A stretch of DNA of 64,000 nucleotides, taken from Halobellus clavatus (GTDB lineage Archaea; Halobacteriota; Halobacteria; Halobacteriales; Haloferacaceae). The position numbers were made by a program, and so were the translations under genes. The stretch is from the NCBI RefSeq assembly GCF_900107195.1, contig NZ_FNPB01000003.1, positions 124,001-188,000 of the forward strand, in the 5' to 3' direction. Shown here in pieces: positions 1 through 64,000 of the stretch. Within the stretch, counting starts at the first letter, position 1, and each line of letters opens with the position of its first letter. The notes under the pieces are model-generated. The model was not told the origin of the DNA and did no database searches. It saw nothing but the letters and a program-made list of their open reading frames with translations.

Positions 1-206
1 CCCGCAATCTCGGGGTCGTAGCGGAACACCTTCAGGTGGTAGGTGTCCTCGTCGTCGAGCGCCTTCTCGGCCTTCTCTGCCTGCCGCTCGGCTTCCTCGG
101 CCCGCTCGCGTTTCTTCTGCAGGCGACGCTCTCGTGCCTGCGACGTCGGTTCGACCTCGGCGGCGGACGATTCCTCGTCGGCCTGTTCTGGGAGTTGCGT
201 GCTCAT
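1..206 (-). CDS. sdhB: Succinate dehydrogenase iron-sulfur subunit, N-terminal part (cut by window edge)
   Basis: Reading the minus strand from the ATG at 206 gives a charged, Glu/Arg-rich N-terminal extension (MSTQLPEQADEESSAA...), then the start of the ferredoxin-like domain (HLKVFRYDPEIAG), where the window ends. That charged leader before the VFRYDPE motif is typical of haloarchaeal SdhB. The protein would carry the 2Fe-2S, 4Fe-4S and 3Fe-4S clusters that pass electrons from SdhA to the membrane anchors, but all cluster cysteines lie outside the window. It starts 5 nt after the stop of sdhD, so it is the third gene of the operon. Identification rests on about 68 residues plus the operon context. 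Confidence 0.88.
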   Translation of the reverse strand, partial: MSTQLPEQADEESSAAEVEPTSQARERRLQKKRERAEEAERQAEKAEKALDDEDTYHLKVFRYDPEIA

Positions 207-211
207 TGTGA

Positions 212-583
212 TTAGAGTGGGACGCCTCCGGCCCACGCGAGTGCGGTTCTGACACCCTGGACGATCAAGACGGCGCTGGCGACGCCGAGGACCAACTTGG
301 CGGCGGTCTTCTTGGTCCCGGAGATGCCCTGATTGACGAGGGCGTTGTAGACGCCGTTGACGCCGTGGAAGGTCGCCGTCAGCAGAAAGAGGATCATCAG
401 CGAGAAGTACGTGAGTTCCTGCATCCGCCCTTGGGACATCGCGAAGGTCACCTCGTCAGCGTGGTGGACGAAGTGCAGGAGGAAGAAGTGGAAGGCTAAC
501 ACGACCACGAGGAACGCGGCCGTGATGCGTTGCCAGAGCCACCGGCGGCCGCCGCGCTGGAACGAGGAGTATCGCTCGGCCAT
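212..583 (-). CDS. sdhD: Succinate dehydrogenase membrane anchor subunit
   Basis: A 123-residue protein with three hydrophobic segments (about residues 20-40, 60-78 and 95-118) and membrane histidines (FHFFLLHFVHH, TFHGVNG) of the kind that bind heme b or quinone in SdhC/D families. With SdhC it anchors succinate dehydrogenase (complex II, TCA cycle and respiration) in the membrane and reduces quinone. Its ATG overlaps the sdhC stop by one base (TGATG), so the two are translationally coupled, and sdhB follows after 5 nt. Assignment as the second anchor follows from length, topology and gene order. Confidence 0.9.
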   Translation of the reverse strand: MAERYSSFQRGGRRWLWQRITAAFLVVVLAFHFFLLHFVHHADEVTFAMSQGRMQELTYFSLMILFLLTATFHGVNGVYNALVNQGISGTKKTAAKLVLGVASAVLIVQGVRTALAWAGGVPL

Positions 584-978
584 CAGCCGAACACCCCCGC
601 GAGGAACGTCGGCACGCTCGCGATCACGATCGCGCCCGTCAGGAGCAGCGACGCGTAGAAGCTCTTATCCTGTGACTCGAGTCCGATGCCGAGATCGACG
701 AACAGCAGTCGAAGTCCGTTGAGGATGTGGAAGACGGCGACGGCGAGCAGGCCGACTTCCAAGAGCCGGACGACGAGGAGACTCTCCAGCGACTGGATCG
801 TCGTCGTGTACGCCTCCGGGCTCGTCAGCGCCGTCGACAGCACGGCGATGTGGGTGAAGAGATAGCCCACGAGCACCCAGCCCGTGAACTTGTGGAACAC
901 CCAGGCCCACATTCCAGCCGAGAACTCCCGCCAGCGGCCGAAGTCCTCGATGAGACCCCGATTGTAAGACTGACTCAT
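583..978 (-). CDS. sdhC: Succinate dehydrogenase cytochrome b subunit
   Basis: A 131-residue membrane protein with three transmembrane segments. The N-terminal block ([21 protein letters not shown]) followed by [17 protein letters not shown], and later [13 protein letters not shown], fits the SdhC family, whose histidines ligate heme b. It is the first gene of the minus-strand operon sdhC-sdhD-sdhB. The bases ahead of its start, around 1003-1013, contain a TATA-like stretch when read on the minus strand. It acts in the TCA cycle and electron transport as part of complex II. Confidence 0.9.
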
Positions 979-1099
979 ACTCCTCTGAATCTCTGGACGG
1001 ACCCACTATAGACCTTACGTGTACGGGTCAGTGTCCAGTGGAGATGTGGGCCGGAACGCGACGGTCTCGGGCGACGTCTGGTCCGGCGATCAGGGTGGG

Positions 1100-2140
1100 T
1101 TACGAGGTGGCCTCCGTCCCGGTATCGACCGACTGCTCGCGTTCGACGACCGCCTGCACGCGGGGTTCGAGCTCGACGAGGTGACACAGCGGGTTCCCCG
1201 GGTAGACGACGGGGTTCTCGAGCACACCGACGAGGAGGCCGGTGAAGGGGGCCTCGACCGCGATGTTGTCGCTCTTGAACGGATCGGTGAGCGTACAGAT
1301 CCGCTCGCCCCTCGTCACCAGCGACCCACGTTCGGCGTGCATGTCGACGATTCCCCCCGCATCCGCGCGGATCCACGTCTTCTCGTTCCCGTCGTCGATG
1401 ACGGTTCGCCACCCCGGCCACCGGACGGTCGCGTCCGCTCGGAGTCCGTACTCCGCGAAGACGCTCTCGACGCCGTCGAGCGCCTCGTCGATCAGGCCGC
1501 GCTGGAACCGGTGCGCCTCGCCCATCTCGATCGTCACGGTGGGAACGCCGACCGCGGCGGCCTCGGTCCGGAGCATCCCGCTCGACCCGTCGCTGTCGAT
1601 GATGACTTTCGAACCGAACGCCCGCGCCAGTCTCGCGACATCGTCGTCGGACATATCCGCACGGACGTGGAGCATATTCGTCCGCCCCCGGGTAGAGGTG
1701 TGGAAGTCCAGGCCGTAATCACAGGGCTCGATGAAGTTCTCGAAGATCCTCGCGGCCATCCGTTTGGCGCTGGTGGAGTCCTCCCGACCGGGGAACGAAC
1801 GGTTCAGATCCCGATCGTAGATGGGGAGGTACCGTTGCTGTGCCAGGAACCCCGGCACGTTCAGGATTGGCAGACAGACCAGCGTGCCCGCCAGGTCGGC
1901 GAGGTCCCACTCGTGGGCCACCTCGCGAACGACTTCGATTCCGTTGAGTTCGTCCCCGTGGGCGGCCGCCGAGAGGAATATCGTCGGGCCCGAGTGTTCG
2001 CCGTTGATGATCGTCACCGGGATTCGGACCGGGTCCCCCAGGTACGTCTCGCTGATCCCGTATCTGAGGTTCTGCCGTTCGCCCGGGAGGACCTTCCCGC
2101 CGTTGTACGTGAAGGTCCCGTCGCTGCTCATACGCGCCAT
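1100..2140 (-). CDS. AstE/aspartoacylase-like M14-family zinc hydrolase
   Basis: A 346-residue protein of the succinylglutamate desuccinylase/aspartoacylase family (M14-like carboxypeptidase fold). Visible zinc ligands are the HGDE motif (His61, Glu64) and the later His147 (DFHTS). DLNRSFPG (about 111-118) is the substrate-carboxylate-binding loop, and IEMGE (about 204-208) holds the likely catalytic glutamate. The C-terminal third (about 240-335) looks like the beta-rich lid domain. The family hydrolyses an amide between an acyl group and an amino acid; the substrate is unknown here. It diverges from a RimK-type ligase (start 2252), which suggests a make-and-break pair acting on an amide or glutamyl bond (inference). 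A second ATG at 2131 is an equally possible start. Confidence 0.85.
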   Translation of the reverse strand: MARMSSDGTFTYNGGKVLPGERQNLRYGISETYLGDPVRIPVTIINGEHSGPTIFLSAAAHGDELNGIEVVREVAHEWDLADLAGTLVCLPILNVPGFLAQQRYLPIYDRDLNRSFPGREDSTSAKRMAARIFENFIEPCDYGLDFHTSTRGRTNMLHVRADMSDDDVARLARAFGSKVIIDSDGSSGMLRTEAAAVGVPTVTIEMGEAHRFQRGLIDEALDGVESVFAEYGLRADATVRWPGWRTVIDDGNEKTWIRADAGGIVDMHAERGSLVTRGERICTLTDPFKSDNIAVEAPFTGLLVGVLENPVVYPGNPLCHLVELEPRVQAVVEREQSVDTGTEATS

Positions 2141-2251
2141 CGGACATCCGCCTTCTTAAACGCTCGTACCGCGCGGGACGCCGGCCGCCACGCCCGCGCC
2201 GACCGAGTGAGACCGGCACCTCTTTGCTCGCGTGGCAAGTTACGAGGGTGT

Positions 2252-3613
2252 ATGTCCGCCGCTACTGACGACGATCCGGTTCGCGTCGGGGTTCTCTCGC
2301 TCCACAACAGCAAGGAGACGAAGGCCATCCTCAACGCTGTCGACGACCTGGGACACGAGGGGATCTGGCTCCGACGGGAGAACACCGCGGTCTCGGTCGA
2401 AGACGGTGACGTCTCGATCGAACCCGAGGTCGACATCGTCGCCAACCGGCTCCTGCTCTCGAACACCGAGGAACCGGCCGAACTGCTGGGCCTGGCAACG
2501 ACGTTCGAGCGGATCCGCCCGATGCTGAACGAACCCGCCGCGGTACTCACTGCGGTCCACAAGTTCGCGACGGCCGCGACGCTCGCGAACTGGAACATCA
2601 AGGTACCCGACGCGCTGCTGGCCCTGTCGAACGATCGGCTGAACCAGGGCCGCGAACGGTTCGGTGACGTGGGCGTCTACAAGTCCGCGATCGGCACCCA
2701 CGGCGGGGGGACCTGGAAGGTCGATCTCACAGCGCCAGTGAACCCGAAGGTGGGTAACCGGCAGGCGTTCCTCCAGGACCTCATCGACCGCGACGACGAG
2801 AAACACCGGGATCTCCGGGTGTACGTCGTCGACGGGCAGGTCATCGGCGCGATGTATCGCTACGCGCCGGAGGGAGAGTGGCGAACCAACGTCGCGCTCG
2901 GCGGGGACGTTCTCGACGCGACCGGCGATATGCCGACGGAGGCGCGCGAGACCGCCCTCTACGCGGCTGAGGTGATGGGACTGGACTACGTCGGCGTCGA
3001 CCTCATCGAGGGTGAAGACGGCTGGTTCGTCCTCGAAGCCAATCCGACTGCCGGATTCCGGGGGCTCTACCGCGCGACCGGACAGAGCCCCGCCCCCTAC
3101 ATCGCGAAACTCGCGATCGAACAGGTCGGCGGCGCGGTCGACGACGACCGTGTCGAGGACCTGGCGACGGCCCTGGACGACTCCCGACCCGCGGGGATGC
3201 CGCGCGTCGACGCCGGGCCAGCGGGGGAACGGCCGACGATCGGATACATCGAGGAGGTCATCGTCTCGGGGACCAGCGGCTCGACGCAGGCGCTCGCGAA
3301 GTCCGACACCGGCGCGACACGGACGAGCATCGACACGTCGCTGGCGGCCGAAATCGGTGCGGGACCGATAAAGAGTATGACGCGCGTTCGCTCCGGGTCA
3401 GTGAAGTCGGGGAAGGCGCGGCCGGTCGTCGACCTGGTGATCGGAATCGGCGGGACGCAGCACACGGTGAAAGCGAGCGTCGAGGACCGCTCGCATATGG
3501 ACTATCCCCTCCTCCTCGGTCGCGACATCCTCCAGCACTATCAGGTCGACGTCACGCGACGGACCGACGAGCAGGCCGACGACGGCGACCGCGACGAACC
3601 GTATCTGGAGTGA
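2252..3613 (+). CDS. RimK-like ATP-grasp ligase fused to a retropepsin-like domain
   Basis: A 453-residue two-domain protein. Residues about 10-290 form a RimK/LysX-type ATP-grasp ligase: an N-terminal pre-ATP-grasp domain, a nucleotide-binding loop around YKSAIGTHGGG (143-153), and the metal-binding end YVGVDLIEG...FVLEANPTAGF (247-269). RimK-type ligases join an amino acid, often glutamate, to a carboxylate using ATP. Residues about 325-440 match the retropepsin-like ATP-dependent zinc protease family (RimB type): K-S-D-T-G-A at 350-355 carries the aspartic-protease-like DTG, and LLGRDIL (421-427) is the matching C-terminal motif. The reading frame is open far upstream, but the ATG at 2252 gives the family N-terminus and lies after the divergent gene. 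Substrate unknown. Confidence 0.85.
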   Translation: MSAATDDDPVRVGVLSLHNSKETKAILNAVDDLGHEGIWLRRENTAVSVEDGDVSIEPEVDIVANRLLLSNTEEPAELLGLATTFERIRPMLNEPAAVLTAVHKFATAATLANWNIKVPDALLALSNDRLNQGRERFGDVGVYKSAIGTHGGGTWKVDLTAPVNPKVGNRQAFLQDLIDRDDEKHRDLRVYVVDGQVIGAMYRYAPEGEWRTNVALGGDVLDATGDMPTEARETALYAAEVMGLDYVGVDLIEGEDGWFVLEANPTAGFRGLYRATGQSPAPYIAKLAIEQVGGAVDDDRVEDLATALDDSRPAGMPRVDAGPAGERPTIGYIEEVIVSGTSGSTQALAKSDTGATRTSIDTSLAAEIGAGPIKSMTRVRSGSVKSGKARPVVDLVIGIGGTQHTVKASVEDRSHMDYPLLLGRDILQHYQVDVTRRTDEQADDGDRDEPYLE

Positions 3614-3849
3614 TACACGCGACTCCCCGGCACGGCACCGACGCCGTCGCGTGACCGAGTCGGGTGGGACGGGCGAGGACGCCCCCGGAGGGCTGTTCAC
3701 GGAGCTCCTCTACGAGTCCCCGGGAGGAGGTCTGAGCGATCGCTACACACCGCTGGCCCGCGTCAGCGGACGTCGCAACCGATGGTCGGTCTATCACGCC
3801 CCGAAATCGGGCGCACATTCTTAAGTGAGGGAGGCCCAACGATCCGTAG

Positions 3850-4854
3850 ATGGCGAGCGAGCAGGCCGACGGACTGCCCGACGAACTCGACGCCTGGGTG
3901 GCGGAGCGAGCGGCTGCAACGGGCGATTCGCGGCCGGAAGTGCTCCGCCAACTGCTCGCAGCGCACCGACTGCTCGACGAGCATCCCGAACTCCTCGACG
4001 GCGACGGCTCGACCACTGTCGCCGTCGACGACACGATGGGACCGAAACGAGAGCGTTCGGAACCCAGCGAGTCGCTGGCAGCGGACCTCGACGACATCGA
4101 GTCCCGGCTCACGGCGCTGGAAGCCGACCTCGACGAGAAGATTACCGACGTCCGCGAGCGGGTGATCCAGGTCAAACGGGAAGCCGACGCGAAGGCACCG
4201 GCCGACCACGACCACCCCGAGATCAGTCGGCGGATGACCGAGGGCTTCGAGAACTACGAGGAGGTCCTGGCGTACCTCGCGGACCTCGGGGAGGACCACG
4301 AGGACAAACTGCGCCGACTGGCCGGGGCCGTCGTCGACCTTCGCGAGCGCGTCACTGAACTCGAACAGCGGTCGAACGAACGCGCTGCCGCCGCCGAGCT
4401 ACGGCGCGAAGCGAACCGACAGGGAATCACGTCTGCGGAGTGTGGCTCCTGCGGTTCTGCCGTCCAGATCGGGCTGCTCGACGGGCCGCGCTGTCCACAC
4501 TGTGAGGCGACGTTCGAAGAACTCGATCCCAAACGCGGATTCTTCGGCGCGAACACCCTGACCGTCGGACAGCGCCCGGCACTGGCCGCAGGCACCGAGC
4601 CGACCGACCGACCCTCCCCGTTCGAATCGACCGATGGAGATGGGTCGACCGGTACCGACGCGGCGGAGTCGAGCCCCGACGACACGGACGAGACCCTCGA
4701 AGACGCGACAGCGGACTCGACCGGCCCATTCACGTTCGAGCACCGCGCGGCTGGGAGCGACACCCCGGAGTCGGAGGCCACCGAGGAGCCTGACCAGGAG
4801 GAGCGTGACCGGGACGATGTGCCCGACGAAGAATCGGAGGTGACCGACCGATGA
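3850..4854 (+). CDS. Acidic coiled-coil protein with RHH-like N-terminus and zinc ribbon
   Basis: A 334-residue haloarchaeal protein without an assigned function. Residues 8-45 (LPDELDAWVAERAA...RPEVLRQLLAAHRLL) resemble a ribbon-helix-helix DNA-binding domain. Residues about 70-190 are rich in charged heptad-like helices, probably coiled coil. A zinc ribbon follows (Cys198, Cys201, Cys215, Cys218: CGSC...CPHC), then a very acidic, probably disordered tail of about 100 residues. The next gene starts inside its stop codon (ATGA overlap), so the two are co-translated. A TATA-like ATTCTTAAG lies near 3819-3827. A DNA- or nucleoid-associated role is possible but is inference only. Confidence 0.75.
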   Translation: MASEQADGLPDELDAWVAERAAATGDSRPEVLRQLLAAHRLLDEHPELLDGDGSTTVAVDDTMGPKRERSEPSESLAADLDDIESRLTALEADLDEKITDVRERVIQVKREADAKAPADHDHPEISRRMTEGFENYEEVLAYLADLGEDHEDKLRRLAGAVVDLRERVTELEQRSNERAAAAELRREANRQGITSAECGSCGSAVQIGLLDGPRCPHCEATFEELDPKRGFFGANTLTVGQRPALAAGTEPTDRPSPFESTDGDGSTGTDAAESSPDDTDETLEDATADSTGPFTFEHRAAGSDTPESEATEEPDQEERDRDDVPDEESEVTDR

Positions 4855-5396
4855 GCGACGATCCAACGGACTCGAACCCCGCGGGCGCGACCGACTCGGA
4901 CGATGGCGGCGACGCGTCGGAGAGCCGAGGCGTCGATGACGAACGACCCGAGGGTGCGGACGCGTCGGAGGCGGCCCCGCTCGCCGACTTGGCGCAACGC
5001 GTCTCGGACCGACACGACGCGCGAGCGGACGAGCAGGGGCCGGCGTCGGGGACCGATCTCGGGGACGACGAGCCGACGGCGGCCGCGGACGAGGATCCCT
5101 TCGAGGAGGTGTCCGTCGGCGATATCGACGAGGAGGAACTGTGGGCGTCGCTCGAAGAGCCTGCAGAGCCGACGGCCGCGGTCGGAGCGGAGGCGTCCGC
5201 CCGGACGGTCACACCGGAGACGGACCCCTCGGCGGACACGACCGAACACGTCGTCGACAAAACGGAGTACTGCCAGCGGTGTCCGCATCTCGACGACCCG
5301 CCGGAACTGGCGTGTACCCACGAGGGGACCGAGATCGTCGAAGTCACCGATTCCGATCACTTCAGAGTCCGGAACTGTCCGATAGTCGAGGAGTGA
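4851..5396 (+). CDS. Acidic protein with C-terminal CxxC zinc-binding domain
   Basis: A 181-residue protein, function not recognised. The first about 130 residues are highly acidic, low-complexity and probably disordered. The last 45 hold a compact cysteine motif (YCQRCPHL...LACTHEG...RNCPIVEE) that would bind one zinc ion with four cysteines. It overlaps the upstream zinc-ribbon gene by 4 nt (ATGA), and the two share the same build: acidic disordered region plus small zinc site. This suggests a partnership, but nothing in the sequence names the process. Confidence 0.75.
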   Translation: MSDDPTDSNPAGATDSDDGGDASESRGVDDERPEGADASEAAPLADLAQRVSDRHDARADEQGPASGTDLGDDEPTAAADEDPFEEVSVGDIDEEELWASLEEPAEPTAAVGAEASARTVTPETDPSADTTEHVVDKTEYCQRCPHLDDPPELACTHEGTEIVEVTDSDHFRVRNCPIVEE

Positions 5397-5482
5397 CCGC
5401 TCGATCCGGTCCCGCCTGACGGCTCTCGGGTCCACTGCGGCAACCACCGAACGCTTTTGCTCCCATAGCCAAACGGTACCGT

Positions 5483-6652
5483 ATGTCGTTCGCTCGCCGG
5501 GGGGACGATGTGCGGGCCGAACTCGGGGCGCTCGCCTCGCAGGTCCACCCGGTGTTTATGTTACCGCCGCTCGCCGCGAGTGCGTTCGGCGCGATCCTCG
5601 CAGGGGCGATTGCACCGGGTACGCTCGTCCTCCACGCCTCCGCAGCGTTCTTCGCCGTGTACACGGCACACGTGAAGGACGGCTACGTCGATTTCTACGT
5701 CCGCGACGAGGACGACCGGCACCCGATGACCGAGACCGGGTGTCGACGTGCCATCCTGCTCGCGACGCTCGGCTTTGTCGCCGTGACCGTCGCGATCGGC
5801 TCGCTCGTCGGCCTGGCGGCCGCAGTGCTCACCGTACCGATGTGGCTACTCGGATTCCTCCACGCACCGCAGTTCGACACCCACCCGGTGACGACGACCC
5901 TCGGCTATCCCGTCGGTATCGGACTCGCCATCCTCGGCGGCTACGCTGCGCAGACCGGGCAGATTGCCGTCCGCCCGCTCGCCTTCGCGCTGGTCTTTCT
6001 CGTCATCCTGGCCGGTGTGAAGATCGTCGACGACGCACAGGACTACGCGTACGATCGGTCGATCGGCAAACGAACCGTCGCCGTCGTCCTCGGGCGGGGG
6101 CGCGCCCGGCGACTGGCGTCCGCTCTCAGTTACGCCGGCGGCACCCTGGTCGTGGTCTTCGCCGTCTCGGGCGTGTTCCCGCCCGCGGCCTCGCTAGCGG
6201 CGGTCGCGTTCGGGGTCGTCCTGCTGTTCGCACAGCGCGGCGAGGCGACGGTGGCCACGATGCTGCTCGTCCGGGGGACGTACGTCTTCCTGGCCCTGCT
6301 CGTCGTCGCCGTCTGGTATCGGCCGCTCGCGGGGGTGCCACTTCCCGACATCGGCGTGCTCGGTCCGTTCACGTACCTCGCGACCGAAGTCGTGTTCGGC
6401 CTGTTCGCGCTCGCACTGCTCGTCCGCGCCGACGCGCTCGTTCGTGCGGCGCTGACAGTGCTGGCGCTCTATCCGCTCGCGTACGTCTGGGACTGGTACA
6501 CGCTCGAGGTCGGCGTCTTCGCGATCCGCCTGCGGACCGGGATCGATCTGTTCGGCATTCCGCTCGAAGAACACCTGTTTATGCTCGTCGTCCCGGCCCT
6601 GGTGATCGGCTTTCACGAGACGCTGCACGGGCATCTCCGCTCGGACGTATGA
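5483..6652 (+). CDS. UbiA-family prenyltransferase fused to a lycopene cyclase domain
   Basis: A 389-residue polytopic membrane protein. The N-terminal part (about 1-275) is UbiA-like: the first Asp-rich motif is KDGYVDFYVRDED (Asp66, Asp70, Asp75) and the second is VDDAQDYAYDRSIGKRT (Asp183, 184, 187, 191), the Mg-diphosphate sites. The C-terminal about 100 residues match the small CarR/CrtYc-d type lycopene cyclase domain, with VWDWYTLEVGVF (335-346) and FGIPLEEHLFMLVVPAL (357-373). In haloarchaea UbiA-type LyeJ elongates lycopene towards bacterioruberin, so a carotenoid or related isoprenoid role is likely (inference). The gene stands alone with a TATA-like CGCTTTTGC near 5452. Confidence 0.8.
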   Translation: MSFARRGDDVRAELGALASQVHPVFMLPPLAASAFGAILAGAIAPGTLVLHASAAFFAVYTAHVKDGYVDFYVRDEDDRHPMTETGCRRAILLATLGFVAVTVAIGSLVGLAAAVLTVPMWLLGFLHAPQFDTHPVTTTLGYPVGIGLAILGGYAAQTGQIAVRPLAFALVFLVILAGVKIVDDAQDYAYDRSIGKRTVAVVLGRGRARRLASALSYAGGTLVVVFAVSGVFPPAASLAAVAFGVVLLFAQRGEATVATMLLVRGTYVFLALLVVAVWYRPLAGVPLPDIGVLGPFTYLATEVVFGLFALALLVRADALVRAALTVLALYPLAYVWDWYTLEVGVFAIRLRTGIDLFGIPLEEHLFMLVVPALVIGFHETLHGHLRSDV

Positions 6653-6766
6653 GGCGTGGTGAGGATCTCGCTCAACGCGTGAGGGGGGTGAGGATCTGGC
6701 TCGGATACGTGACGGAGGGCATCGATCTCGTTCCCACACGCGGCCCACGGCGACGCCCGTCCCGAG

Positions 6767-6780
6767 AGACACTTGTGTCT
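6767..6780. promoter_or_regulatory. 14-bp palindrome upstream of tfs
   Basis: AGACAC-TT-GTGTCT is a perfect inverted repeat with its centre 27 nt ahead of the tfs ATG, exactly where a TATA box is expected. No better TATA box is visible, so it may be a promoter element or operator. Confidence 0.4.
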
Positions 6781-6800
6781 ACGCCCGGAATGGCCGACAA

Positions 6801-7130
6801 ATGCAGTTCTGCGACGAGTGCGGCACGATGATGGTCTCGAAAGACGGGGAGATGGTCTGTACGAACGAAGACTGCGGCGCGCGCGCCGACCAGGATCAGG
6901 AACTGGCCGAACAGTTCGTCTCGACCGAGTCCCAGAGCGACGGCGACGTCATCGAGACGACCGAGGACGCGAACTTCGAGGGCAAGCCGACCGCCACCGA
7001 CGTGCACTGCGACGAGTGCGGCAACGGCGAGGCGTGGTATACGATCAAACAGACCGGGTCGGCCGACGAGCCACCGACGCGCTTCTTCAAGTGCACCGAG
7101 TGCGGCCACCGCTGGCGAGGGTACAACTGA
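6801..7130 (+). CDS. tfs: Transcription factor S (TFIIS-like RNA polymerase cleavage factor)
   Basis: A 109-residue protein with two zinc ribbons: N-terminal CDEC...CTNEDC (Cys4, Cys7, Cys20, Cys25) and C-terminal CDEC...CTEC (Cys70, Cys73, Cys98, Cys101). The C-terminal ribbon carries the SADEP loop (Asp89, Glu90), the acidic pair that TFIIS/TFS inserts into the RNA polymerase active site to stimulate cleavage of backtracked RNA. Length and motif order match archaeal TFS. A 14-bp palindrome is centred 27 nt upstream. Single gene, no operon partner evident. Confidence 0.95.
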   Translation: MQFCDECGTMMVSKDGEMVCTNEDCGARADQDQELAEQFVSTESQSDGDVIETTEDANFEGKPTATDVHCDECGNGEAWYTIKQTGSADEPPTRFFKCTECGHRWRGYN

Positions 7131-7149
7131 CCCGTCGGAGCGATCCGAA

Positions 7150-7168
7150 CGGGAGATTATTACTCCCG
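7150..7168. promoter_or_regulatory. Inverted repeat around a TATA-like core
   Basis: CGGGAG-ATTATTA-CTCCCG: 6-bp arms flank an AT core centred 28 nt ahead of the ATG at 7187. This suggests a promoter with a symmetric operator. It could also form a hairpin ending the tfs transcript. Confidence 0.4.
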
Positions 7169-7186
7169 GCTCGCGAACGTCCGCCG

Positions 7187-7615
7187 ATGGCCCTCCCCCG
7201 CCCGCTCCCCGACGAGTTCCGCCTCTGGTACCTCCTCGACGTCGCCGCGTTCGTCGTCGGCGTCTGGACCTGGCTCCAGCAGTCTTCGACCCCGGCGGCC
7301 GACCTGCTCGCCCTCGATCCGTTCGTCGTTTCGGTCGCGACCGTCTCTGGCCTCCTCGCGGTGTTTATCCTCCGCGTCACGGTCGGGAATCTCTGGGGCT
7401 ACGCCGTCGAGTACGCCAACGCCGGCGGCGAGTGGACCGATCTGCCGTTTCTCGCCACGCTCGGGATCGGTGTCGCGGCCGGGATCGCCACGTACGTCGT
7501 GACCGCGAGTCTCGGCGCGGCGGCGTGGACCGCGTTCTGGGCGTTCGTCTTCGGCGCGATCGGCGTCGGCGTCGTCGTCCACCTCGCCGCGGGCTACCGG
7601 GAGTCCTCAGCCTGA
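7187..7615 (+). CDS. Small membrane protein, unknown function
   Basis: A 142-residue protein with four predicted transmembrane helices (about 18-38, 47-70, 85-108 and 112-135) and short loops. It begins with an acidic-basic N-terminus (MALPRPLPDEFRLWYLLD). No catalytic motif is visible. The ATG at 7187 was chosen because it follows the TATA-like element at 7156-7162 at leaderless spacing; the same frame is open much further upstream but overlaps tfs. It is convergent with the alpha/beta hydrolase gene, and the two ends overlap by about 20 nt (7594-7615). Confidence 0.7.
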   Translation: MALPRPLPDEFRLWYLLDVAAFVVGVWTWLQQSSTPAADLLALDPFVVSVATVSGLLAVFILRVTVGNLWGYAVEYANAGGEWTDLPFLATLGIGVAAGIATYVVTASLGAAAWTAFWAFVFGAIGVGVVVHLAAGYRESSA

Positions 7616-8277
7616 TCGAGCAGGAACGCCACGACCGCGGACGCCACCGCCGTCTCACGACCCACGAAGCGATGGCCCGCGTCGAATTCGGTGACGGTCC
7701 GGCCGTCCGCACGGGCGGCGGCGACGACCTCATCGACGTCTACGACGTCGTCGCGAGTGCCGTAGAAGACCCCCACGCGGACGGCCGGCGGAATCGCCTC
7801 AAGTGCAGCGGGGATATCCGTCTGCACGGACTCGGCCATCGAGGCGGATTCAGCGACGGCCCCCTCCTCACCGCCCAGCCTGCCCGGCGGGGCCACCGCG
7901 GCCACGGCGTCGACGACCGCGCCCCGGGCCGCCGCGGCGAGCGCGACGCCGGCACCGAAACTGTAGCCGAACAGGGCCACGCTGTCGTAGCGGTCTCGGG
8001 CCCACCGGACGGCGGCGGTCGCGTCCTGTCGCTCGCCTCGTCCCCGGTCCCACGCGCCGTAGTCGAAGCGCAGGCAGTCGACGCCGTGTTCGCCGAGCGC
8101 GTCGCTCACGGCAGCCAGCCGGCGATCGGTCCGGCTGCCACCGTGCTGCGGGTGCGGCGGGCACGCGACGACACACTCGCTTGACGACGCCGGGTCGGCG
8201 ACGGCGTCCGCGTCACCCGCGCTGTCGAGGGTTCCTCGGGCGTCGCGAGCGCCCGGTAGGAGTACCGTTTCGGTCAC
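7594..8277 (-). CDS. Alpha/beta hydrolase (dienelactone-hydrolase-like)
   Basis: A 227-residue alpha/beta-hydrolase fold protein. The nucleophile elbow is GYSFGAG (Ser), the oxyanion region follows CPPHPQHGGSRTD, a late acidic position is GTRDDVVD, and the final histidine is in AGHRFVG, giving a plausible Ser-Asp-His triad. The closest general type is the small hydrolases often annotated as dienelactone hydrolase-like or KANL2-like. The GTG at 8277 is preferred as start because it lies 27 nt from the TTAAAA element shared with divergent pspA; GTG at 8295 and TTG at 8322 are in-frame alternatives. Substrate unknown. Confidence 0.75.
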   Translation of the reverse strand: MTETVLLPGARDARGTLDSAGDADAVADPASSSECVVACPPHPQHGGSRTDRRLAAVSDALGEHGVDCLRFDYGAWDRGRGERQDATAAVRWARDRYDSVALFGYSFGAGVALAAAARGAVVDAVAAVAPPGRLGGEEGAVAESASMAESVQTDIPAALEAIPPAVRVGVFYGTRDDVVDVDEVVAAARADGRTVTEFDAGHRFVGRETAVASAVVAFLLDQAEDSR

Positions 8278-8290
8278 TTGCGAGGCGTTC

Positions 8291-8319
8291 GGCACGTGAG
8301 CTTTTAACTCCGGCGTGCC
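8291..8319. promoter_or_regulatory. Symmetric bidirectional promoter between hydrolase and pspA
   Basis: A TTTTAA box at 8302-8307 (TTAAAA on the other strand) is flanked by perfect 6-bp inverted repeats, GGCACG at 8291-8296 and CGTGCC at 8314-8319. The box centre is about 27 nt from both the pspA ATG (8331) and the hydrolase GTG (8277), so one element could serve leaderless transcripts both ways. Confidence 0.5.
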
Positions 8320-8330
8320 CAAACGGGACT

Positions 8331-9176
8331 ATGGGAATCCTCTCACGCGCGTCCTACGTCGTCCGATCGAAACTGAACTCCCTCCTCAACAGCGCTGAGG
8401 ACCCCTCGGAGACGCTCGATTACTCCTACGAGCAGATGCGTGACGAACTGCAGGACGTAAAGCAGGGAATCGCGGATCTGACGACCCAGAAGAAGCGGCT
8501 CGAGATCCAGAAGCGCCGGCTTGAGGAGAACGTCGAGAAGCACAACGAACAGGCCCGCGAGGCCGTCCGCCAGGACCGCGACGACCTCGCCCGGCAGGCG
8601 CTCGAAAAGAAGCAGGCGAAGATGAACCAGATCGAGGACCTCGAAGGACAGATCGCCGAGCTCCAGTCGACACAGGAAAACCTCGTCGAGAAGAAAAACG
8701 ACCTCCAGAACCGCATCGAGGAGTTCCGCACGAAGAAAGAGACGATGAAGGCTCGCTACGAGGCGGCCGAAGCGTCCTCACGGGTCTCAGAGGCACTCAC
8801 CGGTGTCGGCGACGAGATGGAAGACGTCTCACGGGCCATCGAGCGCGCCGAGGAACGGACCGACGAGATGGAAGCGCGCTCGGAAGCGATGGACGAACTC
8901 GTCGACACGGGCGCGTTCGACGACGCGATGTCGGACAAAGACAGCATCGACCGCGAACTGGAGAGCGGGCGGACGTCGTCGGAAGTCGATACCGAACTCG
9001 AGACGCTCAAGGCCGACGTCGACGGGAGCAACGAGAGCGCCGGGAACGCGAGCCCCGACGCCGACGTGGAATCGAGCGACGCCGCCGCCACCGACGTGGA
9101 GGAGGCACCCGAGGTCGACGTCGCCGACTCGGCGGTCGAGGCTGAACTCGAAGAGCTGAAAGACGACGACGCGTAG
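8331..9176 (+). CDS. pspA: PspA/IM30-family (ESCRT-III-like) protein
   Basis: A 281-residue, mostly helical protein. The N-terminus MGILSRASYVVRSKLNSLLNSAEDP is the amphipathic membrane-binding helix of PspA/Vipp1, and the following about 170 residues are long charged coiled-coil helices typical of the ESCRT-III-like fold. From about residue 190 the tail becomes acidic and low-complexity, a haloarchaeal extension. PspA proteins coat and stabilise stressed membranes. The ATG at 8331 gives the correct membrane helix; longer open frame upstream is a GC-driven artefact. It shares a divergent promoter with an alpha/beta hydrolase. Confidence 0.9.
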   Translation: MGILSRASYVVRSKLNSLLNSAEDPSETLDYSYEQMRDELQDVKQGIADLTTQKKRLEIQKRRLEENVEKHNEQAREAVRQDRDDLARQALEKKQAKMNQIEDLEGQIAELQSTQENLVEKKNDLQNRIEEFRTKKETMKARYEAAEASSRVSEALTGVGDEMEDVSRAIERAEERTDEMEARSEAMDELVDTGAFDDAMSDKDSIDRELESGRTSSEVDTELETLKADVDGSNESAGNASPDADVESSDAAATDVEEAPEVDVADSAVEAELEELKDDDA

Positions 9177-9220
9177 GTCGACCGGACCTTCTTTTCTCCG
9201 GGCCGTGAACGTCGACCCAG

Positions 9221-10345
9221 ATGGAGGACTCGGTATCGTCGGAGACGGGGCCTGAGGACACGATGCGACGGCGCGGTGAGGAGAACCGCCTCACCCTCTG
9301 GATTCTCTTGGAAGCGAACCGGTGGACTGTCGCAGGGGTGACCGTCGCCGTCTTCTTCGCGGGTGTGATCCTCGCGGCGATGATCGCTCCCGGTCGGATG
9401 AATATGAGCGCCGGCGATCCGGTCGAAACGCTCTTTCAGGGGTTCCTCACCGCCACGATCACCGGGGTCAGCCTGGTGGTGTCGATCAACTCCCTGGTGC
9501 TCTCACAGGAACTCGGGACGCTCGGCGATCAGCGCGAGCGGATGGAGGGCGCGATGTCGTTCCGCCGGGACCTCGAGGCGGAACTCGGTCGCAACACCGC
9601 GCCGGCGACCCCCGCGGCGTTCCTGCAACTCCTCGTCGATGCGCTCGAGTCGCGTGCCGAGCGTCTCGAGGAGGCGGTCGAGAGTGCCGCCGTCGACGAT
9701 CAGATACAGCTGTACGCGGCGGATCTCAGAAACCACGCCGCAACGGTCGGTGACGACCTTTCGGGCCGACAGTTCGGCACGTTCGGCGTCCTTTCGGCGG
9801 CGCTCGACTTCAACTACTCGTGGAAGATCCAGGAGGCGCGTCGCCTGCGAAACCAACTCGCCGCGGATGCGGACAATGGCGGCGACGACGAAGAGACGTC
9901 GACCCTCGAGGCCGCGACCGGTGGAGTCGGCGACGTCTGGGCGCGTCTCGACGACATCGTGTCGCTGCTGACGCTCTTCGGCCCCGCTCGCGAGCACATC
10001 AAGACGCTGTACTTCCAGTGGGAACTCGTCGACCTCTCACGGGCGATGCTCTACAGTGCGGTCCCCGCGCTCATCGTCGCGACGAGTATGATCCTCTTCC
10101 AGGACGCACTCGACCCGCTCACCGGGACGACGCTGGGTGTCAATCACTTCGTCTGGGTGGTCGCCGCGGCGGCGTCGGTCGCGCTCGCGCCGTTCGCGAT
10201 CCTGCTCTCGTTCATCCTCCGACTCGGCACGGTCGCCAAGCGGACGCTCTCGATCGGACCGTTCATCCTCCGGACCACGGCCGACGACGAGGCCGTTGCG
10301 TCGACGCCCGGCACCGACGAGGAGGACCGGGACGGCGGAGAGTAG
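9221..10345 (+). CDS. Integral membrane protein, haloarchaeal, unknown function
   Basis: A 374-residue protein with two hydrophobic hairpins. Helices lie at about 33-55 and 73-95, then a hydrophilic, partly helical domain of about 170 residues (about 100-270), then two more helices at about 275-298 and 310-335, and an acidic tail. No enzyme motif is recognised. Possible roles are transport regulation or signalling across the membrane, but this is guesswork. It follows pspA by 44 nt with a weak TTCTTTT promoter-like stretch, so it may also be read through from pspA. Confidence 0.7.
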   Translation: MEDSVSSETGPEDTMRRRGEENRLTLWILLEANRWTVAGVTVAVFFAGVILAAMIAPGRMNMSAGDPVETLFQGFLTATITGVSLVVSINSLVLSQELGTLGDQRERMEGAMSFRRDLEAELGRNTAPATPAAFLQLLVDALESRAERLEEAVESAAVDDQIQLYAADLRNHAATVGDDLSGRQFGTFGVLSAALDFNYSWKIQEARRLRNQLAADADNGGDDEETSTLEAATGGVGDVWARLDDIVSLLTLFGPAREHIKTLYFQWELVDLSRAMLYSAVPALIVATSMILFQDALDPLTGTTLGVNHFVWVVAAAASVALAPFAILLSFILRLGTVAKRTLSIGPFILRTTADDEAVASTPGTDEEDRDGGE

Positions 10346-10391
10346 CCGCGCAGTCGACAGTATCAGTACCCACCGGCCTCCACACCCAGGT

Positions 10392-11963
10392 ATGACTGAA
10401 ACGACCGACGCAGTCCGCGCCGCGCTCGATCCGGATCACTGCGCGGCGTTCGCGGAGCGGGTCGATGCCGAAGCAGAAGCGTTGCAGGGGGCGATCCGTG
10501 CGGGCGTCTTCGACGCGACGCACTTCGCCGTCGGCCTCGAACTCGAGGGGTACGTCGTCGACGGCGCGGGGCGGATCGCGCCGGCGCCCGAGCGACTCTT
10601 CGAGATCGACGGGTGTAGTCGCGAACTCGGGCTCCACAACGCCGAGTTACACACTGATCCCGACGTGGTCTCCGGGGCGGGTCTCCGCCGCCAGTTCGAC
10701 GAGTTGCGGGCGACACACCGCGACGTCCGGACGGCGCTGGAAGGCGACGGCCTGGACTTCGTCCTCGACGCGATGTGGACACACGGCCCCGAGATGGGGT
10801 CGCTCGAGTATCTCGAAGCGGGCGAGGAGACCGACGGCGTGTTCCTCGCGACGCATATGCGTCCGGTGCCGCGGTACGTGGCGCTCGATCAGGAGATCCG
10901 GCGGCGCAACGGCGGGGTCATCGAGATGGACCTCCCGGGGCTCTCAGAGACCAGTTCGATGCTCGTCGAATCGCTGGCGACCTCGATGCAGCCGCACCTA
11001 CAGATCCCCGATCCCGACGACGTCCCGGCGTATCTGAACGTCGCGACCCGAACGATGGGCCCGATCCTCTCGCTGACCGCTAACTCGCCGTTCCTGCCGG
11101 CGGACCGCTATGAGTCCGACCTTGGAGCGGACGTGCTCGATCGGACACCGCACGAACTGCGCGTGCCGATCTTCGAGCGATCCGTCGACGACGGATCGAA
11201 CAAGTGTCGGCTTCCCCGCGACGTGGACTCGATCGAGGCGGTGATCGACCGAATGGCCGACGATCCGACCCTCGTGGCCGCCCCGGACCTCATCGACGAC
11301 ATCGCGGGCGAGAACGGAACGGCCGCCGCCGGCCCCGATTCGGGGGCCGCGGCCGCCGCAGAGTTCCCCGCGTTCGCCGCGAAGCGCGGCACGTACTGGC
11401 GGTGGGTCAGGCCGGTCTTCGGCGGCGACCACCCCCGCGACGCCGACGGCGAGCACCTCGCGGAGGCCGACGGCAACTCCGTCCGGATCGAGTACCGACC
11501 CCTGCCGACGCAGCCGACGATCCGGGACACCGTCGGCGTGCAAGCGCTCGTCGCGGGCGTCCTCCGCGGCGTCGACGCGGCGGGCCACCCGCTCTCGGAC
11601 CTCCCGTGGGCGGACGCCCGGGACTCGTTCTACGCGGCGGTCGACGACGGCCCGGACGCGGAACTGCACTGGCTGAGGGACGACGGCGACGCGACGTCGG
11701 CGACCGCGCAGATCTACGACGAACTGTTCTCGCTGGCGCGGCTCGGACTGGACGAACTCGGCGTGGACGAAGCGTCGATCGAATGGGCGCTCAGCCCCAT
11801 CGAAGCGCGGCGGGACGCGGAGTACACCTCACCGAGCGCGTGGAAGCGTGCTCGAGCGCAGAAGGCCCGAGAGGAGGGAGCCTCGCTTCCGGACGCGGTC
11901 CGGGAGATGCAGGCGGCGTACGTCAACCGGGCGGCCGGCGGCGTGCCGTTCGCAGAGTGGTGA
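10392..11963 (+). CDS. Glutamate-cysteine ligase-like protein (copy 1)
   Basis: A 523-residue carboxylate-amine ligase of the glutamine-synthetase-like GCS family. Diagnostic features are VGLELEGYVVD (Glu50, Glu52, predicted metal/ATP ligands), LGLHNAELHTDP (the GLHN block), SMQPHLQIPDPDD, and GTYWRWVRPVF followed by IEYRPLPTQPT (the C-terminal substrate region). Such enzymes form gamma-glutamylcysteine or related gamma-glutamyl amides using ATP. Haloarchaea use gamma-glutamylcysteine as a major thiol, but the well-known haloarchaeal GshA is a different, shorter protein, so the substrate is open. A paralogue with aligned motifs is at 55870-57402. The ATG at 10392 gives matching N-termini in both copies. 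Confidence 0.78.
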   Translation: MTETTDAVRAALDPDHCAAFAERVDAEAEALQGAIRAGVFDATHFAVGLELEGYVVDGAGRIAPAPERLFEIDGCSRELGLHNAELHTDPDVVSGAGLRRQFDELRATHRDVRTALEGDGLDFVLDAMWTHGPEMGSLEYLEAGEETDGVFLATHMRPVPRYVALDQEIRRRNGGVIEMDLPGLSETSSMLVESLATSMQPHLQIPDPDDVPAYLNVATRTMGPILSLTANSPFLPADRYESDLGADVLDRTPHELRVPIFERSVDDGSNKCRLPRDVDSIEAVIDRMADDPTLVAAPDLIDDIAGENGTAAAGPDSGAAAAAEFPAFAAKRGTYWRWVRPVFGGDHPRDADGEHLAEADGNSVRIEYRPLPTQPTIRDTVGVQALVAGVLRGVDAAGHPLSDLPWADARDSFYAAVDDGPDAELHWLRDDGDATSATAQIYDELFSLARLGLDELGVDEASIEWALSPIEARRDAEYTSPSAWKRARAQKAREEGASLPDAVREMQAAYVNRAAGGVPFAEW

Positions 11964-11988
11964 CGCCGACCGGACCGAGACGCGGCCA

Positions 11989-12399
11989 TCAGGCGTCCGG
12001 CCCGGTCACCTCGTCGAGACGCTCGAAGTACGCCTCCCGCGGAATCTGGTAGGCGTCCCGGTAGTCGACCGCCCCGGTCGCGAACCGCCGCGCGAGGTCG
12101 TTCGCCCCCGCGATCGCCGCGTCCCGGCTGTCGTAGGACTCGGTGACCGCTTCGACTTCCGGCTCCAACGTGAGCACGACGTGCCAGGTCGACGTGGGCC
12201 GCCGGGAGGCGCCCGGACGCGGTGCTCGCGACCGATTCGAGATCAGAATCGTGGGGAGACACTCCGCGGGCAGTCCCGCCTGTTCGTTAAACACGTCCGG
12301 TCGAAACACGAGGATCCGTCGGCCCCGGGGCTCGTCGTTCCAGAGCGTCCATCCGCCCGGCGGCTCGTCGGCCGGCGACTCGTCGGGAGACTCACTCAT
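11989..12399 (-). CDS. Conserved haloarchaeal hypothetical protein
   Basis: A 136-residue soluble, mixed alpha/beta protein. Features are an acidic Pro/Ser-rich N-terminus, a beta-rich centre (WTLWNDEPRGRRILVFRPDVFNEQAG, LPTILISNRS, STWHVVLTLEP) and a helical end (SRDAAIAGANDLARRFATGAVDYRDAY). I do not recognise a function. Read on the minus strand, a TATA-like ATATTTGTA (12421-12430) lies about 27 nt before the ATG at 12399, so the transcript is probably leaderless. It is convergent with the glutamate-cysteine-ligase-like gene, 25 nt apart. Confidence 0.7.
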   Translation of the reverse strand: MSESPDESPADEPPGGWTLWNDEPRGRRILVFRPDVFNEQAGLPAECLPTILISNRSRAPRPGASRRPTSTWHVVLTLEPEVEAVTESYDSRDAAIAGANDLARRFATGAVDYRDAYQIPREAYFERLDEVTGPDA

Positions 12400-12737
12400 A
12401 CCGGTCGTTCCGTCTGCGCCTACAAATATCGTGGCCTCAGCGCCGATTCGGTGACCGCGCGGGCACGGATCCCAGAACCGAAGGAAGGCTTATGTGTGTG
12501 TGACCCTCACACACGTTCAGTCTCGGTCGATCGGATCGAGCGACGACGTAGCACGCACCGCACGCTGAATCCCGACGTTCTGTCGTTCCACGACGCCGTG
12601 TCGCTGTCGCCCCTGCGCCGTATCGTCGCCGCGTGAGTACCGGAACGTTCGCGTTCCGTGGACGTCGCGAACGCGCGACGCCGTTCGCCGCCGGCCGTCC
12701 GAACGCCGGCCCACGTCGCTCCCGAGACGGAGAAACA
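12400..12737. other. Intergenic region upstream of the PrkA operon
   Basis: This 338-nt gap holds the minus-strand promoter of the 11989-12399 gene and the plus-strand promoter of the prkA operon with its palindrome. The remaining roughly 220 nt before the prkA ATG contain no convincing ORF. They would be a long 5' leader if transcription starts near 12517. Confidence 0.55.
12487..12514 (+). promoter_or_regulatory. Promoter with 8-bp-arm palindrome, PrkA operon
   Basis: A TATA-like GGCTTATG (12488-12495) is directly followed by GTGTGTGA-CCC-TCACACAC (12496-12514), a perfect inverted repeat with 8-bp arms. It sits between the TATA box and the expected transcription start, a typical repressor-operator position. 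Confidence 0.5.
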
Positions 12738-14807
12738 ATGAACGGTGACAGAGCAACCCTCGAATCCCTGAGTCGGCAGTACAAGGACTCGGTGCCCGAA
12801 GACCTCCGCGAAGCGAAGTCGTTCGAGTGGTACCTCGATGCGGTGTACGAGGACCCCCGAATCGCTCGCAACGCCCACCAGCGGGTGGCCGATATGTTCG
12901 ACCACTACGGCACTGACTACGACGAAGACGCCGGTGTCGTCGAGTATCGGATGGCCGCGGAGGACCCACTGCACGACGGCGAGAACACCTTCTACGGCCG
13001 GGAGGTCCACGAGTCGATCCACGAATTCGTGAACAAAGTGAAGTCCGGCGCGCGGGGACTCGGCCCCGAGAAGCGGATCAAACTCCTCTTGGGCCCGGTG
13101 GGCTCCGGGAAGTCCCACTTCGACTGGATGGTCCGCCGGTACTTCGAGGACTACACAGCCACCGATGCGGGCCGGATGTACACGTTCCGGTGGACGGACC
13201 TCTGCGACGTCATCCGCGATCAGGACCCCGAAGACGACGTCGTAACCTCGCCGATGAACCAGGATCCGCTCGTCCTGCTCCCGCAGGAGCAGCGCGACGG
13301 GGTGATCGAGCGACTCAACGAGGCTCTGGACGCGCCGTACACGATCCGAAACGATCAAACGCTCGATCCCGCCTCGGAGTTCTACCTCGACCAGTTACTC
13401 GCCCACTACGACGACGACCTCGAGGCGGTCTTGAACAACCACGTCGAGATCGTCCGACTCGTCGCGAGCGAGAACAAACGCCAGTGCGTCGAGACGTTCG
13501 AGCCCAAAGACAAGAAGAACCAGGACGAGACCGAACTCACCGGCGACGTCAACTACTCGAAGTTAGCCGTCTACGGCGAGTCCGACCCCCGGGCGTTCGA
13601 TTACTCCGGGGCCTTCTGCAACGCCAACCGCGGCCTGTTCTCCGGCGAGGAACTGCTGAAACTCCAGCGTGAGTTCCTCTATGACTTCCTGCACGCCTCC
13701 CAGGAGCAGACGATCAAGCCGAAGAACAACCCCCGGATCGACATCGACCAGGTGATCGTCGGCCGGACGAATATGCCCGAGTATCGAGAGAAGAAGGGCG
13801 ACGAGAAGATGGAGGCGTTCAACGACCGCACGAAGCGAATCGACTTCCCGTACGTGCTCGAGTACGACGAGGAGGCCGAAATCTACCGGAAGATGCTCCG
13901 GAACGCCGACGTGCCGGATATGCACATCGAACCCCACGCCCTGGAGATGGCGGGGCTGTTCGGCGTGCTCACTCGGGTCACAGAGCCGGACGACAGCGTC
14001 TCGCTCGTCCAGAAGGCGAAGGCCTACAACGGAGAGATCGACGACGGCGACGACGTCGACGTCAGGAAACTCAGAGAGAGCGGGGAGGAGCGCGCCGACA
14101 TCGCTGAGGGGATGAACGGCGTCTCCGCGCGCTTCATCGGCGACGAGATCGCGGAGGCGATTATGGACTCGACCCACCGCGATCGGTCCTACCTCTCGCC
14201 GCTGTCGGTGTTCTCACACTTCGAGGCGAACCTCGAGAACCACGGGTCGATCCCCGAGGAGAATCTCGATCGCTACTACCGCTACCTCGAACTGGTCCGC
14301 GAGGAGTACAAAGAGCGCGCGATCGAGGACGTCCGCCACGCGTTGGCGTACGACCTCGACGAGATTCAGCGACAGGGCGAGAAGTACATGGACCACGTGA
14401 TGGCCTACATCGACGACGATACCGTCGAGGACGAACTCACCGGCCGAGAGCAGGACCCCGACGAGACGTTCCTCCGCTCGGTCGAGGAGAAACTCGACAT
14501 TCCGGAGGATCGGAAGGACGACTTCCGACAGGAAGTCTCAAACTGGGTGTCCCGTCGCGCCCGCGACGGTACCTCCTTCGACCCGCAGGACAACGACCGG
14601 CTCCGTCGGGCCCTGGAGCGCAAACTCTGGGAAGACAAGAAGCACAACATCAACTTCTCAGCGCTCGTCAGCGCGAACGAACTCGACGACGACGAGCGCA
14701 GCGCGTGGATCGACGCGCTGATCGAACAAGGGTACTCACCCGAGGGAGCCAAGGAGGTGCTCGAGTTCGCCGGCGCGGAGGTGGCAAAGAGCGAACTCGA
14801 GGGGTAA
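12738..14807 (+). CDS. prkA: PrkA-family AAA+ serine protein kinase (first copy)
   Basis: A 689-residue protein of the PrkA/YeaG family. The N-terminal AAA-type domain has its Walker A at GPVGSGKSH (119-127). YSGAFCNANRGLFSGEELLKLQREFLYDFLHASQEQ is the family block around Walker B, and DQVIVGRTNMPEY and RTKRIDFPYVLEYDEE follow. The C-terminal half (about 480-689) is the PrkA kinase-like region. In bacteria YeaG/PrkA is a stress- and starvation-linked serine kinase working with YeaH. It is the first gene of a four-gene operon; the next starts one base after its stop. The ATG at 12738 gives the family N-terminus. Confidence 0.92.
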   Translation: MNGDRATLESLSRQYKDSVPEDLREAKSFEWYLDAVYEDPRIARNAHQRVADMFDHYGTDYDEDAGVVEYRMAAEDPLHDGENTFYGREVHESIHEFVNKVKSGARGLGPEKRIKLLLGPVGSGKSHFDWMVRRYFEDYTATDAGRMYTFRWTDLCDVIRDQDPEDDVVTSPMNQDPLVLLPQEQRDGVIERLNEALDAPYTIRNDQTLDPASEFYLDQLLAHYDDDLEAVLNNHVEIVRLVASENKRQCVETFEPKDKKNQDETELTGDVNYSKLAVYGESDPRAFDYSGAFCNANRGLFSGEELLKLQREFLYDFLHASQEQTIKPKNNPRIDIDQVIVGRTNMPEYREKKGDEKMEAFNDRTKRIDFPYVLEYDEEAEIYRKMLRNADVPDMHIEPHALEMAGLFGVLTRVTEPDDSVSLVQKAKAYNGEIDDGDDVDVRKLRESGEERADIAEGMNGVSARFIGDEIAEAIMDSTHRDRSYLSPLSVFSHFEANLENHGSIPEENLDRYYRYLELVREEYKERAIEDVRHALAYDLDEIQRQGEKYMDHVMAYIDDDTVEDELTGREQDPDETFLRSVEEKLDIPEDRKDDFRQEVSNWVSRRARDGTSFDPQDNDRLRRALERKLWEDKKHNINFSALVSANELDDDERSAWIDALIEQGYSPEGAKEVLEFAGAEVAKSELEG

Positions 14808-14808
14808 G

Positions 14809-17094
14809 ATGAGTTCACACACCGACGCGGCGCGCGAGTATCTCGACCGCGCCGACGACCACCTCCGCGGCACGTACGAGGAGCCGATGAGCCTCGCGGC
14901 CTACGTCGACGCCGCCTTCGAGCGGCCCTCGATCGCTGCACACGCCTCGAAGTACCTGCTCGACGCCATCGAGTCGATGGGGACGCGCGAGGTGCTAGAG
15001 GAAGGCGAGACGCGCGAGCGCTATCGCTTCTTCGACGATCCCGCGAACGATGGGGAACACGCCGTGCTCGGGAACACGGAGGTGCTGAACCGCTTCGTCG
15101 ACGACCTCCGAACGATCGCCGCCGGGCGGGGCAAATCCGAGAAGATTCTCTGGTTCGACGGGCCCACCGCGACCGGGAAATCCGAATTGAAGCGCTGTCT
15201 GATCAACGGCCTGCGCGCGTACTCACGCACCGACGCCGGTCGGCGCTACACCGTCGAGTGGAACGTCGCTGCCGGCCGGGAAACCCGCGGACTGTCCTAC
15301 GGTGACGAAGCCGGACCGGAGCGGGAAGACGACTGGTACGAGAGTCCCGTGCAGGCGCACCCGCTCTCGGTGTTTCCCGAATCCGTCCGATCAGAGCTGC
15401 TGGACGGACTGAACAGCGAGTCCGGTGACCACGTCCCGATCGCCGTCGAGAACGATCTCGATCCGTTCTCGCGGGAGGCGTACGAGCACCTCGAAGAGCA
15501 GTACCGCCGAGAGGGCACGCGCGATCTGTTCTCGGCGGTCACGGATCCGACGCACCTCCGCGTGAAGAACTACGTCGTCGACGTGGGGCGAGGGATCGGC
15601 GTCCTCCACTCCGAAGACGACGGCTCGCCGAAGGAGCGACTCGTCGGGTCGTGGATGCCGGGGATGCTCCGCGAACTCGACTCGCGGGGGCGCAAGAACC
15701 CGCAGGCGTTCAGTTACGACGGCGTTCTCTCGCAGGGCAACGGCCTCCTGACTATCGTCGAGGACGCCGCCCAGCACGCGGACCTGCTGCAGAAACTCCT
15801 GAACGTCCCCGACGAGGGGCACGTCAAACTGGACAAGGGGATCGGGATGGACGTCGACACCCAGTTGTTGATCATCTCGAACCCCGACCTCGACGCCGAA
15901 CTGGACAAGTACGCCGATCGTAACGGCCGCGACCCGCTGAAGGCACTCAAGCGCCGACTCGACAAGCGGGAGTTCCGCTACCTCACGAACGTCTCACTCG
16001 AAGCGGAACTGATCCGCAGAGAGCTCACCGACGAGACGGCGGTCTGGGACGTCGAAGACGAGTCGGACCTGCGCGAGCAGATCCGCGCGCCGCTCGAACT
16101 CGACGTCCGAAGCGCGCCGGGCACGGTCGACACGCGGGAACTCGCCCCGCACACCGTGGAGGCAGCCGCGATGTACAGCGTCCTCACGCGACTCGACGGC
16201 GACGACGTTCCCAGCGGTTACGACCTCGTCGACAAGGCGCTGCTCTTCGACTTCGGCTACATCCAGGAGGGCGACACCCGGACGGCCATCGACGAGTTCG
16301 AGTTCGAGGGCGAAGAGGGCGTCCACGGCATCCCGGTCACCTACACCCGCGACGTCATCGCGGACCTGCTCCACGAGGACACGGGTCGCCGCCACGCCGA
16401 CTTGGACGTCGAGCGCGTGCTCCTCCCCGAGGACGTGCTGGACGCGATGGCCGATGGGCTCCGCGATGCCCCCGTCTTCTCGCGCTCGGAGCGCGCGGAG
16501 TACGAGGGTCGCGTGACCCAGGCCAAAGAGTACGTCCTCGAACGGCAGGAAGAGGACGTCCTCGAAGCGCTGTTAGCGGACCGCTCAGTCGAGCGCGAGA
16601 CGGTCGCCGAATACGTCGAGCACGTCTACGCCTGGGCCGGCGACGAGCAGATCGAGACCGAGCGCGGCCCGGTCGACCCGGACCCGCTCTTGATGAAGTT
16701 GTTCGAAACCGAACAGTTGGGTCGCTTCACCGACGGCGACTACCTGTCGAACCAACCGACGAAGAAGGTCAAACAGTTCCGTCGCGAGAAGGTCATCACC
16801 GCGCTGAACCGCTACGCCTGGGAGAACCGCGACGAGGGCTTCACCGTCGACGACGTGGAACTTTCGGAGATCCCGGTCATCAGATCCGTCCTCGACGCGT
16901 ACGACTGGGACGACGTCAGGCGACTCTACGAGGACTTCGATCCCGACCAGTGGGACGATCCGCCGGAAGACACCGAGACGGCGCGGCTCAAGGCCCAGAC
17001 GATCGAGGAACTGACCGACCGCGGCTACACTGAGGCCTCCGCCGAACTGACGAGCCGCGCGGTCGTCCGGGAGGTGCGTCACCGATGGGACTGA
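14809..17094 (+). CDS. prkA: PrkA-family AAA+ protein (second, divergent copy)
   Basis: A 761-residue second PrkA homologue. Its Walker A is GPTATGKSE (118-126). The family block reads [32 protein letters not shown], and the sensor region [11 protein letters not shown] replaces the RTNMPEY of copy 1. It is longer and clearly divergent from its neighbour, so the two are old paralogues rather than a recent duplication. Family members form oligomeric AAA+ assemblies, so a mixed complex with copy 1 is plausible (inference). It overlaps the downstream DUF444 gene by 10 nt. Confidence 0.88.
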
Positions 17095-18434
17095 GAGAGG
17101 ATATCGAACGGTTCCGCGAAATCGGCGAAGAGCGTCGCGAAGATCTGGAATCGTTCATCCGGTACGGCGACCTCAGCGGCTCTCAGTCGGACACGATCCA
17201 GATCCCGATCAAGATCGTCGACCTCCCCGAGTTCGCCTACGACCGCCTGGACAAGGGCGGCGTCGGACAGGGCGGCGACGGCACGCCGGACGTCGGCCAG
17301 CCGATCGGCCAACCCGAGCCCCAACCCGGCGACGGGGACGGTGACGAGGACGGCGAGGAGGGCGAACCCGGCGAAGAGGGCGGCGAACACGGCCACTACG
17401 AGATGGATCCCGAAGAGTTCGCCGAGGAACTCGACGAGGAACTCGGTCTCGATCTCGAACCGAAAGGCAAGGAGGTAATCGAGGAGATCGAGGGCGACTT
17501 CACCGACGTCACGCGCACCGGCCCCAACAGCACGCTCGACTTCGAGCGGCTGTTCAAACAGGGGCTCAAGCGGAAGCTCGCGACTGACTTCGACGACGAC
17601 TTCGTGCGCGAAGCGATGCGTATCGAAGGCGCGACGCCCGAGTCCGTCTACGAATGGTGTCGCGAGGAGAACATCCTGGTCTCACTCGCGTGGATCGAAT
17701 CCGAGTGGGAGGAGATCGACGAGGCCGAGCGCGACCGTTGGGCGTCCTTCGAGGAGATGACCGAGAACGTCGAGCGCACGACGCCGGTCCAGCGCATCCG
17801 CCGGAAGGGGCTCCGCGAGGTCCCGTTCCGCCGCGACGACGAGCGATACCGCCATCCCGAGATCGAGGAGAAGAAACAGAAGAACGTCGTCGTCGTCAAC
17901 ATCCGAGACGTCTCGGGGTCGATGCGGGAGACCAAACGCGAACTGGTCGAGCGGACGTTCACACCGCTCGATTGGTATCTTCAGGGCAAGTACGACAACG
18001 CCGAATTCGTCTACATCGCCCACGACGCCGACGCCTGGGAAGTCGACCGCGAGGAGTTCTTCGGCATCCGATCCGGCGGCGGCACGCGGATCTCCAGTGC
18101 CTACGAACTCGCAAAGGAGGTTCTCGAAGCGGAGTACCCCTGGTCGGAGTGGAACCGATACGTCTTCGCCGCGGGCGACTCCGAGAACTCCTCGAACGAT
18201 ACCACAGAGCGGGTGATCCCGCTGATGCAGGAGATCCCCGCCAACCTCCACGCGTACGTGGAGACCCAACCCGGCGGCACCGCGATCAACGCGACCCACG
18301 CCGAGGAAGTCGAAGACGCCTTCGAGGACAGCGGCGACGTGGTCGTCGCACGTGTCGGCGCGGCCGAAGACGTGACTGACGCCATCTACGACGTGCTCCA
18401 GACCGAATCCAGTTCCACAGGAGGAGACCGATGA
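17085..18434 (+). CDS. DUF444 / YeaH-family protein with VWA-like domain
   Basis: A 449-residue protein of the YeaH/YhbH (DUF444) family. The N-terminal part holds a Gly/Asp/Glu-rich low-complexity linker (about 60-110). The C-terminal half is von Willebrand A-like, with the metal-binding motif DVSGS (about 275-279), then [13 protein letters not shown] and [15 protein letters not shown]. YeaH is the conserved partner of YeaG/PrkA in bacteria, probably an adaptor or scaffold. It overlaps prkA copy 2 (10 nt) and spoVR (ATGA, 4 nt), so the three are translationally coupled. Confidence 0.9.
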
Positions 18435-20443
18435 CGCCACCGAATCGCTTCAGACGGATCGCCCAGGACGAGGCCGATCGGCTCGAAGAGCCGGTCGAAG
18501 CGGCCGCGGCCCTGGCCAACAAACTGGGACTCGACCCGTACCCGGTGAACTACTGGGTGGTCGATCACGACGAGATGAACCAGTTGATCGCCTACGGCGG
18601 CTTTCAACGCCGGTATCCGCACTGGCGCTGGGGGATGACCTACGACCGGCAGAAGAAACAGGACCAGTTCGGGATGGGCAAGGCCTTCGAGATCGTCAAC
18701 AACGACGATCCGAGCCACGCCTTCCTGCAGGAGTCGAACTCGCTGGCCGACCAGAAGGCCGTCATCACACACGTCGAGGCCCATGCGGATTTCTTCCGCA
18801 ACAACGAGTGGTTCTCGCGGTTCTCCGGCGACGGCGACCTCGACGCCGCGGCGATGCTGGCGCGGCACGCCGAGACCATCCAGCGCTACGTCGACGATCC
18901 CGACATCGATCAGGAGGACATCGAACGGTTCGTCGACGCCGTCACCTGCCTCGAGGACACGATCGACCAGCATCAGCCGCTGGCCGCCGAGCGTGACACC
19001 GAGCGCACACAGCCCGAAGATCTCCGCGAGCGCCTCGACGGGATGGACCTCTCCGATACGGTCCAGGGGGAGGTCTTCGACGACGAGTGGCTCGACGAAC
19101 TCGCCGAGGCGGAGGCCGCCGCGGCGAACCTCGACCGTCCCCGGTCGGACGTGCTCGGCTTCCTCAGCGACCACGGGATGGTCTACGACGAGGAGGCGGG
19201 CGAGGCCGTCGAAATGGAGTCCTGGCAGAAGGACGTCCTCGATTTACTCCGCCGCGAGGCGTACTACTTCGCCCCGCAGAAACTGACGAAGACGATGAAC
19301 GAGGGGTGGGCCGCCTACTGGGAATCGCTGATGATGGGCGAGGAGCGCTTCGCCGGCCAAGACGAGTTCCTCACCTACGCCGATCACCAGTCACGCGTCC
19401 TCGGGTCGCCGGGGATGAACCCCTACAAACTCGGCAAGCAGCTCTGGGAGTACGTCGAGAACACGACCAACCGGCGAGAGGTCGCCGACAAACTCCTCCG
19501 CGTGGAGGGGATCACCTGGCGAAACTTCCACGACGCGATCGACTTCGAGACGGTGCAGTCGGGCTTAGCGCCGCATCCGGCGATCGACGAGATCCGCTCA
19601 GACACGCTCTCGGACCTCGCGGCGCTCCCCGAAGACGATCCGCGGGTCGACTGGGAGACGCTGGACCGAACGCTCTCTGCTCCCGAATCGGTCGATGCGG
19701 ACCGCTATCCGTGGAAAGTCCTGACCTACGAGGGACTGGCCGAGCGGCACTTCTCGCTGGTGAAGCCCCAGTATCGGGGATTCCTCGAACGGATTCGTCG
19801 CTCGGAACTCGAACAGCTCTCCAGATACATGTTCGACGACGCGAAGTTCGAAAGCGTCGACGAGGCCATCGCCGCCGTCGACAGGACCGCGGGGTGGGAG
19901 CGGATGCGCGAAGTCCGCGAGAGCCACAACGACGTGACGTTCGTGGACGCGTTCCTCTCACCGGAGTTCGTCGAGTCGAACGACTACTTCACCTACGAGT
20001 ACACCCGTTCGACCGGCGACTTCCGCGTGGCCTCGACAGACCCCGACGACGTGAAGAAGAAACTGCTGCTCCAGTTCACCAACTTCGGCAAGCCGACGAT
20101 CGCCGTCTTCGACGACAACTTCGAGAACCGCGGCGAACTCCTGTTGGGGCACCGGTACAACGGCGTGATGCTCGACCTCGACCAGGCCGAGGACGTCCTC
20201 GAGCGGGTCCACCAACTGTGGGGGCGGCCGGTGAACCTGATGACGATCCGGAAGGAGTACGACGAACACGACGTGGAGGTGGCTCGGCGTCGGAACCGCG
20301 AACCCGAGCCGACCGAGGTCGGGGTCCGGATCCGATACGACGGCTCGGAGTTCGAGGAGTTCGACCTCGATCCCGAGTTGGAAGAACGGATCCAGGCGTC
20401 CGACGTCGACTACGACACCAAACCCGACGAGTGGCTGTCGTAG
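18431..20443 (+). CDS. SpoVR/YcgB-family protein
   Basis: A 670-residue protein of the SpoVR family. Hallmark blocks are [61 protein letters not shown], and the histidine-rich central region that continues to AYWESLMM. SpoVR/YcgB proteins are soluble, of unsettled biochemical function, and co-occur with PrkA and YeaH. In spore-forming bacteria SpoVR affects cortex formation; haloarchaea make no spores, so the shared role must be a more general stress or stationary-phase one (inference). It is the last gene of the operon and converges with the SAMP-like gene. Confidence 0.92.
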
Positions 20444-20470
20444 CGACGACCGCAGCGAGCGCCGATCGGG

Positions 20471-20761
20471 TTACGGGTCGACGCTCGACAGACTCCCGCC
20501 GGTGACGGGCGGGAACATCGCGAGTTCGTCACCCGCCTCGACCTCGTCCGACTCGGAGACCGGCGTCCCGTTCCGCATCAGGTTCACGTCGTCCGCGAGG
20601 CTGTCGCCGTCGAGGACCCGATCGCTGAGTCCTGCTCGATCGTCTAACAGCGCCGCCAGTGCGTCTTCGACGGTTCCGCCGGATTCGATCGACACCGTGT
20701 GTTCTCGACCGCCAGCGACCTCGGCGAGGTCCGCGAACAGCCGCCAGTGTACCGTGTCCAT
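20471..20761 (-). CDS. SAMP/MoaD-like ubiquitin-fold modifier with C-terminal extension
   Basis: A 96-residue beta-grasp protein. The N-terminal WRLFADLAEVAG and the C-terminal DELAMFPPVTGG match the haloarchaeal small archaeal modifier/MoaD family. These proteins are activated at a C-terminal diglycine by the E1 enzyme UbaA, for protein tagging or sulfur transfer. Here Gly88-Gly89 is followed by seven further residues (SLSSVDP) before the stop. The diglycine is therefore not terminal, and the protein would need trimming, for example by a JAMM-type protease, or would be inactive as a modifier. The reading was checked codon by codon in the given sequence. Confidence 0.85.
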   Translation of the reverse strand: MDTVHWRLFADLAEVAGGREHTVSIESGGTVEDALAALLDDRAGLSDRVLDGDSLADDVNLMRNGTPVSESDEVEAGDELAMFPPVTGGSLSSVDP

Positions 20762-20821
20762 ACCTCCGTTCGCGTCCCGGCGGAGTTGAGCGTTACGCAG
20801 TCGACCGCGGCGGGCCGCCCG

Positions 20822-22066
20822 TCACTGACCCCGGCCGTCGTCCGCCGGGGTGCTGGCCAACTCCGCGGCCTCGCGAAGCCGTTCGGGACGGGCAACGAAA
20901 TAGACCGTCTCTCCCGGTTTCAGCTCCCGCGACCGCGGCGGGGTCGGTTCGATCGGCCCGTCAGAAGCCCGGACGGCCGCGACCGTTCCCGGCACCGTGC
21001 GGAGCGCGGCGCCGTCGAGCGCGCTGCCAGCCTCGATCGTCACGACGTCCATCGTCTCGTCGGCGGCACCCAACAGCGACGTGAACTCCCGTTCTGCGCC
21101 GGGGTCGGTCGGCACGGTGAGGAGTCGATAGCGCTCGTCGGGATCGAGCGCGGCCGCGTCAGCCTCGTCGAGGATCACGGTCGCGACGTCCTCGCCCGCC
21201 GCGCGGAGTTCGCCGCTCGCGACGCGCTTTGCGGACCCGGCCTCGACCGATTCGTCTTCGGCAGGTCGGTCGCGCTCCGCGGGTTCGACGCGCCGCCAGA
21301 GTTGGACCGCATCGCCCGCGGACGCGCCTGCCCCGGGGTCTGCGTCGACCGCGACGGCCGCGACGCCGGGGGCGAGCGTGGTCCCGATGCCGGCGACGCG
21401 GCGGCCGAGTCCGAGCCGGGTGACTGTCCCGTCGTCGTCGAGTTCGAGATCGACGTAGCCGACGCCGTAATCCTCTTTGATTCGGGTGACGACGCGCTCG
21501 CGGAGGCTCTCACCCCGGAGATGTCGGGGGACGAGCAGCGTCTTGCCGGCCAACTCCGCTTTGATTGTCGGCCGAACGGGGTCGTAGCCCTCGATGTCGT
21601 CGACCTCAGCGGCTGATTCGGGGAGTTCGATCGGTCGGACGCGCCCGACGCTGCTGACGAGTCGGCTCACCTCCGTATCGAGCTGTCGGGACCCAGCGAC
21701 GGCGAACGCGCTCGTCGTGAGGCGATCACCGACGGCCCGTCCGGCGGGCGAGACCACGATGGCCGTCCCGATCGTGACCGCGTTGACGAGCACTGTCGCC
21801 GGCGCGAAGATCTCTGGTGCGCCGGTCCCCACGGCGCGCTGGAAGAGTCCGACCGCGTTGAGATACAGGGCCACCCCCGACGCGCCGACCAGCGTGGCCA
21901 ACCAGGCGGGGATCTCCTCGCGGGTGTACCATCGATAGAGGACGGCCGCGAGTCCGGCGAGTGCGGCCGCGAGCGTCGCGAGTCCGAGGACGCCGAGACC
22001 CGCGCTCACGAGCGTCTGTTCGTCCGCGAGGGCACCGAGCTGCAGCGACGAGCGGAACGGCCTCAC
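20822..22066 (-). CDS. Membrane protein with TrkA-C (RCK_C) domain, copy A
   Basis: A 414-residue protein. Three hydrophobic helices occupy about residues 20-115. A soluble region follows, with two ligand-binding-like modules, and the end (ALRTVPGTVAAV...LKPGETVYFVARPERLREA) is a TrkA-C domain, which in K+ channels and transporters binds regulatory ligands such as c-di-AMP or nucleotides. No K+ selectivity filter is present, so it is not a channel itself. Its start overlaps the stop of the upstream similar gene by 4 nt. It is probably a regulator of, or partner to, the K+ channel divergent from that gene (inference). Confidence 0.75.
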   Translation of the reverse strand: MRPFRSSLQLGALADEQTLVSAGLGVLGLATLAAALAGLAAVLYRWYTREEIPAWLATLVGASGVALYLNAVGLFQRAVGTGAPEIFAPATVLVNAVTIGTAIVVSPAGRAVGDRLTTSAFAVAGSRQLDTEVSRLVSSVGRVRPIELPESAAEVDDIEGYDPVRPTIKAELAGKTLLVPRHLRGESLRERVVTRIKEDYGVGYVDLELDDDGTVTRLGLGRRVAGIGTTLAPGVAAVAVDADPGAGASAGDAVQLWRRVEPAERDRPAEDESVEAGSAKRVASGELRAAGEDVATVILDEADAAALDPDERYRLLTVPTDPGAEREFTSLLGAADETMDVVTIEAGSALDGAALRTVPGTVAAVRASDGPIEPTPPRSRELKPGETVYFVARPERLREAAELASTPADDGRGQ

Positions 22067-23286
22067 GCGACGACCCCCGCGAAGGTATCGAGGTCGCTCT
22101 TAGTCCCGACCACGAGCAGGTCGTCGCCGGCGTTGACGGCCTGCGTTCCGGCCGGGGCGATCACCCAGGAGCCGCCCTGGCGGACGGCGAGCACGGCGAC
22201 GTCGTAGGCGTCGCGAACCGCCGTTGCCCCGAGCGTGCTGCCGGCGATGCTGCTCCCCTCCCGAACGGTGACTCGGCGGAAGCGGTTGCCCGCCCGCTTG
22301 AGGAGCCCGACGAGTTCGAACTCCCGGCGGACGCCTTTGGAGCGGACCGCCAATCGAACGTCGTCGGCCCCGAGCAGCGCCGTCGCGTTTGCCCGCGTCG
22401 TCGCGAGGGTCACGCGAGCGCGCCCGCCGGCCGCCCTCGGAGCCGTCGGTTCAGCCACTGTCGGTTCGGCGGTCGCGTCCTGCGACGGCTCGAGATCCGC
22501 GGACCGCTCGTCTTCTGGCGCTTCGTCGACGACGCCCAGCAGACTCGCCTCGAACCGGTCGCCGTCGGCCCAGACGACGACGTCGTCGCCGCGGGCGGCC
22601 CCCATCGGAACCAGCGCGTCGACGGAGACGGCACGCTGGCCGGACTCGAGGTGCTTCGAGAGGCCGCTCGTCGGGGGCGCGGCGGCGACGGTGGCCCGCC
22701 CGCGCTCGTCGAGCGTCACCGACACCTCGGTGAGGTCGTAGTCGGTCCGGAGCGCAGCAGCCACCCGAGACTCCAGTTCGACGAGCGGCAGGTCCGCCGG
22801 GAACGTCCACGTCTCGGTCCGGATCGCTTCTCGGAGTGAGGCCGGCAGCGGCGGGAACCCCTCGACGTCACCCACGTCGCCGGCGACCGAGATCCGCACC
22901 TGCCCGCGGCCGCCGACCAGTTCGACCACGTCTGCCGACAGCGTCCGCTTCGTGAGTTCCCGCAGGCTGATTCGCTTCGGGAGCGCCGCCCCCATCTTGT
23001 CGCCCTGTCCGTGGGCGTAGAGCGTCGCCATCAACACGACCAGGAGCGCGATGGTGAGACGCAACTGATTCGCGGAGCCGGTGAGACTCGGATCCGCGAG
23101 TGCGAGGAGCCCGCCGTTGAGCCCGGCGATGGCGACGCCCAGGGCGACGACCCCCAGCCCCGGGATGGTGATCCCGGTGAAGTACTTGAACCCGAAACCG
23201 AGGAGCCAGGCGATCAGTGCGGGGACGAGGCCGGTCAGCACGCCAAGGTAGAGTCCGTAGAGTATCTCGATCGGTAGCGACGCCAT
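22063..23286 (-). CDS. Membrane protein with TrkA-C (RCK_C) domain, copy B
   Basis: A 407-residue protein with about three N-terminal transmembrane helices (about 8-30, 38-62 and 75-92), a long soluble region and a C-terminal TrkA-C domain (GSSIAGSTLGATAVRDAYDVAVLAVRQGG...VNAGDDLLVVGTKSDLDTFAG). The domain order is the same as in the gene that follows it, with which it overlaps by 4 nt (ATGA), so the pair probably forms a hetero-complex. It is divergent from a K+ channel gene starting at 23371, which points to potassium homeostasis, vital for a salt-in halophile. Confidence 0.77.
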   Translation of the reverse strand: MASLPIEILYGLYLGVLTGLVPALIAWLLGFGFKYFTGITIPGLGVVALGVAIAGLNGGLLALADPSLTGSANQLRLTIALLVVLMATLYAHGQGDKMGAALPKRISLRELTKRTLSADVVELVGGRGQVRISVAGDVGDVEGFPPLPASLREAIRTETWTFPADLPLVELESRVAAALRTDYDLTEVSVTLDERGRATVAAAPPTSGLSKHLESGQRAVSVDALVPMGAARGDDVVVWADGDRFEASLLGVVDEAPEDERSADLEPSQDATAEPTVAEPTAPRAAGGRARVTLATTRANATALLGADDVRLAVRSKGVRREFELVGLLKRAGNRFRRVTVREGSSIAGSTLGATAVRDAYDVAVLAVRQGGSWVIAPAGTQAVNAGDDLLVVGTKSDLDTFAGVVA

Positions 23287-23370
23287 CGGTCCTCACTCTC
23301 GGGGCATCGGCTTACCACTTTCGAGGGCGAATGACGAGACGCTTAAGTCGACGACACTGGAGAGACAGGT

Positions 23371-24633
23371 ATGGCCACCGTACGGGACTGGAACTGGATC
23401 GGTGCCCGTGCCGCGGTCGTGCTGACGCTTCTCGTCGGTGCACTCTCGGTCGTGACGGGCATCGCCAACATCGGCGCTGGAGCGGGCGCGGACTTCAGGG
23501 TGATCGGCGTTCTCGTCCCCGGCATCGCCAGACAGGTGGCCGCCTTCACCGGAACGCTCACGGGATTCATCCTCCTGCTGTGTGCGTTCGGACTCCGGCG
23601 TCGCCTTCGGGCCGCGTGGTTCGCCGTGTTGGTACTCTTTCCGATCACCGCGGCGCAGGGAGTGCTGCAGTCCTCACAGTTGTCCCTGCCGCTGGTCGGA
23701 CTCTCGGCGATCGCGTTGGTCGTCGTGGGACTCAACGTCCGGACGTTCGACCGCGCCGTCTCACTGACGACGACACAGATCGCATCGCTTGCGGCGCTGG
23801 CGGGCGCACAGGGCTACGGGACCGCCGGCGCGTTCGCCCTACAGGAACACTTCGATGGCGTCTCGACGCCGCTGGACGCGTTCTACTTCACGCTCGTCAC
23901 CGGTAGCACCGTCGGCTACGGCGATATCACTCCGAACTCGGCGATCGGCGAACTGTTCGCACTGTCGGTCCTCCTGGTGACCGTCTCGTCGTTCGCCGTG
24001 GTGCTGGGTGTCGTCTTCACGCCGCTGATCGAAGCGCAGTTTTCGAAAGCACTCGGACGTATGACAGAAGAACAACTCGACGTACTGGAGAACCACGTCC
24101 TCGTGCTCGGGCACGGGGACCTGACCGAACCGATTCTCGAAGAACTCTCGACGAAGGCAGACATCCTCGTCGTCGTCCCCGACGAGGAGCGCTCCCGTCG
24201 ACTTTCCGACCGGGGCTACACCGTCCTCACGGACGACCCAAGCGACGAAGAGGCGCAGCACCGCGGCCGGGTCGAGGTCGCGAAGGCAGTCGTCGCCGCG
24301 ACGAACAACGACGCGGAAGACGCGCTGGCGATCCTGACGGCCCGACAACTCAACCCCGAGGTGACGATCGTCGCCGCCGCGACGCAGCGCGAGAACGTGA
24401 ACAAACTCAAGCGCGCCGGCGCAGACACCGTCATCAGCCCGGCGGCACTCGGCGCACACTTTCTCGCGGAGTCCGCCCTCGGCGGTCACGGGGCCGAAGC
24501 GCTCGAAGCGCGCCTCCTCGGAGCCGGCGGAGAGTCCGAGGACCTGGAAGCTGCCGCGGAGGCAGTGAGTGACGCCGCAGACGAAGTCGATGACACCGGT
24601 GACCCGCCGGACGGGGACCAGAGAGCGCAGTGA
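23371..24633 (+). CDS. Two-pore-helix K+ channel with RCK/TrkA-N domain
   Basis: A 420-residue potassium channel. N-terminal transmembrane helices precede a pore loop with the canonical selectivity filter TVGYGD (about 180-185). After the last membrane helix comes a TrkA-N/RCK Rossmann domain starting at NHVLVLGHGDLTE (about 236-248), where the usual GxGxxG is altered to GHGDLTE, and continuing through ADTVISPAALGAHFLAE. The C-terminus is acidic and low-complexity, with no clear RCK_C domain. The two divergent TrkA-C proteins next door could supply that function in trans (inference). A TATA-like GCTTAAG lies near 23341. Confidence 0.92.
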   Translation: MATVRDWNWIGARAAVVLTLLVGALSVVTGIANIGAGAGADFRVIGVLVPGIARQVAAFTGTLTGFILLLCAFGLRRRLRAAWFAVLVLFPITAAQGVLQSSQLSLPLVGLSAIALVVVGLNVRTFDRAVSLTTTQIASLAALAGAQGYGTAGAFALQEHFDGVSTPLDAFYFTLVTGSTVGYGDITPNSAIGELFALSVLLVTVSSFAVVLGVVFTPLIEAQFSKALGRMTEEQLDVLENHVLVLGHGDLTEPILEELSTKADILVVVPDEERSRRLSDRGYTVLTDDPSDEEAQHRGRVEVAKAVVAATNNDAEDALAILTARQLNPEVTIVAAATQRENVNKLKRAGADTVISPAALGAHFLAESALGGHGAEALEARLLGAGGESEDLEAAAEAVSDAADEVDDTGDPPDGDQRAQ

Positions 24634-24658
24634 CGATCGCTCCGGCCGGTCCGGACGG

Positions 24659-26146
24659 CTACAGGTTGCCGCGGTCGAAGACTGCCACGTCGCACTCGAG
24701 GTCCTGTACCCGCTCGAACGTCGGCGGCGAGACGAACCGCGACGCCGGCGAGCGTTCCCCGCTGGAACCGATGACCAGCAGGTCGTAGTCGTCGGCGTTG
24801 GCGGCGATGAAATCCTGGACCGGAGAGCGCGAGACCCGCGTTTCGACGTTGCCTTCGACGGTCTCGACCAGATGGTCCAGATGCGTCTCCGCCGTCCGGC
24901 GCTCGACTTCGCTCCCGATGCAGGTGGTGACGCTCACCGTTCCGCTGTCGCCCGTCAGCCGGGACGCGAAGTCGATCATCCCGTGGGCGACGTCGCCGGG
25001 GCGAGCCACGAGCACCAGCACCCGAGACCACCGGACTCTGTCCCGGACGGAGCGGAACGCCACGGCGTCGAAGCGGCTGGCGAAGATCCCGCGGATGTAC
25101 CGCGAGAGCGTCCCCCGGTCCTCTTCGTACGGCGTCACGACGAGATCGCAATTGGCGTTCTGGCCGGCTTCGATCGTCGCCGAGACCGAGTCGCCGGCCA
25201 CGACGACCACCTCACAGGGGACGCCGACGCGCGTGTGGATGTCCGACGCACACCGTTCGAGCCGCTCGACCGTCTCGCGGGTCTCGGCTGCAACCTTCGG
25301 TGCCGCAGCCACCTCCTCGGTGTCGTCGTCGAACGGGGCCACCTCGTGAATGCGCCGTGAGTCCTCGAAGGTCGACACGCCGCCGTCCGCCGAGGCCGTC
25401 TCGGCTTCGGACACCACGTCGAGGAGCACGACCTTCCCGGCCTCGTGCGCCGCTGCGAGCCGCGCCCCGAAGAGCGCCGTCCGTTCTGCGGTCTCACCAC
25501 GCATCGGGACGAGTACGTGGTCGTCGCCGCGAACCGTCTCGTAGAGGTACTCGGCTCGCTTCTCGTAGAACGTCTCGCGCCAGACCACGAACGCGCCGGC
25601 GACGAACACCGCCGCGAGGAACACGCTGACGACGTAGGTCACGGGCTCGACGTCTCCGGTGACGAGCGCGAGCAGGGCCGTCGAGAACGCCGACGGCGCT
25701 TCGATGTGACCGGCCCAGGTGACCAGACCGGTGAGGAAGATCGCGAGTGCCGCGCTCTCGGGGTGGACGAGCGCACTGCCTACGCCATCGTATACCCAGG
25801 CCGTCGCGGTGTAAGAGATCAGCCCGCAGATCGCGCCGATGCTCAGACTCGCGACGAAGCGAACGGGGTCGGCGTGTCGCCCGTCGGGATCCGAAAAGAG
25901 CGTGTACGTCCCCGACGCCAGCGGCGGAAAGAGCAGGAACGACAGCGTCTGGACCTGGTTCGAGAGGTACGTGACGAACCCGATGACGACCGGGACGAAC
26001 AGGACGATCGAGAGGTGAAGCAGATTGTCGGTGTTCTGAAGCCAGCGTCGGAACTCCCAGAGTTCGCGCCGTTCGATCCGCTTGATGCGGCTCCGCGCCG
26101 TGGCGAGACGGTCGATCGCCTGGTCGAGGAGCCGCTGTCCGCGCAT
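24659..26146 (-). CDS. HPP-family membrane domain fused to two UspA-like domains
   Basis: A 495-residue protein. The N-terminal part (about 40-200) is an HPP-type membrane domain with about five helices and the motif LLFPPLASGTYTLFSDP. Two UspA-like Rossmann domains follow (about 205-350 from DDHVLVPMRGETAERTALFGARLA, and about 365-490 from SRVLVLVARPGDVAHGM, ending GSSGERSPASRFVSPPTFERV). HPP proteins have been linked to anion (nitrite) transport in plastids and cyanobacteria. The UspA domains may sense nucleotides and gate the membrane part (inference). It begins 3 nt after the uridine phosphorylase stop, so it is in the same operon. Confidence 0.8.
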   Translation of the reverse strand: MRGQRLLDQAIDRLATARSRIKRIERRELWEFRRWLQNTDNLLHLSIVLFVPVVIGFVTYLSNQVQTLSFLLFPPLASGTYTLFSDPDGRHADPVRFVASLSIGAICGLISYTATAWVYDGVGSALVHPESAALAIFLTGLVTWAGHIEAPSAFSTALLALVTGDVEPVTYVVSVFLAAVFVAGAFVVWRETFYEKRAEYLYETVRGDDHVLVPMRGETAERTALFGARLAAAHEAGKVVLLDVVSEAETASADGGVSTFEDSRRIHEVAPFDDDTEEVAAAPKVAAETRETVERLERCASDIHTRVGVPCEVVVVAGDSVSATIEAGQNANCDLVVTPYEEDRGTLSRYIRGIFASRFDAVAFRSVRDRVRWSRVLVLVARPGDVAHGMIDFASRLTGDSGTVSVTTCIGSEVERRTAETHLDHLVETVEGNVETRVSRSPVQDFIAANADDYDLLVIGSSGERSPASRFVSPPTFERVQDLECDVAVFDRGNL

Positions 26147-26149
26147 CGC

Positions 26150-26878
26150 TTATGCGAGATCGACGACGGCGTCTAAGGTGAGTCTGATGGCCCGTTCGAC
26201 GTTGTCCTTCGCCTTTTCGGGAAGCTCCGAATCGGAGTCCGCACCCTTCTGGGTCCCTTCGACGAGGTTGCCGTCGACCGTACAGATCGCACCGGCGGCC
26301 AGGTCTTTCCGACGTGCGATCGAGAACACGGCCGCAGCCTCCATCTCGACGGCCTGGAGGTTCGCGGCCTCCCACTCTTCGACGTATTCCTCGCTCTCGG
26401 TGTAGAACGCGTCGTCGGAGACGATCGGGCCGACGTGGACGTCCTCTCCGTTCCGCTCTGCGGCGTCGACCAGCGCCGTCAGGACGTCGTAGTCCGGCAC
26501 GGCCGGAATCACGCTGTCTTCGTACCGCTTCGAGGTACCCTCCTCCTTGGCCGCGCCGGTCGCGACGACCATATCGCCGATCTCGATACCTCGCTGGAGC
26601 GCGCCCGTCGTTCCGACGCGGATGAGGGTCTCGACGCCGACAGCCGCGAGTTCCTCGACGGCGATGGCGGCCGAGGGACAGCCGATTCCGGTCGAACAGA
26701 TCGTCAGCGGGACGCCCTCGTAGGTCGCGTTGACGACCGTGTACTCGCGATTCTCTGCGACCGTCTCGGCGTCCGAACACTGCGCGGCGATTCGATCGAC
26801 GCGACCGGGATCGCCGGGGATGAGCGCAGTTTCGTGGACGTCGCCCTCCTCGACGAGGAGGTGAGGCTGCTTGGCCAT
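26150..26878 (-). CDS. udp: Uridine phosphorylase / nucleoside phosphorylase
   Basis: A 242-residue member of the PNP/UDP phosphorylase family. Visible are the phosphate-binding LIPGDPGRVDRIA near the N-terminus, GVPLTICSTGIGCPSAAIAVEEL, RVGTTGALQ, and the nucleoside-binding LQAVEMEAAAVFSIA (the family Glu-Met-Glu). It splits uridine, or another nucleoside, with phosphate into base and ribose-1-phosphate in the cytoplasm. The ATG at 26878 gives the typical haloarchaeal N-terminus (MAKQPHLLVEEGDVHE); the frame runs open further upstream. Neighbours are a PfkB kinase and, divergently, deoC, which together form a nucleoside-sugar breakdown cluster. Confidence 0.92.
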   Translation of the reverse strand: MAKQPHLLVEEGDVHETALIPGDPGRVDRIAAQCSDAETVAENREYTVVNATYEGVPLTICSTGIGCPSAAIAVEELAAVGVETLIRVGTTGALQRGIEIGDMVVATGAAKEEGTSKRYEDSVIPAVPDYDVLTALVDAAERNGEDVHVGPIVSDDAFYTESEEYVEEWEAANLQAVEMEAAAVFSIARRKDLAAGAICTVDGNLVEGTQKGADSDSELPEKAKDNVERAIRLTLDAVVDLA

Positions 26879-26915
26879 ACCGGAATCTGGCGCGAGACGG
26901 TGAAAAACGACGCGG

Positions 26916-27437
26916 TCACAGGAGCGTCGTCGCCGCCGGGACGACGAGGGCCAGGACTGAGCCGAAGACGGCGGTCGAGCGGAGCCACCGCCCGCTGACG
27001 GCCGTCGCGCGCTCCTCGTAGATCCAGCCGCCGGCCCGGGGGAACACCAGGTACGCGAAGAACGCGTAGACGAACCCGGCGACGAGTACCGTCGCGACGA
27101 GGTGCGGAAGTAGTCTGATCCCACCGACTGTCGCCACGTCGGGAACGCCGACCGCAACGAGGAGGTACAACGCCGCGTACAGGAGCCCGGCGAGGACGCC
27201 CGTGAGGTGGTGGAGCGCGAACGCCGCGCCGAAGGCGACTTCGGCCGGTGAAGATCGAGAGAGCACGCTCGTCGCGACGTACGCCGGCGTGAATCCGTCC
27301 TCCTGTCTGGTCATCGGCACGTCCATCACGACCGCACCGAACAGCCCGCAGACCGCACAGAGGATGACGAATGCCCCAAACTCACCGGCGGTGTTTGCAC
27401 CCGCGGTTCCCAACACGTCCGTCACGGTTTCACTCAC
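26916..27437 (-). CDS. Membrane protein of nucleoside cluster, unknown function
   Basis: A 173-residue protein with four predicted transmembrane helices (about 20-40, 65-92, 105-130 and 148-170). VVMDVPMTRQEDGFTPAYVAT after helix 1 and AFALHHLTGVLAGLLYA in helix 2 are the most distinctive stretches. No transporter or enzyme family is recognised with confidence. It lies between the PfkB kinase gene (49 nt upstream) and the uridine phosphorylase gene (37 nt downstream) on the same strand, so it is probably co-transcribed. Confidence 0.72.
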   Translation of the reverse strand: MSETVTDVLGTAGANTAGEFGAFVILCAVCGLFGAVVMDVPMTRQEDGFTPAYVATSVLSRSSPAEVAFGAAFALHHLTGVLAGLLYAALYLLVAVGVPDVATVGGIRLLPHLVATVLVAGFVYAFFAYLVFPRAGGWIYEERATAVSGRWLRSTAVFGSVLALVVPAATTLL

Positions 27438-27486
27438 ATCGGTCCCGGCGGTAAAACTCTCCCGCTTCGAGGCGGCAGCAGCGCGA

Positions 27487-28350
27487 TCACTCGCCGATGA
27501 ACGCGCGGATCATTTCCCAAGAGAGGGTCGTCCGCGCACCCGGCGACTTCGACGCGAGCGCCCCGCAGGCGTTTGCGACGGCGAGGGCTCGTTCGTCGCT
27601 CGCACCGTCGACTGTCGCGGCAATGAACCCCGCGGCGAAGGCGTCGCCCGCGCCGGTGGTGTCGACGGCGTCGATCGGATAGCCCGGGTGAGCGACTCGG
27701 TCGCCGTCTCGACGGACCTCTGCGCCCTCCGGGCCGTGTTTGAGCACGAGCGTCTGGTCGCTCAGATCGAACGCGTCGAGCGCGAGCGCGGCCTCGCGGT
27801 CGTTCAAGAATAGGTACTCCACCGCGGTGACCGCCGGCCCGTACCCGCGGTCGTCGATCCGCCGACCGGGGTCGAAACTCACCGGGACGTCGTGTTCTCG
27901 AGCGCGCTCGGCGAGCCGTGTCGCCGTTTCCGGGCGCTGACTCGTCATATGCAGGTGGTCGGCGCGGGCCAGTTCCGACGTGGGGAGGTCGCGCGCCTCG
28001 AAGGCCTCGTTCGCTCCCGGACACCCGAGCACCATCACCTCGCCGGACCGCTCGACCACGATGTACTTCGTCGTGGTCTCGCGTGACGCGGATTCGACGA
28101 CGTTCGTCACGTCCACGCCGTTAGCGGCCAGTTCCTCGCGGGCGGTCCGCCCCTTCTCGTCGGCACCGACGCTCCCCAGGAGGGCCGCCTCGACGTCGAG
28201 GTCCGAGAGGCCGTTCGCGACGTTGGCGGCGCTGCCGCCGCCGCCGCTCCGCCGCTCGTCGACGTTCACTTCGCCGTCCGGGTCCGGCAGCGCCGGCACC
28301 CGGAGCGTCACGTCCCAGTTCAGGTGTCCGGCACAGACGACTCGGGCCAT
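27487..28350 (-). CDS. PfkB-family sugar/nucleoside kinase
   Basis: A 287-residue ribokinase-like kinase. The N-terminal GHLNWDVTLRVPALPDPDGE and the GGGGSAANVANGLSDL block (PfkB signature 1) bind the sugar, and DTTGAGDAFAAGF (signature 2) holds the catalytic aspartate and anion hole. Next to uridine phosphorylase and deoC, a ribose-1-phosphate or nucleoside kinase role is attractive, because haloarchaea use a pentose-bisphosphate route for nucleoside sugars (family knowledge; the exact substrate here is inference). Read on the minus strand, a TTTTTGTAA box near 28371-28379 lies about 26 nt before the ATG, which suggests a leaderless transcript and the start of the PfkB-membrane protein-udp-HPP operon. 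Confidence 0.85.
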   Translation of the reverse strand: MARVVCAGHLNWDVTLRVPALPDPDGEVNVDERRSGGGGSAANVANGLSDLDVEAALLGSVGADEKGRTAREELAANGVDVTNVVESASRETTTKYIVVERSGEVMVLGCPGANEAFEARDLPTSELARADHLHMTSQRPETATRLAERAREHDVPVSFDPGRRIDDRGYGPAVTAVEYLFLNDREAALALDAFDLSDQTLVLKHGPEGAEVRRDGDRVAHPGYPIDAVDTTGAGDAFAAGFIAATVDGASDERALAVANACGALASKSPGARTTLSWEMIRAFIGE

Positions 28351-28448
28351 TCTCGGAGCTACCGTCTCCGGTTACAAAAACGCTCGCCCCCGTGGGTTCC
28401 GCGTCGGGGTCGGTGCCGGCCGGGTCGTCCCGACGGCGCCCCGAGAGC

Positions 28449-29270
28449 TCACGCGGGCGCAGAGATGGTGAACAGCAGCACGTTGTGCACGGCGGGGCCC
28501 AGCCCGACCGCCGCGACGAAGCCGAGGAGCAACCGCGCTTGCGTCGGGGCCTCCTCGTACAGATCCGCGAAGAGCCACACGACGAGCGCGGCCACCCCGA
28601 TCTTCACCAGGACGAACAGCCACCCTGCCCCGATCAGCGACGCGGTCGGCAGGCCGGCGGCGAACTCGATGATAATCCGCGAGAGCGGCGTCCGCTCACC
28701 GAACCCGAGCAGGTCGATCCCGATCGCGGTCGAGATCCCGTCGAGGACGTGCGCGAACAGCGCGAACGCGCCGAGCCGTCCCGTGACCCCGATCTCCGGA
28801 ACGACACGCGTGAGGAGGCCCCACACGCTCGCGGCAACGATTCCCGCGACGACGACCCCCGCGGCCGGCAGCAGCGGCGACAGCGTCCCCTCCGATGCGC
28901 CGGCGAGGAGTCCCGCGATTACTGCCACCGCCGCGGCGAGTCCGCCGACGCCCGCCAGCGTGTAGGGGACCGTTTCGGCGCGAGACGGCGAATCGACCGT
29001 GAGCCACGTGGCGACGGCCGCGATGGCGACGGTGACGTACACGGCTGGAGTTCCTGCGAGGGGGCGGAGTAGAGACGGGAGCGACCCCGCGACGTACAGC
29101 ACGTGCAGGGCCGATCCCAGGACCATCCACGGTGCGAGCGCGAGGATGCGATCCGTCGTGACAGCCGGCCGGCGACGCACTGCGGCGCGAGCGACGAGCG
29201 CACCGGCCACGGCCAGGAGCGCGAGATACGGCGGTGGCGGCAGCGTGAACCCCTCGGGAAGTATCGCCAT
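28449..29270 (-). CDS. DUF63-family membrane protein
   Basis: A 273-residue polytopic protein with about seven to eight transmembrane helices. It shows the DUF63 pattern: [23 protein letters not shown] at the N-terminus, [16 protein letters not shown], then [32 protein letters not shown], and PAVHNVLLF near the end. DUF63 is an archaeal family without a proven function. The ATG at 29270 is chosen over longer in-frame starts because the upstream part is basic and unlike a haloarchaeal protein. It is divergent from deoC and just upstream of the PfkB operon. Confidence 0.85.
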
Positions 29271-29394
29271 AGATCCGACTCCGAACCCGCAGGCAAAACG
29301 GTGTCGGAGCGGTACGGCGGGGCCACGCTCGGCGGGGTCCGAACGCCCGTCTCCGGCCTGTAGCTTTTTTCGCTCCGCGGGTAGAGGAGACGGT

Positions 29395-30033
29395 ATGGAC
29401 AGAGCCGAGTTCGCAGCCCGCATCGACCACACCGTCTTAGGTCCGGAGACGACGCCCGCAGACGTCGAGCGAGTGCTCGAGGAGGCCGAATCCTACGGGA
29501 TGAACGCGTGCATCCCCCCGTGTTACGTCGCGGCGGCGGCGGAGCACGCGCCCGACGTCACCCTCGCGACCGTGATCGGGTTCCCCCACGGACAGCAATC
29601 GACGGCGGCGAAACACGGCGAGGCGGTCGACGCCTGGCAGACCGGTGCCGACGAAGTCGATATGGTGCTCAACGTGGGGCGGTTGAAAGCGGGGGACGAC
29701 GAGACCGTCACCGCCGACATCGCCGAGGTGGTCGCCGCCGTCCCGATTCCGGTGAAAGTGATCGTCGAGACCGCGCTGCTGACCGAGTCCGAAACGCACC
29801 GAGCGTGTGAGGCCGCCAGGGAGGCCGGTGCGGACTTCGTGAAGACCTCGACGGGCTTCGCTGACGGTGGGGCGACCGTCGAAGACGTCGAACTGATGGC
29901 GGAGTATCTCCCGGTGAAAGCCAGCGGCGGTATCGGTTCCTACGAGGAAGCGACGGCGATGCTGGACGCCGGGGCCGATCGAATCGGGGCGTCTTCGGGC
30001 GTCGCCATCGTCGAGGGGTTCCCGGACGAGTAA
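29395..30033 (+). CDS. deoC: Deoxyribose-phosphate aldolase
   Basis: A 212-residue TIM-barrel aldolase. The Schiff-base lysine is Lys150 in DFVKTSTGF, the proton-relay lysine is Lys175 in VKASGGI, and Lys121/Glu125 (VKVIVE) and Asp89 (EVDMV) complete the class I site. It cleaves deoxyribose-5-phosphate to glyceraldehyde-3-phosphate and acetaldehyde during deoxynucleoside breakdown, matching the nearby uridine phosphorylase and PfkB kinase. The ATG at 29395 gives the family start ([17 protein letters not shown]), and a TAGCTTTTTT box lies about 29 nt upstream. Confidence 0.94.
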
Positions 30034-30077
30034 TCGGAGCCGCGCCCCCGACCGGGCCGAACCCCGGAACTGCCTCT

Positions 30078-30251
30078 TTACTCCTCGCGCATCTCGCCGA
30101 GGCGGTCGACGAGTGCGTCGGTGTCGACGTCGGCCTCGACGTTCACGTCGCCGTCGTGGTCGTGTTCGTGGACGTTGACGGCTTCGCCCTCCTCTTCGGT
30201 GTCTGTCGTGGCGTCTTCCTGCTCGGACTCGTCGTAGCTTCCAAATCCCAT
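30078..30251 (-). CDS. Small acidic DUF5786-like protein (57 aa)
   Basis: A complete 57-codon ORF read on the minus strand from the ATG at 30251 to TAA. It begins MGFGSYDESEQED, has a very acidic middle (DTEEEGEAVNVHEHDHDGDV) and ends with a short helix (DALVDRLGEMREE). The MGFGSYDESEQ start and the HEHDHDG motif match a conserved haloarchaeal small-protein family that I recall as DUF5786; function unknown. The His/Asp-rich middle could bind metal, but this is untested. It is convergent with deoC and divergent from the sensor kinase. Confidence 0.8.
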   Translation of the reverse strand: MGFGSYDESEQEDATTDTEEEGEAVNVHEHDHDGDVNVEADVDTDALVDRLGEMREE

Positions 30252-30492
30252 ACCCGTGGGTCAGTACGGGCACGGAAGAACCACACGAAGCAGTCGCCGG
30301 ACGACACCTGCTGTCATATGGGATGCCGGGTGGATCCGACGACCAACGGTGCGTCAGCGAGACGGATCGGCGCCGAATCGCGGACCTCTCTGCGGTCCCA
30401 TAGTTGTTCGAAGCGGGCTCTGTGCGTCCGCTGCGGCCCGAATCTGTGACGAGCCAAGGGTTTTTGACATAGATCGCCGTAAGTGGGTTTCA

Positions 30493-32436
30493 ATGGAGAT
30501 AACGCCGCGGCGACGGATCCTCGCCGGTGGGAGCCTCTCGCTCTTCGGGCTGCTCCTCACCTCGATCACGTTCTTCGATATGTACGAGGACGTCACCGTC
30601 CAGGCGAACCCGCTGTATCTCACGCTCGTCGAGAACGCATTACCGATCGCTCTCAATCTGTCTATCGTGGGCGCGGGGATCTTGCTCGTTCGACGCTCCG
30701 AATTGCGGGGGGAGTTCGTCTCCAGGGTGACGGTCTGGGGACTCTTGGGCGCTCTCGCGCTGTTCGCAGTCTCGCTGTGGGTCTATCTCTTTCAGATCGT
30801 TCAGGGAGAGATCGAGCCGTGGCTCATCTTCAGCCACATCGTTTCGATGGGCACGGTGGCCGGGCTGGGCGTGGGTGTCTACGACGATCAGCGCAGACAG
30901 CGACAGGCGCAACTGACGGCCGAACACGACAAACTCTCGGCGCTGTTCGAGAGCACCTCCGACGCGATCGCCGAACTGGAGTACATCGACGGCGACCCGG
31001 TGGTCCGAGACGTCAACCCCGGATTCCGTGAGAGCTTCGGGTACTCGCTCTCCGAGGCCGAGGGGAGACCGCTCGACGAGTTGATCGTCCCTCCGGATGA
31101 AGACGACTTCGAGCGACACCACGACCGTGCGATGAGCGGGGAATGGTTCGGCCGCGAGGAACTCTTCCGACAGACGGCGACCGGTGAGATTCGCGTGTTC
31201 CGGCTCCAGGCGATCCCACTGGATTCGACTGACGCCGAGACGGACGGGTACGCAGTCTACACCGACATCACGAAAGAACACCGCTATGAGTCCCAGTTAC
31301 GGTCCTTACACGAGGCGACCCGCGAACTGGTGACGATCGGATCGGTCGAGGCGGTGGCCGAGGCCGCGATCGAGGCCGCCTCTGACCTCCTCGATGTCGA
31401 CTTCGTCACGATGGTCCGGGAGGACGACGGCGAGTTGCGGCCGTTGGACCCCGAGGGCGCTGAGACGGAGCGTCACCGCGATCCCCCGAGGAACCACCAC
31501 GGAACAGCCATTGCGCGGGAGGCGTTCGAGTCGGGGACCCCGCGGTACGTGCCGGACCTGTCAGACGTCGAGGGCGCAGACCACGACGAGTCCGGGGTTG
31601 CCAGCGAACTCGTCGTCCCGATCGGACGATTCGGCGTATTGGTTCTGGGCTCGCGCACCGTCGACGGCCTCGACGAATCAGCGCAGTCGCTCGGCAAGAT
31701 CCTGGGCTCGAACGTGGAAGCCGCGATGGAACGGGCGGAGCGCGAACGCCGTCTCGAATCGCAGAACGACCGTCTGGAGACGTTTGCGAGCATCGTCAGC
31801 CACGACCTTCGCAATCCGCTCGGGGTCGCACAGGGGTATCTCGAACTCGCTCGCGAGGGCGACGAGGCCGCGCTCGATCGGGTCGAGCGCGCGCACCGAC
31901 GGATGGAGGCCCTGATCGAAGACCTGCTCGCGCTCGCGAGAGAGGGGGAACCGATCAACGAACCCCAGTCGGTCGCGATCGAACAGGTCGCTCGCCGCGC
32001 GTGGGAACACACCGCGACGCCGAACGCCGCCCTCCGTATCGAAGCGTCGGGGGAGATCGAGGCAGACCCCGATCGACTCCAGCAGTTGTTCGAGAACCTC
32101 TTCGCGAACGCCATCGAACACGGGACGCCGGACGATCCCGGAGACGCATCCGTAGACGCTCAGGACGCGGGCTTCCTCCGCTCGGGGGAAGGCGACGCTG
32201 CGGACATCACTGTCTCGATCGAGCGGACAGAGACGGGATTCGCCGTCGAAGACGACGGCGTCGGGATCCCGGAGGAACACCGGTCGACGGTGTTCGATCA
32301 CGGGTACTCGGGTGCGAACGGCGGAACGGGGCTCGGACTCTCGATCGTCGCGGAAATCGCGGAGGCCCACGGCTGGACAGTACGGGCGGAGTCCGGAAGC
32401 GACGGGGGCGCTCGGTTCGTCTTCGAGACCGCGTGA
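30493..32436 (+). CDS. Membrane sensor histidine kinase (PAS-GAF-HisKA-HATPase)
   Basis: A 647-residue sensor kinase. Three transmembrane helices (about 10-30, 42-65 and 75-120 region) are followed by a PAS domain (about 145-275, from LSALFESTSDAIAELEYIDGD), a GAF domain (about 285-420), the HisKA dimerisation domain with the phospho-accepting His437 (ASIVSHDLRNPLGV), and the ATPase domain with FENLFANAIEHG (N box), VEDDGVGIPEEH (G1) and GGTGLGLSIVAEIAEAH (G2). It has no adjacent response regulator gene. Signal unknown. The ATG at 30493 lies about 29 nt after a GTTTTTGACATAG promoter-like box. Confidence 0.93.
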   Translation: MEITPRRRILAGGSLSLFGLLLTSITFFDMYEDVTVQANPLYLTLVENALPIALNLSIVGAGILLVRRSELRGEFVSRVTVWGLLGALALFAVSLWVYLFQIVQGEIEPWLIFSHIVSMGTVAGLGVGVYDDQRRQRQAQLTAEHDKLSALFESTSDAIAELEYIDGDPVVRDVNPGFRESFGYSLSEAEGRPLDELIVPPDEDDFERHHDRAMSGEWFGREELFRQTATGEIRVFRLQAIPLDSTDAETDGYAVYTDITKEHRYESQLRSLHEATRELVTIGSVEAVAEAAIEAASDLLDVDFVTMVREDDGELRPLDPEGAETERHRDPPRNHHGTAIAREAFESGTPRYVPDLSDVEGADHDESGVASELVVPIGRFGVLVLGSRTVDGLDESAQSLGKILGSNVEAAMERAERERRLESQNDRLETFASIVSHDLRNPLGVAQGYLELAREGDEAALDRVERAHRRMEALIEDLLALAREGEPINEPQSVAIEQVARRAWEHTATPNAALRIEASGEIEADPDRLQQLFENLFANAIEHGTPDDPGDASVDAQDAGFLRSGEGDAADITVSIERTETGFAVEDDGVGIPEEHRSTVFDHGYSGANGGTGLGLSIVAEIAEAHGWTVRAESGSDGGARFVFETA

Positions 32437-32565
32437 GAGTCACCGACGCTCGCCGGCCGTCCGTCCCGAACTGTCCCTCCGTTGTCTCCGCCTCGCAGGA
32501 AAAATGTGGAGTTATCCCGCTGGAGCGACGTGACCGAGGTATCGACCCCTCACAGGATCCCGAAA

Positions 32566-33906
32566 ATGTCAGGAAAATATGATTTGGTCATCGTCGGCGG
32601 CGGCATCAGCGGTGCGTCGTTGCTCTACACGGCGGCCACCTTCACCGATATCGAATCGATCGCGCTGATCGAGAAAGAACCGGAGATCGCGGCGATCAAC
32701 TCCCACCACACCAACAACTCACAGACCCTGCACTTCGGCGACATCGAGACCAATTACACGCTCGAGAAGGCCGCGGACGTCAAGACGGGCGCGGAGCTGC
32801 TCGCGGGCTACCTCGAGAACCACGATCCGGACCGCGAGATGCACAAGAAGCGCAGCAAGATGGTCCTCGGTGTCGGCGACGAGGAGGTAGCGAGCCTCGA
32901 ACGGCGCTATCACGACGAGGGCTTCGGCGACCTGTTCCCGAAACTCCGTCCGATCGACCGAGACGAGATCGCCGAGATCGAACCGGCGGTCGTAGCGGAA
33001 CGCGACCCCGACGTTGATATGCTGGCGCTACAGACGCCGGACGGCTACGTCGTCGACTACGGGGAGACGGCGAAATCCTTCGTCGATTCGGCTCGCAAGG
33101 AACCCCACGTCGACGTCCTCACCGACACGACCGTCGAGGACGTCACGCGCAACACCGAGGGCTACACGCTCACCACCGACCGGGGCCCCGTCGACTGCGG
33201 GGTCGCCGTCGTCGCTGCGGGGTCACACAGCCTCCAGATCGCGAAGGAACTCGGGTACGGCGAGGAGATGGCGCTCCTGCCTGTGGCGGGCAGTTTCTTC
33301 CTCGCAGACGACCTCCTGAACGGGAAGGTCTACACGCTACAGATGAAGAAGCTCCCCTTCGCGGCGATCCACGGCGACGCCGACGTCCACGACAGCAGTA
33401 TCACCAGATTCGGCCCGACGGCGAAGTTGGTGCCCGCGCTCGAACGCGGTCGTCTCTCCACCGTCTCGGATTTCGTCGACGTCTTCGGCTTCGACGGGGC
33501 GTCGATCCTGAGTTACGCGACCGTCCTCGCCGATCGAACCCTCCTGCCGTACGTGCTCAAGAACCTCCTCTACGACGTCCCCGAAATCGGGACGCGCGAG
33601 TTCCTCCCGCACGTCCAGAAGGTCGTCCCGAGCGTCGAACTCGGCGACATCGAGCGCGCGACGGGCTACGGAGGCATCCGACCACAGATCGTCGACACGA
33701 GCGCGAAATCCCTGGATATGGGCGAGGCCAAGATCGTCGGCGACGACATCATCTTCAACATTACGCCCTCGCCGGGCGCGTCGACGAGTCTGAAGAACGC
33801 AAAGCGGGACACCGAAACGATCCTGGACTTCTTCGAGGCGGACTACACGTTCGACGAAGCGGCCTTCCGCGCCGACACCATCGAACACTTCCCCCGCGGC
33901 TCGTAG
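32566..33906 (+). CDS. mqo: Malate:quinone oxidoreductase-like FAD protein
   Basis: A 446-residue FAD-dependent oxidoreductase. An N-terminal Rossmann motif (DLVIVGGGISGASLLYTAA) is followed by NSHHTNNSQTLHFGDIETNYTLEKA, and near the end come GYGGIRPQIVD and NITPSPGASTSLKNAKRD, all typical of malate:quinone oxidoreductase. It would oxidise malate to oxaloacetate at the membrane and pass electrons to quinone, bypassing the NAD-linked enzyme. It is somewhat shorter than many bacterial Mqo (about 490-500 residues). The ATG at 32566 puts the Rossmann motif directly at the N-terminus; an in-frame ATG further upstream adds 28 residues. Confidence 0.87.
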   Translation: MSGKYDLVIVGGGISGASLLYTAATFTDIESIALIEKEPEIAAINSHHTNNSQTLHFGDIETNYTLEKAADVKTGAELLAGYLENHDPDREMHKKRSKMVLGVGDEEVASLERRYHDEGFGDLFPKLRPIDRDEIAEIEPAVVAERDPDVDMLALQTPDGYVVDYGETAKSFVDSARKEPHVDVLTDTTVEDVTRNTEGYTLTTDRGPVDCGVAVVAAGSHSLQIAKELGYGEEMALLPVAGSFFLADDLLNGKVYTLQMKKLPFAAIHGDADVHDSSITRFGPTAKLVPALERGRLSTVSDFVDVFGFDGASILSYATVLADRTLLPYVLKNLLYDVPEIGTREFLPHVQKVVPSVELGDIERATGYGGIRPQIVDTSAKSLDMGEAKIVGDDIIFNITPSPGASTSLKNAKRDTETILDFFEADYTFDEAAFRADTIEHFPRGS

Positions 33907-34110
33907 TCGCAGTCCCGCCCTGCCGCCCAGCGCGGTCACCTGATCACTGACTGCGCCGAACTGTGGGTCTACGGACCGATTCGGCGCTGCGCACGAGATC
34001 GTTCGCCCCTCACCACGAGAACCGACTGATTTCGGGACTGTAATTCGAAACGGGCAGCAGTCGGTCATTCGTTTCCTTTAGCCGGCGAATTCCGGAAACG
34101 AATACAGAAG

Positions 34111-34120
34111 CCTTTTATGC
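34111..34120 (+). promoter_or_regulatory. TATA box of the cold-shock gene
   Basis: CCTTTTATGC centred about 29 nt before the ATG at 34145. The preceding roughly 40 nt are unusually AT-rich for this window, which suggests a strong promoter giving a leaderless mRNA. Confidence 0.6.
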
Positions 34121-34144
34121 ATACTGGGTGTCCGTTTAGTCGCA

Positions 34145-34339
34145 ATGGCAAACGGTACGGTTGACTTCTTCAACGACACGGGCGGTTACGGCTTTATTGA
34201 GACAGAGGACGCTGACGAGGACGTGTTCTTCCATATGGAAGACGTCGGTGGCGAGGATCTCACCGAGGGAACGGAACTCGAATTCGAGATCGAACAGGCC
34301 CCCAAGGGCCCCCGCGCGACGAACGTCGTCCGCGTCTAA
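34145..34339 (+). CDS. cspA: CspA-type cold-shock domain protein
   Basis: A 64-residue single cold-shock domain. RNP1-like GGYGFIE (13-19) and RNP2-like DVFFHM (26-31) are present, with the usual GTVDFFND start. It binds single-stranded RNA/DNA and probably acts as an RNA chaperone. Acidic substitutions suit a high-salt cytoplasm. It is a single gene with a strong TATA box at leaderless spacing and a 238-nt gene-free region in front. Confidence 0.95.
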   Translation: MANGTVDFFNDTGGYGFIETEDADEDVFFHMEDVGGEDLTEGTELEFEIEQAPKGPRATNVVRV

Positions 34340-34559
34340 TCCGGTTCGAGCCGTCGCCGTCTGCGTTCGCCAGGACGCTGTCCCGGTGAACTGATCAGCA
34401 CGCGACGCACGATCCGCGATTTTCTGACACTACCACCACGGAGCGACAGCGCTGCGCCGAGGCGGCACCGTCTCCGAGTCCTTTCTTCACCGAACGGTGC
34501 CGGTCCCGAGGACTGTCACTTCCAGTACGTATTTGATGCCGCACTCATACACCACCGCT

Positions 34560-35312
34560 GTGAGCGTTAGCATCACTCGCACGATCCGCGGTATGGCGAA
34601 CCGGGCGAACCCCGCCTTCGGCGTCGGAGCGGTCGTCGTGCCGCTCGGTCTCCTCGTCGCGACGGCGCTGTTCGGCACGGCACAACAGTTGACGTACGTC
34701 CACGTGATGGCCGGGATCCTCTGGACCGGCATCGACCTGTTTATGGCGATGGTCCTCGGACCGGTCCTCGGCGGTCTCGACGTGGAGCAGCGCGCGGCGG
34801 TGTTCCAGCGATTCACCCCGAAGATGACGTTCCTGATGCCGACGTTGGCGTTCACGACGATCATCGGCGGGATGGTTCTGGCGAGTCGGATGGGCTACCT
34901 GCCGGGGCTCGCGGCGTGGGGTGGACTGTTTGCGGTGGTCGCGATGGGCGCCGCGCTCGTCGCTATCGCCTCCCAGTTCGATGCCTTCACAGATCGGCGA
35001 TGGCTCGCGCTCTTCGGCGTCATCGTCGGCGGCGGCGCCGCGTCGCTCTTCGCGAACCTCGGGTCGCTGGCGATGCCCGGTCCGGCGATTCTGGCCGCGC
35101 TCGGCATCGTGAGCATCCTCACGTTCCTCGGCTTCGGGGTCCTGCTACCCGGTGAAGCGCGGATGTACCTCGAAATGACCTCAGCGAACCCCGACACCGA
35201 CCTCATCGGCCGGATCGGGATGCGAAACGCGAAGCTCAGCGGGGTCGAAGGCGTCTTCCAACTGAGCATCATTGCCGTGATGGTGTATCTCCGCTGGGGC
35301 ATCGGGCTCTGA
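34560..35312 (+). CDS. Membrane protein (CopD/DUF2269-like topology)
   Basis: A 250-residue protein with about six to seven transmembrane helices. LTYVHVMAGILWTGIDLFMAMVLGPVL, with its membrane histidine, resembles the CopD/DUF2269 group of heme- or metal-linked membrane proteins, and PKMTFLMPTLAFTTIIGGMVLA follows. The GTG at 34560 fits leaderless spacing from a GTATTTGATG box near 34529-34538; the ATG at 34593 is the alternative start, giving 239 residues. Function cannot be set from sequence. It converges with the spermidine-synthase-like gene 14 nt away. Confidence 0.72.
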   Translation: MSVSITRTIRGMANRANPAFGVGAVVVPLGLLVATALFGTAQQLTYVHVMAGILWTGIDLFMAMVLGPVLGGLDVEQRAAVFQRFTPKMTFLMPTLAFTTIIGGMVLASRMGYLPGLAAWGGLFAVVAMGAALVAIASQFDAFTDRRWLALFGVIVGGGAASLFANLGSLAMPGPAILAALGIVSILTFLGFGVLLPGEARMYLEMTSANPDTDLIGRIGMRNAKLSGVEGVFQLSIIAVMVYLRWGIGL

Positions 35313-35326
35313 GTCGGCAGAACGCC

Positions 35327-36913
35327 TCACTCCTCGACCGCGGCCGTCACGGTGGCGTTCGATCGAGTGGCTCCCGATTCGTTCGCTCTGACGCGAACGT
35401 ACCGCTGTCCGACCGTCGTGTCGAGGAGGGTGTCGACCGGGGCACGGTCGTCGGTCAGCACGGGTACGTCCTGCGTCGGTTCGTCGCGGCGATACGACGA
35501 CAGTTCGCCCGAGAGATCGATGCCGATGTCGCGTCGCTCGTTGCGCGCCTGTAGTTCCGCCTCGGTCACGAGCGTCGAGCGCTTGGTCGCGACTACCTCG
35601 ATGTTCTGCACGACTGGTCCCCCCGCGGTCGGGAAACTGTACACGCGGGGGAACACCTGTTCCATCGTCCCGTACTCCGCGCGGTAGAACTCCGAGGCGG
35701 GGCCGCTCGGTGCGGCGATCAGGTTCGCCAACAGGACACCGTCGTCGTCGAGGCGATCGGAGGCCAGTTGCATGAACTCGACCGTGGTCAGTTGGAACGG
35801 GACTGAGTCCTTCCGATAGGCGTCGAGGACGATCAGATCGTACGTGCGGTTCGTGGACTCGAGATACTGTCTGCCGCCGTCGACGTGGACGTTCATCCGC
35901 TCGGACGCCGGAATGCCGAAGTACTGATCGGCCGCGTCGACGACGGCCGGATCGATCTCGACCACGTCGACGGTGACGTTCGGATACATCTCGTGGAAGA
36001 TCCGCGGGCCGGTGAAGCCGCCGCCGCCGACGAACAACACCCGGTCGACGTCCTCGGTGAGCAGCAGCGGCGCGTGGAAGTAGCGGGTGTAATCGAAGAC
36101 GTGGCGCGTCGCGTCCCTGCGGTCCATCGCGCTGTGGGGTTGCCCGTCGAGGTACATCGTTCGGGTGTCGCCGCGGTCGACGACGCGGAGTTCCTGGTAG
36201 GCGGTCTGGGTGCTGTAGACGGAGTCGCCGGCGACGGCCGGTCCGACCCCGCCGACCGCGGCCGCGACGACCAGTGCGAGGGCGACGCTTCCGACCCGGA
36301 GACCGGTGGCTCCGATGAGGTCGGGCGCAGCGACGGCGGCGGCCGCAGCGACCGCCGAGAGCCCCAGGACGAGCCCGATCTGTGGCACCGACAGCGTCGG
36401 CACGAGTACGTAGGTGGTCGCGAACGCCCCGACGATGCTGCCGATGGTCCCGAGCGCGTAGACGTGCCCCGCTGTCGCCCCCACGTCGCCTCCGGCGAGC
36501 TCCGCCGCGTACGGACTGACGTAGCCCAGGAGGTACGTCGGCGGACCGAACAGCAGGGTGATCGCGGGCAGCGACGCGAACTGGCTCGGAACCGGGAAGA
36601 GGCCGGTCGCTCGCACCACCATATCCCCGAAGAGGACCACGCCGGCGACGTAGAGCGCGGTCGCTAAGAAGACCCAGACGAGACGGCTGTGAGAGGCGTT
36701 CGCGGACGCTCGCCGGCCGCCGCGGTGATATCCAAGGCTGAGTGCGGCGAGAAACACGCCGATGATGCCGCCCCAAGTGTAGATGCTGTTCCCGAACTCG
36801 GGGGCGAGAATCCGCCCGGCGAGGATCTCCAGTCCCATACTGGTCACCCCCGAGACGAACACGGCAGTCTCGGGTCGAGTGGGGAGGCGACTGGGGAGGG
36901 CCCGCTGGCTCAT
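35327..36913 (-). CDS. Membrane-anchored spermidine-synthase-like protein
   Basis: A 528-residue protein. The N-terminal about 240 residues form roughly seven transmembrane helices (FGNSIYTWGGIIGVFLAALSLGYHRGGR, GPPTYLLGYVSPYAAEL). The C-terminal domain is a spermidine-synthase-like methyltransferase fold, with VLFVGGGGFTGPRIFHEMYP, VDVVEIDPAVVDAA, and DLIVLDAYRKDSVPFQLTTVEF. The fold transfers aminopropyl groups or is used by S-adenosylmethionine enzymes. In membrane fusions of this kind the substrate is unknown, so polyamine synthesis should not be assumed. The ATG at 36913 is preferred over an in-frame TTG at 36943. Confidence 0.85.
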   Translation of the reverse strand: MSQRALPSRLPTRPETAVFVSGVTSMGLEILAGRILAPEFGNSIYTWGGIIGVFLAALSLGYHRGGRRASANASHSRLVWVFLATALYVAGVVLFGDMVVRATGLFPVPSQFASLPAITLLFGPPTYLLGYVSPYAAELAGGDVGATAGHVYALGTIGSIVGAFATTYVLVPTLSVPQIGLVLGLSAVAAAAAVAAPDLIGATGLRVGSVALALVVAAAVGGVGPAVAGDSVYSTQTAYQELRVVDRGDTRTMYLDGQPHSAMDRRDATRHVFDYTRYFHAPLLLTEDVDRVLFVGGGGFTGPRIFHEMYPNVTVDVVEIDPAVVDAADQYFGIPASERMNVHVDGGRQYLESTNRTYDLIVLDAYRKDSVPFQLTTVEFMQLASDRLDDDGVLLANLIAAPSGPASEFYRAEYGTMEQVFPRVYSFPTAGGPVVQNIEVVATKRSTLVTEAELQARNERRDIGIDLSGELSSYRRDEPTQDVPVLTDDRAPVDTLLDTTVGQRYVRVRANESGATRSNATVTAAVEE

Positions 36914-37035
36914 CACCAGTGCTGCGTCCCGCGCGCCCTTCAACGACTCGGCTGCGGAGATCCCGTTCGTGCTCTCTGTTTGAAAAGAGCTATGCGCTCA
37001 CCCGCCCTCTGGCAGCGTATGTACGGGAGACGGCA

Positions 37036-37995
37036 ATGAGTGCGCTGGGAAGCCCTGTGGAGGAGCGACCCATCGAGGTCCTCCACGTCGACGACGACGG
37101 GTCGTTCGCTGAACTGACAGCCCTCCAGCTTACGCGTGTCGGCCGGGAGGCGAGCCCGGAGATCACGGTCGAGACGGAAACGAACCCCGAGGACGCCCTC
37201 ACACACGTCGGTGACGTCGATTGTCTCGTGAGCGACTACGAGATGCCCGAGATGTCAGGTCTCGACCTGCTGGAAGCGGTCAGAGCGCAAGCGCCGGACC
37301 TGCCGTTCATTCTGTTCACCGGGAAGGGATCTGAGGAGATCGCCAGTCGGGCCATCTCCGCCGGCGTCACAGATTACATCCGGAAGGGCGGGAAGACCGA
37401 CCGCTTCGATATGCTCGCGAACCGCGTCCGAAACGCCTGTGCACGCGTTAGAGCGGAGCGCGCGGTCTCCCGGAGCGAGCGCCACCTCCGACGGGTCCTC
37501 GATCGGTTGCCACAGTGCGTCTTCCTCAAAGATCGAGATGGACACTACCGCTTCGTCAACGAGGCCGGGGCAGCCAGCTACGGCCGACTCCCCGAGGAGA
37601 TCGAGGGGACTGCGGAGGCATCGGTCCTCGACGATCCGGACCTCGCCGCGCAGTTTCACACAGAGGACACGCTGGTCTTGGATCGCGACAGTCCGCTCGT
37701 AATCACAGAGCAGCACGTCGAGGACGGCGCCGAAGCACGAATCGAGCGCGTTCGCAAGTTCCCGATCGAACTGGCGCCGACCGGGGAGCGAATGGTCCTC
37801 GGTATCGCAGAGGACGTCACAGAGCGACACCGTCTCAGCGAACGGCTCGAAACCGTGATCTCGGAACTGAACACAGCCATCGAATCGCTTCCGGACGACG
37901 AACTTCGTGCGGCGCTCGAATCGATTCGAGACACCGCAACTCCCCCGCCGACAGTCGGGATCCCGGGCACCGATTCCACCGCCGATTCCGCGTAG
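37036..37995 (+). CDS. Response regulator: receiver plus PAS domain
   Basis: A 319-residue protein with a receiver domain (about 12-130: EVLHVDDDGSFAE with the acidic pocket, phospho-acceptor Asp in CLVSDYEMPEM, conserved Thr in LFTGKGSEE, Lys in YIRKGG). A PAS domain follows (about 150-270, RVLDRLPQCVFLKDRDGHYRFVNEAG) and then a helical tail. There is no HATPase domain and no DNA-binding domain, so it must act by protein contact or by passing the signal to a separate kinase. The ATG at 37036 starts the receiver correctly. It is divergent from the spermidine-synthase-like gene. Confidence 0.87.
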   Translation: MSALGSPVEERPIEVLHVDDDGSFAELTALQLTRVGREASPEITVETETNPEDALTHVGDVDCLVSDYEMPEMSGLDLLEAVRAQAPDLPFILFTGKGSEEIASRAISAGVTDYIRKGGKTDRFDMLANRVRNACARVRAERAVSRSERHLRRVLDRLPQCVFLKDRDGHYRFVNEAGAASYGRLPEEIEGTAEASVLDDPDLAAQFHTEDTLVLDRDSPLVITEQHVEDGAEARIERVRKFPIELAPTGERMVLGIAEDVTERHRLSERLETVISELNTAIESLPDDELRAALESIRDTATPPPTVGIPGTDSTADSA

Positions 37996-38097
37996 CCATC
38001 GCGGACCCCGGGTCGTCCCGGTCGCGACCGGCCGCAACCCGGCGACCGAAGAAAGGAGGATATAGGGTCCCGCAGACGAAACCCCCGACAGAGCCAT

Positions 38098-38532
38098 ATG
38101 TTCGATCGAATCCTGCTGCCGACAGACGGCACCGAGTCGATGGACGCGGTCGTCGAGACCGCTGCCGACATCGCCGTCCAACGGGACGCCGAGGTGTACG
38201 TTCTCTACGTCATCGACGACCGGGCCTTCCTGACGCTTCAAGACGAGATGAAGAGCGAGGTCGTTTCGGAACTCGAAGGCGAGGGTGAGGCGGCCACCGA
38301 CCGCGCGTCGACGCGGCTCCGCGAGGCCGGCATCGACGTCACCGCCGAGATCCGCGAGGGGAATCCCGCCGAGGAGATCCTGGGATACAGCGAGGAGATG
38401 GACGCCGATCTGATCACGATGGGGACGCGGCAGGGCGACTACACGAAGAATATGATGGGGAGCGTCTCACAGAAGGTGGTCGCCCGCGCGGGCGTGCCGG
38501 TGCTGACCACCAACCTCGCTGCCGAACGGTAG
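38098..38532 (+). CDS. Universal stress protein UspA
   Basis: A 144-residue UspA-fold protein. MFDRILLPTDGTE is the N-terminal strand with the ATP-contacting Asp. MGTRQGDYTKNMMGSVSQKVV follows the family's Gly-x2-Gly-x9-Gly-Ser ATP-binding pattern only partly, and the end is GVPVLTT. It is probably a nucleotide-binding stress protein. It is a single gene, followed convergently by msrB (5-nt gap). Confidence 0.93.
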   Translation: MFDRILLPTDGTESMDAVVETAADIAVQRDAEVYVLYVIDDRAFLTLQDEMKSEVVSELEGEGEAATDRASTRLREAGIDVTAEIREGNPAEEILGYSEEMDADLITMGTRQGDYTKNMMGSVSQKVVARAGVPVLTTNLAAER

Positions 38533-38537
38533 GCCGA

Positions 38538-38957
38538 TCACTCCTCGGGGTCGAACTCCAGGGCGGCGGAGTTGATGCAGTAGCGCTTTCCCGTCGGATC
38601 CGGGCCGTCCTCGAAGACGTGACCGAGGTGGCCGCCGCAGTTTCGGCACAGGACTTCGACGCGGCGCATCCCGTGGCGCGTGTCTGTCTCCGTCTCGATC
38701 GCTCCCTCCGCGGCATCAAAGAACGCGGGCCAGCCGGAGCCGGAGTCGTACTTCGTCTCGCTGTCGAACAACTCCGCCTGACAGCCAGCACACCGGTAAC
38801 TGCCGTCGTCTTTCTGATCGAGGTAGTCGCCGCTGAATTTCGGTTCGGTGCCGCGCTCGCGCAGGATCTCGTACTCCTCCTCTGTGAGGCGATCGCGCCA
38901 CCCCTCCTCGGAGTCCGGCAGTTCGTCGTCGCTCTCCGTCGTGGGCTCGTGTGCCAT
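38538..38957 (-). CDS. msrB: Peptide-methionine (R)-S-oxide reductase
   Basis: A 139-residue MsrB. Two zinc-binding CxxC pairs (CAGC and CRNC) and the SGSGWPAFFDA substrate loop are present. The catalytic cysteine is in RYCINSAAL near the C-terminus, and HGMRRVEV and GHLGHVFEDGP are the other conserved blocks. It repairs methionine-R-sulfoxide in proteins after oxidative stress. The N-terminus has a short acidic extension. It is convergent with uspA. Confidence 0.95.
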   Translation of the reverse strand: MAHEPTTESDDELPDSEEGWRDRLTEEEYEILRERGTEPKFSGDYLDQKDDGSYRCAGCQAELFDSETKYDSGSGWPAFFDAAEGAIETETDTRHGMRRVEVLCRNCGGHLGHVFEDGPDPTGKRYCINSAALEFDPEE

Positions 38958-39191
38958 ACCCTCCGTTGGGACTGGACACCCAAGAGTCTCGCCCCGACAG
39001 CCGAGCCCGGCTCGGCGCCGCTGCGGTCCGGAGGTTTATGACACATCCCGCGGCCAGCCTGCGTGTGCGGTGAACCTCACCCCGCGCCGGACAGCGACTG
39101 AGCGGCACACCGGCGCGGGTGCAGCGCTGGTGCCGCCTGCTCGCCAAAAATCTCCCCGGAATCGACTACCGAACTGCGACGCCGCGCTCGG

Positions 39192-39608
39192 TCACTCCTC
39201 GTCTCGCTCCAGGAGCGACGGCAACCGAAGGCGATCGAGGTCGTCGGCATCGAACCCGCTGAGCAACGAGGGTCGATCCACGGCGTCGGGGACGTCGTCC
39301 GGCACCGAATCGATCGCCAGCGACTCTCGGGATGGCGACGGGTCGTCGACAGATTCGACGAGTTCCGTCCACGTTTCTTCGTCCGTCTCGTGGAGCGGCC
39401 TGACGTCTCTGACCTTCCGTCGCCCCTCCTCGAAGGAGAGTTCGAGGACGCTCCGCTCGTACGCGCTTGAGGCGAGTTCTTGAATCCGCGTTCGTTCCTC
39501 GGGGCGTTCGTACCCCAGTTCCGTCGCGATCCCGAGTGAGTACATTCGACGGATGGCCTCTTCGCCCGACAGCGATGTCCAGTCCACGTCGAAGGCGCGT
39601 TCGTACAT
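39192..39608 (-). CDS. Partner protein of the KaiC-like ATPase, unknown function
   Basis: A 138-residue acidic protein, helical in the first about 75 residues (WTSLSGEEAIRRMYSLGIATELGYERPEE) and probably disordered in the Pro/Ser/Asp-rich second half. No known domain is recognised. Its ATG lies 2 nt after the stop of the KaiC-like ATPase gene, so the pair is almost certainly co-translated and probably interacts. Confidence 0.7.
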   Translation of the reverse strand: MYERAFDVDWTSLSGEEAIRRMYSLGIATELGYERPEERTRIQELASSAYERSVLELSFEEGRRKVRDVRPLHETDEETWTELVESVDDPSPSRESLAIDSVPDDVPDAVDRPSLLSGFDADDLDRLRLPSLLERDEE

Positions 39609-39610
39609 CG

Positions 39611-40315
39611 TCAGAAGTCGACCCGGCTCGTCGGATCGACGACAAGGCCTTCGTCTTCGAACCGGAGCGAGCGGATGTCACAGTCGATGTCGGTTCCACG
39701 CATTTTCACGACCTGGATGCCGCGCGTCATTCCGGTCGCCTCGAGGTAGTTGTGGAAGAAGACGACCCCGTGGGCGAGGAAGTGCTCGTCGGCGTACGCG
39801 CTGGGGTCGGTCATCTCCGAGATGAGCAGCGTCGTCGCGTCTGAGTTCTTCAACGCCGTCAAAAACCGCGTCATCTCCTCGTCGCCGTCGGCGAAGAAGA
39901 GTTCCAACAGCATCGTCGAGTCGATGACGAGGCGGTCGATGTCGCGGGAGTTGACGAATCCGACGAGCTTGTCGGTCAACCCCTGAACGCTCGAGGCCAT
40001 CCCGCCGCCGGAGGACTGATTCAGGAGTCGCTGCCCCTTCTGGCCGGCCAGGTTCACGAACCGGAACTGTTCCGAACTCGTCAGCGTCTCGAAGCCGAAG
40101 TCGTAATTCGACATGTCGTCGACCAGTTCGTCACGGGACTCGTGCATCGTGACGTACAGGCAGTTCTCGCCGTTCCTGAGCCCCTCAGCGATGAACTGCG
40201 CCGTGAACGTGGTCTTGCCGCTCCCGGGCGGTCCCGAGAGGACGTAGAGTCGCCCCGGGAGAAATCCCCCCTGAATGAGATGATCGAAGCCGCTTACCCC
40301 GCTCGGAATCCGCAT
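39611..40315 (-). CDS. KaiC/RAD55-family RecA-like ATPase
   Basis: A 234-residue single RecA-fold ATPase. It starts RIPSGVSGFDHLIQGGFLPG, typical of KaiC-like proteins. Its Walker A is SGPPGSGKTTF (about 28-37), then CLYVTMHESRDEL and the Walker B region DRLVIDSTMLLELFF. It lacks the second KaiC domain. Such archaeal single-domain KaiC-like proteins are mostly linked to signalling. Co-transcribed with the small gene that follows. Confidence 0.87.
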   Translation of the reverse strand: MRIPSGVSGFDHLIQGGFLPGRLYVLSGPPGSGKTTFTAQFIAEGLRNGENCLYVTMHESRDELVDDMSNYDFGFETLTSSEQFRFVNLAGQKGQRLLNQSSGGGMASSVQGLTDKLVGFVNSRDIDRLVIDSTMLLELFFADGDEEMTRFLTALKNSDATTLLISEMTDPSAYADEHFLAHGVVFFHNYLEATGMTRGIQVVKMRGTDIDCDIRSLRFEDEGLVVDPTSRVDF

Positions 40316-40353
40316 AGGTGCAGTCGGGCGAGGGCCCCCATAACCGTTCCGGG

Positions 40354-41028
40354 CTAATTTTCAGCGAGCGTAACGCCAGGCAGTTCGTGGAGGTCCCACA
40401 GCGAGTCGAGGTCGTACGTCGGGGTCACATCCAGTTCAACGGCAGCGACGTGTGAGCGGCGGATGAACGCCGAATCGATCCCCGCCCGTGAAGCGGCCAG
40501 GACGTCGGTCTCGCTGTCGCCGATGAACAGCGCCGACTCGGCGTCGAGGTCGGCCAGTGCCCGATCGAGATAGTATGGTTCGGGTTTCTTCCGCCGGAGG
40601 CTCGCCACGGTAGGCGGTCGGCCGTGCGCCGTCTCGAACAGGGAGTCGAGGTCGTGATGGCTGAGGATCGCGTCGATCGTGGCCTGCTGATTCGTGCTCA
40701 CGATTCCGAGCGGGTCGGCGAGCGAGTCGAGCGTGGCGACGTCGTCGTACCGCGGCTTCCCGCCGCGTCGCATCGACGCGACCTGGGCGTCGCTCGCGGT
40801 CCGATCCCGAGTCTGCCAGAAGTCCTGGACCTCGACGTCGTACGTCGAGCAGACGTCCCTAAGCCGATCCGGCGTGACGCCGTAAGAGATCGCATCGACG
40901 TCCGCTTCCGACGGATCCTCGACGCCAACGGCGGCAAACGCGTCGGCTGCGGCCTCGGTCAGGAGTTCCAGCGGCGGTGGTTCCACGAGCACGCCGTCGT
41001 TGTCGAAGAGCACCGCGTCGTAGGTCAT
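40354..41028 (-). CDS. HAD-superfamily hydrolase (phosphatase-like)
   Basis: A 224-residue HAD hydrolase. The catalytic motif I is DAVLFDNDGVLVE (the usual DxD reads DND), motif II is LGIVSTNQQ (Thr in place), motif III is the Lys in RRKKPEPYYL, and motif IV is ALFIGDSETDVLAA. The family makes phosphatases for small metabolites such as phosphoglycolate; the substrate here is unknown. The ATG at 41028 gives the usual N-terminus. Confidence 0.9.
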   Translation of the reverse strand: MTYDAVLFDNDGVLVEPPPLELLTEAAADAFAAVGVEDPSEADVDAISYGVTPDRLRDVCSTYDVEVQDFWQTRDRTASDAQVASMRRGGKPRYDDVATLDSLADPLGIVSTNQQATIDAILSHHDLDSLFETAHGRPPTVASLRRKKPEPYYLDRALADLDAESALFIGDSETDVLAASRAGIDSAFIRRSHVAAVELDVTPTYDLDSLWDLHELPGVTLAEN

Positions 41029-41141
41029 CGAGGGATCGTGCGCGCCGAGCGATGAAGTATCTGCGGAATCGCGGCTCCCCGGGCGTCCGGTCGCGGCTGT
41101 TCGGCCCGAACGCTGAAATCCGCGCCGCCCAAGCCTGCAGT

Positions 41142-42206
41142 GTGAGCGAGACGGACTCAGCGACTGACAGTGACTCGACGCCGAGTCTCGGCATCGTGGG
41201 AGCTGGGGCTGCCGGCTCCGCAGCGGCGTACGCGCTCCGCGACGCCGACGTCGACGTGACAATTCTCGAGAAGAGCGGCGGCGTCTGCGGACGCGCGGCG
41301 ACTCGTCGACGGGACGGCTGCTACTACGACCACGGGGCGAATTACGTGAAAGAAGTCGACGAGCGGACGGCGTCGCTCCTGGCGGAACTCGGGACCGATG
41401 GCCTCGTCGAGATCGACGAGCCGGTCTGGACGTTCGACGGCACGGGCGAGATCACGCCCGGCGACGGCCGCGACTCGACGAAGCGCACCTGGTCGACGGG
41501 GATCACCCAACTGGCCAAGCGACTGCTCGATCACGCCGACGCGACCGTCCACCGTCGGACCCGGATCGAATCCATCGCGGGGGGAGAGACGTGGACGCTC
41601 ACCGACACCGACGGAGTTGACCACGGGCCGTTCGACGCGCTCCTCGTGACGCCGCCAGCCCCGCAGACAGCCGACCTTCTGCGCGCGACCGACTGGGACG
41701 ACGCGCGCCGCTCGACGCTGCTTGAGGCGGTCGACTCGGTCAGCTACCGCACCATCCGGACGGTCGTGCTGCATTACCCCTTCCACGAGTCTTACCCGTG
41801 GTACGGGCTGGTCAACCCCGAGTACGACCACGCGATCGGGTGGCTGTCCCGCGAAGAGTGCAAACCGGGACACGTTCCCGACGGCGAGAGCCTCCTGATC
41901 GTCCAGATGAGTCCCGAGTGGTCGACGGAGACGTACGACGAGGAACTCGATGCCATCCAGTCGAGAGTCTGCGACCAGGTGGCCACGCTCCTGGACGACG
42001 AGCGCTATCAGGACCCCGACTGGGTCGACGATCAGGGCTGGCGGTACGCACTGCCCGATGCGGCTGCCGACGCCGATTCTACCCGGGTGGCCGAAGACGC
42101 GGGCCTCTACGTCGCCGGCGACTGGGTGGTCGGCGAAGGCCGGGTCCCGGCGGCGCTGTGGAACGGTTTCGAGACGGGAGCGCGGCTCCGAACGGCGCTC
42201 GAGTGA
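41142..42206 (+). CDS. FAD-dependent amine-oxidase/renalase-like protein
   Basis: A 354-residue FAD protein. LGIVGAGAAGSAAAYALRDADVDVTILEKSGGVCGRAATRR is a dinucleotide-binding motif with the flavin-amine-oxidase GR extension. YYDHGANYVKE resembles renalase-type proteins, and the C-terminal GLYVAGDWVVGEGRVPAALWNGFETGARL is the second FAD contact. The substrate is unknown. A GTG at 41142 is the likely start; an ATG far upstream would add a basic, unlikely extension. Confidence 0.85.
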   Translation: MSETDSATDSDSTPSLGIVGAGAAGSAAAYALRDADVDVTILEKSGGVCGRAATRRRDGCYYDHGANYVKEVDERTASLLAELGTDGLVEIDEPVWTFDGTGEITPGDGRDSTKRTWSTGITQLAKRLLDHADATVHRRTRIESIAGGETWTLTDTDGVDHGPFDALLVTPPAPQTADLLRATDWDDARRSTLLEAVDSVSYRTIRTVVLHYPFHESYPWYGLVNPEYDHAIGWLSREECKPGHVPDGESLLIVQMSPEWSTETYDEELDAIQSRVCDQVATLLDDERYQDPDWVDDQGWRYALPDAAADADSTRVAEDAGLYVAGDWVVGEGRVPAALWNGFETGARLRTALE

Positions 42207-42278
42207 GCCGCCGGCCGGTTCGAGATCGTTGATCCGCGTGCAGACAGGCTTTACTGCGGTCGTGTCCTACGGACTCTC

Positions 42279-43058
42279 GTGTCGCTAACTGTACGAATCG
42301 ACCCCCACGTCCATTCGGAGGCCTCCTACGACGGGACCGATCCCGTCGAACTCCTCCTCGAACAGGCTGCCGAGATCGGACTGGACGGCGTCGCCGTGAC
42401 TGACCACGACGTCATCCACGAGTCAGTCCGGGCCGCGGAGTTAGCGCCAACGTACGGGCTCGTCGGCATCCCGGGTGTCGAGGTGTCGACCGCCGACGGC
42501 CACCTGCTCGCGCTGGGGATCGAAGAGATGCCGCCCCACCGCGAATCGATGGCCGACACCGCTGCGTGGGTGCGCGAGCGCGGCGGCGTGGCGATCGTGC
42601 CGCACCCCTTCCAGCGGAGTCGCCACGGCGTCCGCAAACGCCGGCTCCGCGGCGTCGAACCCGACGCGATCGAAGTGTACAACTCCTGGGCCTTTACCGG
42701 GTGGAAGAACCGACGTGCGCGACGGTACGCGAACGCGTACGGCTATCCGGGAGTCGCCGGCAGCGACGCCCACAAAGTCGGATACGTCGGCCGTGCGTAC
42801 ACCGAGATCGAAATCGACGACCTCAGCCGCGACGAACTCACGACGGCCGTCGTACTGAACGCGATCCGCGACGGCGCGACGCGGGTCGAGGGTCGGCGGA
42901 CGCCGATTCCCACCTCAGCCCGCCACTACGCCGGCGCGGGCGTCAGAAAGAGCGGTCTCTACGCTCGCTACGGCGCGTACCGCGGCGGTGCGCTCGCGAA
43001 GACGGGGGCGATCGGGGCCGCGCGGGCGCTGTACCAGCTCTCGCCGCTGTCCAGGTAA
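42279..43058 (+). CDS. PHP-family metal-dependent phosphoesterase
   Basis: A 259-residue PHP-domain protein. Metal ligands are visible as DPHVHS (His10, His12), TDHDV (Asp42, His43), VEVST, the IVPHPFQ histidine and the late GSDAH. The family hydrolyses phosphomonoesters or nucleotides. The C-terminal part (about 205-259) is basic and hydrophobic. The start is a GTG at 42279, 72 nt after the FAD gene, with a GCTTTACTG stretch upstream, so it may have its own promoter. Confidence 0.87.
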   Translation: MSLTVRIDPHVHSEASYDGTDPVELLLEQAAEIGLDGVAVTDHDVIHESVRAAELAPTYGLVGIPGVEVSTADGHLLALGIEEMPPHRESMADTAAWVRERGGVAIVPHPFQRSRHGVRKRRLRGVEPDAIEVYNSWAFTGWKNRRARRYANAYGYPGVAGSDAHKVGYVGRAYTEIEIDDLSRDELTTAVVLNAIRDGATRVEGRRTPIPTSARHYAGAGVRKSGLYARYGAYRGGALAKTGAIGAARALYQLSPLSR

Positions 43059-43130
43059 CCCAGGTAGTCTTCTCCGAATCGGCCGAGCAATGAGCAACTA
43101 AAAGTACCGCTGACCGGACACGTATCCTAT

Positions 43131-44252
43131 ATGGCAGACGGTGGCCCGCAGTACGGCGAGCGGCTCTGGGTGGAACAGGCCGCGGACCGGGTCGCGGCCC
43201 GCGTCGGCCCAGCGCTCCCGGATCTCGGTGCGTCGACGCCAGCCGTCGGACGGCTGCAGTCGGTCCCGCGGCCGTACCTTCTGGTCGGTGCCATCATCCT
43301 GTTTGACATATTCGTTCTGCACTCCGTCCAACAGGTGACCGTCGGCCGGAACACGGTGCTCGACAACCCCTCGTGGCTGGCGCTCCCCGCGACGGTGCTG
43401 CTGGCGGTGTTCACGAACCGGTACGCGCGCGACCGCTACGCGGACGCCTGCCGGGAGATCCGGATCGGCTCGCGGATCGAGTCCGGGTCGACGGCCTTTC
43501 AGCGGCTGGTCCCCGCCCGCCCCAAGCGTGCCCTGTTCGTCGTCGCCGTCGTTGGGTACTATCTCTACCTGATATACACCGGCCGGATCCCGACGATCGC
43601 CGAGTACGAGGGCGTCGCCGGACTGTTCGGCTGGCTCGTGATCATCCCGTTCGGATATGCCCCGGTACTGCTCGAAACGGCTGCGATGTACGCCAGCCTC
43701 CACATCTCGCTCCCGCGGCGGTTCGACCGAGAAGACGTGAAATTCTACTACTTCGACCCACACAACCTCGGCGGGCTTCGGCCGATCGGGGAACTGCTCA
43801 AGCACTCGTTTTACCTCTTCGTCGCCGGAGTCGTGCTGCTCACGGTGCTGCTGTACGCCCCGTTCGTGTTCCCGGAGTTTCTCTACACGCCGTATCGACA
43901 GCCCGAGACGGTCGTCACGGCGTTTCTCACGGGGCTTTGGGCGGTTGGCGTCCTCTCAATCGGCTTCTCGCTGCTGACACTGCACCGGTATATGCGAAAG
44001 CGACGGCGGCGGAAGCTGAAGTCCCTGGAGAAGCGGTTTTACGAGACGGTCGGCGACCCGTCCGACGTACAGAACGCACTGAACGACAGCGACGAACTGG
44101 AGCGGTTCCAACGTGAGCGACACCGGATTGGTCAGGTCCGGGATACGAAAGAGTTCCCGGCGTCGACGGCGATGTGGCTGCAGATCATCGTCGGGGGGAT
44201 CATCCCGCTTGTGATACAGTGGGGCGTCCGCTGGCTCACCCGCGTCATCTGA
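43131..44252 (+). CDS. Polytopic membrane protein, unknown function
   Basis: A 373-residue protein with an N-terminal soluble segment of about 45 residues, then helices at about 50-67, 85-100, 138-158, 165-188, 225-250, 265-288 and a last one at about 348-370. A basic cytoplasmic loop after helix 6 (RYMRKRRRRKLKSLEKRFYE) leads into a helical domain. Its ATG is 72 nt after the PHP gene. No recognised transport or enzyme motif. Confidence 0.72.
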   Translation: MADGGPQYGERLWVEQAADRVAARVGPALPDLGASTPAVGRLQSVPRPYLLVGAIILFDIFVLHSVQQVTVGRNTVLDNPSWLALPATVLLAVFTNRYARDRYADACREIRIGSRIESGSTAFQRLVPARPKRALFVVAVVGYYLYLIYTGRIPTIAEYEGVAGLFGWLVIIPFGYAPVLLETAAMYASLHISLPRRFDREDVKFYYFDPHNLGGLRPIGELLKHSFYLFVAGVVLLTVLLYAPFVFPEFLYTPYRQPETVVTAFLTGLWAVGVLSIGFSLLTLHRYMRKRRRRKLKSLEKRFYETVGDPSDVQNALNDSDELERFQRERHRIGQVRDTKEFPASTAMWLQIIVGGIIPLVIQWGVRWLTRVI

Positions 44253-44310
44253 GCGATGCGGCTCGATGCTGGCGCGACGAGCGAAAAAGAACCGAGAGCG
44301 CCGGCGCCGC

Positions 44311-45279
44311 TCAGACGTAGTCGATGCCGTCCCAGGTCGGGCCGCCGCCGTGCCACTGGTGGTTGGTCGGGCCGCCGAGGGACTCTTCCTGCCACTCGAT
44401 CGGCTCCCAGTCGGGCTCGAAGTTCAGATAGCCCGGACCGGCGAACAGCTCGAGGCGGAGGTTGCTCGCGGGATCCTTGACGTACATACAGTCCGCACGC
44501 GTGATCGCGTGCATCGCGGGGCCGTTGCTCCGGTTGTTGATCTCGATGCCGTGCTCGCTGCAGATGTCTGCGGCCGTCCAGAGGTCCTGCAGACTGTCGA
44601 GGTGGTACGCGACGTGGTGGAACTGCGTCGGGTCGTCGGGCGCCTCGCGGTGGATCGCGATGTCGTGCGGCAGCGGTGTGACGGCGTACCAGAAGCCCCA
44701 GTGCTCGCCGTCTTTGTCCGTGTACCGCTCGTTGAGCTGGAAGTGCATCTTCTCGCGGAGCCACTCGTCGTGATCGAACGCCTTCTGGCCGGGGTCGTTC
44801 ACGTGGATGTGATCGATCCGACGGGGCGCGATCCGGTTCGCGACGGACTCGCTGTAGTTCCGATTGAGGAGGCCGGAGCGCTTCTCCTCGGGCGCGCGCG
44901 GCTTCTCGACGTCCCAGTAGAACTCGTACTCGTGTCCGAACTTGTTGACGCGGATGGCGTCGCCGATGCCGTTCTCCGTGCCGGCCTCGACGTGGGTGAC
45001 CTCCTCACCTTCGTCTTTCAGCTGTGCCTCCAGATCGTGGAGCGCCTCCTCGCTCTCGGTTCGGAACGCGAAGTGATCGATGCCTGTCTGACCGCTCTCG
45101 GTGAGGCTCAGGGTGTGGTGCTCCCAGTCACGCATCCCGCGGAGATAGGCCGTATCGCCGTCGCGTTCGGTGATCTGAAAGCCCATCACCTCGTTGAAGA
45201 ACCAGAGCGATTCGTCGAGGTCCGGCGTGTGCGCTGCGACGTGTCCGAGCTTGGCAACAGGGGATTGTCGTCGTTTCAT
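44311..45279 (-). CDS. Type I extradiol dioxygenase (VOC superfamily)
   Basis: A 322-residue two-domain vicinal-oxygen-chelate protein. The N-terminal domain starts LGHVAAHTPDLDESLWFF. The C-terminal domain holds the predicted iron triad: His157 (IDHIHV), His221/222 (QFHHVAY) and Glu277 (LRLELF). HLDSLQDLW and RSNGPAMHAI fit catechol-2,3-dioxygenase-type enzymes, which cleave aromatic diols next to the hydroxyls. The actual substrate is unknown, and no other ring-degradation genes are nearby. Divergent from a Bat-type regulator. Confidence 0.88.
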   Translation of the reverse strand: MKRRQSPVAKLGHVAAHTPDLDESLWFFNEVMGFQITERDGDTAYLRGMRDWEHHTLSLTESGQTGIDHFAFRTESEEALHDLEAQLKDEGEEVTHVEAGTENGIGDAIRVNKFGHEYEFYWDVEKPRAPEEKRSGLLNRNYSESVANRIAPRRIDHIHVNDPGQKAFDHDEWLREKMHFQLNERYTDKDGEHWGFWYAVTPLPHDIAIHREAPDDPTQFHHVAYHLDSLQDLWTAADICSEHGIEINNRSNGPAMHAITRADCMYVKDPASNLRLELFAGPGYLNFEPDWEPIEWQEESLGGPTNHQWHGGGPTWDGIDYV

Positions 45280-45419
45280 AGTTGGTGTTCCTGTGTGAGT
45301 TCCCGTGGCGAACTCTACTGAACGGTTGCCGTTTCACTGGTATAATGGTTATAGAAACGTCCCAAATATCGTGGGGGCTTTTTACTGAGCGCGTCGGCAT
45401 CCCGAACCATTGATCACGT
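45280..45419. promoter_or_regulatory. Divergent promoter region, dioxygenase / Bat-type regulator
   Basis: AT-rich boxes for both directions lie here: GGTATAATGGTTATAG at 45339-45354, usable on the minus strand, and GGCTTTTTACTG at 45377-45388 for the plus strand. AACGG-TTG-CCGTT (45321-45333) is a perfect inverted repeat inside the dioxygenase leader, a candidate operator. Confidence 0.5.
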
Positions 45420-46106
45420 ATGATTCCCTCAGAGCCGGGCGTGACCGGAATTCGCGCCGAGGTGACTGTCGAATCGCCGCCGGACTGTCCGGCCGCACAG
45501 GCGTCCGCCGCGGCGGACGCGCCCGCGGCGTCCGTGACGAAGTCGGCCCCGACGGATCCCGAGGCGCCCGCGACCGAGGAGATCGTTCTCGAGACCGACG
45601 CCTCGGCGGCCTCGATCGACGAATCGCTCGCGGCTCTCGATTCCGAGTTCAGTGCGGTCTTTTCCTACGGCGACGAACGGGTCTACCGCTTTGAACGGGA
45701 ACGGGATCGCCTCTGCTTCTGTGAGGCCGTCGAGGCGTTCGGCTGTCCCGTCCGGAACGTCCACACCCGGGAGGGAAATCTGGTGATCAGTTTCCACGCC
45801 CCCGACATCGACACTCTCCGGCGCGTGATCTCCCGACTCGACGAGCGCTGGTCGGGCGTCTCGGTTCACCGACTCGTCCGATCGGGAGACGACCGCGACG
45901 GGGCCGACCTCGTCCTCGTCGACCGGAGCGATCTCACCGAGCGCCAGCGCGAGGTCATCGAGACCGCCCACGAGTTGGGGTACTTCGAGCATCCGAAAGG
46001 CGCGAACGCCGGCGACGTCGCCGCGGAACTGGACATCGCGCTGTCGACGTTCTCAGAACACCTGGCGGCCGCACAGCGAAAGCTCCTGGCCGCGATTCTC
46101 GCGTGA
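45420..46106 (+). CDS. Bat-type (HTH-10) transcription regulator
   Basis: A 228-residue protein. The first about 50 residues are Ala/Pro-rich and acidic; a bacterio-opsin-activator-like sensory region follows (about 55-160). The C-terminal HTH-10 domain (about 165-228) has the classic LTERQREVIETAHELGYFEHPKGANAGDVAAELDIALSTFSEHLAAAQRKLL. Such regulators are the main haloarchaeal-specific class. It is divergent from the extradiol dioxygenase and probably controls it (inference). Confidence 0.9.
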   Translation: MIPSEPGVTGIRAEVTVESPPDCPAAQASAAADAPAASVTKSAPTDPEAPATEEIVLETDASAASIDESLAALDSEFSAVFSYGDERVYRFERERDRLCFCEAVEAFGCPVRNVHTREGNLVISFHAPDIDTLRRVISRLDERWSGVSVHRLVRSGDDRDGADLVLVDRSDLTERQREVIETAHELGYFEHPKGANAGDVAAELDIALSTFSEHLAAAQRKLLAAILA

Positions 46107-46113
46107 CTCCGAG

Positions 46114-47163
46114 TCAGCGCTCGGTCTCGGCGGTCACCAGGTCGTCGTACTGCGCCCCGGTCTGTTTCAGCGTTTCCGTCGAGTAGAGCCGTTCGTGCTC
46201 GAATGGGAGGTGGTCCGCGGCGAGTTCGTCGATCTTCGCGTCGACCGCCTCGCTCTCGCGGCCGTGGATCATCGTGAAGAGGTTGTACGGCCAGTCCTGT
46301 TCGGGGCGTCGCGGCCGGTGATAACACAGCGTCACGTACGGGAGTTCGCCGACCGCCTCACCCCGTTCGTCGAGTTCCTCGTCGGGGACGTCCCAGACCA
46401 CCATACAGTTGGCGTCGAACCCCGTCACGATGTGGTTGACGACGCACCCGACGCGCTTGATACACCCGTCGTCACGCAGCCGCTCGACGGCCGCGACGAC
46501 GTCTGCCACGTCGGCGTCGATGGCCGCTCCGATGTCCCGATACGGCGTCGCAGAGAGCGGAAAGCCGTCCTGGATCTCCGTCAGGAGCGCCGCGTCGAGC
46601 GCTGAGAGATCACCGACGGCGGCTTCGGAGATCCGGGTGGCCGAGGCGTCGGTCGCGGCCACGCTCTCGCGGGCGAAGGCGTCGTCGTTGACGACCGGGA
46701 ACTCTAAATCGATGTAGTAGTCCGTGAGCATCGGGAGGTTCAGGACCGCACAGCCGGTCCGCGTCTCGATCTCCTCGAGGATCGCGTCGCGTTTCTCTTG
46801 AGAGGCCGCGGTGACGACGAACCACAGGTTCCACGAGTGGTCGCGGCGGTAGTTGTGGTTCACTTGCCGGTAGCCGTTGATCACCTCGGCCACCTCCGCG
46901 AGGCGGTCTTCGGGTGCGGAAACCGCTGCCAGCGTCGAACTGCCGATCACGGGCGGATTCAACACCGCCCCGAACCGCCGAAAGATCCCGCGCTCGCGGA
47001 GCTGTCGGACCCGCTCGAGCGCCTCCGCTTCTTCGACCCCGAGTTCCTCGCCGACGACGCGGAAAGGCCGCTCGACGACCGGAAAGCCGCTCTGGTAGTC
47101 GTCGATCAGCGCCGCGTCGATCTCGTCGAGGTCGGCGCGCCAGTCCTCGTCGAGTGCACTCAT
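46114..47163 (-). CDS. ahbAB: Siroheme decarboxylase, fused AhbA-AhbB
   Basis: A 349-residue protein built of two homologous Lrp/AsnC-like halves. Half 1 (about 1-165) has LDEIDAALIDDYQSGFPVVERPF, IFRRFGAVLNPPVIGSS and YRQVNHNYRRDHSWNLWFVVTA. Half 2 (about 180-340) has LSALDAALLTEIQDGFPLSATPYRDIG, IKRVGCVVNHIVTGFDANCMVVWDVP and YVTLCYHRPRRPEQDWPYNLFTMIHG. The RHY/HRP-type motifs match AhbA and AhbB/NirDLGH, which decarboxylate siroheme to didecarboxysiroheme in the alternative heme pathway. Elsewhere these are two separate proteins. The ATG at 47163 is used; the frame is open further upstream. Confidence 0.88.
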   Translation of the reverse strand: MSALDEDWRADLDEIDAALIDDYQSGFPVVERPFRVVGEELGVEEAEALERVRQLRERGIFRRFGAVLNPPVIGSSTLAAVSAPEDRLAEVAEVINGYRQVNHNYRRDHSWNLWFVVTAASQEKRDAILEEIETRTGCAVLNLPMLTDYYIDLEFPVVNDDAFARESVAATDASATRISEAAVGDLSALDAALLTEIQDGFPLSATPYRDIGAAIDADVADVVAAVERLRDDGCIKRVGCVVNHIVTGFDANCMVVWDVPDEELDERGEAVGELPYVTLCYHRPRRPEQDWPYNLFTMIHGRESEAVDAKIDELAADHLPFEHERLYSTETLKQTGAQYDDLVTAETER

Positions 47164-47302
47164 TACCTCGGCTTCGGTCCCGACGAACCTACCTATTTCG
47201 GCCTGACTCCGTCGCATCGACAGCGCGGATCGGGAGGTGGCCTTCCCGAAGCGGCGGGAATCGAACGGGTGACTTTTGCTACTCGATTCCCAACGTATTC
47301 GT

Positions 47303-48376
47303 ATGGCGCAAGCGACGGAGCCCGCCGAATTCGGGGAGTGGCCGTTGAAGCGACTGATGACCGAAGTCGTCGGTTCGGGCGTCAAGTCCGCGGAGGACAT
47401 GACGCGCGAGCAGGCGACCGAAGCGATGGAGCGGATCCTCGCCGACGAGCCCGATCCGACGACGCTCGGTGCGTTTTGGCTCGCGAACCGCTGGAAGCAC
47501 AACAACGCCGAAGAACTGTCCGGGTACGCCGACGTGATCGCCGAGGACGTGGTGTACGCCGAACCCGACGTCGACCCCGTCGACTGCGGCGCGAACTACG
47601 ACGGCAAGGGCGACACCGCCATCCTGGGCGCCGCAGCGGGCATCGTCGCTGCCGGCGCGGGCACACCCGTGGTCGCGCACTCCGGAGACCGCGTGCCGAC
47701 GCAAAAGCAGGACGCCTACAAGCACGTCCTCGACGAACTCGGCGTTCGGACCGAACTCGTCCCGGAGGAGAGCGCCGAGATGGCCGACGAGACGGGCTTC
47801 GGGTTCTACTACCAACCTGAGTTCGCGCCGCACGTTCACGCGCTGTGGGACCGCCGCGATCAGATGGGCGTCCGCACGTTCGTCAACACCGTCGAGACGC
47901 TCGCGAACCCCGCGAAGGCCGACGTCCACCTCGGCTCGTTCTACCACCTCGCCTTCGCGAAGAAAGTCACCAGCACCTTCGAGCAGATGTCCTCACAGAG
48001 CCCCCACCGCGTCGTGATGTTCCAGGGAATGGAGGGCTACGACGACATCCGCCCGGGGTACACGAAGGTTGGCGAGTGGACCGACGGCGAGTTCCGGGAT
48101 TACGAGATCGAGACGCCGGAGTACGGAATGGACTTCGAGTACGAGGACCTCGAGGTCGACCCAGACGACGTCGCCGGCGACTCCGCGGAGTTGACTGAAG
48201 CGATCCTCGCCGGCGAACGCGAAGACCACTTCGCCGACGCGGTGGCGCTCAACGCGGCCTTCCGGATCTACGCCCGAGAGGACGCCGACACGCTCGAAGA
48301 GGGGCTCGAACTGGCCCGCGAGAGCATCGAATCGGGCGCGGCGGACGCCGTCCTCGACGACCTGCGCGACTTCTGA
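47303..48376 (+). CDS. TrpD-family protein (anthranilate phosphoribosyltransferase-like)
   Basis: A 357-residue protein with the TrpD fold: an N-terminal helical domain (FGEWPLKRLMTEVVGSGVKSAEDMTREQATEAMERILADEPDPTTLGAFWLANRWK) and a phosphoribosyltransferase-like body. The PRPP-binding GTGGD of true TrpD is replaced by DCGANYDGKGD (94-104), and KHGNR by AHSGDR (125-130). The protein is therefore probably not a tryptophan enzyme. It resembles TrpD2/YbiB-like paralogues, some of which bind nucleic acid. It is divergent from ahbAB; the ATG at 47303 is chosen over a TTG-type start upstream. Confidence 0.83.
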   Translation: MAQATEPAEFGEWPLKRLMTEVVGSGVKSAEDMTREQATEAMERILADEPDPTTLGAFWLANRWKHNNAEELSGYADVIAEDVVYAEPDVDPVDCGANYDGKGDTAILGAAAGIVAAGAGTPVVAHSGDRVPTQKQDAYKHVLDELGVRTELVPEESAEMADETGFGFYYQPEFAPHVHALWDRRDQMGVRTFVNTVETLANPAKADVHLGSFYHLAFAKKVTSTFEQMSSQSPHRVVMFQGMEGYDDIRPGYTKVGEWTDGEFRDYEIETPEYGMDFEYEDLEVDPDDVAGDSAELTEAILAGEREDHFADAVALNAAFRIYAREDADTLEEGLELARESIESGAADAVLDDLRDF

Positions 48377-48464
48377 GGGCGGCGTCTGTCGGTTCCGCAC
48401 GCCCCCGCTGTCCCGATCCCCGGTCGCCGACAGGGGTTTCTTCGCGGCGACCGGGTGTGGGAGT

Positions 48465-48881
48465 ATGAGCACGCCCACGCAGACCGCTACCGCACGCCTT
48501 CGAGCGTACTACGCGGCGCTTCGGAACGGAGAGCCGCTCTCTCCCTTCTTCGCCGAGGACGCCTCGATCGTCAAGTACGGGATCACTGAGAAGCTATGCG
48601 GCTACGAAGAGATCGAGGCGGGCCTGCGCGAGCAAACGGCGTCGACGGAGGACTGGTCGGTCGAGAGCCACGACCTCCGCGTGACTGCGTCCGGTGAACA
48701 CGCGTGGTTCGCCGACGACGTGCGGATGGCCTGGACGGACACCAGACGCGACCGCGCGTTCGACTTCGAGACCCGGTGGAGCGGGACGCTCGAACGACGC
48801 GCACCTGACGACCAGGCGGCGCAGTGGGTCTTCGTCGGTATGCACGTGAGCGCGATCCCGGACACTGATCTCGCGGAGTGA
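48465..48881 (+). CDS. SnoaL-like / NTF2-fold protein
   Basis: A 138-residue protein of the NTF2-like superfamily (SnoaL type): an N-terminal helix ([17 protein letters not shown]) followed by [30 protein letters not shown] and several strands ([26 protein letters not shown]). Such proteins bind small molecules or act as minor enzymes; no function can be set. It follows the TrpD-like gene by 88 nt. Confidence 0.8.
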
Positions 48882-48908
48882 GGATCACGGGGGCACCGCG
48901 TCTCAGCG

Positions 48909-48965
48909 CCCACCGACCGATGCGCTCGAGACACCCACCGACCGATGCGCTCGAGACACCCACCG
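48909..48965. repeat. 25-bp tandem repeat, 2.3 copies
   Basis: The unit beginning CCCACCGACCGATGCGCTCG occurs at 48909-48933 and 48934-48958, identical, and a third partial copy starts at 48959. It lies directly before the promoter of the cyclophilin gene and is not part of a coding sequence. Confidence 0.85.
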
Positions 48966-49024
48966 GCCCAGACCGACGTCCCCGAGAGGACACCGTTTTG
49001 TATCAGTCGGCCCTCCAGATGCCT

Positions 49025-49564
49025 ATGGTCGACGAGTCCGAACTCGAAAATCCCGAGAACCCCGTCGTGACGCTTTCGACGACGAAGGGTGACATCACAC
49101 TGGAACTGTTCGAGCAGCGAGCGCCGCGTACGGTCGAGAACTTCATCGGTCTCGCCACGGGCGAGACGGAGTGGAGCGACCCCGAAACCGGCGAGACGCG
49201 GACCGACTCGCTCTACGAGGGGACGGTCTTCCACCGGATCATCGACGACTTCATGATTCAGGGCGGCGACCCCGAGGGGACGGGTCGCGGCGGCCCCGGC
49301 TACACCTTCGACGACGAGTTCCACGAGGACCTGAACCACGACGAGGCGGGGAAACTCTCGATGGCGAACCGCGGGCCCAACACGAACGGGTCGCAGTTCT
49401 TCATCACGCTCGGCGCTCAGCCCCATCTCGACGGCCGGCACGCAGTCTTCGGACAGGTCGTCGAAGGGATGGACGTCGTCGAGGAGATCGGCGACGTGCC
49501 GACAGACAGCGACGACAAGCCCGTGAAAGATATCGAGATCGAAGCCGTCGACGTCGAACAGTAG
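49025..49564 (+). CDS. Cyclophilin-type peptidyl-prolyl cis-trans isomerase
   Basis: A 179-residue cyclophilin. The core is [73 protein letters not shown] and [12 protein letters not shown]. It speeds up proline isomerisation in protein folding. Starts at 49019 (MPMVDES) and 49025 (MVDES) are both possible; 49025 fits leaderless spacing from the GTTTTGTAT box at 48995-49003. Confidence 0.93.
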
Positions 49565-49681
49565 CGCACGCTAGGCCTCCGGCCCGGGAGCGCGGTTCGA
49601 GCACTCGCCGGTCGGCCAGTTATACTTTCACCTCGCTCCCGAACCCTTCTTAACCGTCCGTGCGGAAGGATCTCGCAGAGA

Positions 49682-52090
49682 ATGACGTCTATCCAGTCGA
49701 CACTCGGCGAAGATGACGGAGGCGGGATCGCCGAGGAGCTGGCCGAGGGCCAGCGGGCGATCTCCATCGCCGAGTTCTTCGAGAAGAACAAGCACATGCT
49801 CGGCTTCGACTCGGGGGCACGCGGGCTCGTCACCGCCGTCAAGGAGGCGGTCGACAACGCCCTCGACGCCACCGAGGAAGCCGGGATCAAACCCGACATC
49901 TCCATCGAGATCAGAGAATCGGGCGACTACTACACGCTGATCGTCGAGGACAACGGTCCGGGGATCACCCGCGAGCAGATTCCGAAAGTCTTCGGGAAGC
50001 TCCTGTACGGCTCCCGGTTCCACGCCCGCGAGCAGAGCCGCGGACAGCAGGGGATCGGCATCTCGGCGGCGGTTCTCTACTCCCAGCTCACGTCCGGGAA
50101 ACCCGCGAAGATCACCTCCCGAACGCAGCGCTCCGAACGCGCGCAGTACTTCGAGTTGATCATCGACACCGACACCAACGAGCCCGAGATCCAGGTCGAA
50201 GAGGAGCGCGCACCGGGCGAATCGGAGCTCTCGCCCACCCACGGCACGCGGATCGAGATGGAGATGGAGGCGAACATGCGTGCCCGCCAGCAACTCCACG
50301 ACTACGTCAAGCACACCGCCGTCGTCAACCCCCACGCGCGACTCGTCCTCGACGAACCGGGGCTCGACGAACCGAGACGATACGAACGCGTCGAGGGGGC
50401 GTCGCTGCCGGCCGAAACGGAAGAGATCCGGCCGCATCCCCACGGCGTCGAACTGGGCACGCTGCTCAAGATGCTCACCGCGACCGAGTCGTACTCGGTC
50501 TCGGGGTTCCTCCAGGAGGAGTTCACCCGCGTCGGCTCGAAGACCGCCGACAAGGTCCTGAACAACTTCCGCGATCGGCACTTCGGTCGCGAGATGGGCT
50601 GGAGCGTGCCGCGCAGTGCCGACGTCGACGTCGAATCCGCGGTTGAGGACGCCGTCGCGAACAAGGGGGCGGCGGCGACCGCGACGTTCGCCGAGCGTGT
50701 CGCGGACGCGCTCGAGTCCCGCGAGCGGACGACGCACGCGGATGTGACCGAGATCGTGGACACGGTGGCCGAGGACGTCGAAGACGAGTTCGAGACGACC
50801 TTCGGTCAGACGGTGCGCGAGAACGCCGTCGAGGCGGGGTGGGATGCGCTGAGGACTGATCTCGTCTCGGACCTCTACGCACTCGTCGACGATGCGACGA
50901 GCACGCGCAAGGACGACGCGACCATCTCGGGCATCGCCGAACGGCTGGCAGACAAGTTCCGCGACGGCGATCCGCGGCACCGAGCGACGCGCGACACCGT
51001 CCGGGACTACGTCGACCGATCGGCGGAGTTCGTCGTCTCCGAGGACGTCTCCTTCGGCGACACCGCTCGCGAGAACGTCGTCGAGGCGCTGTGGGGGGCG
51101 ATGCGGACCGTCCCCGACGACCCGCCGAAGGTTCGGGCCGTCGCCGACGACCGCGACGTCGCCTCCGAGTTGTTGGAGGCGATGCGCGAGACCGACATCC
51201 TCGCGCCGCCGACGAACTGCCTCTCACCGATCACGGCCGAACTCGTCGAGGCCGGTCTGAAAAAAGAGTTCGACGCCGACTTCTATGCGGCCGCCTCGCG
51301 CGACGCGGAGGTCCACGGCGGCGATCCGTTCGTCGTCGAGGCCGGGATCGCCTACGGCGGCGAACTCGAGGACGGCACCGTCGATCTGCTGCGGTTCGCC
51401 AACCGCGTGCCGCTGGTCTACCAGCGCGGCGCGTGTGCGACGACTGACGTGGTGAAGCAGATCGGGTGGCGCAACTACGGACTCGACCAGCCGGGCGGGT
51501 CGGGGATGCCGAACGGCCCGGCAGTGGTGATGATCCACGTCGCCTCGACGAACGTGCCGTTCACCAGCGAGTCGAAGGACGCCATCGCGAACATCCCCGC
51601 GATCGAAGACGAGATCGAACTGGCCATCAGAGAGGCCGCTCGGGACCTCAAATCCTACCTGAACAAGCGGCGCTCGATGCAGAAGCGGCGGAAGAAACAG
51701 GACGTCCTCGGGACGATCCTCCCGGAGATGGCCGACAAACTCTCTGAAGTGACGGGACGGCCGCGACCGAACATCGACGGCGCGCTCGCCCGAATTATGA
51801 ACAACGTCAGCGTCGAGCGGGACGTCGACGGCGACAGCGTAACCCTCGTCGTCGAGAACCACTCCGACCGGGCGGAAACCCCCGAGATCACCGACATCGT
51901 CTCTGCGGAACCCGGCGACCTTCCGGACGGGGTGAGCGTCGTCGATCTGGACGACGAGTGGTTCATCTCCTGGGAGCCGTCGATCCCGGCGGGAGAGACG
52001 GCCGAACTCACTTACACCGTGAGCGGTGACGCGGAGTTCGACGTCGACGTGGACGGTATCGAGACAGAGAAACTGACGATCAACGCCTGA
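49682..52090 (+). CDS. top6B: DNA topoisomerase VI subunit B
   Basis: An 802-residue GHKL ATPase subunit of type IIB topoisomerase. Bergerat-fold motifs are [15 protein letters not shown] (N box), [23 protein letters not shown] (G1) and [18 protein letters not shown] (G2). The transducer region is present, and between about residues 300 and 490 lies a long acidic insertion of helix-forming repeats (for example [28 protein letters not shown]), longer than in non-halophilic Top6B. It relaxes and decatenates DNA with Top6A. top6A starts 1 nt after its stop. Confidence 0.95.
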
Positions 52091-52091
52091 T

Positions 52092-53186
52092 ATGAGCACG
52101 AAACAGGACGACGAACTCGCACAGGAGCGCCTCGTCGAACTCGCCGCGGAGTTCTACGATCAGTTCGCGGCGGGCGAGGTACCACACATGGACATTCCCA
52201 CCCGGACGAAGTCGAACATCGTCTTCGACGAGGAGTCGAAGGTGTGGGTCTACGGCGACCGGACCTCCACCCGGTCCGCAAACAGCGTCCGCGGGGCACG
52301 CAAACTGCTCAAGGCCGCCTACGCCATCGAGTTCTTAGTGAACCAACTCGAAGAGAGCCGCTCGTCGACGCTGCGTGAACTGTACTACCTCTCCGAGTCG
52401 TGGGACAACGAGGAGGCGCAGTTCAACAGCCAGGACGAGTCGAACCAACTCATCGAGGACCTCGAGATCGTCTCGAAGGTCACCCGGGAGGACTTCCACA
52501 TGCGCCCCGAGGAGTCCGGCGCGACGCTGATGGGTCCGCTGGAACTCCGCGAACAGACGCGCCGCGGCGAACGGGAGATCCACTGTCAGAAAGACGTCGG
52601 CGAGGGCGGGTATCAGATCCCGAACAACCCGGACACGATCGACTTTCTGGACCACGACATCGACTTCGTGCTCTGCGTCGAGACGGGTGGGATGCGCGAC
52701 CGACTGGTCGAGAACGGCTTCGACGAGGAGTACAACTGCCTAGTCGTCCACCTGAAGGGGCAACCGGCCCGCGCGACGCGCCGGATCACGAAGCGACTGC
52801 ACGACGAACTGTCGCTCCCGGTCGTGGTCTTCACTGACGGTGACCCGTGGTCCTATCGGATCTACGGGTCCGTCGCCTACGGGTCGATCAAGTCTGCCCA
52901 CCTCTCGGAGTACCTCGCGACGCCCGAGGCTCGCTTCGTGGGAATCCAGCCCGAAGACATCGTCGAGTACGACCTCCCGACGGACCCGCTGGCCGACTCC
53001 GACGTCAACGCGCTCGAATCCGAACTGGAGGACCCCCGGTTCCAGACCGACTACTGGACCGAGCAGATCGAACTCCAGTTGGATCTCGAAAAGAAGGCCG
53101 AGCAGCAGGCGCTCGCGTCACGGGGCCTGGACTTCGTCACCGACACCTACCTCCCGGAGCGACTCTCAACGATGGGCGTCCTCTAA
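52092..53186 (+). CDS. top6A: DNA topoisomerase VI subunit A
   Basis: A 364-residue Spo11/TopVIA-type DNA-cleaving subunit. The catalytic tyrosine is Tyr98/Tyr99 in [13 protein letters not shown], within the CAP-like 5Y domain. The TOPRIM domain includes [15 protein letters not shown] and [32 protein letters not shown] (the DxD metal site). With Top6B it makes ATP-dependent double-strand passage. Adjacent to top6B (1-nt gap), one operon. Confidence 0.96.
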
Positions 53187-53238
53187 CCGCCCGGGAATCG
53201 GAGGAGAGACTAATTTCGCCTGCGGCGTAGGCCCACGT

Positions 53239-53520
53239 ATGACCTCATCAGGTGAGACGGTCCGTGTCTGGCTCGTCGAGCGGACCGACTCCGACGACGA
53301 ACAGAACCTGATCATTCTCACGTATGCGACTCCGGACGGCCAACAGTACTTCCGCAAAGAACGGGCGCTGACCTCGTTCAGCGACGTCCGAGAGACGACC
53401 GCCGCCGTCGAGGCGGATCCGGACAACCTCGGCGTCGTCGAACAGTCCGATCGTCGCTCCCAGTTCGCCACCGAGGCCAGACGAATGCGAGCGGAACACG
53501 ACCCCGACGACGCGGTTTGA
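53239..53520 (+). CDS. Small conserved haloarchaeal protein
   Basis: A 93-residue soluble alpha/beta protein: TVRVWLVERTDSDDEQNLIILTYATPDGQQYFRKERALTSF, then helical segments. No motif recognised. It follows top6A by 52 nt on the same strand and may be read with the topoisomerase genes. A hairpin with a T-run follows its stop. Confidence 0.72.
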   Translation: MTSSGETVRVWLVERTDSDDEQNLIILTYATPDGQQYFRKERALTSFSDVRETTAAVEADPDNLGVVEQSDRRSQFATEARRMRAEHDPDDAV

Positions 53521-53523
53521 GTA

Positions 53524-53555
53524 AGCGGAGCGATTCCGCTATCAATAGTGATTTT
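53524..53555 (+). terminator. Hairpin plus T-run after the 53239-53520 gene
   Basis: AGCGGA-GCGAT-TCCGCT (53524-53540) directly after the TGA stop, followed by AATAGTGATTTTT. This looks like an intrinsic terminator. Confidence 0.5.
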
Positions 53556-53596
53556 TGGGCCCGTGCCTTTTTATGAGGTGGCGCACAGCGAGGTGT

Positions 53597-53896
53597 ATGA
53601 GCAGTACGCCACGAACCAGCACGGCTCCGAACCCAGCCGATTCGGACCCAATCGCCACTTACGTTTGGACCGGTGAGGAAGATGGTGCGAACGCCGTCGT
53701 CGCCGCCTTCTCCGAGGGGCCACTGGATGGCATTCCGACCGACAACGGCACACTGTATCAGTGGATCGATACCGACGCGATCGACTCGCTCCTGGCATCT
53801 GCCCACGACGATGTCGAACTCTCGACGGTCATCTGGGACCACCCGGTCGTCATCACTCGTGATACCGTCGAGGTCTACGCGCAGCGCGAACGCTGA
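53597..53896 (+). CDS. HalOD1-domain protein
   Basis: A 99-residue protein matching the haloarchaeal output domain HalOD1: AFSEGPLDGIPTDNGTLYQWIDTDAIDSLLASAHDDVELSTVIWDHPVVITRDTVEVY. HalOD1 modules are thought to act at the output end of signalling or as stand-alone partners. A TATA box CCTTTTTATG (53566-53575) lies about 26 nt before the ATG, so it is leaderless. Confidence 0.83.
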   Translation: MSSTPRTSTAPNPADSDPIATYVWTGEEDGANAVVAAFSEGPLDGIPTDNGTLYQWIDTDAIDSLLASAHDDVELSTVIWDHPVVITRDTVEVYAQRER

Positions 53897-53981
53897 TTCG
53901 GGTAGTTCCGAGGGTCCGTTCCGCTCGCTGATCGGCGGTATCGCATCGACCGAGACGACAATGCCCTCCTGCGACGTGGCA

Positions 53982-55760
53982 CTACTGCAACCGCTCGACA
54001 CGTTCGATCGTGTCGGCGTCCGCGGGCCGTTTGTCCTCGCGCACTTCGACGAACCGGGGAAAGCGGAGCGCGTACCCGGACTGGTAGGTCGGTGACTGCT
54101 GGATCTCTTCGTACCCCACCTCGAAGACGACCGCGGGCTCGATCGAGACGGTCTGCCCGTCCTCGTGATCGATGTGCGGTCGGAGGCGCTCGGTCAGCGA
54201 CTCGAGGCGCTCGTCGGTGATCCCCGTCGCGACCTTTCCGAGCGTCGCGTACGCTCCGGCTTCGGCTGCCGTCGAGTCGTCCACCCGCGCCGAGACGAGA
54301 AACGTCCCGAGGCAGTTCGCGCGGCGACCTTCGCCCCACTCGGCCCCGGTGACCACCAGATCGAGCGTCTCCACGTCGGGCTTGCGCTTCAGCCAGTTTT
54401 GGCCCCGCTTGCCGGGGTCGTACGTCGACGTCGGGTCCTTGAGCATAATTCCCTCGTGGCCGGCTTCGAGGGCCGCCTCTTCGACGGTCGCGACCGTCTC
54501 GGGGTCGTCTGCGACGATCAGTTTCGAGACGGCGTCGGTGCCGCCGAGCAGCGACTCGAGCCGGTCGTGTCGCGCTGTCAGCGGCGCGTCGAGGAGGTCC
54601 TCGCCGTCGGCGTGCAGACAGTCGAACGCACGCAGTTCGACGCGGACCTCGTCACGCATCTGCTCGACGTCGTACTTCCGTCGGAACCGCCGAAGGACCT
54701 CCTGAAACGGCAGCGGTGCGCCCGATTCGTCGACGGCGACGACCTCTCCGTCCAGGACCGCCGGGCGGTCGAGTTCCCGCTCGACGAACTCGACCACCTC
54801 CGGAAGCGGCTCGGTGACGTCATCCATATTCCGAGAGAACAGCGCGGTCGACGCGCCGTCGTAATGGACCTGCACGCGCGCGCCGTCGAATTTGGTCTCG
54901 ACGGCGGCCGCTCCCCACGCGTCGATCGCCTCGGTGGCGGTGCCCGTCTGTGCGAGCATCGCCTGCACCGGCCGGCCGACCTCCAGTCCGATCGCTTCGA
55001 GGCCTGCACGCCCCTCGTCGCGCGCGACGCCAGCGACCATCCCGTAGTCGTTTGAGACCTGCAGCGCCCGCTCGACGGCCGCGACTGTCGCGTCTGCTGG
55101 CGCGGTGACGGCCGGCGTCTCCGCCTCGTCGTGTTCCGCGCTTTCGCCCCGATCCCCATCCGTTTCGGCTGCGGTTGACTCGACGTCTCCGGACCCGTCG
55201 TCGAGAAAGGCCCGGGCGATGGCATCGCGTACGGTCCCCGCTCCGACGCCGATCCGCATCTCTCCGAGGACGAGGCGCGCGAGGAACTTCGCCTCGTCGG
55301 CCGACGAGCGGTTGAACAGGCCGAACAGCGTATCGAGCCGTCGCCGTTCGCTTCCGTCGCCCGTGATCGTCGCGATCTCACGGAGTCTGTCGTCGACCGC
55401 CGACACGGTTAGTGCGTCGCGCTCGCCGCTAGCGAACGCGCCCAGACCGCGCTGGCCGCCGAAGTCGTAGGTGGCGGCGACTGCACCGATCTCGCCCACT
55501 TCGGCGAGTGTCGCCTCGACGTCGTCCGCATCGACGTTCTGGCCCGCCGCGCGTGCGATCGCCTCGTGAAGCAGCGCCGGCCCCACGTCAAGCGTCGTCG
55601 AGTCCCAGGCGGGATACACTCGTCCCTGGAGGAACCGAACGACGATCGGGAGTTCCGCGTCGGCGTCTTCGAGGAGCGTCGCAACCAGATCCATCGTCGC
55701 GAGGTCGCCCGGTTCCGCTTCCATCTCCGCGGCGCGCGCGGCGAACGCTGCGAACTGCAT
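53982..55760 (-). CDS. lig: ATP-dependent DNA ligase (archaeal type)
   Basis: A 592-residue ligase. The N-terminal DNA-binding domain covers about residues 1-250, with an acidic insert at about 188-218. The nucleotidyl-lysine is Lys290 in ETKFDGARVQVHY (motif I). Motif III is RAFDCLH, motif IV is GHEGIMLKDPTSTY, and motif V is WLKRKPDVETLDLVVTGAEWG, followed by the OB domain. It seals nicks in DNA replication and repair using ATP. Archaeal length (about 550-610) fits. Confidence 0.95.
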   Translation of the reverse strand: MQFAAFAARAAEMEAEPGDLATMDLVATLLEDADAELPIVVRFLQGRVYPAWDSTTLDVGPALLHEAIARAAGQNVDADDVEATLAEVGEIGAVAATYDFGGQRGLGAFASGERDALTVSAVDDRLREIATITGDGSERRRLDTLFGLFNRSSADEAKFLARLVLGEMRIGVGAGTVRDAIARAFLDDGSGDVESTAAETDGDRGESAEHDEAETPAVTAPADATVAAVERALQVSNDYGMVAGVARDEGRAGLEAIGLEVGRPVQAMLAQTGTATEAIDAWGAAAVETKFDGARVQVHYDGASTALFSRNMDDVTEPLPEVVEFVERELDRPAVLDGEVVAVDESGAPLPFQEVLRRFRRKYDVEQMRDEVRVELRAFDCLHADGEDLLDAPLTARHDRLESLLGGTDAVSKLIVADDPETVATVEEAALEAGHEGIMLKDPTSTYDPGKRGQNWLKRKPDVETLDLVVTGAEWGEGRRANCLGTFLVSARVDDSTAAEAGAYATLGKVATGITDERLESLTERLRPHIDHEDGQTVSIEPAVVFEVGYEEIQQSPTYQSGYALRFPRFVEVREDKRPADADTIERVERLQ

Positions 55761-55869
55761 CGGCAGGTCCTACCGCCGCGGTCGACAAGAGTCCGCCGAC
55801 TCAGTCCCGGAGTGCGGACGCGCGTCGGGAGCCGTCGGATTGAAGACTTCCCACCGCCCACGGTGGGCT

Positions 55870-57402
55870 ATGACCGAGGAGCTGGCGGCCGAGGTGCGCG
55901 ACGCCCTCGCCGTCGACCCCGACGAGTTCGAGGCGCAGGCTCGGACCGATGCCGAGGTCGTGAAGACCGAACTCCGGGACGGGACCTTCGACAACCACCA
56001 GTCGATCGTCGGCCTCGAATACGAGTTTTACGCCGTCGCCGACGGCCGGTGGGCCGCGTCCAACGAAGCCGACAGGTACGGTCTGATGCGCGTTCCCCGT
56101 CGGCTGCTGGAACTGATCGGGTTCGAGAAGGAACTCGGCCTCCACAACGCGGAGATGACGACGAGCCCACAGCCGCTGAATGCTGATGGGCTCCGGGCCC
56201 AGGAATCGGAGGTCCGCGCCCGCCTCGCGGCGGCGATGGACTGTACCGCCGCGGAGGGGATGCGGCTCGTGAGTGACGGCCTGTGGACGATCCCGCCGGC
56301 GGGCGAGACGGCACGCGAGTATCTCACCGGCAGCGTGGAGGCCGAGGGCGTCCGAATCGCGACGAATATGAGCGGCTCCGTCCGGTATCACACGATGGCC
56401 AACGGGCCGAACGCGGGCGAAGAGATGGCGATCGACGCGCCGAACGTGACGCTGTCAGCCGATACGGTGATGCCGGAGTCACTCATCACCTCGATCCAGC
56501 CGCACTACCAGGTCGCGCAGGCCGAGGACCTCCCGACGCTGTTCAACTACGCGCTCCGGGTGGCCGGCCCGCTTTTAGCGCTCGGTGTCAACTCGCCGTT
56601 CTTCCCGCCGGACCTCTACGACGACGTCGGGGCGCAGAAGATCCTCGCGGAGGGCTACGACGAACACCGCATCGCCGTGTTCGAGTCGGTGTTGAACGCC
56701 GAAGACGCCCAGAAAGTCCGATTTCCCGAGGATCTGCAGACCATCGATCAGGCCGTCGATAGAGTCGCCACCGACGATACGATGGTCCCGATGCCTGTCG
56801 CGGAGGGCAACCGCTTCGACGATCAGTTCGCGACGCTCCGACGGAAACACGGCACGTACTGGCGCTGGGTCCGCCCGGTCTTCGACGGGGCCTCGCGCTC
56901 GGATGCGAACGCGCGAATCGAGTTCAGACCGATCGCGGCCCAGCCGACTGTCCACGACTCGATCGCGTTCCAGGCCACCTTCGCCGGCCTGATGGAGAGC
57001 CTCCCGCAGCGGCGTCACCCGGCGACCGATCAGCCGTGGTCGACCGCGCGGGGGAACTTCTACGACGCGATGCGGGAGGGGCTCGATAGCCGGCAGCGGT
57101 GGATCTGTAACGACGGCGTCGAGACGATGTCGACCGAGGAAGTCTACGAGGACATCTTCGCGCACGCGGTTGACGGACTCACGGCCGCCGGGCTGTCGGA
57201 GTCGGAGGCCGAGACGTACGTGCGCCCCCTGCGCGCCCGCGTCGAGAACCGTACCACGCCCGCGGACTGGAAGGTCTCGCGCGTCAGAGAGTATCTGGCC
57301 GACGGTGATTCGTTTGCAGACGCGATCGCCTCGATGCAGCGCGACTACGTCCGCGAACAGCGGGAGACGCTGCTCGAAGGCTCGTTCGCGGACTGGCTCT
57401 GA
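55870..57402 (+). CDS. Glutamate-cysteine ligase-like protein (copy 2)
   Basis: A 510-residue paralogue of the enzyme at 10392-11963. Motifs align: VGLEYEFYAVADGR (Glu50, Glu52 at the same positions as in copy 1), LGLHNAEMTTSPQ, SIQPHYQVAQAED, and GTYWRWVRPVF with IEFRPIAAQPT. The overall similarity is clear but not high, so this is an old duplication. Probably a gamma-glutamyl carboxylate-amine ligase using ATP; substrate unproven. ATG at 55870 gives the same N-terminal layout as copy 1. It is divergent from the DNA ligase gene. Confidence 0.78.
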   Translation: MTEELAAEVRDALAVDPDEFEAQARTDAEVVKTELRDGTFDNHQSIVGLEYEFYAVADGRWAASNEADRYGLMRVPRRLLELIGFEKELGLHNAEMTTSPQPLNADGLRAQESEVRARLAAAMDCTAAEGMRLVSDGLWTIPPAGETAREYLTGSVEAEGVRIATNMSGSVRYHTMANGPNAGEEMAIDAPNVTLSADTVMPESLITSIQPHYQVAQAEDLPTLFNYALRVAGPLLALGVNSPFFPPDLYDDVGAQKILAEGYDEHRIAVFESVLNAEDAQKVRFPEDLQTIDQAVDRVATDDTMVPMPVAEGNRFDDQFATLRRKHGTYWRWVRPVFDGASRSDANARIEFRPIAAQPTVHDSIAFQATFAGLMESLPQRRHPATDQPWSTARGNFYDAMREGLDSRQRWICNDGVETMSTEEVYEDIFAHAVDGLTAAGLSESEAETYVRPLRARVENRTTPADWKVSRVREYLADGDSFADAIASMQRDYVREQRETLLEGSFADWL

Positions 57403-57590
57403 GCCGACGCTCCGTTCTCACGCGTCACCAGAGTCGTCCACGTCTGTGGGTCGGTACTACTCGTGGGCCACCGCAGTGGCACTGCACAGCGGAGTCTCTC
57501 TACGGGTCGTGGTCGTGTGCGCTCCAGCGGCGGAGAGAATCACGGGCCGGCGATACGCCTCCGACGCCGCGAAGGATGGAATCCGACCGA

Positions 57591-58319
57591 TTACAGGACT
57601 TCGTCGAAGTCCTTGTGGCGAGTGACCTCGACGCCGTCCTCGGTGACGACGCAGACGTTGATGCCGTTGCCGGAGGCCAGGTCGCGCTCGACGGCGCTCT
57701 TGATCGCACGGGCGGCGACCGACTTGGCTTCCTCGAGCGAGAGGTCCTCGTTGTACTCCTGTTCGAGGACACCGAGGGCGTACTGGCTGCCCGAGCCGGT
57801 GACGGTGTACTCCTCTTCGAGGATCGACCCGGCGGGGTCGATACTGTAGATGTGCGGGCCGTCGTCGTCGACGCCGCCCAGGATCGGCTGGACGATGTAG
57901 AAGGCGCCCGAGCGGAGGAAGTTGCCCATCAGCGTCGAGAGCGCCTGCATACTCATATCCTCGCCGCGTCGCGCCTCGTACAGGCGAACTTCAGCGCGGA
58001 TCGAACTAATGAGCGACTGCGCCGCAGACACCGAGCCGGCGATGGTCAGCGCGCCGCGCGGGTGGATCTCTTCGACCTTCTGGACGTCTTTCGAGGAGAC
58101 CATCCGACCGAGGCTCGCGCGCATGTCGGTCGCCAGCACGACTCCGTCTTCGGTCTTCAGACCGACGGTGGTCGTCCCCGTCTTGGTCTCTTTGTCGCCC
58201 ATCTGCTGGGCCCGCTGTTCAGCGTTGGAAAACTCTCCGAGCTCGGGCGAAAAGACGTCCGAGTGCTCGCCGTTCAGCGAATCGAGATTCGAGACGTCGT
58301 CGCTCGTAGGATTACGCAT
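57591..58319 (-). CDS. psmB: Proteasome beta subunit
   Basis: A 242-residue 20S proteasome beta subunit with a 48-residue propeptide. Processing at Gly48|Thr49 (KETKTG|TTTVG) would free the catalytic threonine. TDMRASLGRMV, SAAQSLISSIRAEVRLYEARRGEDMSM and the GSGSQYALGVLE block are typical. The propeptide (DSLNGEHSDVFSPELGEFSNAEQRAQQ) is the haloarchaeal type. It forms the inner proteolytic rings of the 20S particle. A TATA-like ATTTATC, read on the minus strand near 58347, gives leaderless spacing to 58319. Confidence 0.96.
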   Translation of the reverse strand: MRNPTSDDVSNLDSLNGEHSDVFSPELGEFSNAEQRAQQMGDKETKTGTTTVGLKTEDGVVLATDMRASLGRMVSSKDVQKVEEIHPRGALTIAGSVSAAQSLISSIRAEVRLYEARRGEDMSMQALSTLMGNFLRSGAFYIVQPILGGVDDDGPHIYSIDPAGSILEEEYTVTGSGSQYALGVLEQEYNEDLSLEEAKSVAARAIKSAVERDLASGNGINVCVVTEDGVEVTRHKDFDEVL

Positions 58320-58470
58320 TACCCGGAGTTAACACCCGTCGCTGATAAATGCCACCCTTCCCACTGCTGTTGCCCGTTCCGCCTTCGTGGCGACAGACTA
58401 CCATATGCTGTCCGGCGGGTCCAGCAGCTGGGACGATCGAGTCCGTCGGAGAAACTCAGTGCGTCTTCGA

Positions 58471-58656
58471 TTACGACCCGTCCGCTCGGCCGTCCGCGCG
58501 CTCGTAGGTCCGCTCGGCGGATTCGATAAGCGGGCGTACTGTCAGCGTGAGTCCGAGTCGGTGCGCGACCAGCGCGAAGGGCATCGCCAGGATTCCGAGG
58601 AGCAGCGTCGTCTGATACAGCAGGAACGCGATCCCTCGGTGAAACTCTGTCATCAT
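58471..58656 (-). CDS. Small single-pass membrane protein (61 aa)
   Basis: A 61-residue protein with one long hydrophobic helix (about residues 8-35: GIAFLLYQTTLLLGILAMPFALVAHRLGL) and a charged C-terminal helix (RPLIESAERTYERADGRADGS). This pattern occurs in other haloarchaeal small membrane proteins, function unknown. A strong TATA box (TATATATG read on the minus strand, 58684-58692) lies about 30 nt upstream. Starts at 58656 and 58653 are both possible. Confidence 0.7.
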   Translation of the reverse strand: MMTEFHRGIAFLLYQTTLLLGILAMPFALVAHRLGLTLTVRPLIESAERTYERADGRADGS

Positions 58657-58955
58657 CGGCGTGACTCGTCAGCAGGAGGCCGCATATATAAATCTTTTTC
58701 CACGGCGCGGATGGTGATGTCGACGCTGTACAGCGATTATACATTCTTGCCGCCGTTTCCTCGCGTGCCGCGCTGCTTCGCGCTCGACCCCGTACGAATG
58801 TACTCAACTCCACTGTTCGTCCGCATAAGTTATGCGCAGTATTGGAGTCGCGTACGCGACGCTCGGTGGCTGAGCGTTCCGAATATCGGTGTCACGCACT
58901 CGCATCCGCGCGGACGAACCACAAGACACGAAACCCCGCGGCACGAGTTCGTGGT
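58657..58955. other. Divergent intergenic region with two perfect palindromes
   Basis: This 299-nt stretch holds the TATA box of the small membrane protein gene at 58684-58692. CGCTGTACAGCG (58724-58735) is a perfect 12-bp palindrome followed by ATTATAC, and CGCATAA-G-TTATGCG (58822-58836) is a 15-bp palindrome. No convincing ORF is seen. It may contain the promoter and leader of the DUF555 gene or a small RNA. Confidence 0.5.
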
Positions 58956-59336
58956 ATGAGCAACTATCTCGTCGCGATGGAAGCCGCGTGGCTCGTTCGC
59001 GACGTCGAAGACGTCGACGACGCCATCGGCGTCGCCGTCAGCGAAGCCGGGAAGCGACTCAACGACAAGGACAAGGAGTACGTCGAAGTCGAGGTGGGTG
59101 TGACCCCGTGTCCGGCCTGTGGCGAACCGTTCGACTCCGCGTTCATCGCCGCGAACACGGCGCTCGTCGGCCTCCTGCTCGAGATCGACGTCTTCAACGC
59201 GGACAGCGAGGAACACGCCTCTCGGATCGCCAAGAGCGAGGTCGGCGGCGCCCTTCGCGACGTCCCGCTCTCGGTCATCGACGTCGTCGAGACCGAAGCC
59301 GATGCGGACGACCGCGACGATCACTCCGAGCAGTAG
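58956..59336 (+). CDS. DUF555 (UPF0212) family protein
   Basis: A 126-residue protein of archaeal family DUF555. MSNYLVAMEAAWLVRDVEDVDDAIGVAVSEAGKRLN is highly characteristic. A CPAC zinc-binding-like pair follows (TPCPACGEPFDSAFIAANTALVGLLL), and the tail is acidic. Function unknown; only two cysteines are visible, so metal binding would need other ligands or a dimer. The ATG at 58956 matches the family start. Confidence 0.88.
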   Translation: MSNYLVAMEAAWLVRDVEDVDDAIGVAVSEAGKRLNDKDKEYVEVEVGVTPCPACGEPFDSAFIAANTALVGLLLEIDVFNADSEEHASRIAKSEVGGALRDVPLSVIDVVETEADADDRDDHSEQ

Positions 59337-59410
59337 CGCTCGACTCTCTGGACGTGTCCGGAGCCGCGTCACCCCGAAACACTTTCCTATAACTTCGGGT
59401 AATTTGGCGT

Positions 59411-59953
59411 ATGGACCTCCCGACTCCGCAGGACCTGCGGCAACGCCGCACCAACCTGGAGCTGACGCAGAGCCGGCTCGCCGAGATGGCCGAGGTGTCA
59501 CAGCCACTGATCGCCCGCATCGAGGGCGGCGACGTGGATCCGCGGCTCTCGACGCTCCGGCGGATCGTCAACGCGCTCGAGGAGGCCGAGGGGAGCGTCG
59601 TCCGCGCGGCGGATCTGATGAACGAAGGCGTCGTGAGCGTGGCGCCCGACGACTCGGTTCGCTTCGCGCGGGACGTGATGCTCGACGAGGGCTTCTCTCA
59701 GTTACCCGTCATTCGCGACGGCCGGCCCGTGGGTATCATCTCTAACAGCGACATCCGCCACGCCCAAGAACAAGACGACGTGGGCACCCTCCCGGTGGCG
59801 GACGTGATGCGCGAGTCGGTCACGACGGCCGAGCCGTCGGCGACGCTCGAAGAGATCGATGCAGCGTTAGATCACCACTCGGCGGTACTGGTCGTCGAAA
59901 GCGGCGAGACCGTCGGCATCGTCACCGAGGCGGACGTCGCGGCGCACCTCTGA
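59411..59953 (+). CDS. XRE-type HTH protein with two CBS domains
   Basis: A 180-residue protein with an N-terminal helix-turn-helix of XRE type (LRQRRTNLELTQSRLAEMAEVSQPLIARIEGGDVDPRLSTLRRIVNAL, about 9-58). Two CBS domains follow (about 65-120: ADLMNEGVVSVAPDDSVRFARDVMLDEGFSQLPVIRDGRPVGIISNSDI; about 128-180: VADVMRESVTTAEPSATLEEIDAAL...VGIVTEADV). CBS pairs bind adenosyl nucleotides such as AMP, ATP or S-adenosylmethionine, so this is a DNA-binding sensor of cell energy or methylation state (inference). Known archaeal architecture. Confidence 0.9.
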   Translation: MDLPTPQDLRQRRTNLELTQSRLAEMAEVSQPLIARIEGGDVDPRLSTLRRIVNALEEAEGSVVRAADLMNEGVVSVAPDDSVRFARDVMLDEGFSQLPVIRDGRPVGIISNSDIRHAQEQDDVGTLPVADVMRESVTTAEPSATLEEIDAALDHHSAVLVVESGETVGIVTEADVAAHL

Positions 59954-59979
59954 GCACCGGGCGACGCCTTCAGCCGACC

Positions 59980-60993
59980 TCAGAGATCGAGTCCGCGGAT
60001 CGAGACGCCACTGCCCGCTTCCACGTGCCCGATCACGCGGCCCTCGGTGCGTTCGGCGAGCGCCTCTGCGTCGTCCGGCGCGAGTGCACAGACGAAGCCG
60101 GTCCCCATATTGAACGTCCGGTGCATCTCCTCGTCGGCGACGTTGCCCGCCTCCTGAACGAACTCGAAGACCGGCTGTGGATCGAACGCGTCCTCGATCA
60201 CGTACCGGTGGTCGCCGAGCCGTTCGAGGTTCGTCCATCCACCGCCGGTGAGATGCGCCGCCGCACGGACGTCGTTGGCCCGCATCGGATCGAGCAGGTG
60301 GGTGTAGAGGCGAGTCGGTTCCAGCAGCGCCTCGCCGAGCGTGTCGTACTCGCCGAACGGACAGGAGTCGGTGTACTCGTGCTCGCGCGTGACCGCAGTC
60401 CGGGCGAGCGTCAGGCCGTTCGAGTGGATCCCCGAGGACTCAAAGCCCACGAGCGCGTCGCCCGGTTCGGCCGCGCCCGGGAAGATCGCGTCTTTGGCCG
60501 CCAACCCCGCACAGGTACCGGCGAGATCGAGGCCGTCGACGACTTCCGGCATCACGGCGGTTTCGCCCCCCACGAGTTCGAGGTCGGCCTCCTCGGCGCC
60601 TGCGCTGAGTCCCTGTCCGATCTGCTCGGCGAAGGTGTCGTCGGGTTCGTCGATCGCGAGGTAGTCCACGAACGCGACCGGCCGGACGCCCGCGGCGACG
60701 AGGTCGTTCGCGTTCATCGCGATGCAGTCGATGCCGACCGTCGAGTAGTCTGACAGCGCCGCCGCGACGAGGAGCTTCGTCCCCACGCCGTCAGTCGCGA
60801 GTGCCAGGTACCGGTCACCGATGTCGAGTAACCCCGCGTAGTCCCCGTCGCTCTCGCCGACGGCACCGATCAGGGCCGCCGTTGCGGCCTCGCTGGCCTC
60901 GATGTCGACGCCCGCGTCGGCGTAGGTCAACTCCGCCCCATCGGCACCTTCGGGATCCGACACCTCGTCCGGATCCGCGTCGTCTGCGGTCAT
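59980..60993 (-). CDS. purM: Phosphoribosylformylglycinamidine cyclo-ligase (AIR synthetase)
   Basis: A 337-residue PurM. An acidic about 30-residue N-terminal extension precedes LTYADAGVDIEASEAA. DGVGTKLLVAAAL, GIDCIAMNANDLVAAGVRPVAFVDYLA, GGETAVMPEV, SSGIHSNGLTLAR and HLTGGGWTNLERL are the family signatures. It makes aminoimidazole ribonucleotide in purine synthesis using ATP. It is convergent with the XRE-CBS gene. Confidence 0.95.
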   Translation of the reverse strand: MTADDADPDEVSDPEGADGAELTYADAGVDIEASEAATAALIGAVGESDGDYAGLLDIGDRYLALATDGVGTKLLVAAALSDYSTVGIDCIAMNANDLVAAGVRPVAFVDYLAIDEPDDTFAEQIGQGLSAGAEEADLELVGGETAVMPEVVDGLDLAGTCAGLAAKDAIFPGAAEPGDALVGFESSGIHSNGLTLARTAVTREHEYTDSCPFGEYDTLGEALLEPTRLYTHLLDPMRANDVRAAAHLTGGGWTNLERLGDHRYVIEDAFDPQPVFEFVQEAGNVADEEMHRTFNMGTGFVCALAPDDAEALAERTEGRVIGHVEAGSGVSIRGLDL

Positions 60994-61233
60994 ACCAGGA
61001 GTCCCGCGGCGAGGGGGCAAAATACGTCCGGTCTCCGGCCACGGGTGCAGTCCAGCCGTCGGAGCCGTGACGGCGGCGATACCGATGTAGATCAGCTCAT
61101 AAACGTTTTGCCGGATTTTGAGTCGATTTCAAAACGGCGCGAACGGTGCGAACGGCCGGGTGAATCCGGGTGAAGGGAATGAACGCTCATCCCGTTATAT
61201 GGAGTCGTCGCACCTACGACGAAGCGAGCACAG

Positions 61234-61515
61234 ATGTCCACCGTTCCCTCCACCATCGATCCCTCCACCAACGAATCGGTCCGGCAGGTCCACGGCGCCC
61301 TCCGAGGCGCGTTGCGAACAGCTACTGGATGGATCCAGTGGCTCGTCGTGGCCGTGAGTTTCTGGATTGCCATCGCTCTGCCCCTGGCGTACCTGCCCCT
61401 CCTGGCGACTGGCTTCACCGGGGGCGAAGCCCTCCTCTTCGCTGGACTGATCGGTGCGAACGGGGTCGCGTTCGTCGTCGGGCACGGTCACGAGCCCCGC
61501 TCGATCCGGGGATAG
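61234..61515 (+). CDS. Small membrane protein (93 aa)
   Basis: A 93-residue protein. The N-terminal about 30 residues are hydrophilic, then two transmembrane helices (about 33-55 and 61-82: WIQWLVVAVSFWIAIALPLAYLPLL, GGEALLFAGLIGANGVAFVVG). No family recognised. A GTTATATGG box near 61194-61202 could be the promoter. It converges with the M50 protease gene, 6 nt apart. Confidence 0.6.
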   Translation: MSTVPSTIDPSTNESVRQVHGALRGALRTATGWIQWLVVAVSFWIAIALPLAYLPLLATGFTGGEALLFAGLIGANGVAFVVGHGHEPRSIRG

Positions 61516-61521
61516 CCGGTC

Positions 61522-62157
61522 TCAGAACCCGAAGCCCGAGACGAACGCGCCGATCGTCAGCAGGACGGAGGGAACGAAGAACGCCACGAAGGCGACCTTG
61601 CTCCAGCCGAGGACGGTCTTCCCGTCGAGCGGCCCGAACGGGATCATATTGAACGTCGCGAGAAAGAGGTTGATCGTCAGCCCGCGCGACCCCACGAGTG
61701 CGAGGAACTCCGAGCTGAGGAGAACGCCCACCACAAACACCGGGACGAAGATGAAAGCCAGGATGGCGTTCGTCGCTGGCCCGGCGAGCGCGATCAGTCC
61801 GTGCTCGCGACGCGTGAGTCGTCCGCGGTGATGCACTGCGCCCGGGGCAGCGAAGATGAATCCGGCAAGTGCACTCACGACCGCGAGAAATAGCATTCCG
61901 TAGTCAGCGCGGAACTCCGCGATCTGGTCGAACCGCACGGCGACGACCTTGTGGGCGACCTCGTGGAGGAGAAACCCCATTCCGGCGGTCAGGAGGCTCA
62001 GCAGGATCGGTCCGACGATCCCGCCTTGGAGGATCCCAGAGACGGCGCGCTGGCCGCCGCCGGCGAAGAAGATGGCGAACGCGACGCCCAGCGCGACCCA
62101 CGCGAGTGCCAGATCCTGGAGCTCTTTGGAGCTAAACGAGAGGGAAGACGTACTCAT
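61522..62157 (-). CDS. Site-2-protease-like M50 metalloprotease
   Basis: A 211-residue membrane protease with about five to six helices. HEVAH (His65, Glu66, His69) is the zinc-binding HExxH in the membrane, and NMIPFGPLDG (170-179) supplies the third ligand, Asp178. It lacks PDZ or CBS domains, so it is a minimal intramembrane protease; substrate unknown. It lies just downstream of the TraB-like gene on the same strand (70-nt gap). Confidence 0.9.
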   Translation of the reverse strand: MSTSSLSFSSKELQDLALAWVALGVAFAIFFAGGGQRAVSGILQGGIVGPILLSLLTAGMGFLLHEVAHKVVAVRFDQIAEFRADYGMLFLAVVSALAGFIFAAPGAVHHRGRLTRREHGLIALAGPATNAILAFIFVPVFVVGVLLSSEFLALVGSRGLTINLFLATFNMIPFGPLDGKTVLGWSKVAFVAFFVPSVLLTIGAFVSGFGF

Positions 62158-62227
62158 CCCTGTTGAGTTCGGGCCGACGAGATTTGGGCCTTGTGGGTGC
62201 GGGGGTGTGCCCGCCAGCCCGGTGGTC

Positions 62228-63889
62228 TCACGCGACCGTGCCCCAGAGGATCTCCCAGCCGTTTTGTGCGCCCTCGAAGAGCAGTCGTGTCACGCCCGCA
62301 GCGCCGCCGAGATCCAGTGCAAACAGCGGGAGCAGATAGGCGACGAACAGTGCCGAGGCGACGATGCTCCCGATGTTCGTCGCCGCGACGACGATGATGA
62401 GCCGGAACAGCGGCACGGCGAACATCTCCTCGAGCAGGTCCGAAATCGGCTTCTCCTCGTCGGCGAGCAACTCGTTGAGCGTACCGATGTCGGAGATGTT
62501 CACCGGGTCGTACTGGAGTTCGACGTATCCGGTGAACCACCCCGGCGCGAGGAAGGGGTTGATCGACGTCATCCACGCGACCGCGCCGCCGACGAGCGAG
62601 GACGACCACCGCGCGCCGGCCGCCTTCGCGAGTCCGGCGGCGAAGAGCCCGTTCACCAGGAACCACGCGCCGAACAGGCGGAGCAGCGTATCGTCCCCGG
62701 CGGACGAGAGCGCCAGCAGGACGAAGAAGCCGATCACGACGACGGAGATGCCCGTTCCGACGACTTTCGCCCACGGAATCCTGCCGCCCTGTGTCCCCGT
62801 AAGCGACTCCATCGGCGGGAGTTCCTCCGGATGCTCGAGGTACCGTTCGATGCCCTCCCTGTGACCCGCGCCGACGACAGCGACGACGTCCGCGCCGTGC
62901 TGTCGGAGCGCGACCAGTTTGTGTGCGATGAACGCGTCGCGCTCGTCGATGAGCGCCGCTGCACCCCCGGGCGAGAACTGGCGGAACTCCTCCATCATCG
63001 CGCTCACGACGTCGGTGTCTGTCATCTCAGACATATCGAACTCGTCGACGTCTTCGACCTCGCCGAACCCGAACGCAGTGGCGAACTGGCCCAGCACCCC
63101 GCCGACGAGCAGACCAGTGCCCACGCCGAGGGTCATACTCCCGACGATCCTGACGACGAAGGGTCCCAGGACGTCCGTCACCGGCTCGGCGAGTCCGAGT
63201 CCGACGCCGCCGACCCCGCCCACGGCGATGCCGAGTCCGAGCGCCGCGAGGAGTCGGTCCTCCGCAGTGCCCATCGACGCCGACGCGAACCAGACGGCCG
63301 CGGCGACGCCGACCGCCAGGAACGCACCACCCGCGATTCGGGTCAGAACCGGCAGTCCGAGTCCGACGCTGCCGCCGAAGATCGCGACGAGCGGCCCCAA
63401 CAGGAGGCCGAGGACCGCGCCGGCCGCGAGTCCGACGCCCCGGTTGTCGCCGATGCCGAAGGCCAGCCCGCCGATCATCCGGAACTTCTCTACGATTCCC
63501 ATCTGGGTCCAGAACCGCCGCATCGTCTCGTTGATGTCGCGGTCGACGAGCGCGACGTCGATCCCCTCTTCCTCGGCGGTTTCCACGGCCGCGAGCATAT
63601 CCGCGCCGGGCGTCACGTCGAATTTCTCACCCAATCGCGCCTGCACGTACGACAGCATCCAGTACGCGATGAACTGGAACACCGTGTTGCCCGAGAGCAG
63701 ATCGCTCGGTTCGATGTCGTCTGGTTCGCCCCCCTTCAACTGTCGATACCGCCCCTCGTCGAGTTCGACAGCGACGACGTCGGGACGTTCGGCCTCGATC
63801 GTCTCCTCGACCTCGCGGATGCTTTCTTCGGAGACGTGCGCGGTGCCGACGACGCGGACGCGACCCTCCTCGGCCGCTTCCTGACTCAT
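62228..63889 (-). CDS. TraB-family membrane protein
   Basis: A 553-residue protein. The N-terminal soluble TraB/TIKI-like domain (about 8-140) has VRVVGTAHVSEESIREVEETIEAERPDVVAVELDEGRY and the later VAVVGAGHREGIERYLEHPEELPP, the two halves of the family's putative metalloprotease site. Between and after them are many transmembrane helices. TraB in enterococci shuts down pheromone activity; the eukaryotic relative TIKI is a membrane protease of Wnt. Activity in archaea is unproven. It is followed by an M50 protease gene. Confidence 0.88.
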   Translation of the reverse strand: MSQEAAEEGRVRVVGTAHVSEESIREVEETIEAERPDVVAVELDEGRYRQLKGGEPDDIEPSDLLSGNTVFQFIAYWMLSYVQARLGEKFDVTPGADMLAAVETAEEEGIDVALVDRDINETMRRFWTQMGIVEKFRMIGGLAFGIGDNRGVGLAAGAVLGLLLGPLVAIFGGSVGLGLPVLTRIAGGAFLAVGVAAAVWFASASMGTAEDRLLAALGLGIAVGGVGGVGLGLAEPVTDVLGPFVVRIVGSMTLGVGTGLLVGGVLGQFATAFGFGEVEDVDEFDMSEMTDTDVVSAMMEEFRQFSPGGAAALIDERDAFIAHKLVALRQHGADVVAVVGAGHREGIERYLEHPEELPPMESLTGTQGGRIPWAKVVGTGISVVVIGFFVLLALSSAGDDTLLRLFGAWFLVNGLFAAGLAKAAGARWSSSLVGGAVAWMTSINPFLAPGWFTGYVELQYDPVNISDIGTLNELLADEEKPISDLLEEMFAVPLFRLIIVVAATNIGSIVASALFVAYLLPLFALDLGGAAGVTRLLFEGAQNGWEILWGTVA

Positions 63890-64000
63890 TGCTCTCCATA
63901 CCGCACGGTGGTTTTTACTCCTGTCGGAGCAGTCGGCACTGGTGAATCACGTCCGCTCCGGTCCCGAGCGTCCCGCTGGGACCGCACACATATGATCGTT
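63890..64000. other. Terminal intergenic stretch with strong hairpin
   Basis: Upstream of traB. A hairpin with a 7-bp outer stem (CGGTCCC/GGGACCG), a one-base bulge and a 4-bp inner stem (AGCG/CGCT) spans 63959-63984. The gene to the right, if any, is outside the window. Confidence 0.55.

Follow-up and report, generated by a model that had tools for sequence, protein, structure and literature searches.

We analysed a window of 64,000 nucleotides from Halobellus clavatus (contig NZ_FNPB01000003.1), in which a gene for a ligase-protease fusion (FUS) and a gene for a zinc hydrolase (HYD) are transcribed divergently, with two succinate dehydrogenase genes downstream of HYD. The best plasmid matches of the window came from Halolamina and Haladaptatus. 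The features discussed below, in window coordinates, are as follows.

212..583, minus strand: sdhD-like succinate dehydrogenase subunit, a conserved neighbour
583..978, minus strand: sdhC-like succinate dehydrogenase membrane subunit, a conserved neighbour downstream of HYD
1100..2140, minus strand: HYD, an M14-clan AstE/AspA/DoeB-type zinc hydrolase of 346 aa (Pfam, alignment, fold model)
2141..2251, no strand: divergent HYD/FUS intergenic region, 111 bp between the start codons
2212..2225, plus strand: putative promoter element ACCGGCACCTCTTT, lying some 40 to 27 nt upstream of the FUS start
2252..3613, plus strand: FUS, a RimK-RimB (ligase-retropepsin) fusion protein of 453 aa (ORF, Pfam/NCBIfam profiles, relatives)
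2252..3142, plus strand: RimK-type ATP-grasp ligase part of FUS (pre-ATP-grasp and ATP-grasp), PF08443 core at about 2558-3082
3227..3562, plus strand: C-terminal retropepsin-like (RimB/RloA) domain of FUS (PF05618, alignment, fold model)
3299-3301, plus strand: K350, invariant
3305-3307, plus strand: D352, predicted catalytic residue, invariant
3419-3421, plus strand: R390, invariant
3488-3490, plus strand: R413, invariant

The ATG at 2252 is supported as the FUS start codon by ACCGGCACCTCTTT, whose spacing to the start is conserved in related genera. An 864-aa ORF at 1019-3613 was rejected as the FUS gene, being a GTG-started overextension that runs across HYD. The preliminary description had claimed that one protein joins a RimK ATP-grasp ligase to a DTG/LLGR retropepsin-like domain, and this is borne out by matches to PF08443 and PF05618 in a single frame, where the DTG belongs to K350-S-D352-T-G354-A355 and the LLGR to residues 421-424. 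Both domains share one uninterrupted frame of 433-538 aa in most loci of 60 of the 65 haloarchaeal genera, which excludes a sequencing or frame error as well as a chance ORF. PF05618 is present in 177 of 194 Halobacteria genomes, nearly always in an open frame of at least 440 aa, and a full-length fusion match was found in 176 of the 194 (60/65 genera), including a single copy in the genome of H. clavatus itself (E ≤ 1e-60). Haloferax volcanii, a standard genetic host that served as control genome, also has a RimB family match. Outside Halobacteria, across 295 genomes of the phylum, PF05618 occurs in frames of only ~100-305 aa, too short for a fusion of the FUS type.

The ligase part of FUS matches RimK PF08443 over residues ~103-277 (E = 1.2e-21; 77.7 bits, cut-off 21) and narrowly misses the TIGR00768 subfamily cut-off (135.6 vs 143.4 bits). 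Residues R66, K144, R189, R211-x-N213, D250, E262 and N264 are invariant in 71/71 fusions, and S16 and S70 are each kept in 67/71. Glutamate contacts of RimK include R64, R189 and N262 (PMC10092738); by alignment these correspond to R66, R189 and N264 of FUS, and RimK S68 and S7 to S70 and S16, such that five of the seven glutamate contacts have a conserved counterpart. The other two, R8 and S14, are not kept in FUS, which has L17 and E22 instead. Among NCBIfam equivalogs, MptN gave the best score (114 bits, cut-off 350), and both MptN and the LysX_arch model (92 bits, cut-off 275.6) scored higher than E. coli RimK, with all scores below the equivalog cut-offs. FUS was therefore rejected as a LysX, MptN or CofF on these scores and because LysX-like paralogues cluster separately. 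In the tree, which contains one mistrimmed sequence (K1_L156, an artefact), the ligase parts of the fusions group in one clade (support 0.996) that is separate from both bacterial RimK and the haloarchaeal LysX-like paralogues.

The LysX_arch match could be read as a sign of LysX/ArgX-like amino-acid biosynthesis, in which FUS would work on a carrier protein ending in Glu and HYD would free the product, much as zinc deacylases do in LysX/ArgX-type pathways. We consider this very improbable, given a score far below 275.6 and the placement of the RimK/LysX-like haloarchaeal paralogues in clades apart from FUS; in addition, we know of no retropepsin in such pathways.

The C-terminal part of FUS scores 38.7 bits against the RimB family PF05618 (cut-off 27), with the match confined to the second half of that profile. 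In RloA, K46, R114 and R137 hold poly-Glu around the catalytic D48 and are needed for cleavage, with R114A or R137A causing the strongest impairment (PMC12239564). These four residues align with K350, D352, R390 and R413 of FUS, with the same K-x-D motif and the same 23-residue spacing between the two arginines. K350, D352, G354, A355, R390 and R413 are invariant in 71/71 fusions, and the equivalents of K350, D352, R390 and R413 are near-invariant in bacterial RimB as well. Alignment and spacing thus suggest that R390 and R413 correspond to the Arg pair with which RloA holds poly-Glu.

We folded the C-terminal domain alone (AF2) from an alignment including bacterial RimB sequences; another alignment, which combined FUS with the separate K and B proteins, put the DTG part in the wrong place, and we did not fold from it. 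The model (pLDDT 82.7, low in the flap region) best matches RloA2, RloA and the DUF785 protein Lpg0085 in the PDB, followed by Ddi1 and retroviral proteases, the RloA/RloA2 structures 9g59 and 9g58 being the top matches. TM-scores to the first six PDB matches were 0.57-0.64, and the flaps are disordered, just as they are unresolved in the RloA2 and RloA crystals. The modelled C-terminal part has a retropepsin fold. Cleavage of poly-Glu by a dimer is predicted.

Several of the closest known systems are bacterial. The RimK-RimB (RimABK) system of Pseudomonas (PMC4741518, PMC10092738, PMC11957791) likewise combines a RimK-type ATP-grasp ligase with a RimB retropepsin and shares the conserved poly-Glu contacts, whereas its parts are separate proteins, with ~25-33% identity to FUS over the ligase part. 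As published, it comes without an M14 hydrolase; haloarchaea, for their part, lack bS6. RimB cuts poly-Glu and also stimulates poly-Glu synthesis by RimK (PMC11957791). The preliminary description placed RimB in bacteria as a separate neighbour of RimK; this needs qualifying, because RimB-RimK hybrids have already been published there, among them RimBK of Desulfotalea psychrophila (DP2392), which likewise carries both domains on a single chain and shows protease activity (PMC11957791). That survey did not include archaea, and its RimBK carries RimB at the N-terminus, opposite to FUS, in which RimK is N-terminal and RimB C-terminal (PMC11957791). The opposite domain order, together with the separate ligase clade, suggests that the haloarchaeal fusion arose independently of bacterial RimBK. 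RloABC of Pseudomonas also pairs a retropepsin with an ATP-grasp protein as in FUS, although there the retropepsin, RloA, is a secreted protein whose partner is a membrane transglutaminase-like protein, and the system is without an M14 hydrolase (PMC12239564).

The divergent neighbour had been described as an M14 AstE-type hydrolase with HxxE and His zinc sites, and both the Pfam match (AstE_AspA_cat, PF24827, E = 9e-49, 166 bits) and the alignment agree: the zinc site H61-x-x-E64 plus H147 and the catalytic E205 are invariant in 70/70 haloarchaeal sequences. HYD could nevertheless not be assigned as AstE (TIGR03242, 25.6 bits, cut-off 305.7), AspA (aspartoacylase, PRK02259, 34.7 bits, cut-off 180) or DoeB (TIGR02994, 101.2 bits, cut-off 402.7), every score being far under its cut-off, with DoeB the nearest named relative. 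We defined here a signature of Rim-linked M14 hydrolases, comprising R103, R110-D111-L-N-R114, R153-x-N155, R160, E208, R211-F and W256-x-R258 of HYD. It is common to 12/12 bacterial hydrolases of the module type described below (one with L for F212), which are 31-38% identical to HYD over its length, and most of it is absent from two haloarchaeal paralogues (L228 and L229). Such a richness in arginine would suit an acidic substrate. The HYD model (pLDDT 90.5) best matches DoeB (TM 0.77-0.83), then other AstE/AspA proteins and CphZ (TM 0.73), and more weakly CCP5 (TM ~0.47). The closest solved structures are thus those of DoeB/EutE N-acetyl-diaminobutyrate deacetylase, although DoeB lacks the R153/N155/R160 motif of HYD in pairwise alignment.

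The two genes occur together. With orthologous HYD counted at E ≤ 1e-90 (179/194 genomes), 176 of the 194 Halobacteria genomes have both genes, three have HYD only, none has FUS only and 15 have neither (Fisher P ~1e-19, calculated by genome and ignoring kinship). Genomes lacking both fall in ten genera; in five of these (g1, g22, g35, g37 and g41) other members have both, indicating at least five joint losses. Two of the three HYD-only genomes retain a FUS remnant beside HYD (aa 402-435 in G184 and aa 5-72 in G110), and none was detected in the third, G168; two further genomes, G180 and G114, have C-terminal FUS relics without HYD. Decay of FUS first and loss of HYD later would explain these discordant genomes. 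The genes are divergent in 60 of the 61 loci with both, separated by 80-265 bp in 43/61 and by 1.0-3.5 kb in 18/61, the latter mostly in family f4, where a GNAT acetyltransferase and a polysaccharide-flippase-like protein are inserted; we judged the inserted genes to be functionally unrelated. The pairing anticipated in the preliminary description is thus upheld by both co-occurrence and a conserved divergent adjacency.

The pair usually lies upstream of sdhC, which is seen in 53/80 haloarchaeal loci, with HYD followed by sdhC and sdhD in most. Beside the haloarchaeal pair we found no conserved substrate gene, only the sdh subunits, downstream acyl-CoA/hydroxyacyl-CoA dehydrogenases and other housekeeping genes. 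Since the sdh-HYD-FUS order is old and common to most families, adjacency by itself could be inertia, and HYD and FUS could be neighbours by descent with no functional link. This is extremely improbable in view of the joint losses in at least five genera, the complete lack of FUS-only genomes, the persistence of the pairing in diverged extra copies, and the occurrence of the same partners in bacteria in other gene orders. Specifically, four diverged FUS copies (L038, L046, L106 and L107; 40-47% identity) are divergent to a HYD of their own (68-71%) away from sdh, showing that the pairing survives relocation. Two of them (L038 and L106) contain stop codons, other second FUS copies have no HYD at their locus, and haloarchaea also contain lone, diverged copies of HYD, one of which sits among cation:proton antiporters and TrkA_C proteins.

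The position upstream of sdhC in most loci (53/80) also lends itself to an account in which FUS is a poly-Glu ligase-protease and HYD does not act on its product but deacylates a feedback metabolite or regulates glutamate supply, the pair being kept together by regulation shared with succinate dehydrogenase around the glutamate/2-oxoglutarate balance. We hold this to be quite unlikely, as the relocated pairs retain both parts away from sdh and the same hydrolase subfamily accompanies rimK and rimB in bacteria and in the archaeal family f12.

Plasmid sequences from Salinivibrio, Phaeobacter, Vibrio and Acaryochloris carry rimB, rimK and the hydrolase gene side by side and in the same direction, and several of these bacterial neighbours overlap by a few bases. 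When hydrolases of rim loci were used to search the GTDB genomes, loci were recovered from Cyanobacteria, Planctomycetes, Proteobacteria, Actinobacteria, Chloroflexi, Nitrospirae, Armatimonadetes and others. Among the best 80 loci by similarity to one query, a non-random sample, 55 had both rimK and rimB, seven rimK only, two rimB only and 16 neither within the available flanking DNA, which in some cases ended with the contig. In the archaeal family f12, probably Methanosarcinaceae because the family is present in M. acetivorans, a control genome, nine loci carry rimB-rimK, and eight of them also have the hydrolase. The f12 rimK is 72-77% identical to that of Salinivibrio, unlike FUS, and from this identity the f12 rim genes were probably acquired from bacteria. 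The bacterial and f12 sets thus contain the same three parts and the same hydrolase signature as the haloarchaeal pair, while consisting in most cases of three separate co-directional genes, usually with the hydrolase last. This rimB-rimK-hydrolase set is widespread in bacteria and apparently undescribed.

Around 59 bacterial modules, the nearest two genes to either side (202 ORFs, defined by a simple longest-ORF rule) included 10 CorA, the commonest family, 6 MgtE and 6 MscS. At about one CorA copy per genome (12 of these genomes), ~0.06 would be expected against the 10 seen (binomial P ~1e-15, overstated by kinship). Furthermore, there is another type of bacterial RimK, and all 5/5 examples scanned terminate in a TrkA_C domain. 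The most likely setting of the bacterial module is therefore ion or osmotic homeostasis. Neighbours of this kind are almost absent from haloarchaeal loci (MscS in 1/82), so the ion link is seen in bacteria only.

These neighbours and the TrkA_C-ended RimK would also fit a small-molecule pathway with an osmolyte or ion role, in which FUS attaches a single glutamate, or a few of them, to a metabolite such as a coenzyme or compatible solute (cf. MptN, CofF), HYD recycles it in the manner of DoeB, and the retropepsin is structural or regulatory. MptN as the best equivalog score of FUS (114 bits, far below 350) and DoeB as the closest structure to HYD (TM 0.77-0.83) point the same way. We regard such a pathway as unlikely, because an endoprotease domain with an invariant catalytic Asp and poly-Glu-binding Lys and Arg would be useless for one-step ligation, and because RimB cuts poly-Glu (PMC11957791) and RloA cleaves runs of Glu only when they are long (PMC12239564).

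RimK is known mainly as a modifier of bacterial ribosomal protein S6 (bS6). The expectation that archaea lack this target was confirmed, as PF01250 had no match in 13 archaeal genomes, eight of them f12, while 10 bacterial controls were positive; even a bacterial-type RimK is thus kept where there is no S6. The published bacterial RimBK also failed to glutamylate the S6 tested (PMC11957791). With a near-universal haloarchaeal form and an f12 set where no S6 was found, S6 cannot be the sole purpose of the system.

Taken together, the pair probably represents the Rim poly-alpha-glutamate system as it exists in haloarchaea. This reading draws on the conserved residues, the co-occurrence and joint losses, the FUS relics beside HYD, the relocated pairs, the bacterial sets, and the signature and folds of HYD. 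Counting against it are the distant ligase clade, the higher MptN and LysX scores, the loss of R8 and S14, and the inactivity of RimBK on the S6 tested. That HYD performs the final step, on this same product, is plausible at somewhat less than even chance, bearing in mind that the structures closest to it are of enzymes whose substrates are small N-acyl amino acids and that hydrolase-only bacterial loci and lone HYD copies exist.

Under the poly-glutamate reading, the RimK part of FUS would link glutamates through alpha-peptide bonds at the expense of ATP, building chains either on an acceptor C-terminus or free. The retropepsin part would pair with that of a second copy, retropepsins being dimers, and cut the chains internally, and HYD would clear short glutamyl stubs or released oligo-glutamates bond by bond. 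That glutamate is the building block, that the steps follow this order and that HYD has this role are inferences. Such a succession of making, cutting and clearing would parallel the cyanophycin cycle, with its CphA ATP-grasp synthetase, the endopeptidase cyanophycinase (CphB) and the M14-fold dipeptide hydrolase CphZ; as that cycle has another polymer and another endopeptidase, we offer it as an analogy and not as membership. Eukaryotic TTLL ligases provide a second comparison, being ATP-grasp enzymes reversed by M14-clan carboxypeptidases (CCP5 is a tubulin deglutamylase), although these have separate genes, a tubulin target and no retropepsin. The idea that synthesis, trimming and removal of an amide-linked tag are coded in one divergent pair is strengthened by the bacterial three-gene set and the conserved poly-Glu residues; the catalytic roles, and above all the substrate of HYD, are predicted.

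The single parts and a RimB-RimK fusion were already known. Compared with the open literature that we searched, the reverse-order archaeal fusion, the strict pairing with a hydrolase and the hydrolase as a third bacterial Rim component are new. We found no open-literature paper that names the hydrolase as a Rim partner and none that joins rimK with succinylglutamate desuccinylase; the ten on RimK and aspartoacylase mostly concern vertebrate metabolism, judging by title and abstract. Iyer et al. (2009), on ATP-grasp amidoligases, reportedly discusses gene neighbourhoods in which RimK occurs with peptidases, and may already mention the link.

The hydrolase would be a third Rim component, unmentioned in the papers found. 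More broadly, and tentatively, archaea and many bacteria may share a reversible, S6-independent poly-glutamate system with a dedicated M14 deglutamylase, tied to ion or osmotic homeostasis, in which haloarchaea would have fused the writer and the cutter independently and in the opposite order.

A CGGCA-N(3-6)-TTT motif is found at about -38 relative to the ATG of the fusion of a RimK ligase with a C-terminal RimB-like retropepsin domain (FUS) in 19 of 73 upstream regions, which come from related loci, against a background of 0.16% of windows. This motif, present at 2212-2225 in the window, is likely a promoter element serving a leaderless FUS transcript. Downstream, among the loci examined, FUS is adjoined only in its own genus by two acidic proteins:

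3850-4854, first acidic protein 3' of FUS, weakly ribbon-helix-helix-like at its start and also containing a coiled coil and a CxxC pair that resembles a zinc ribbon
4851-5396, second acidic protein 3' of FUS

Decaying FUS copies occur at six loci (L038, L106, L102, L103, L105 and L072): extra copies are interrupted by internal stops, and elsewhere just a short stretch of the N- or C-terminal part survives, in two cases next to an intact copy of the M14 AstE/DoeB-type zinc hydrolase (HYD). Haloarchaeal plasmid proteins (matches H41 and H42) align to the retropepsin domain of FUS only, with 36-38% identity. We inspected a single plasmid match:

L118:3998-4315, Natribaculum luteum plasmid, short stand-alone retropepsin-domain protein

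On a Natrinema versiforme plasmid (L119:494-8759), the genes flanking a lone HYD copy encode cation:proton antiporters and TrkA_C proteins, two of each.

Bacterial-type rimB-rimK(-hydrolase) genes are present in one archaeal family (f12, loci L120-L128), probably Methanosarcinaceae, and were likely acquired from bacteria by transfer. Despite these genes, bS6, the known RimK target in bacteria, was not found in the eight genomes of this family tested.

In eleven bacterial loci, mostly actinobacterial, rimK is divergent from rimB-hydrolase (L154, L159, L163, L169, L173, L180, L190, L201, L205, L209 and L211); therefore, the divergent layout has more than one origin among rim gene sets. Among 202 proteins neighbouring 59 bacterial rim modules (from 80 loci, L140-L219, the best by similarity to one query), CorA (10), MgtE (6) and MscS (6) rank among the commonest families. 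Some rimB-rimK-hydrolase loci encode a second bacterial RimK type, with a TrkA_C (RCK_C) domain at its C-terminus (E 1e-6 to 5e-11):

L159:4082-5290, minus strand, TrkA_C-bearing RimK
L209:4167-5375, minus strand, TrkA_C-bearing RimK
L177:6972-8168, plus strand, TrkA_C-bearing RimK
L175:6951-8189, plus strand, TrkA_C-bearing RimK
L200:9054-10259, minus strand, TrkA_C-bearing RimK

The presence of this domain suggests that glutamate ligation by this RimK type may be controlled by a potassium-related or nucleotide ligand.
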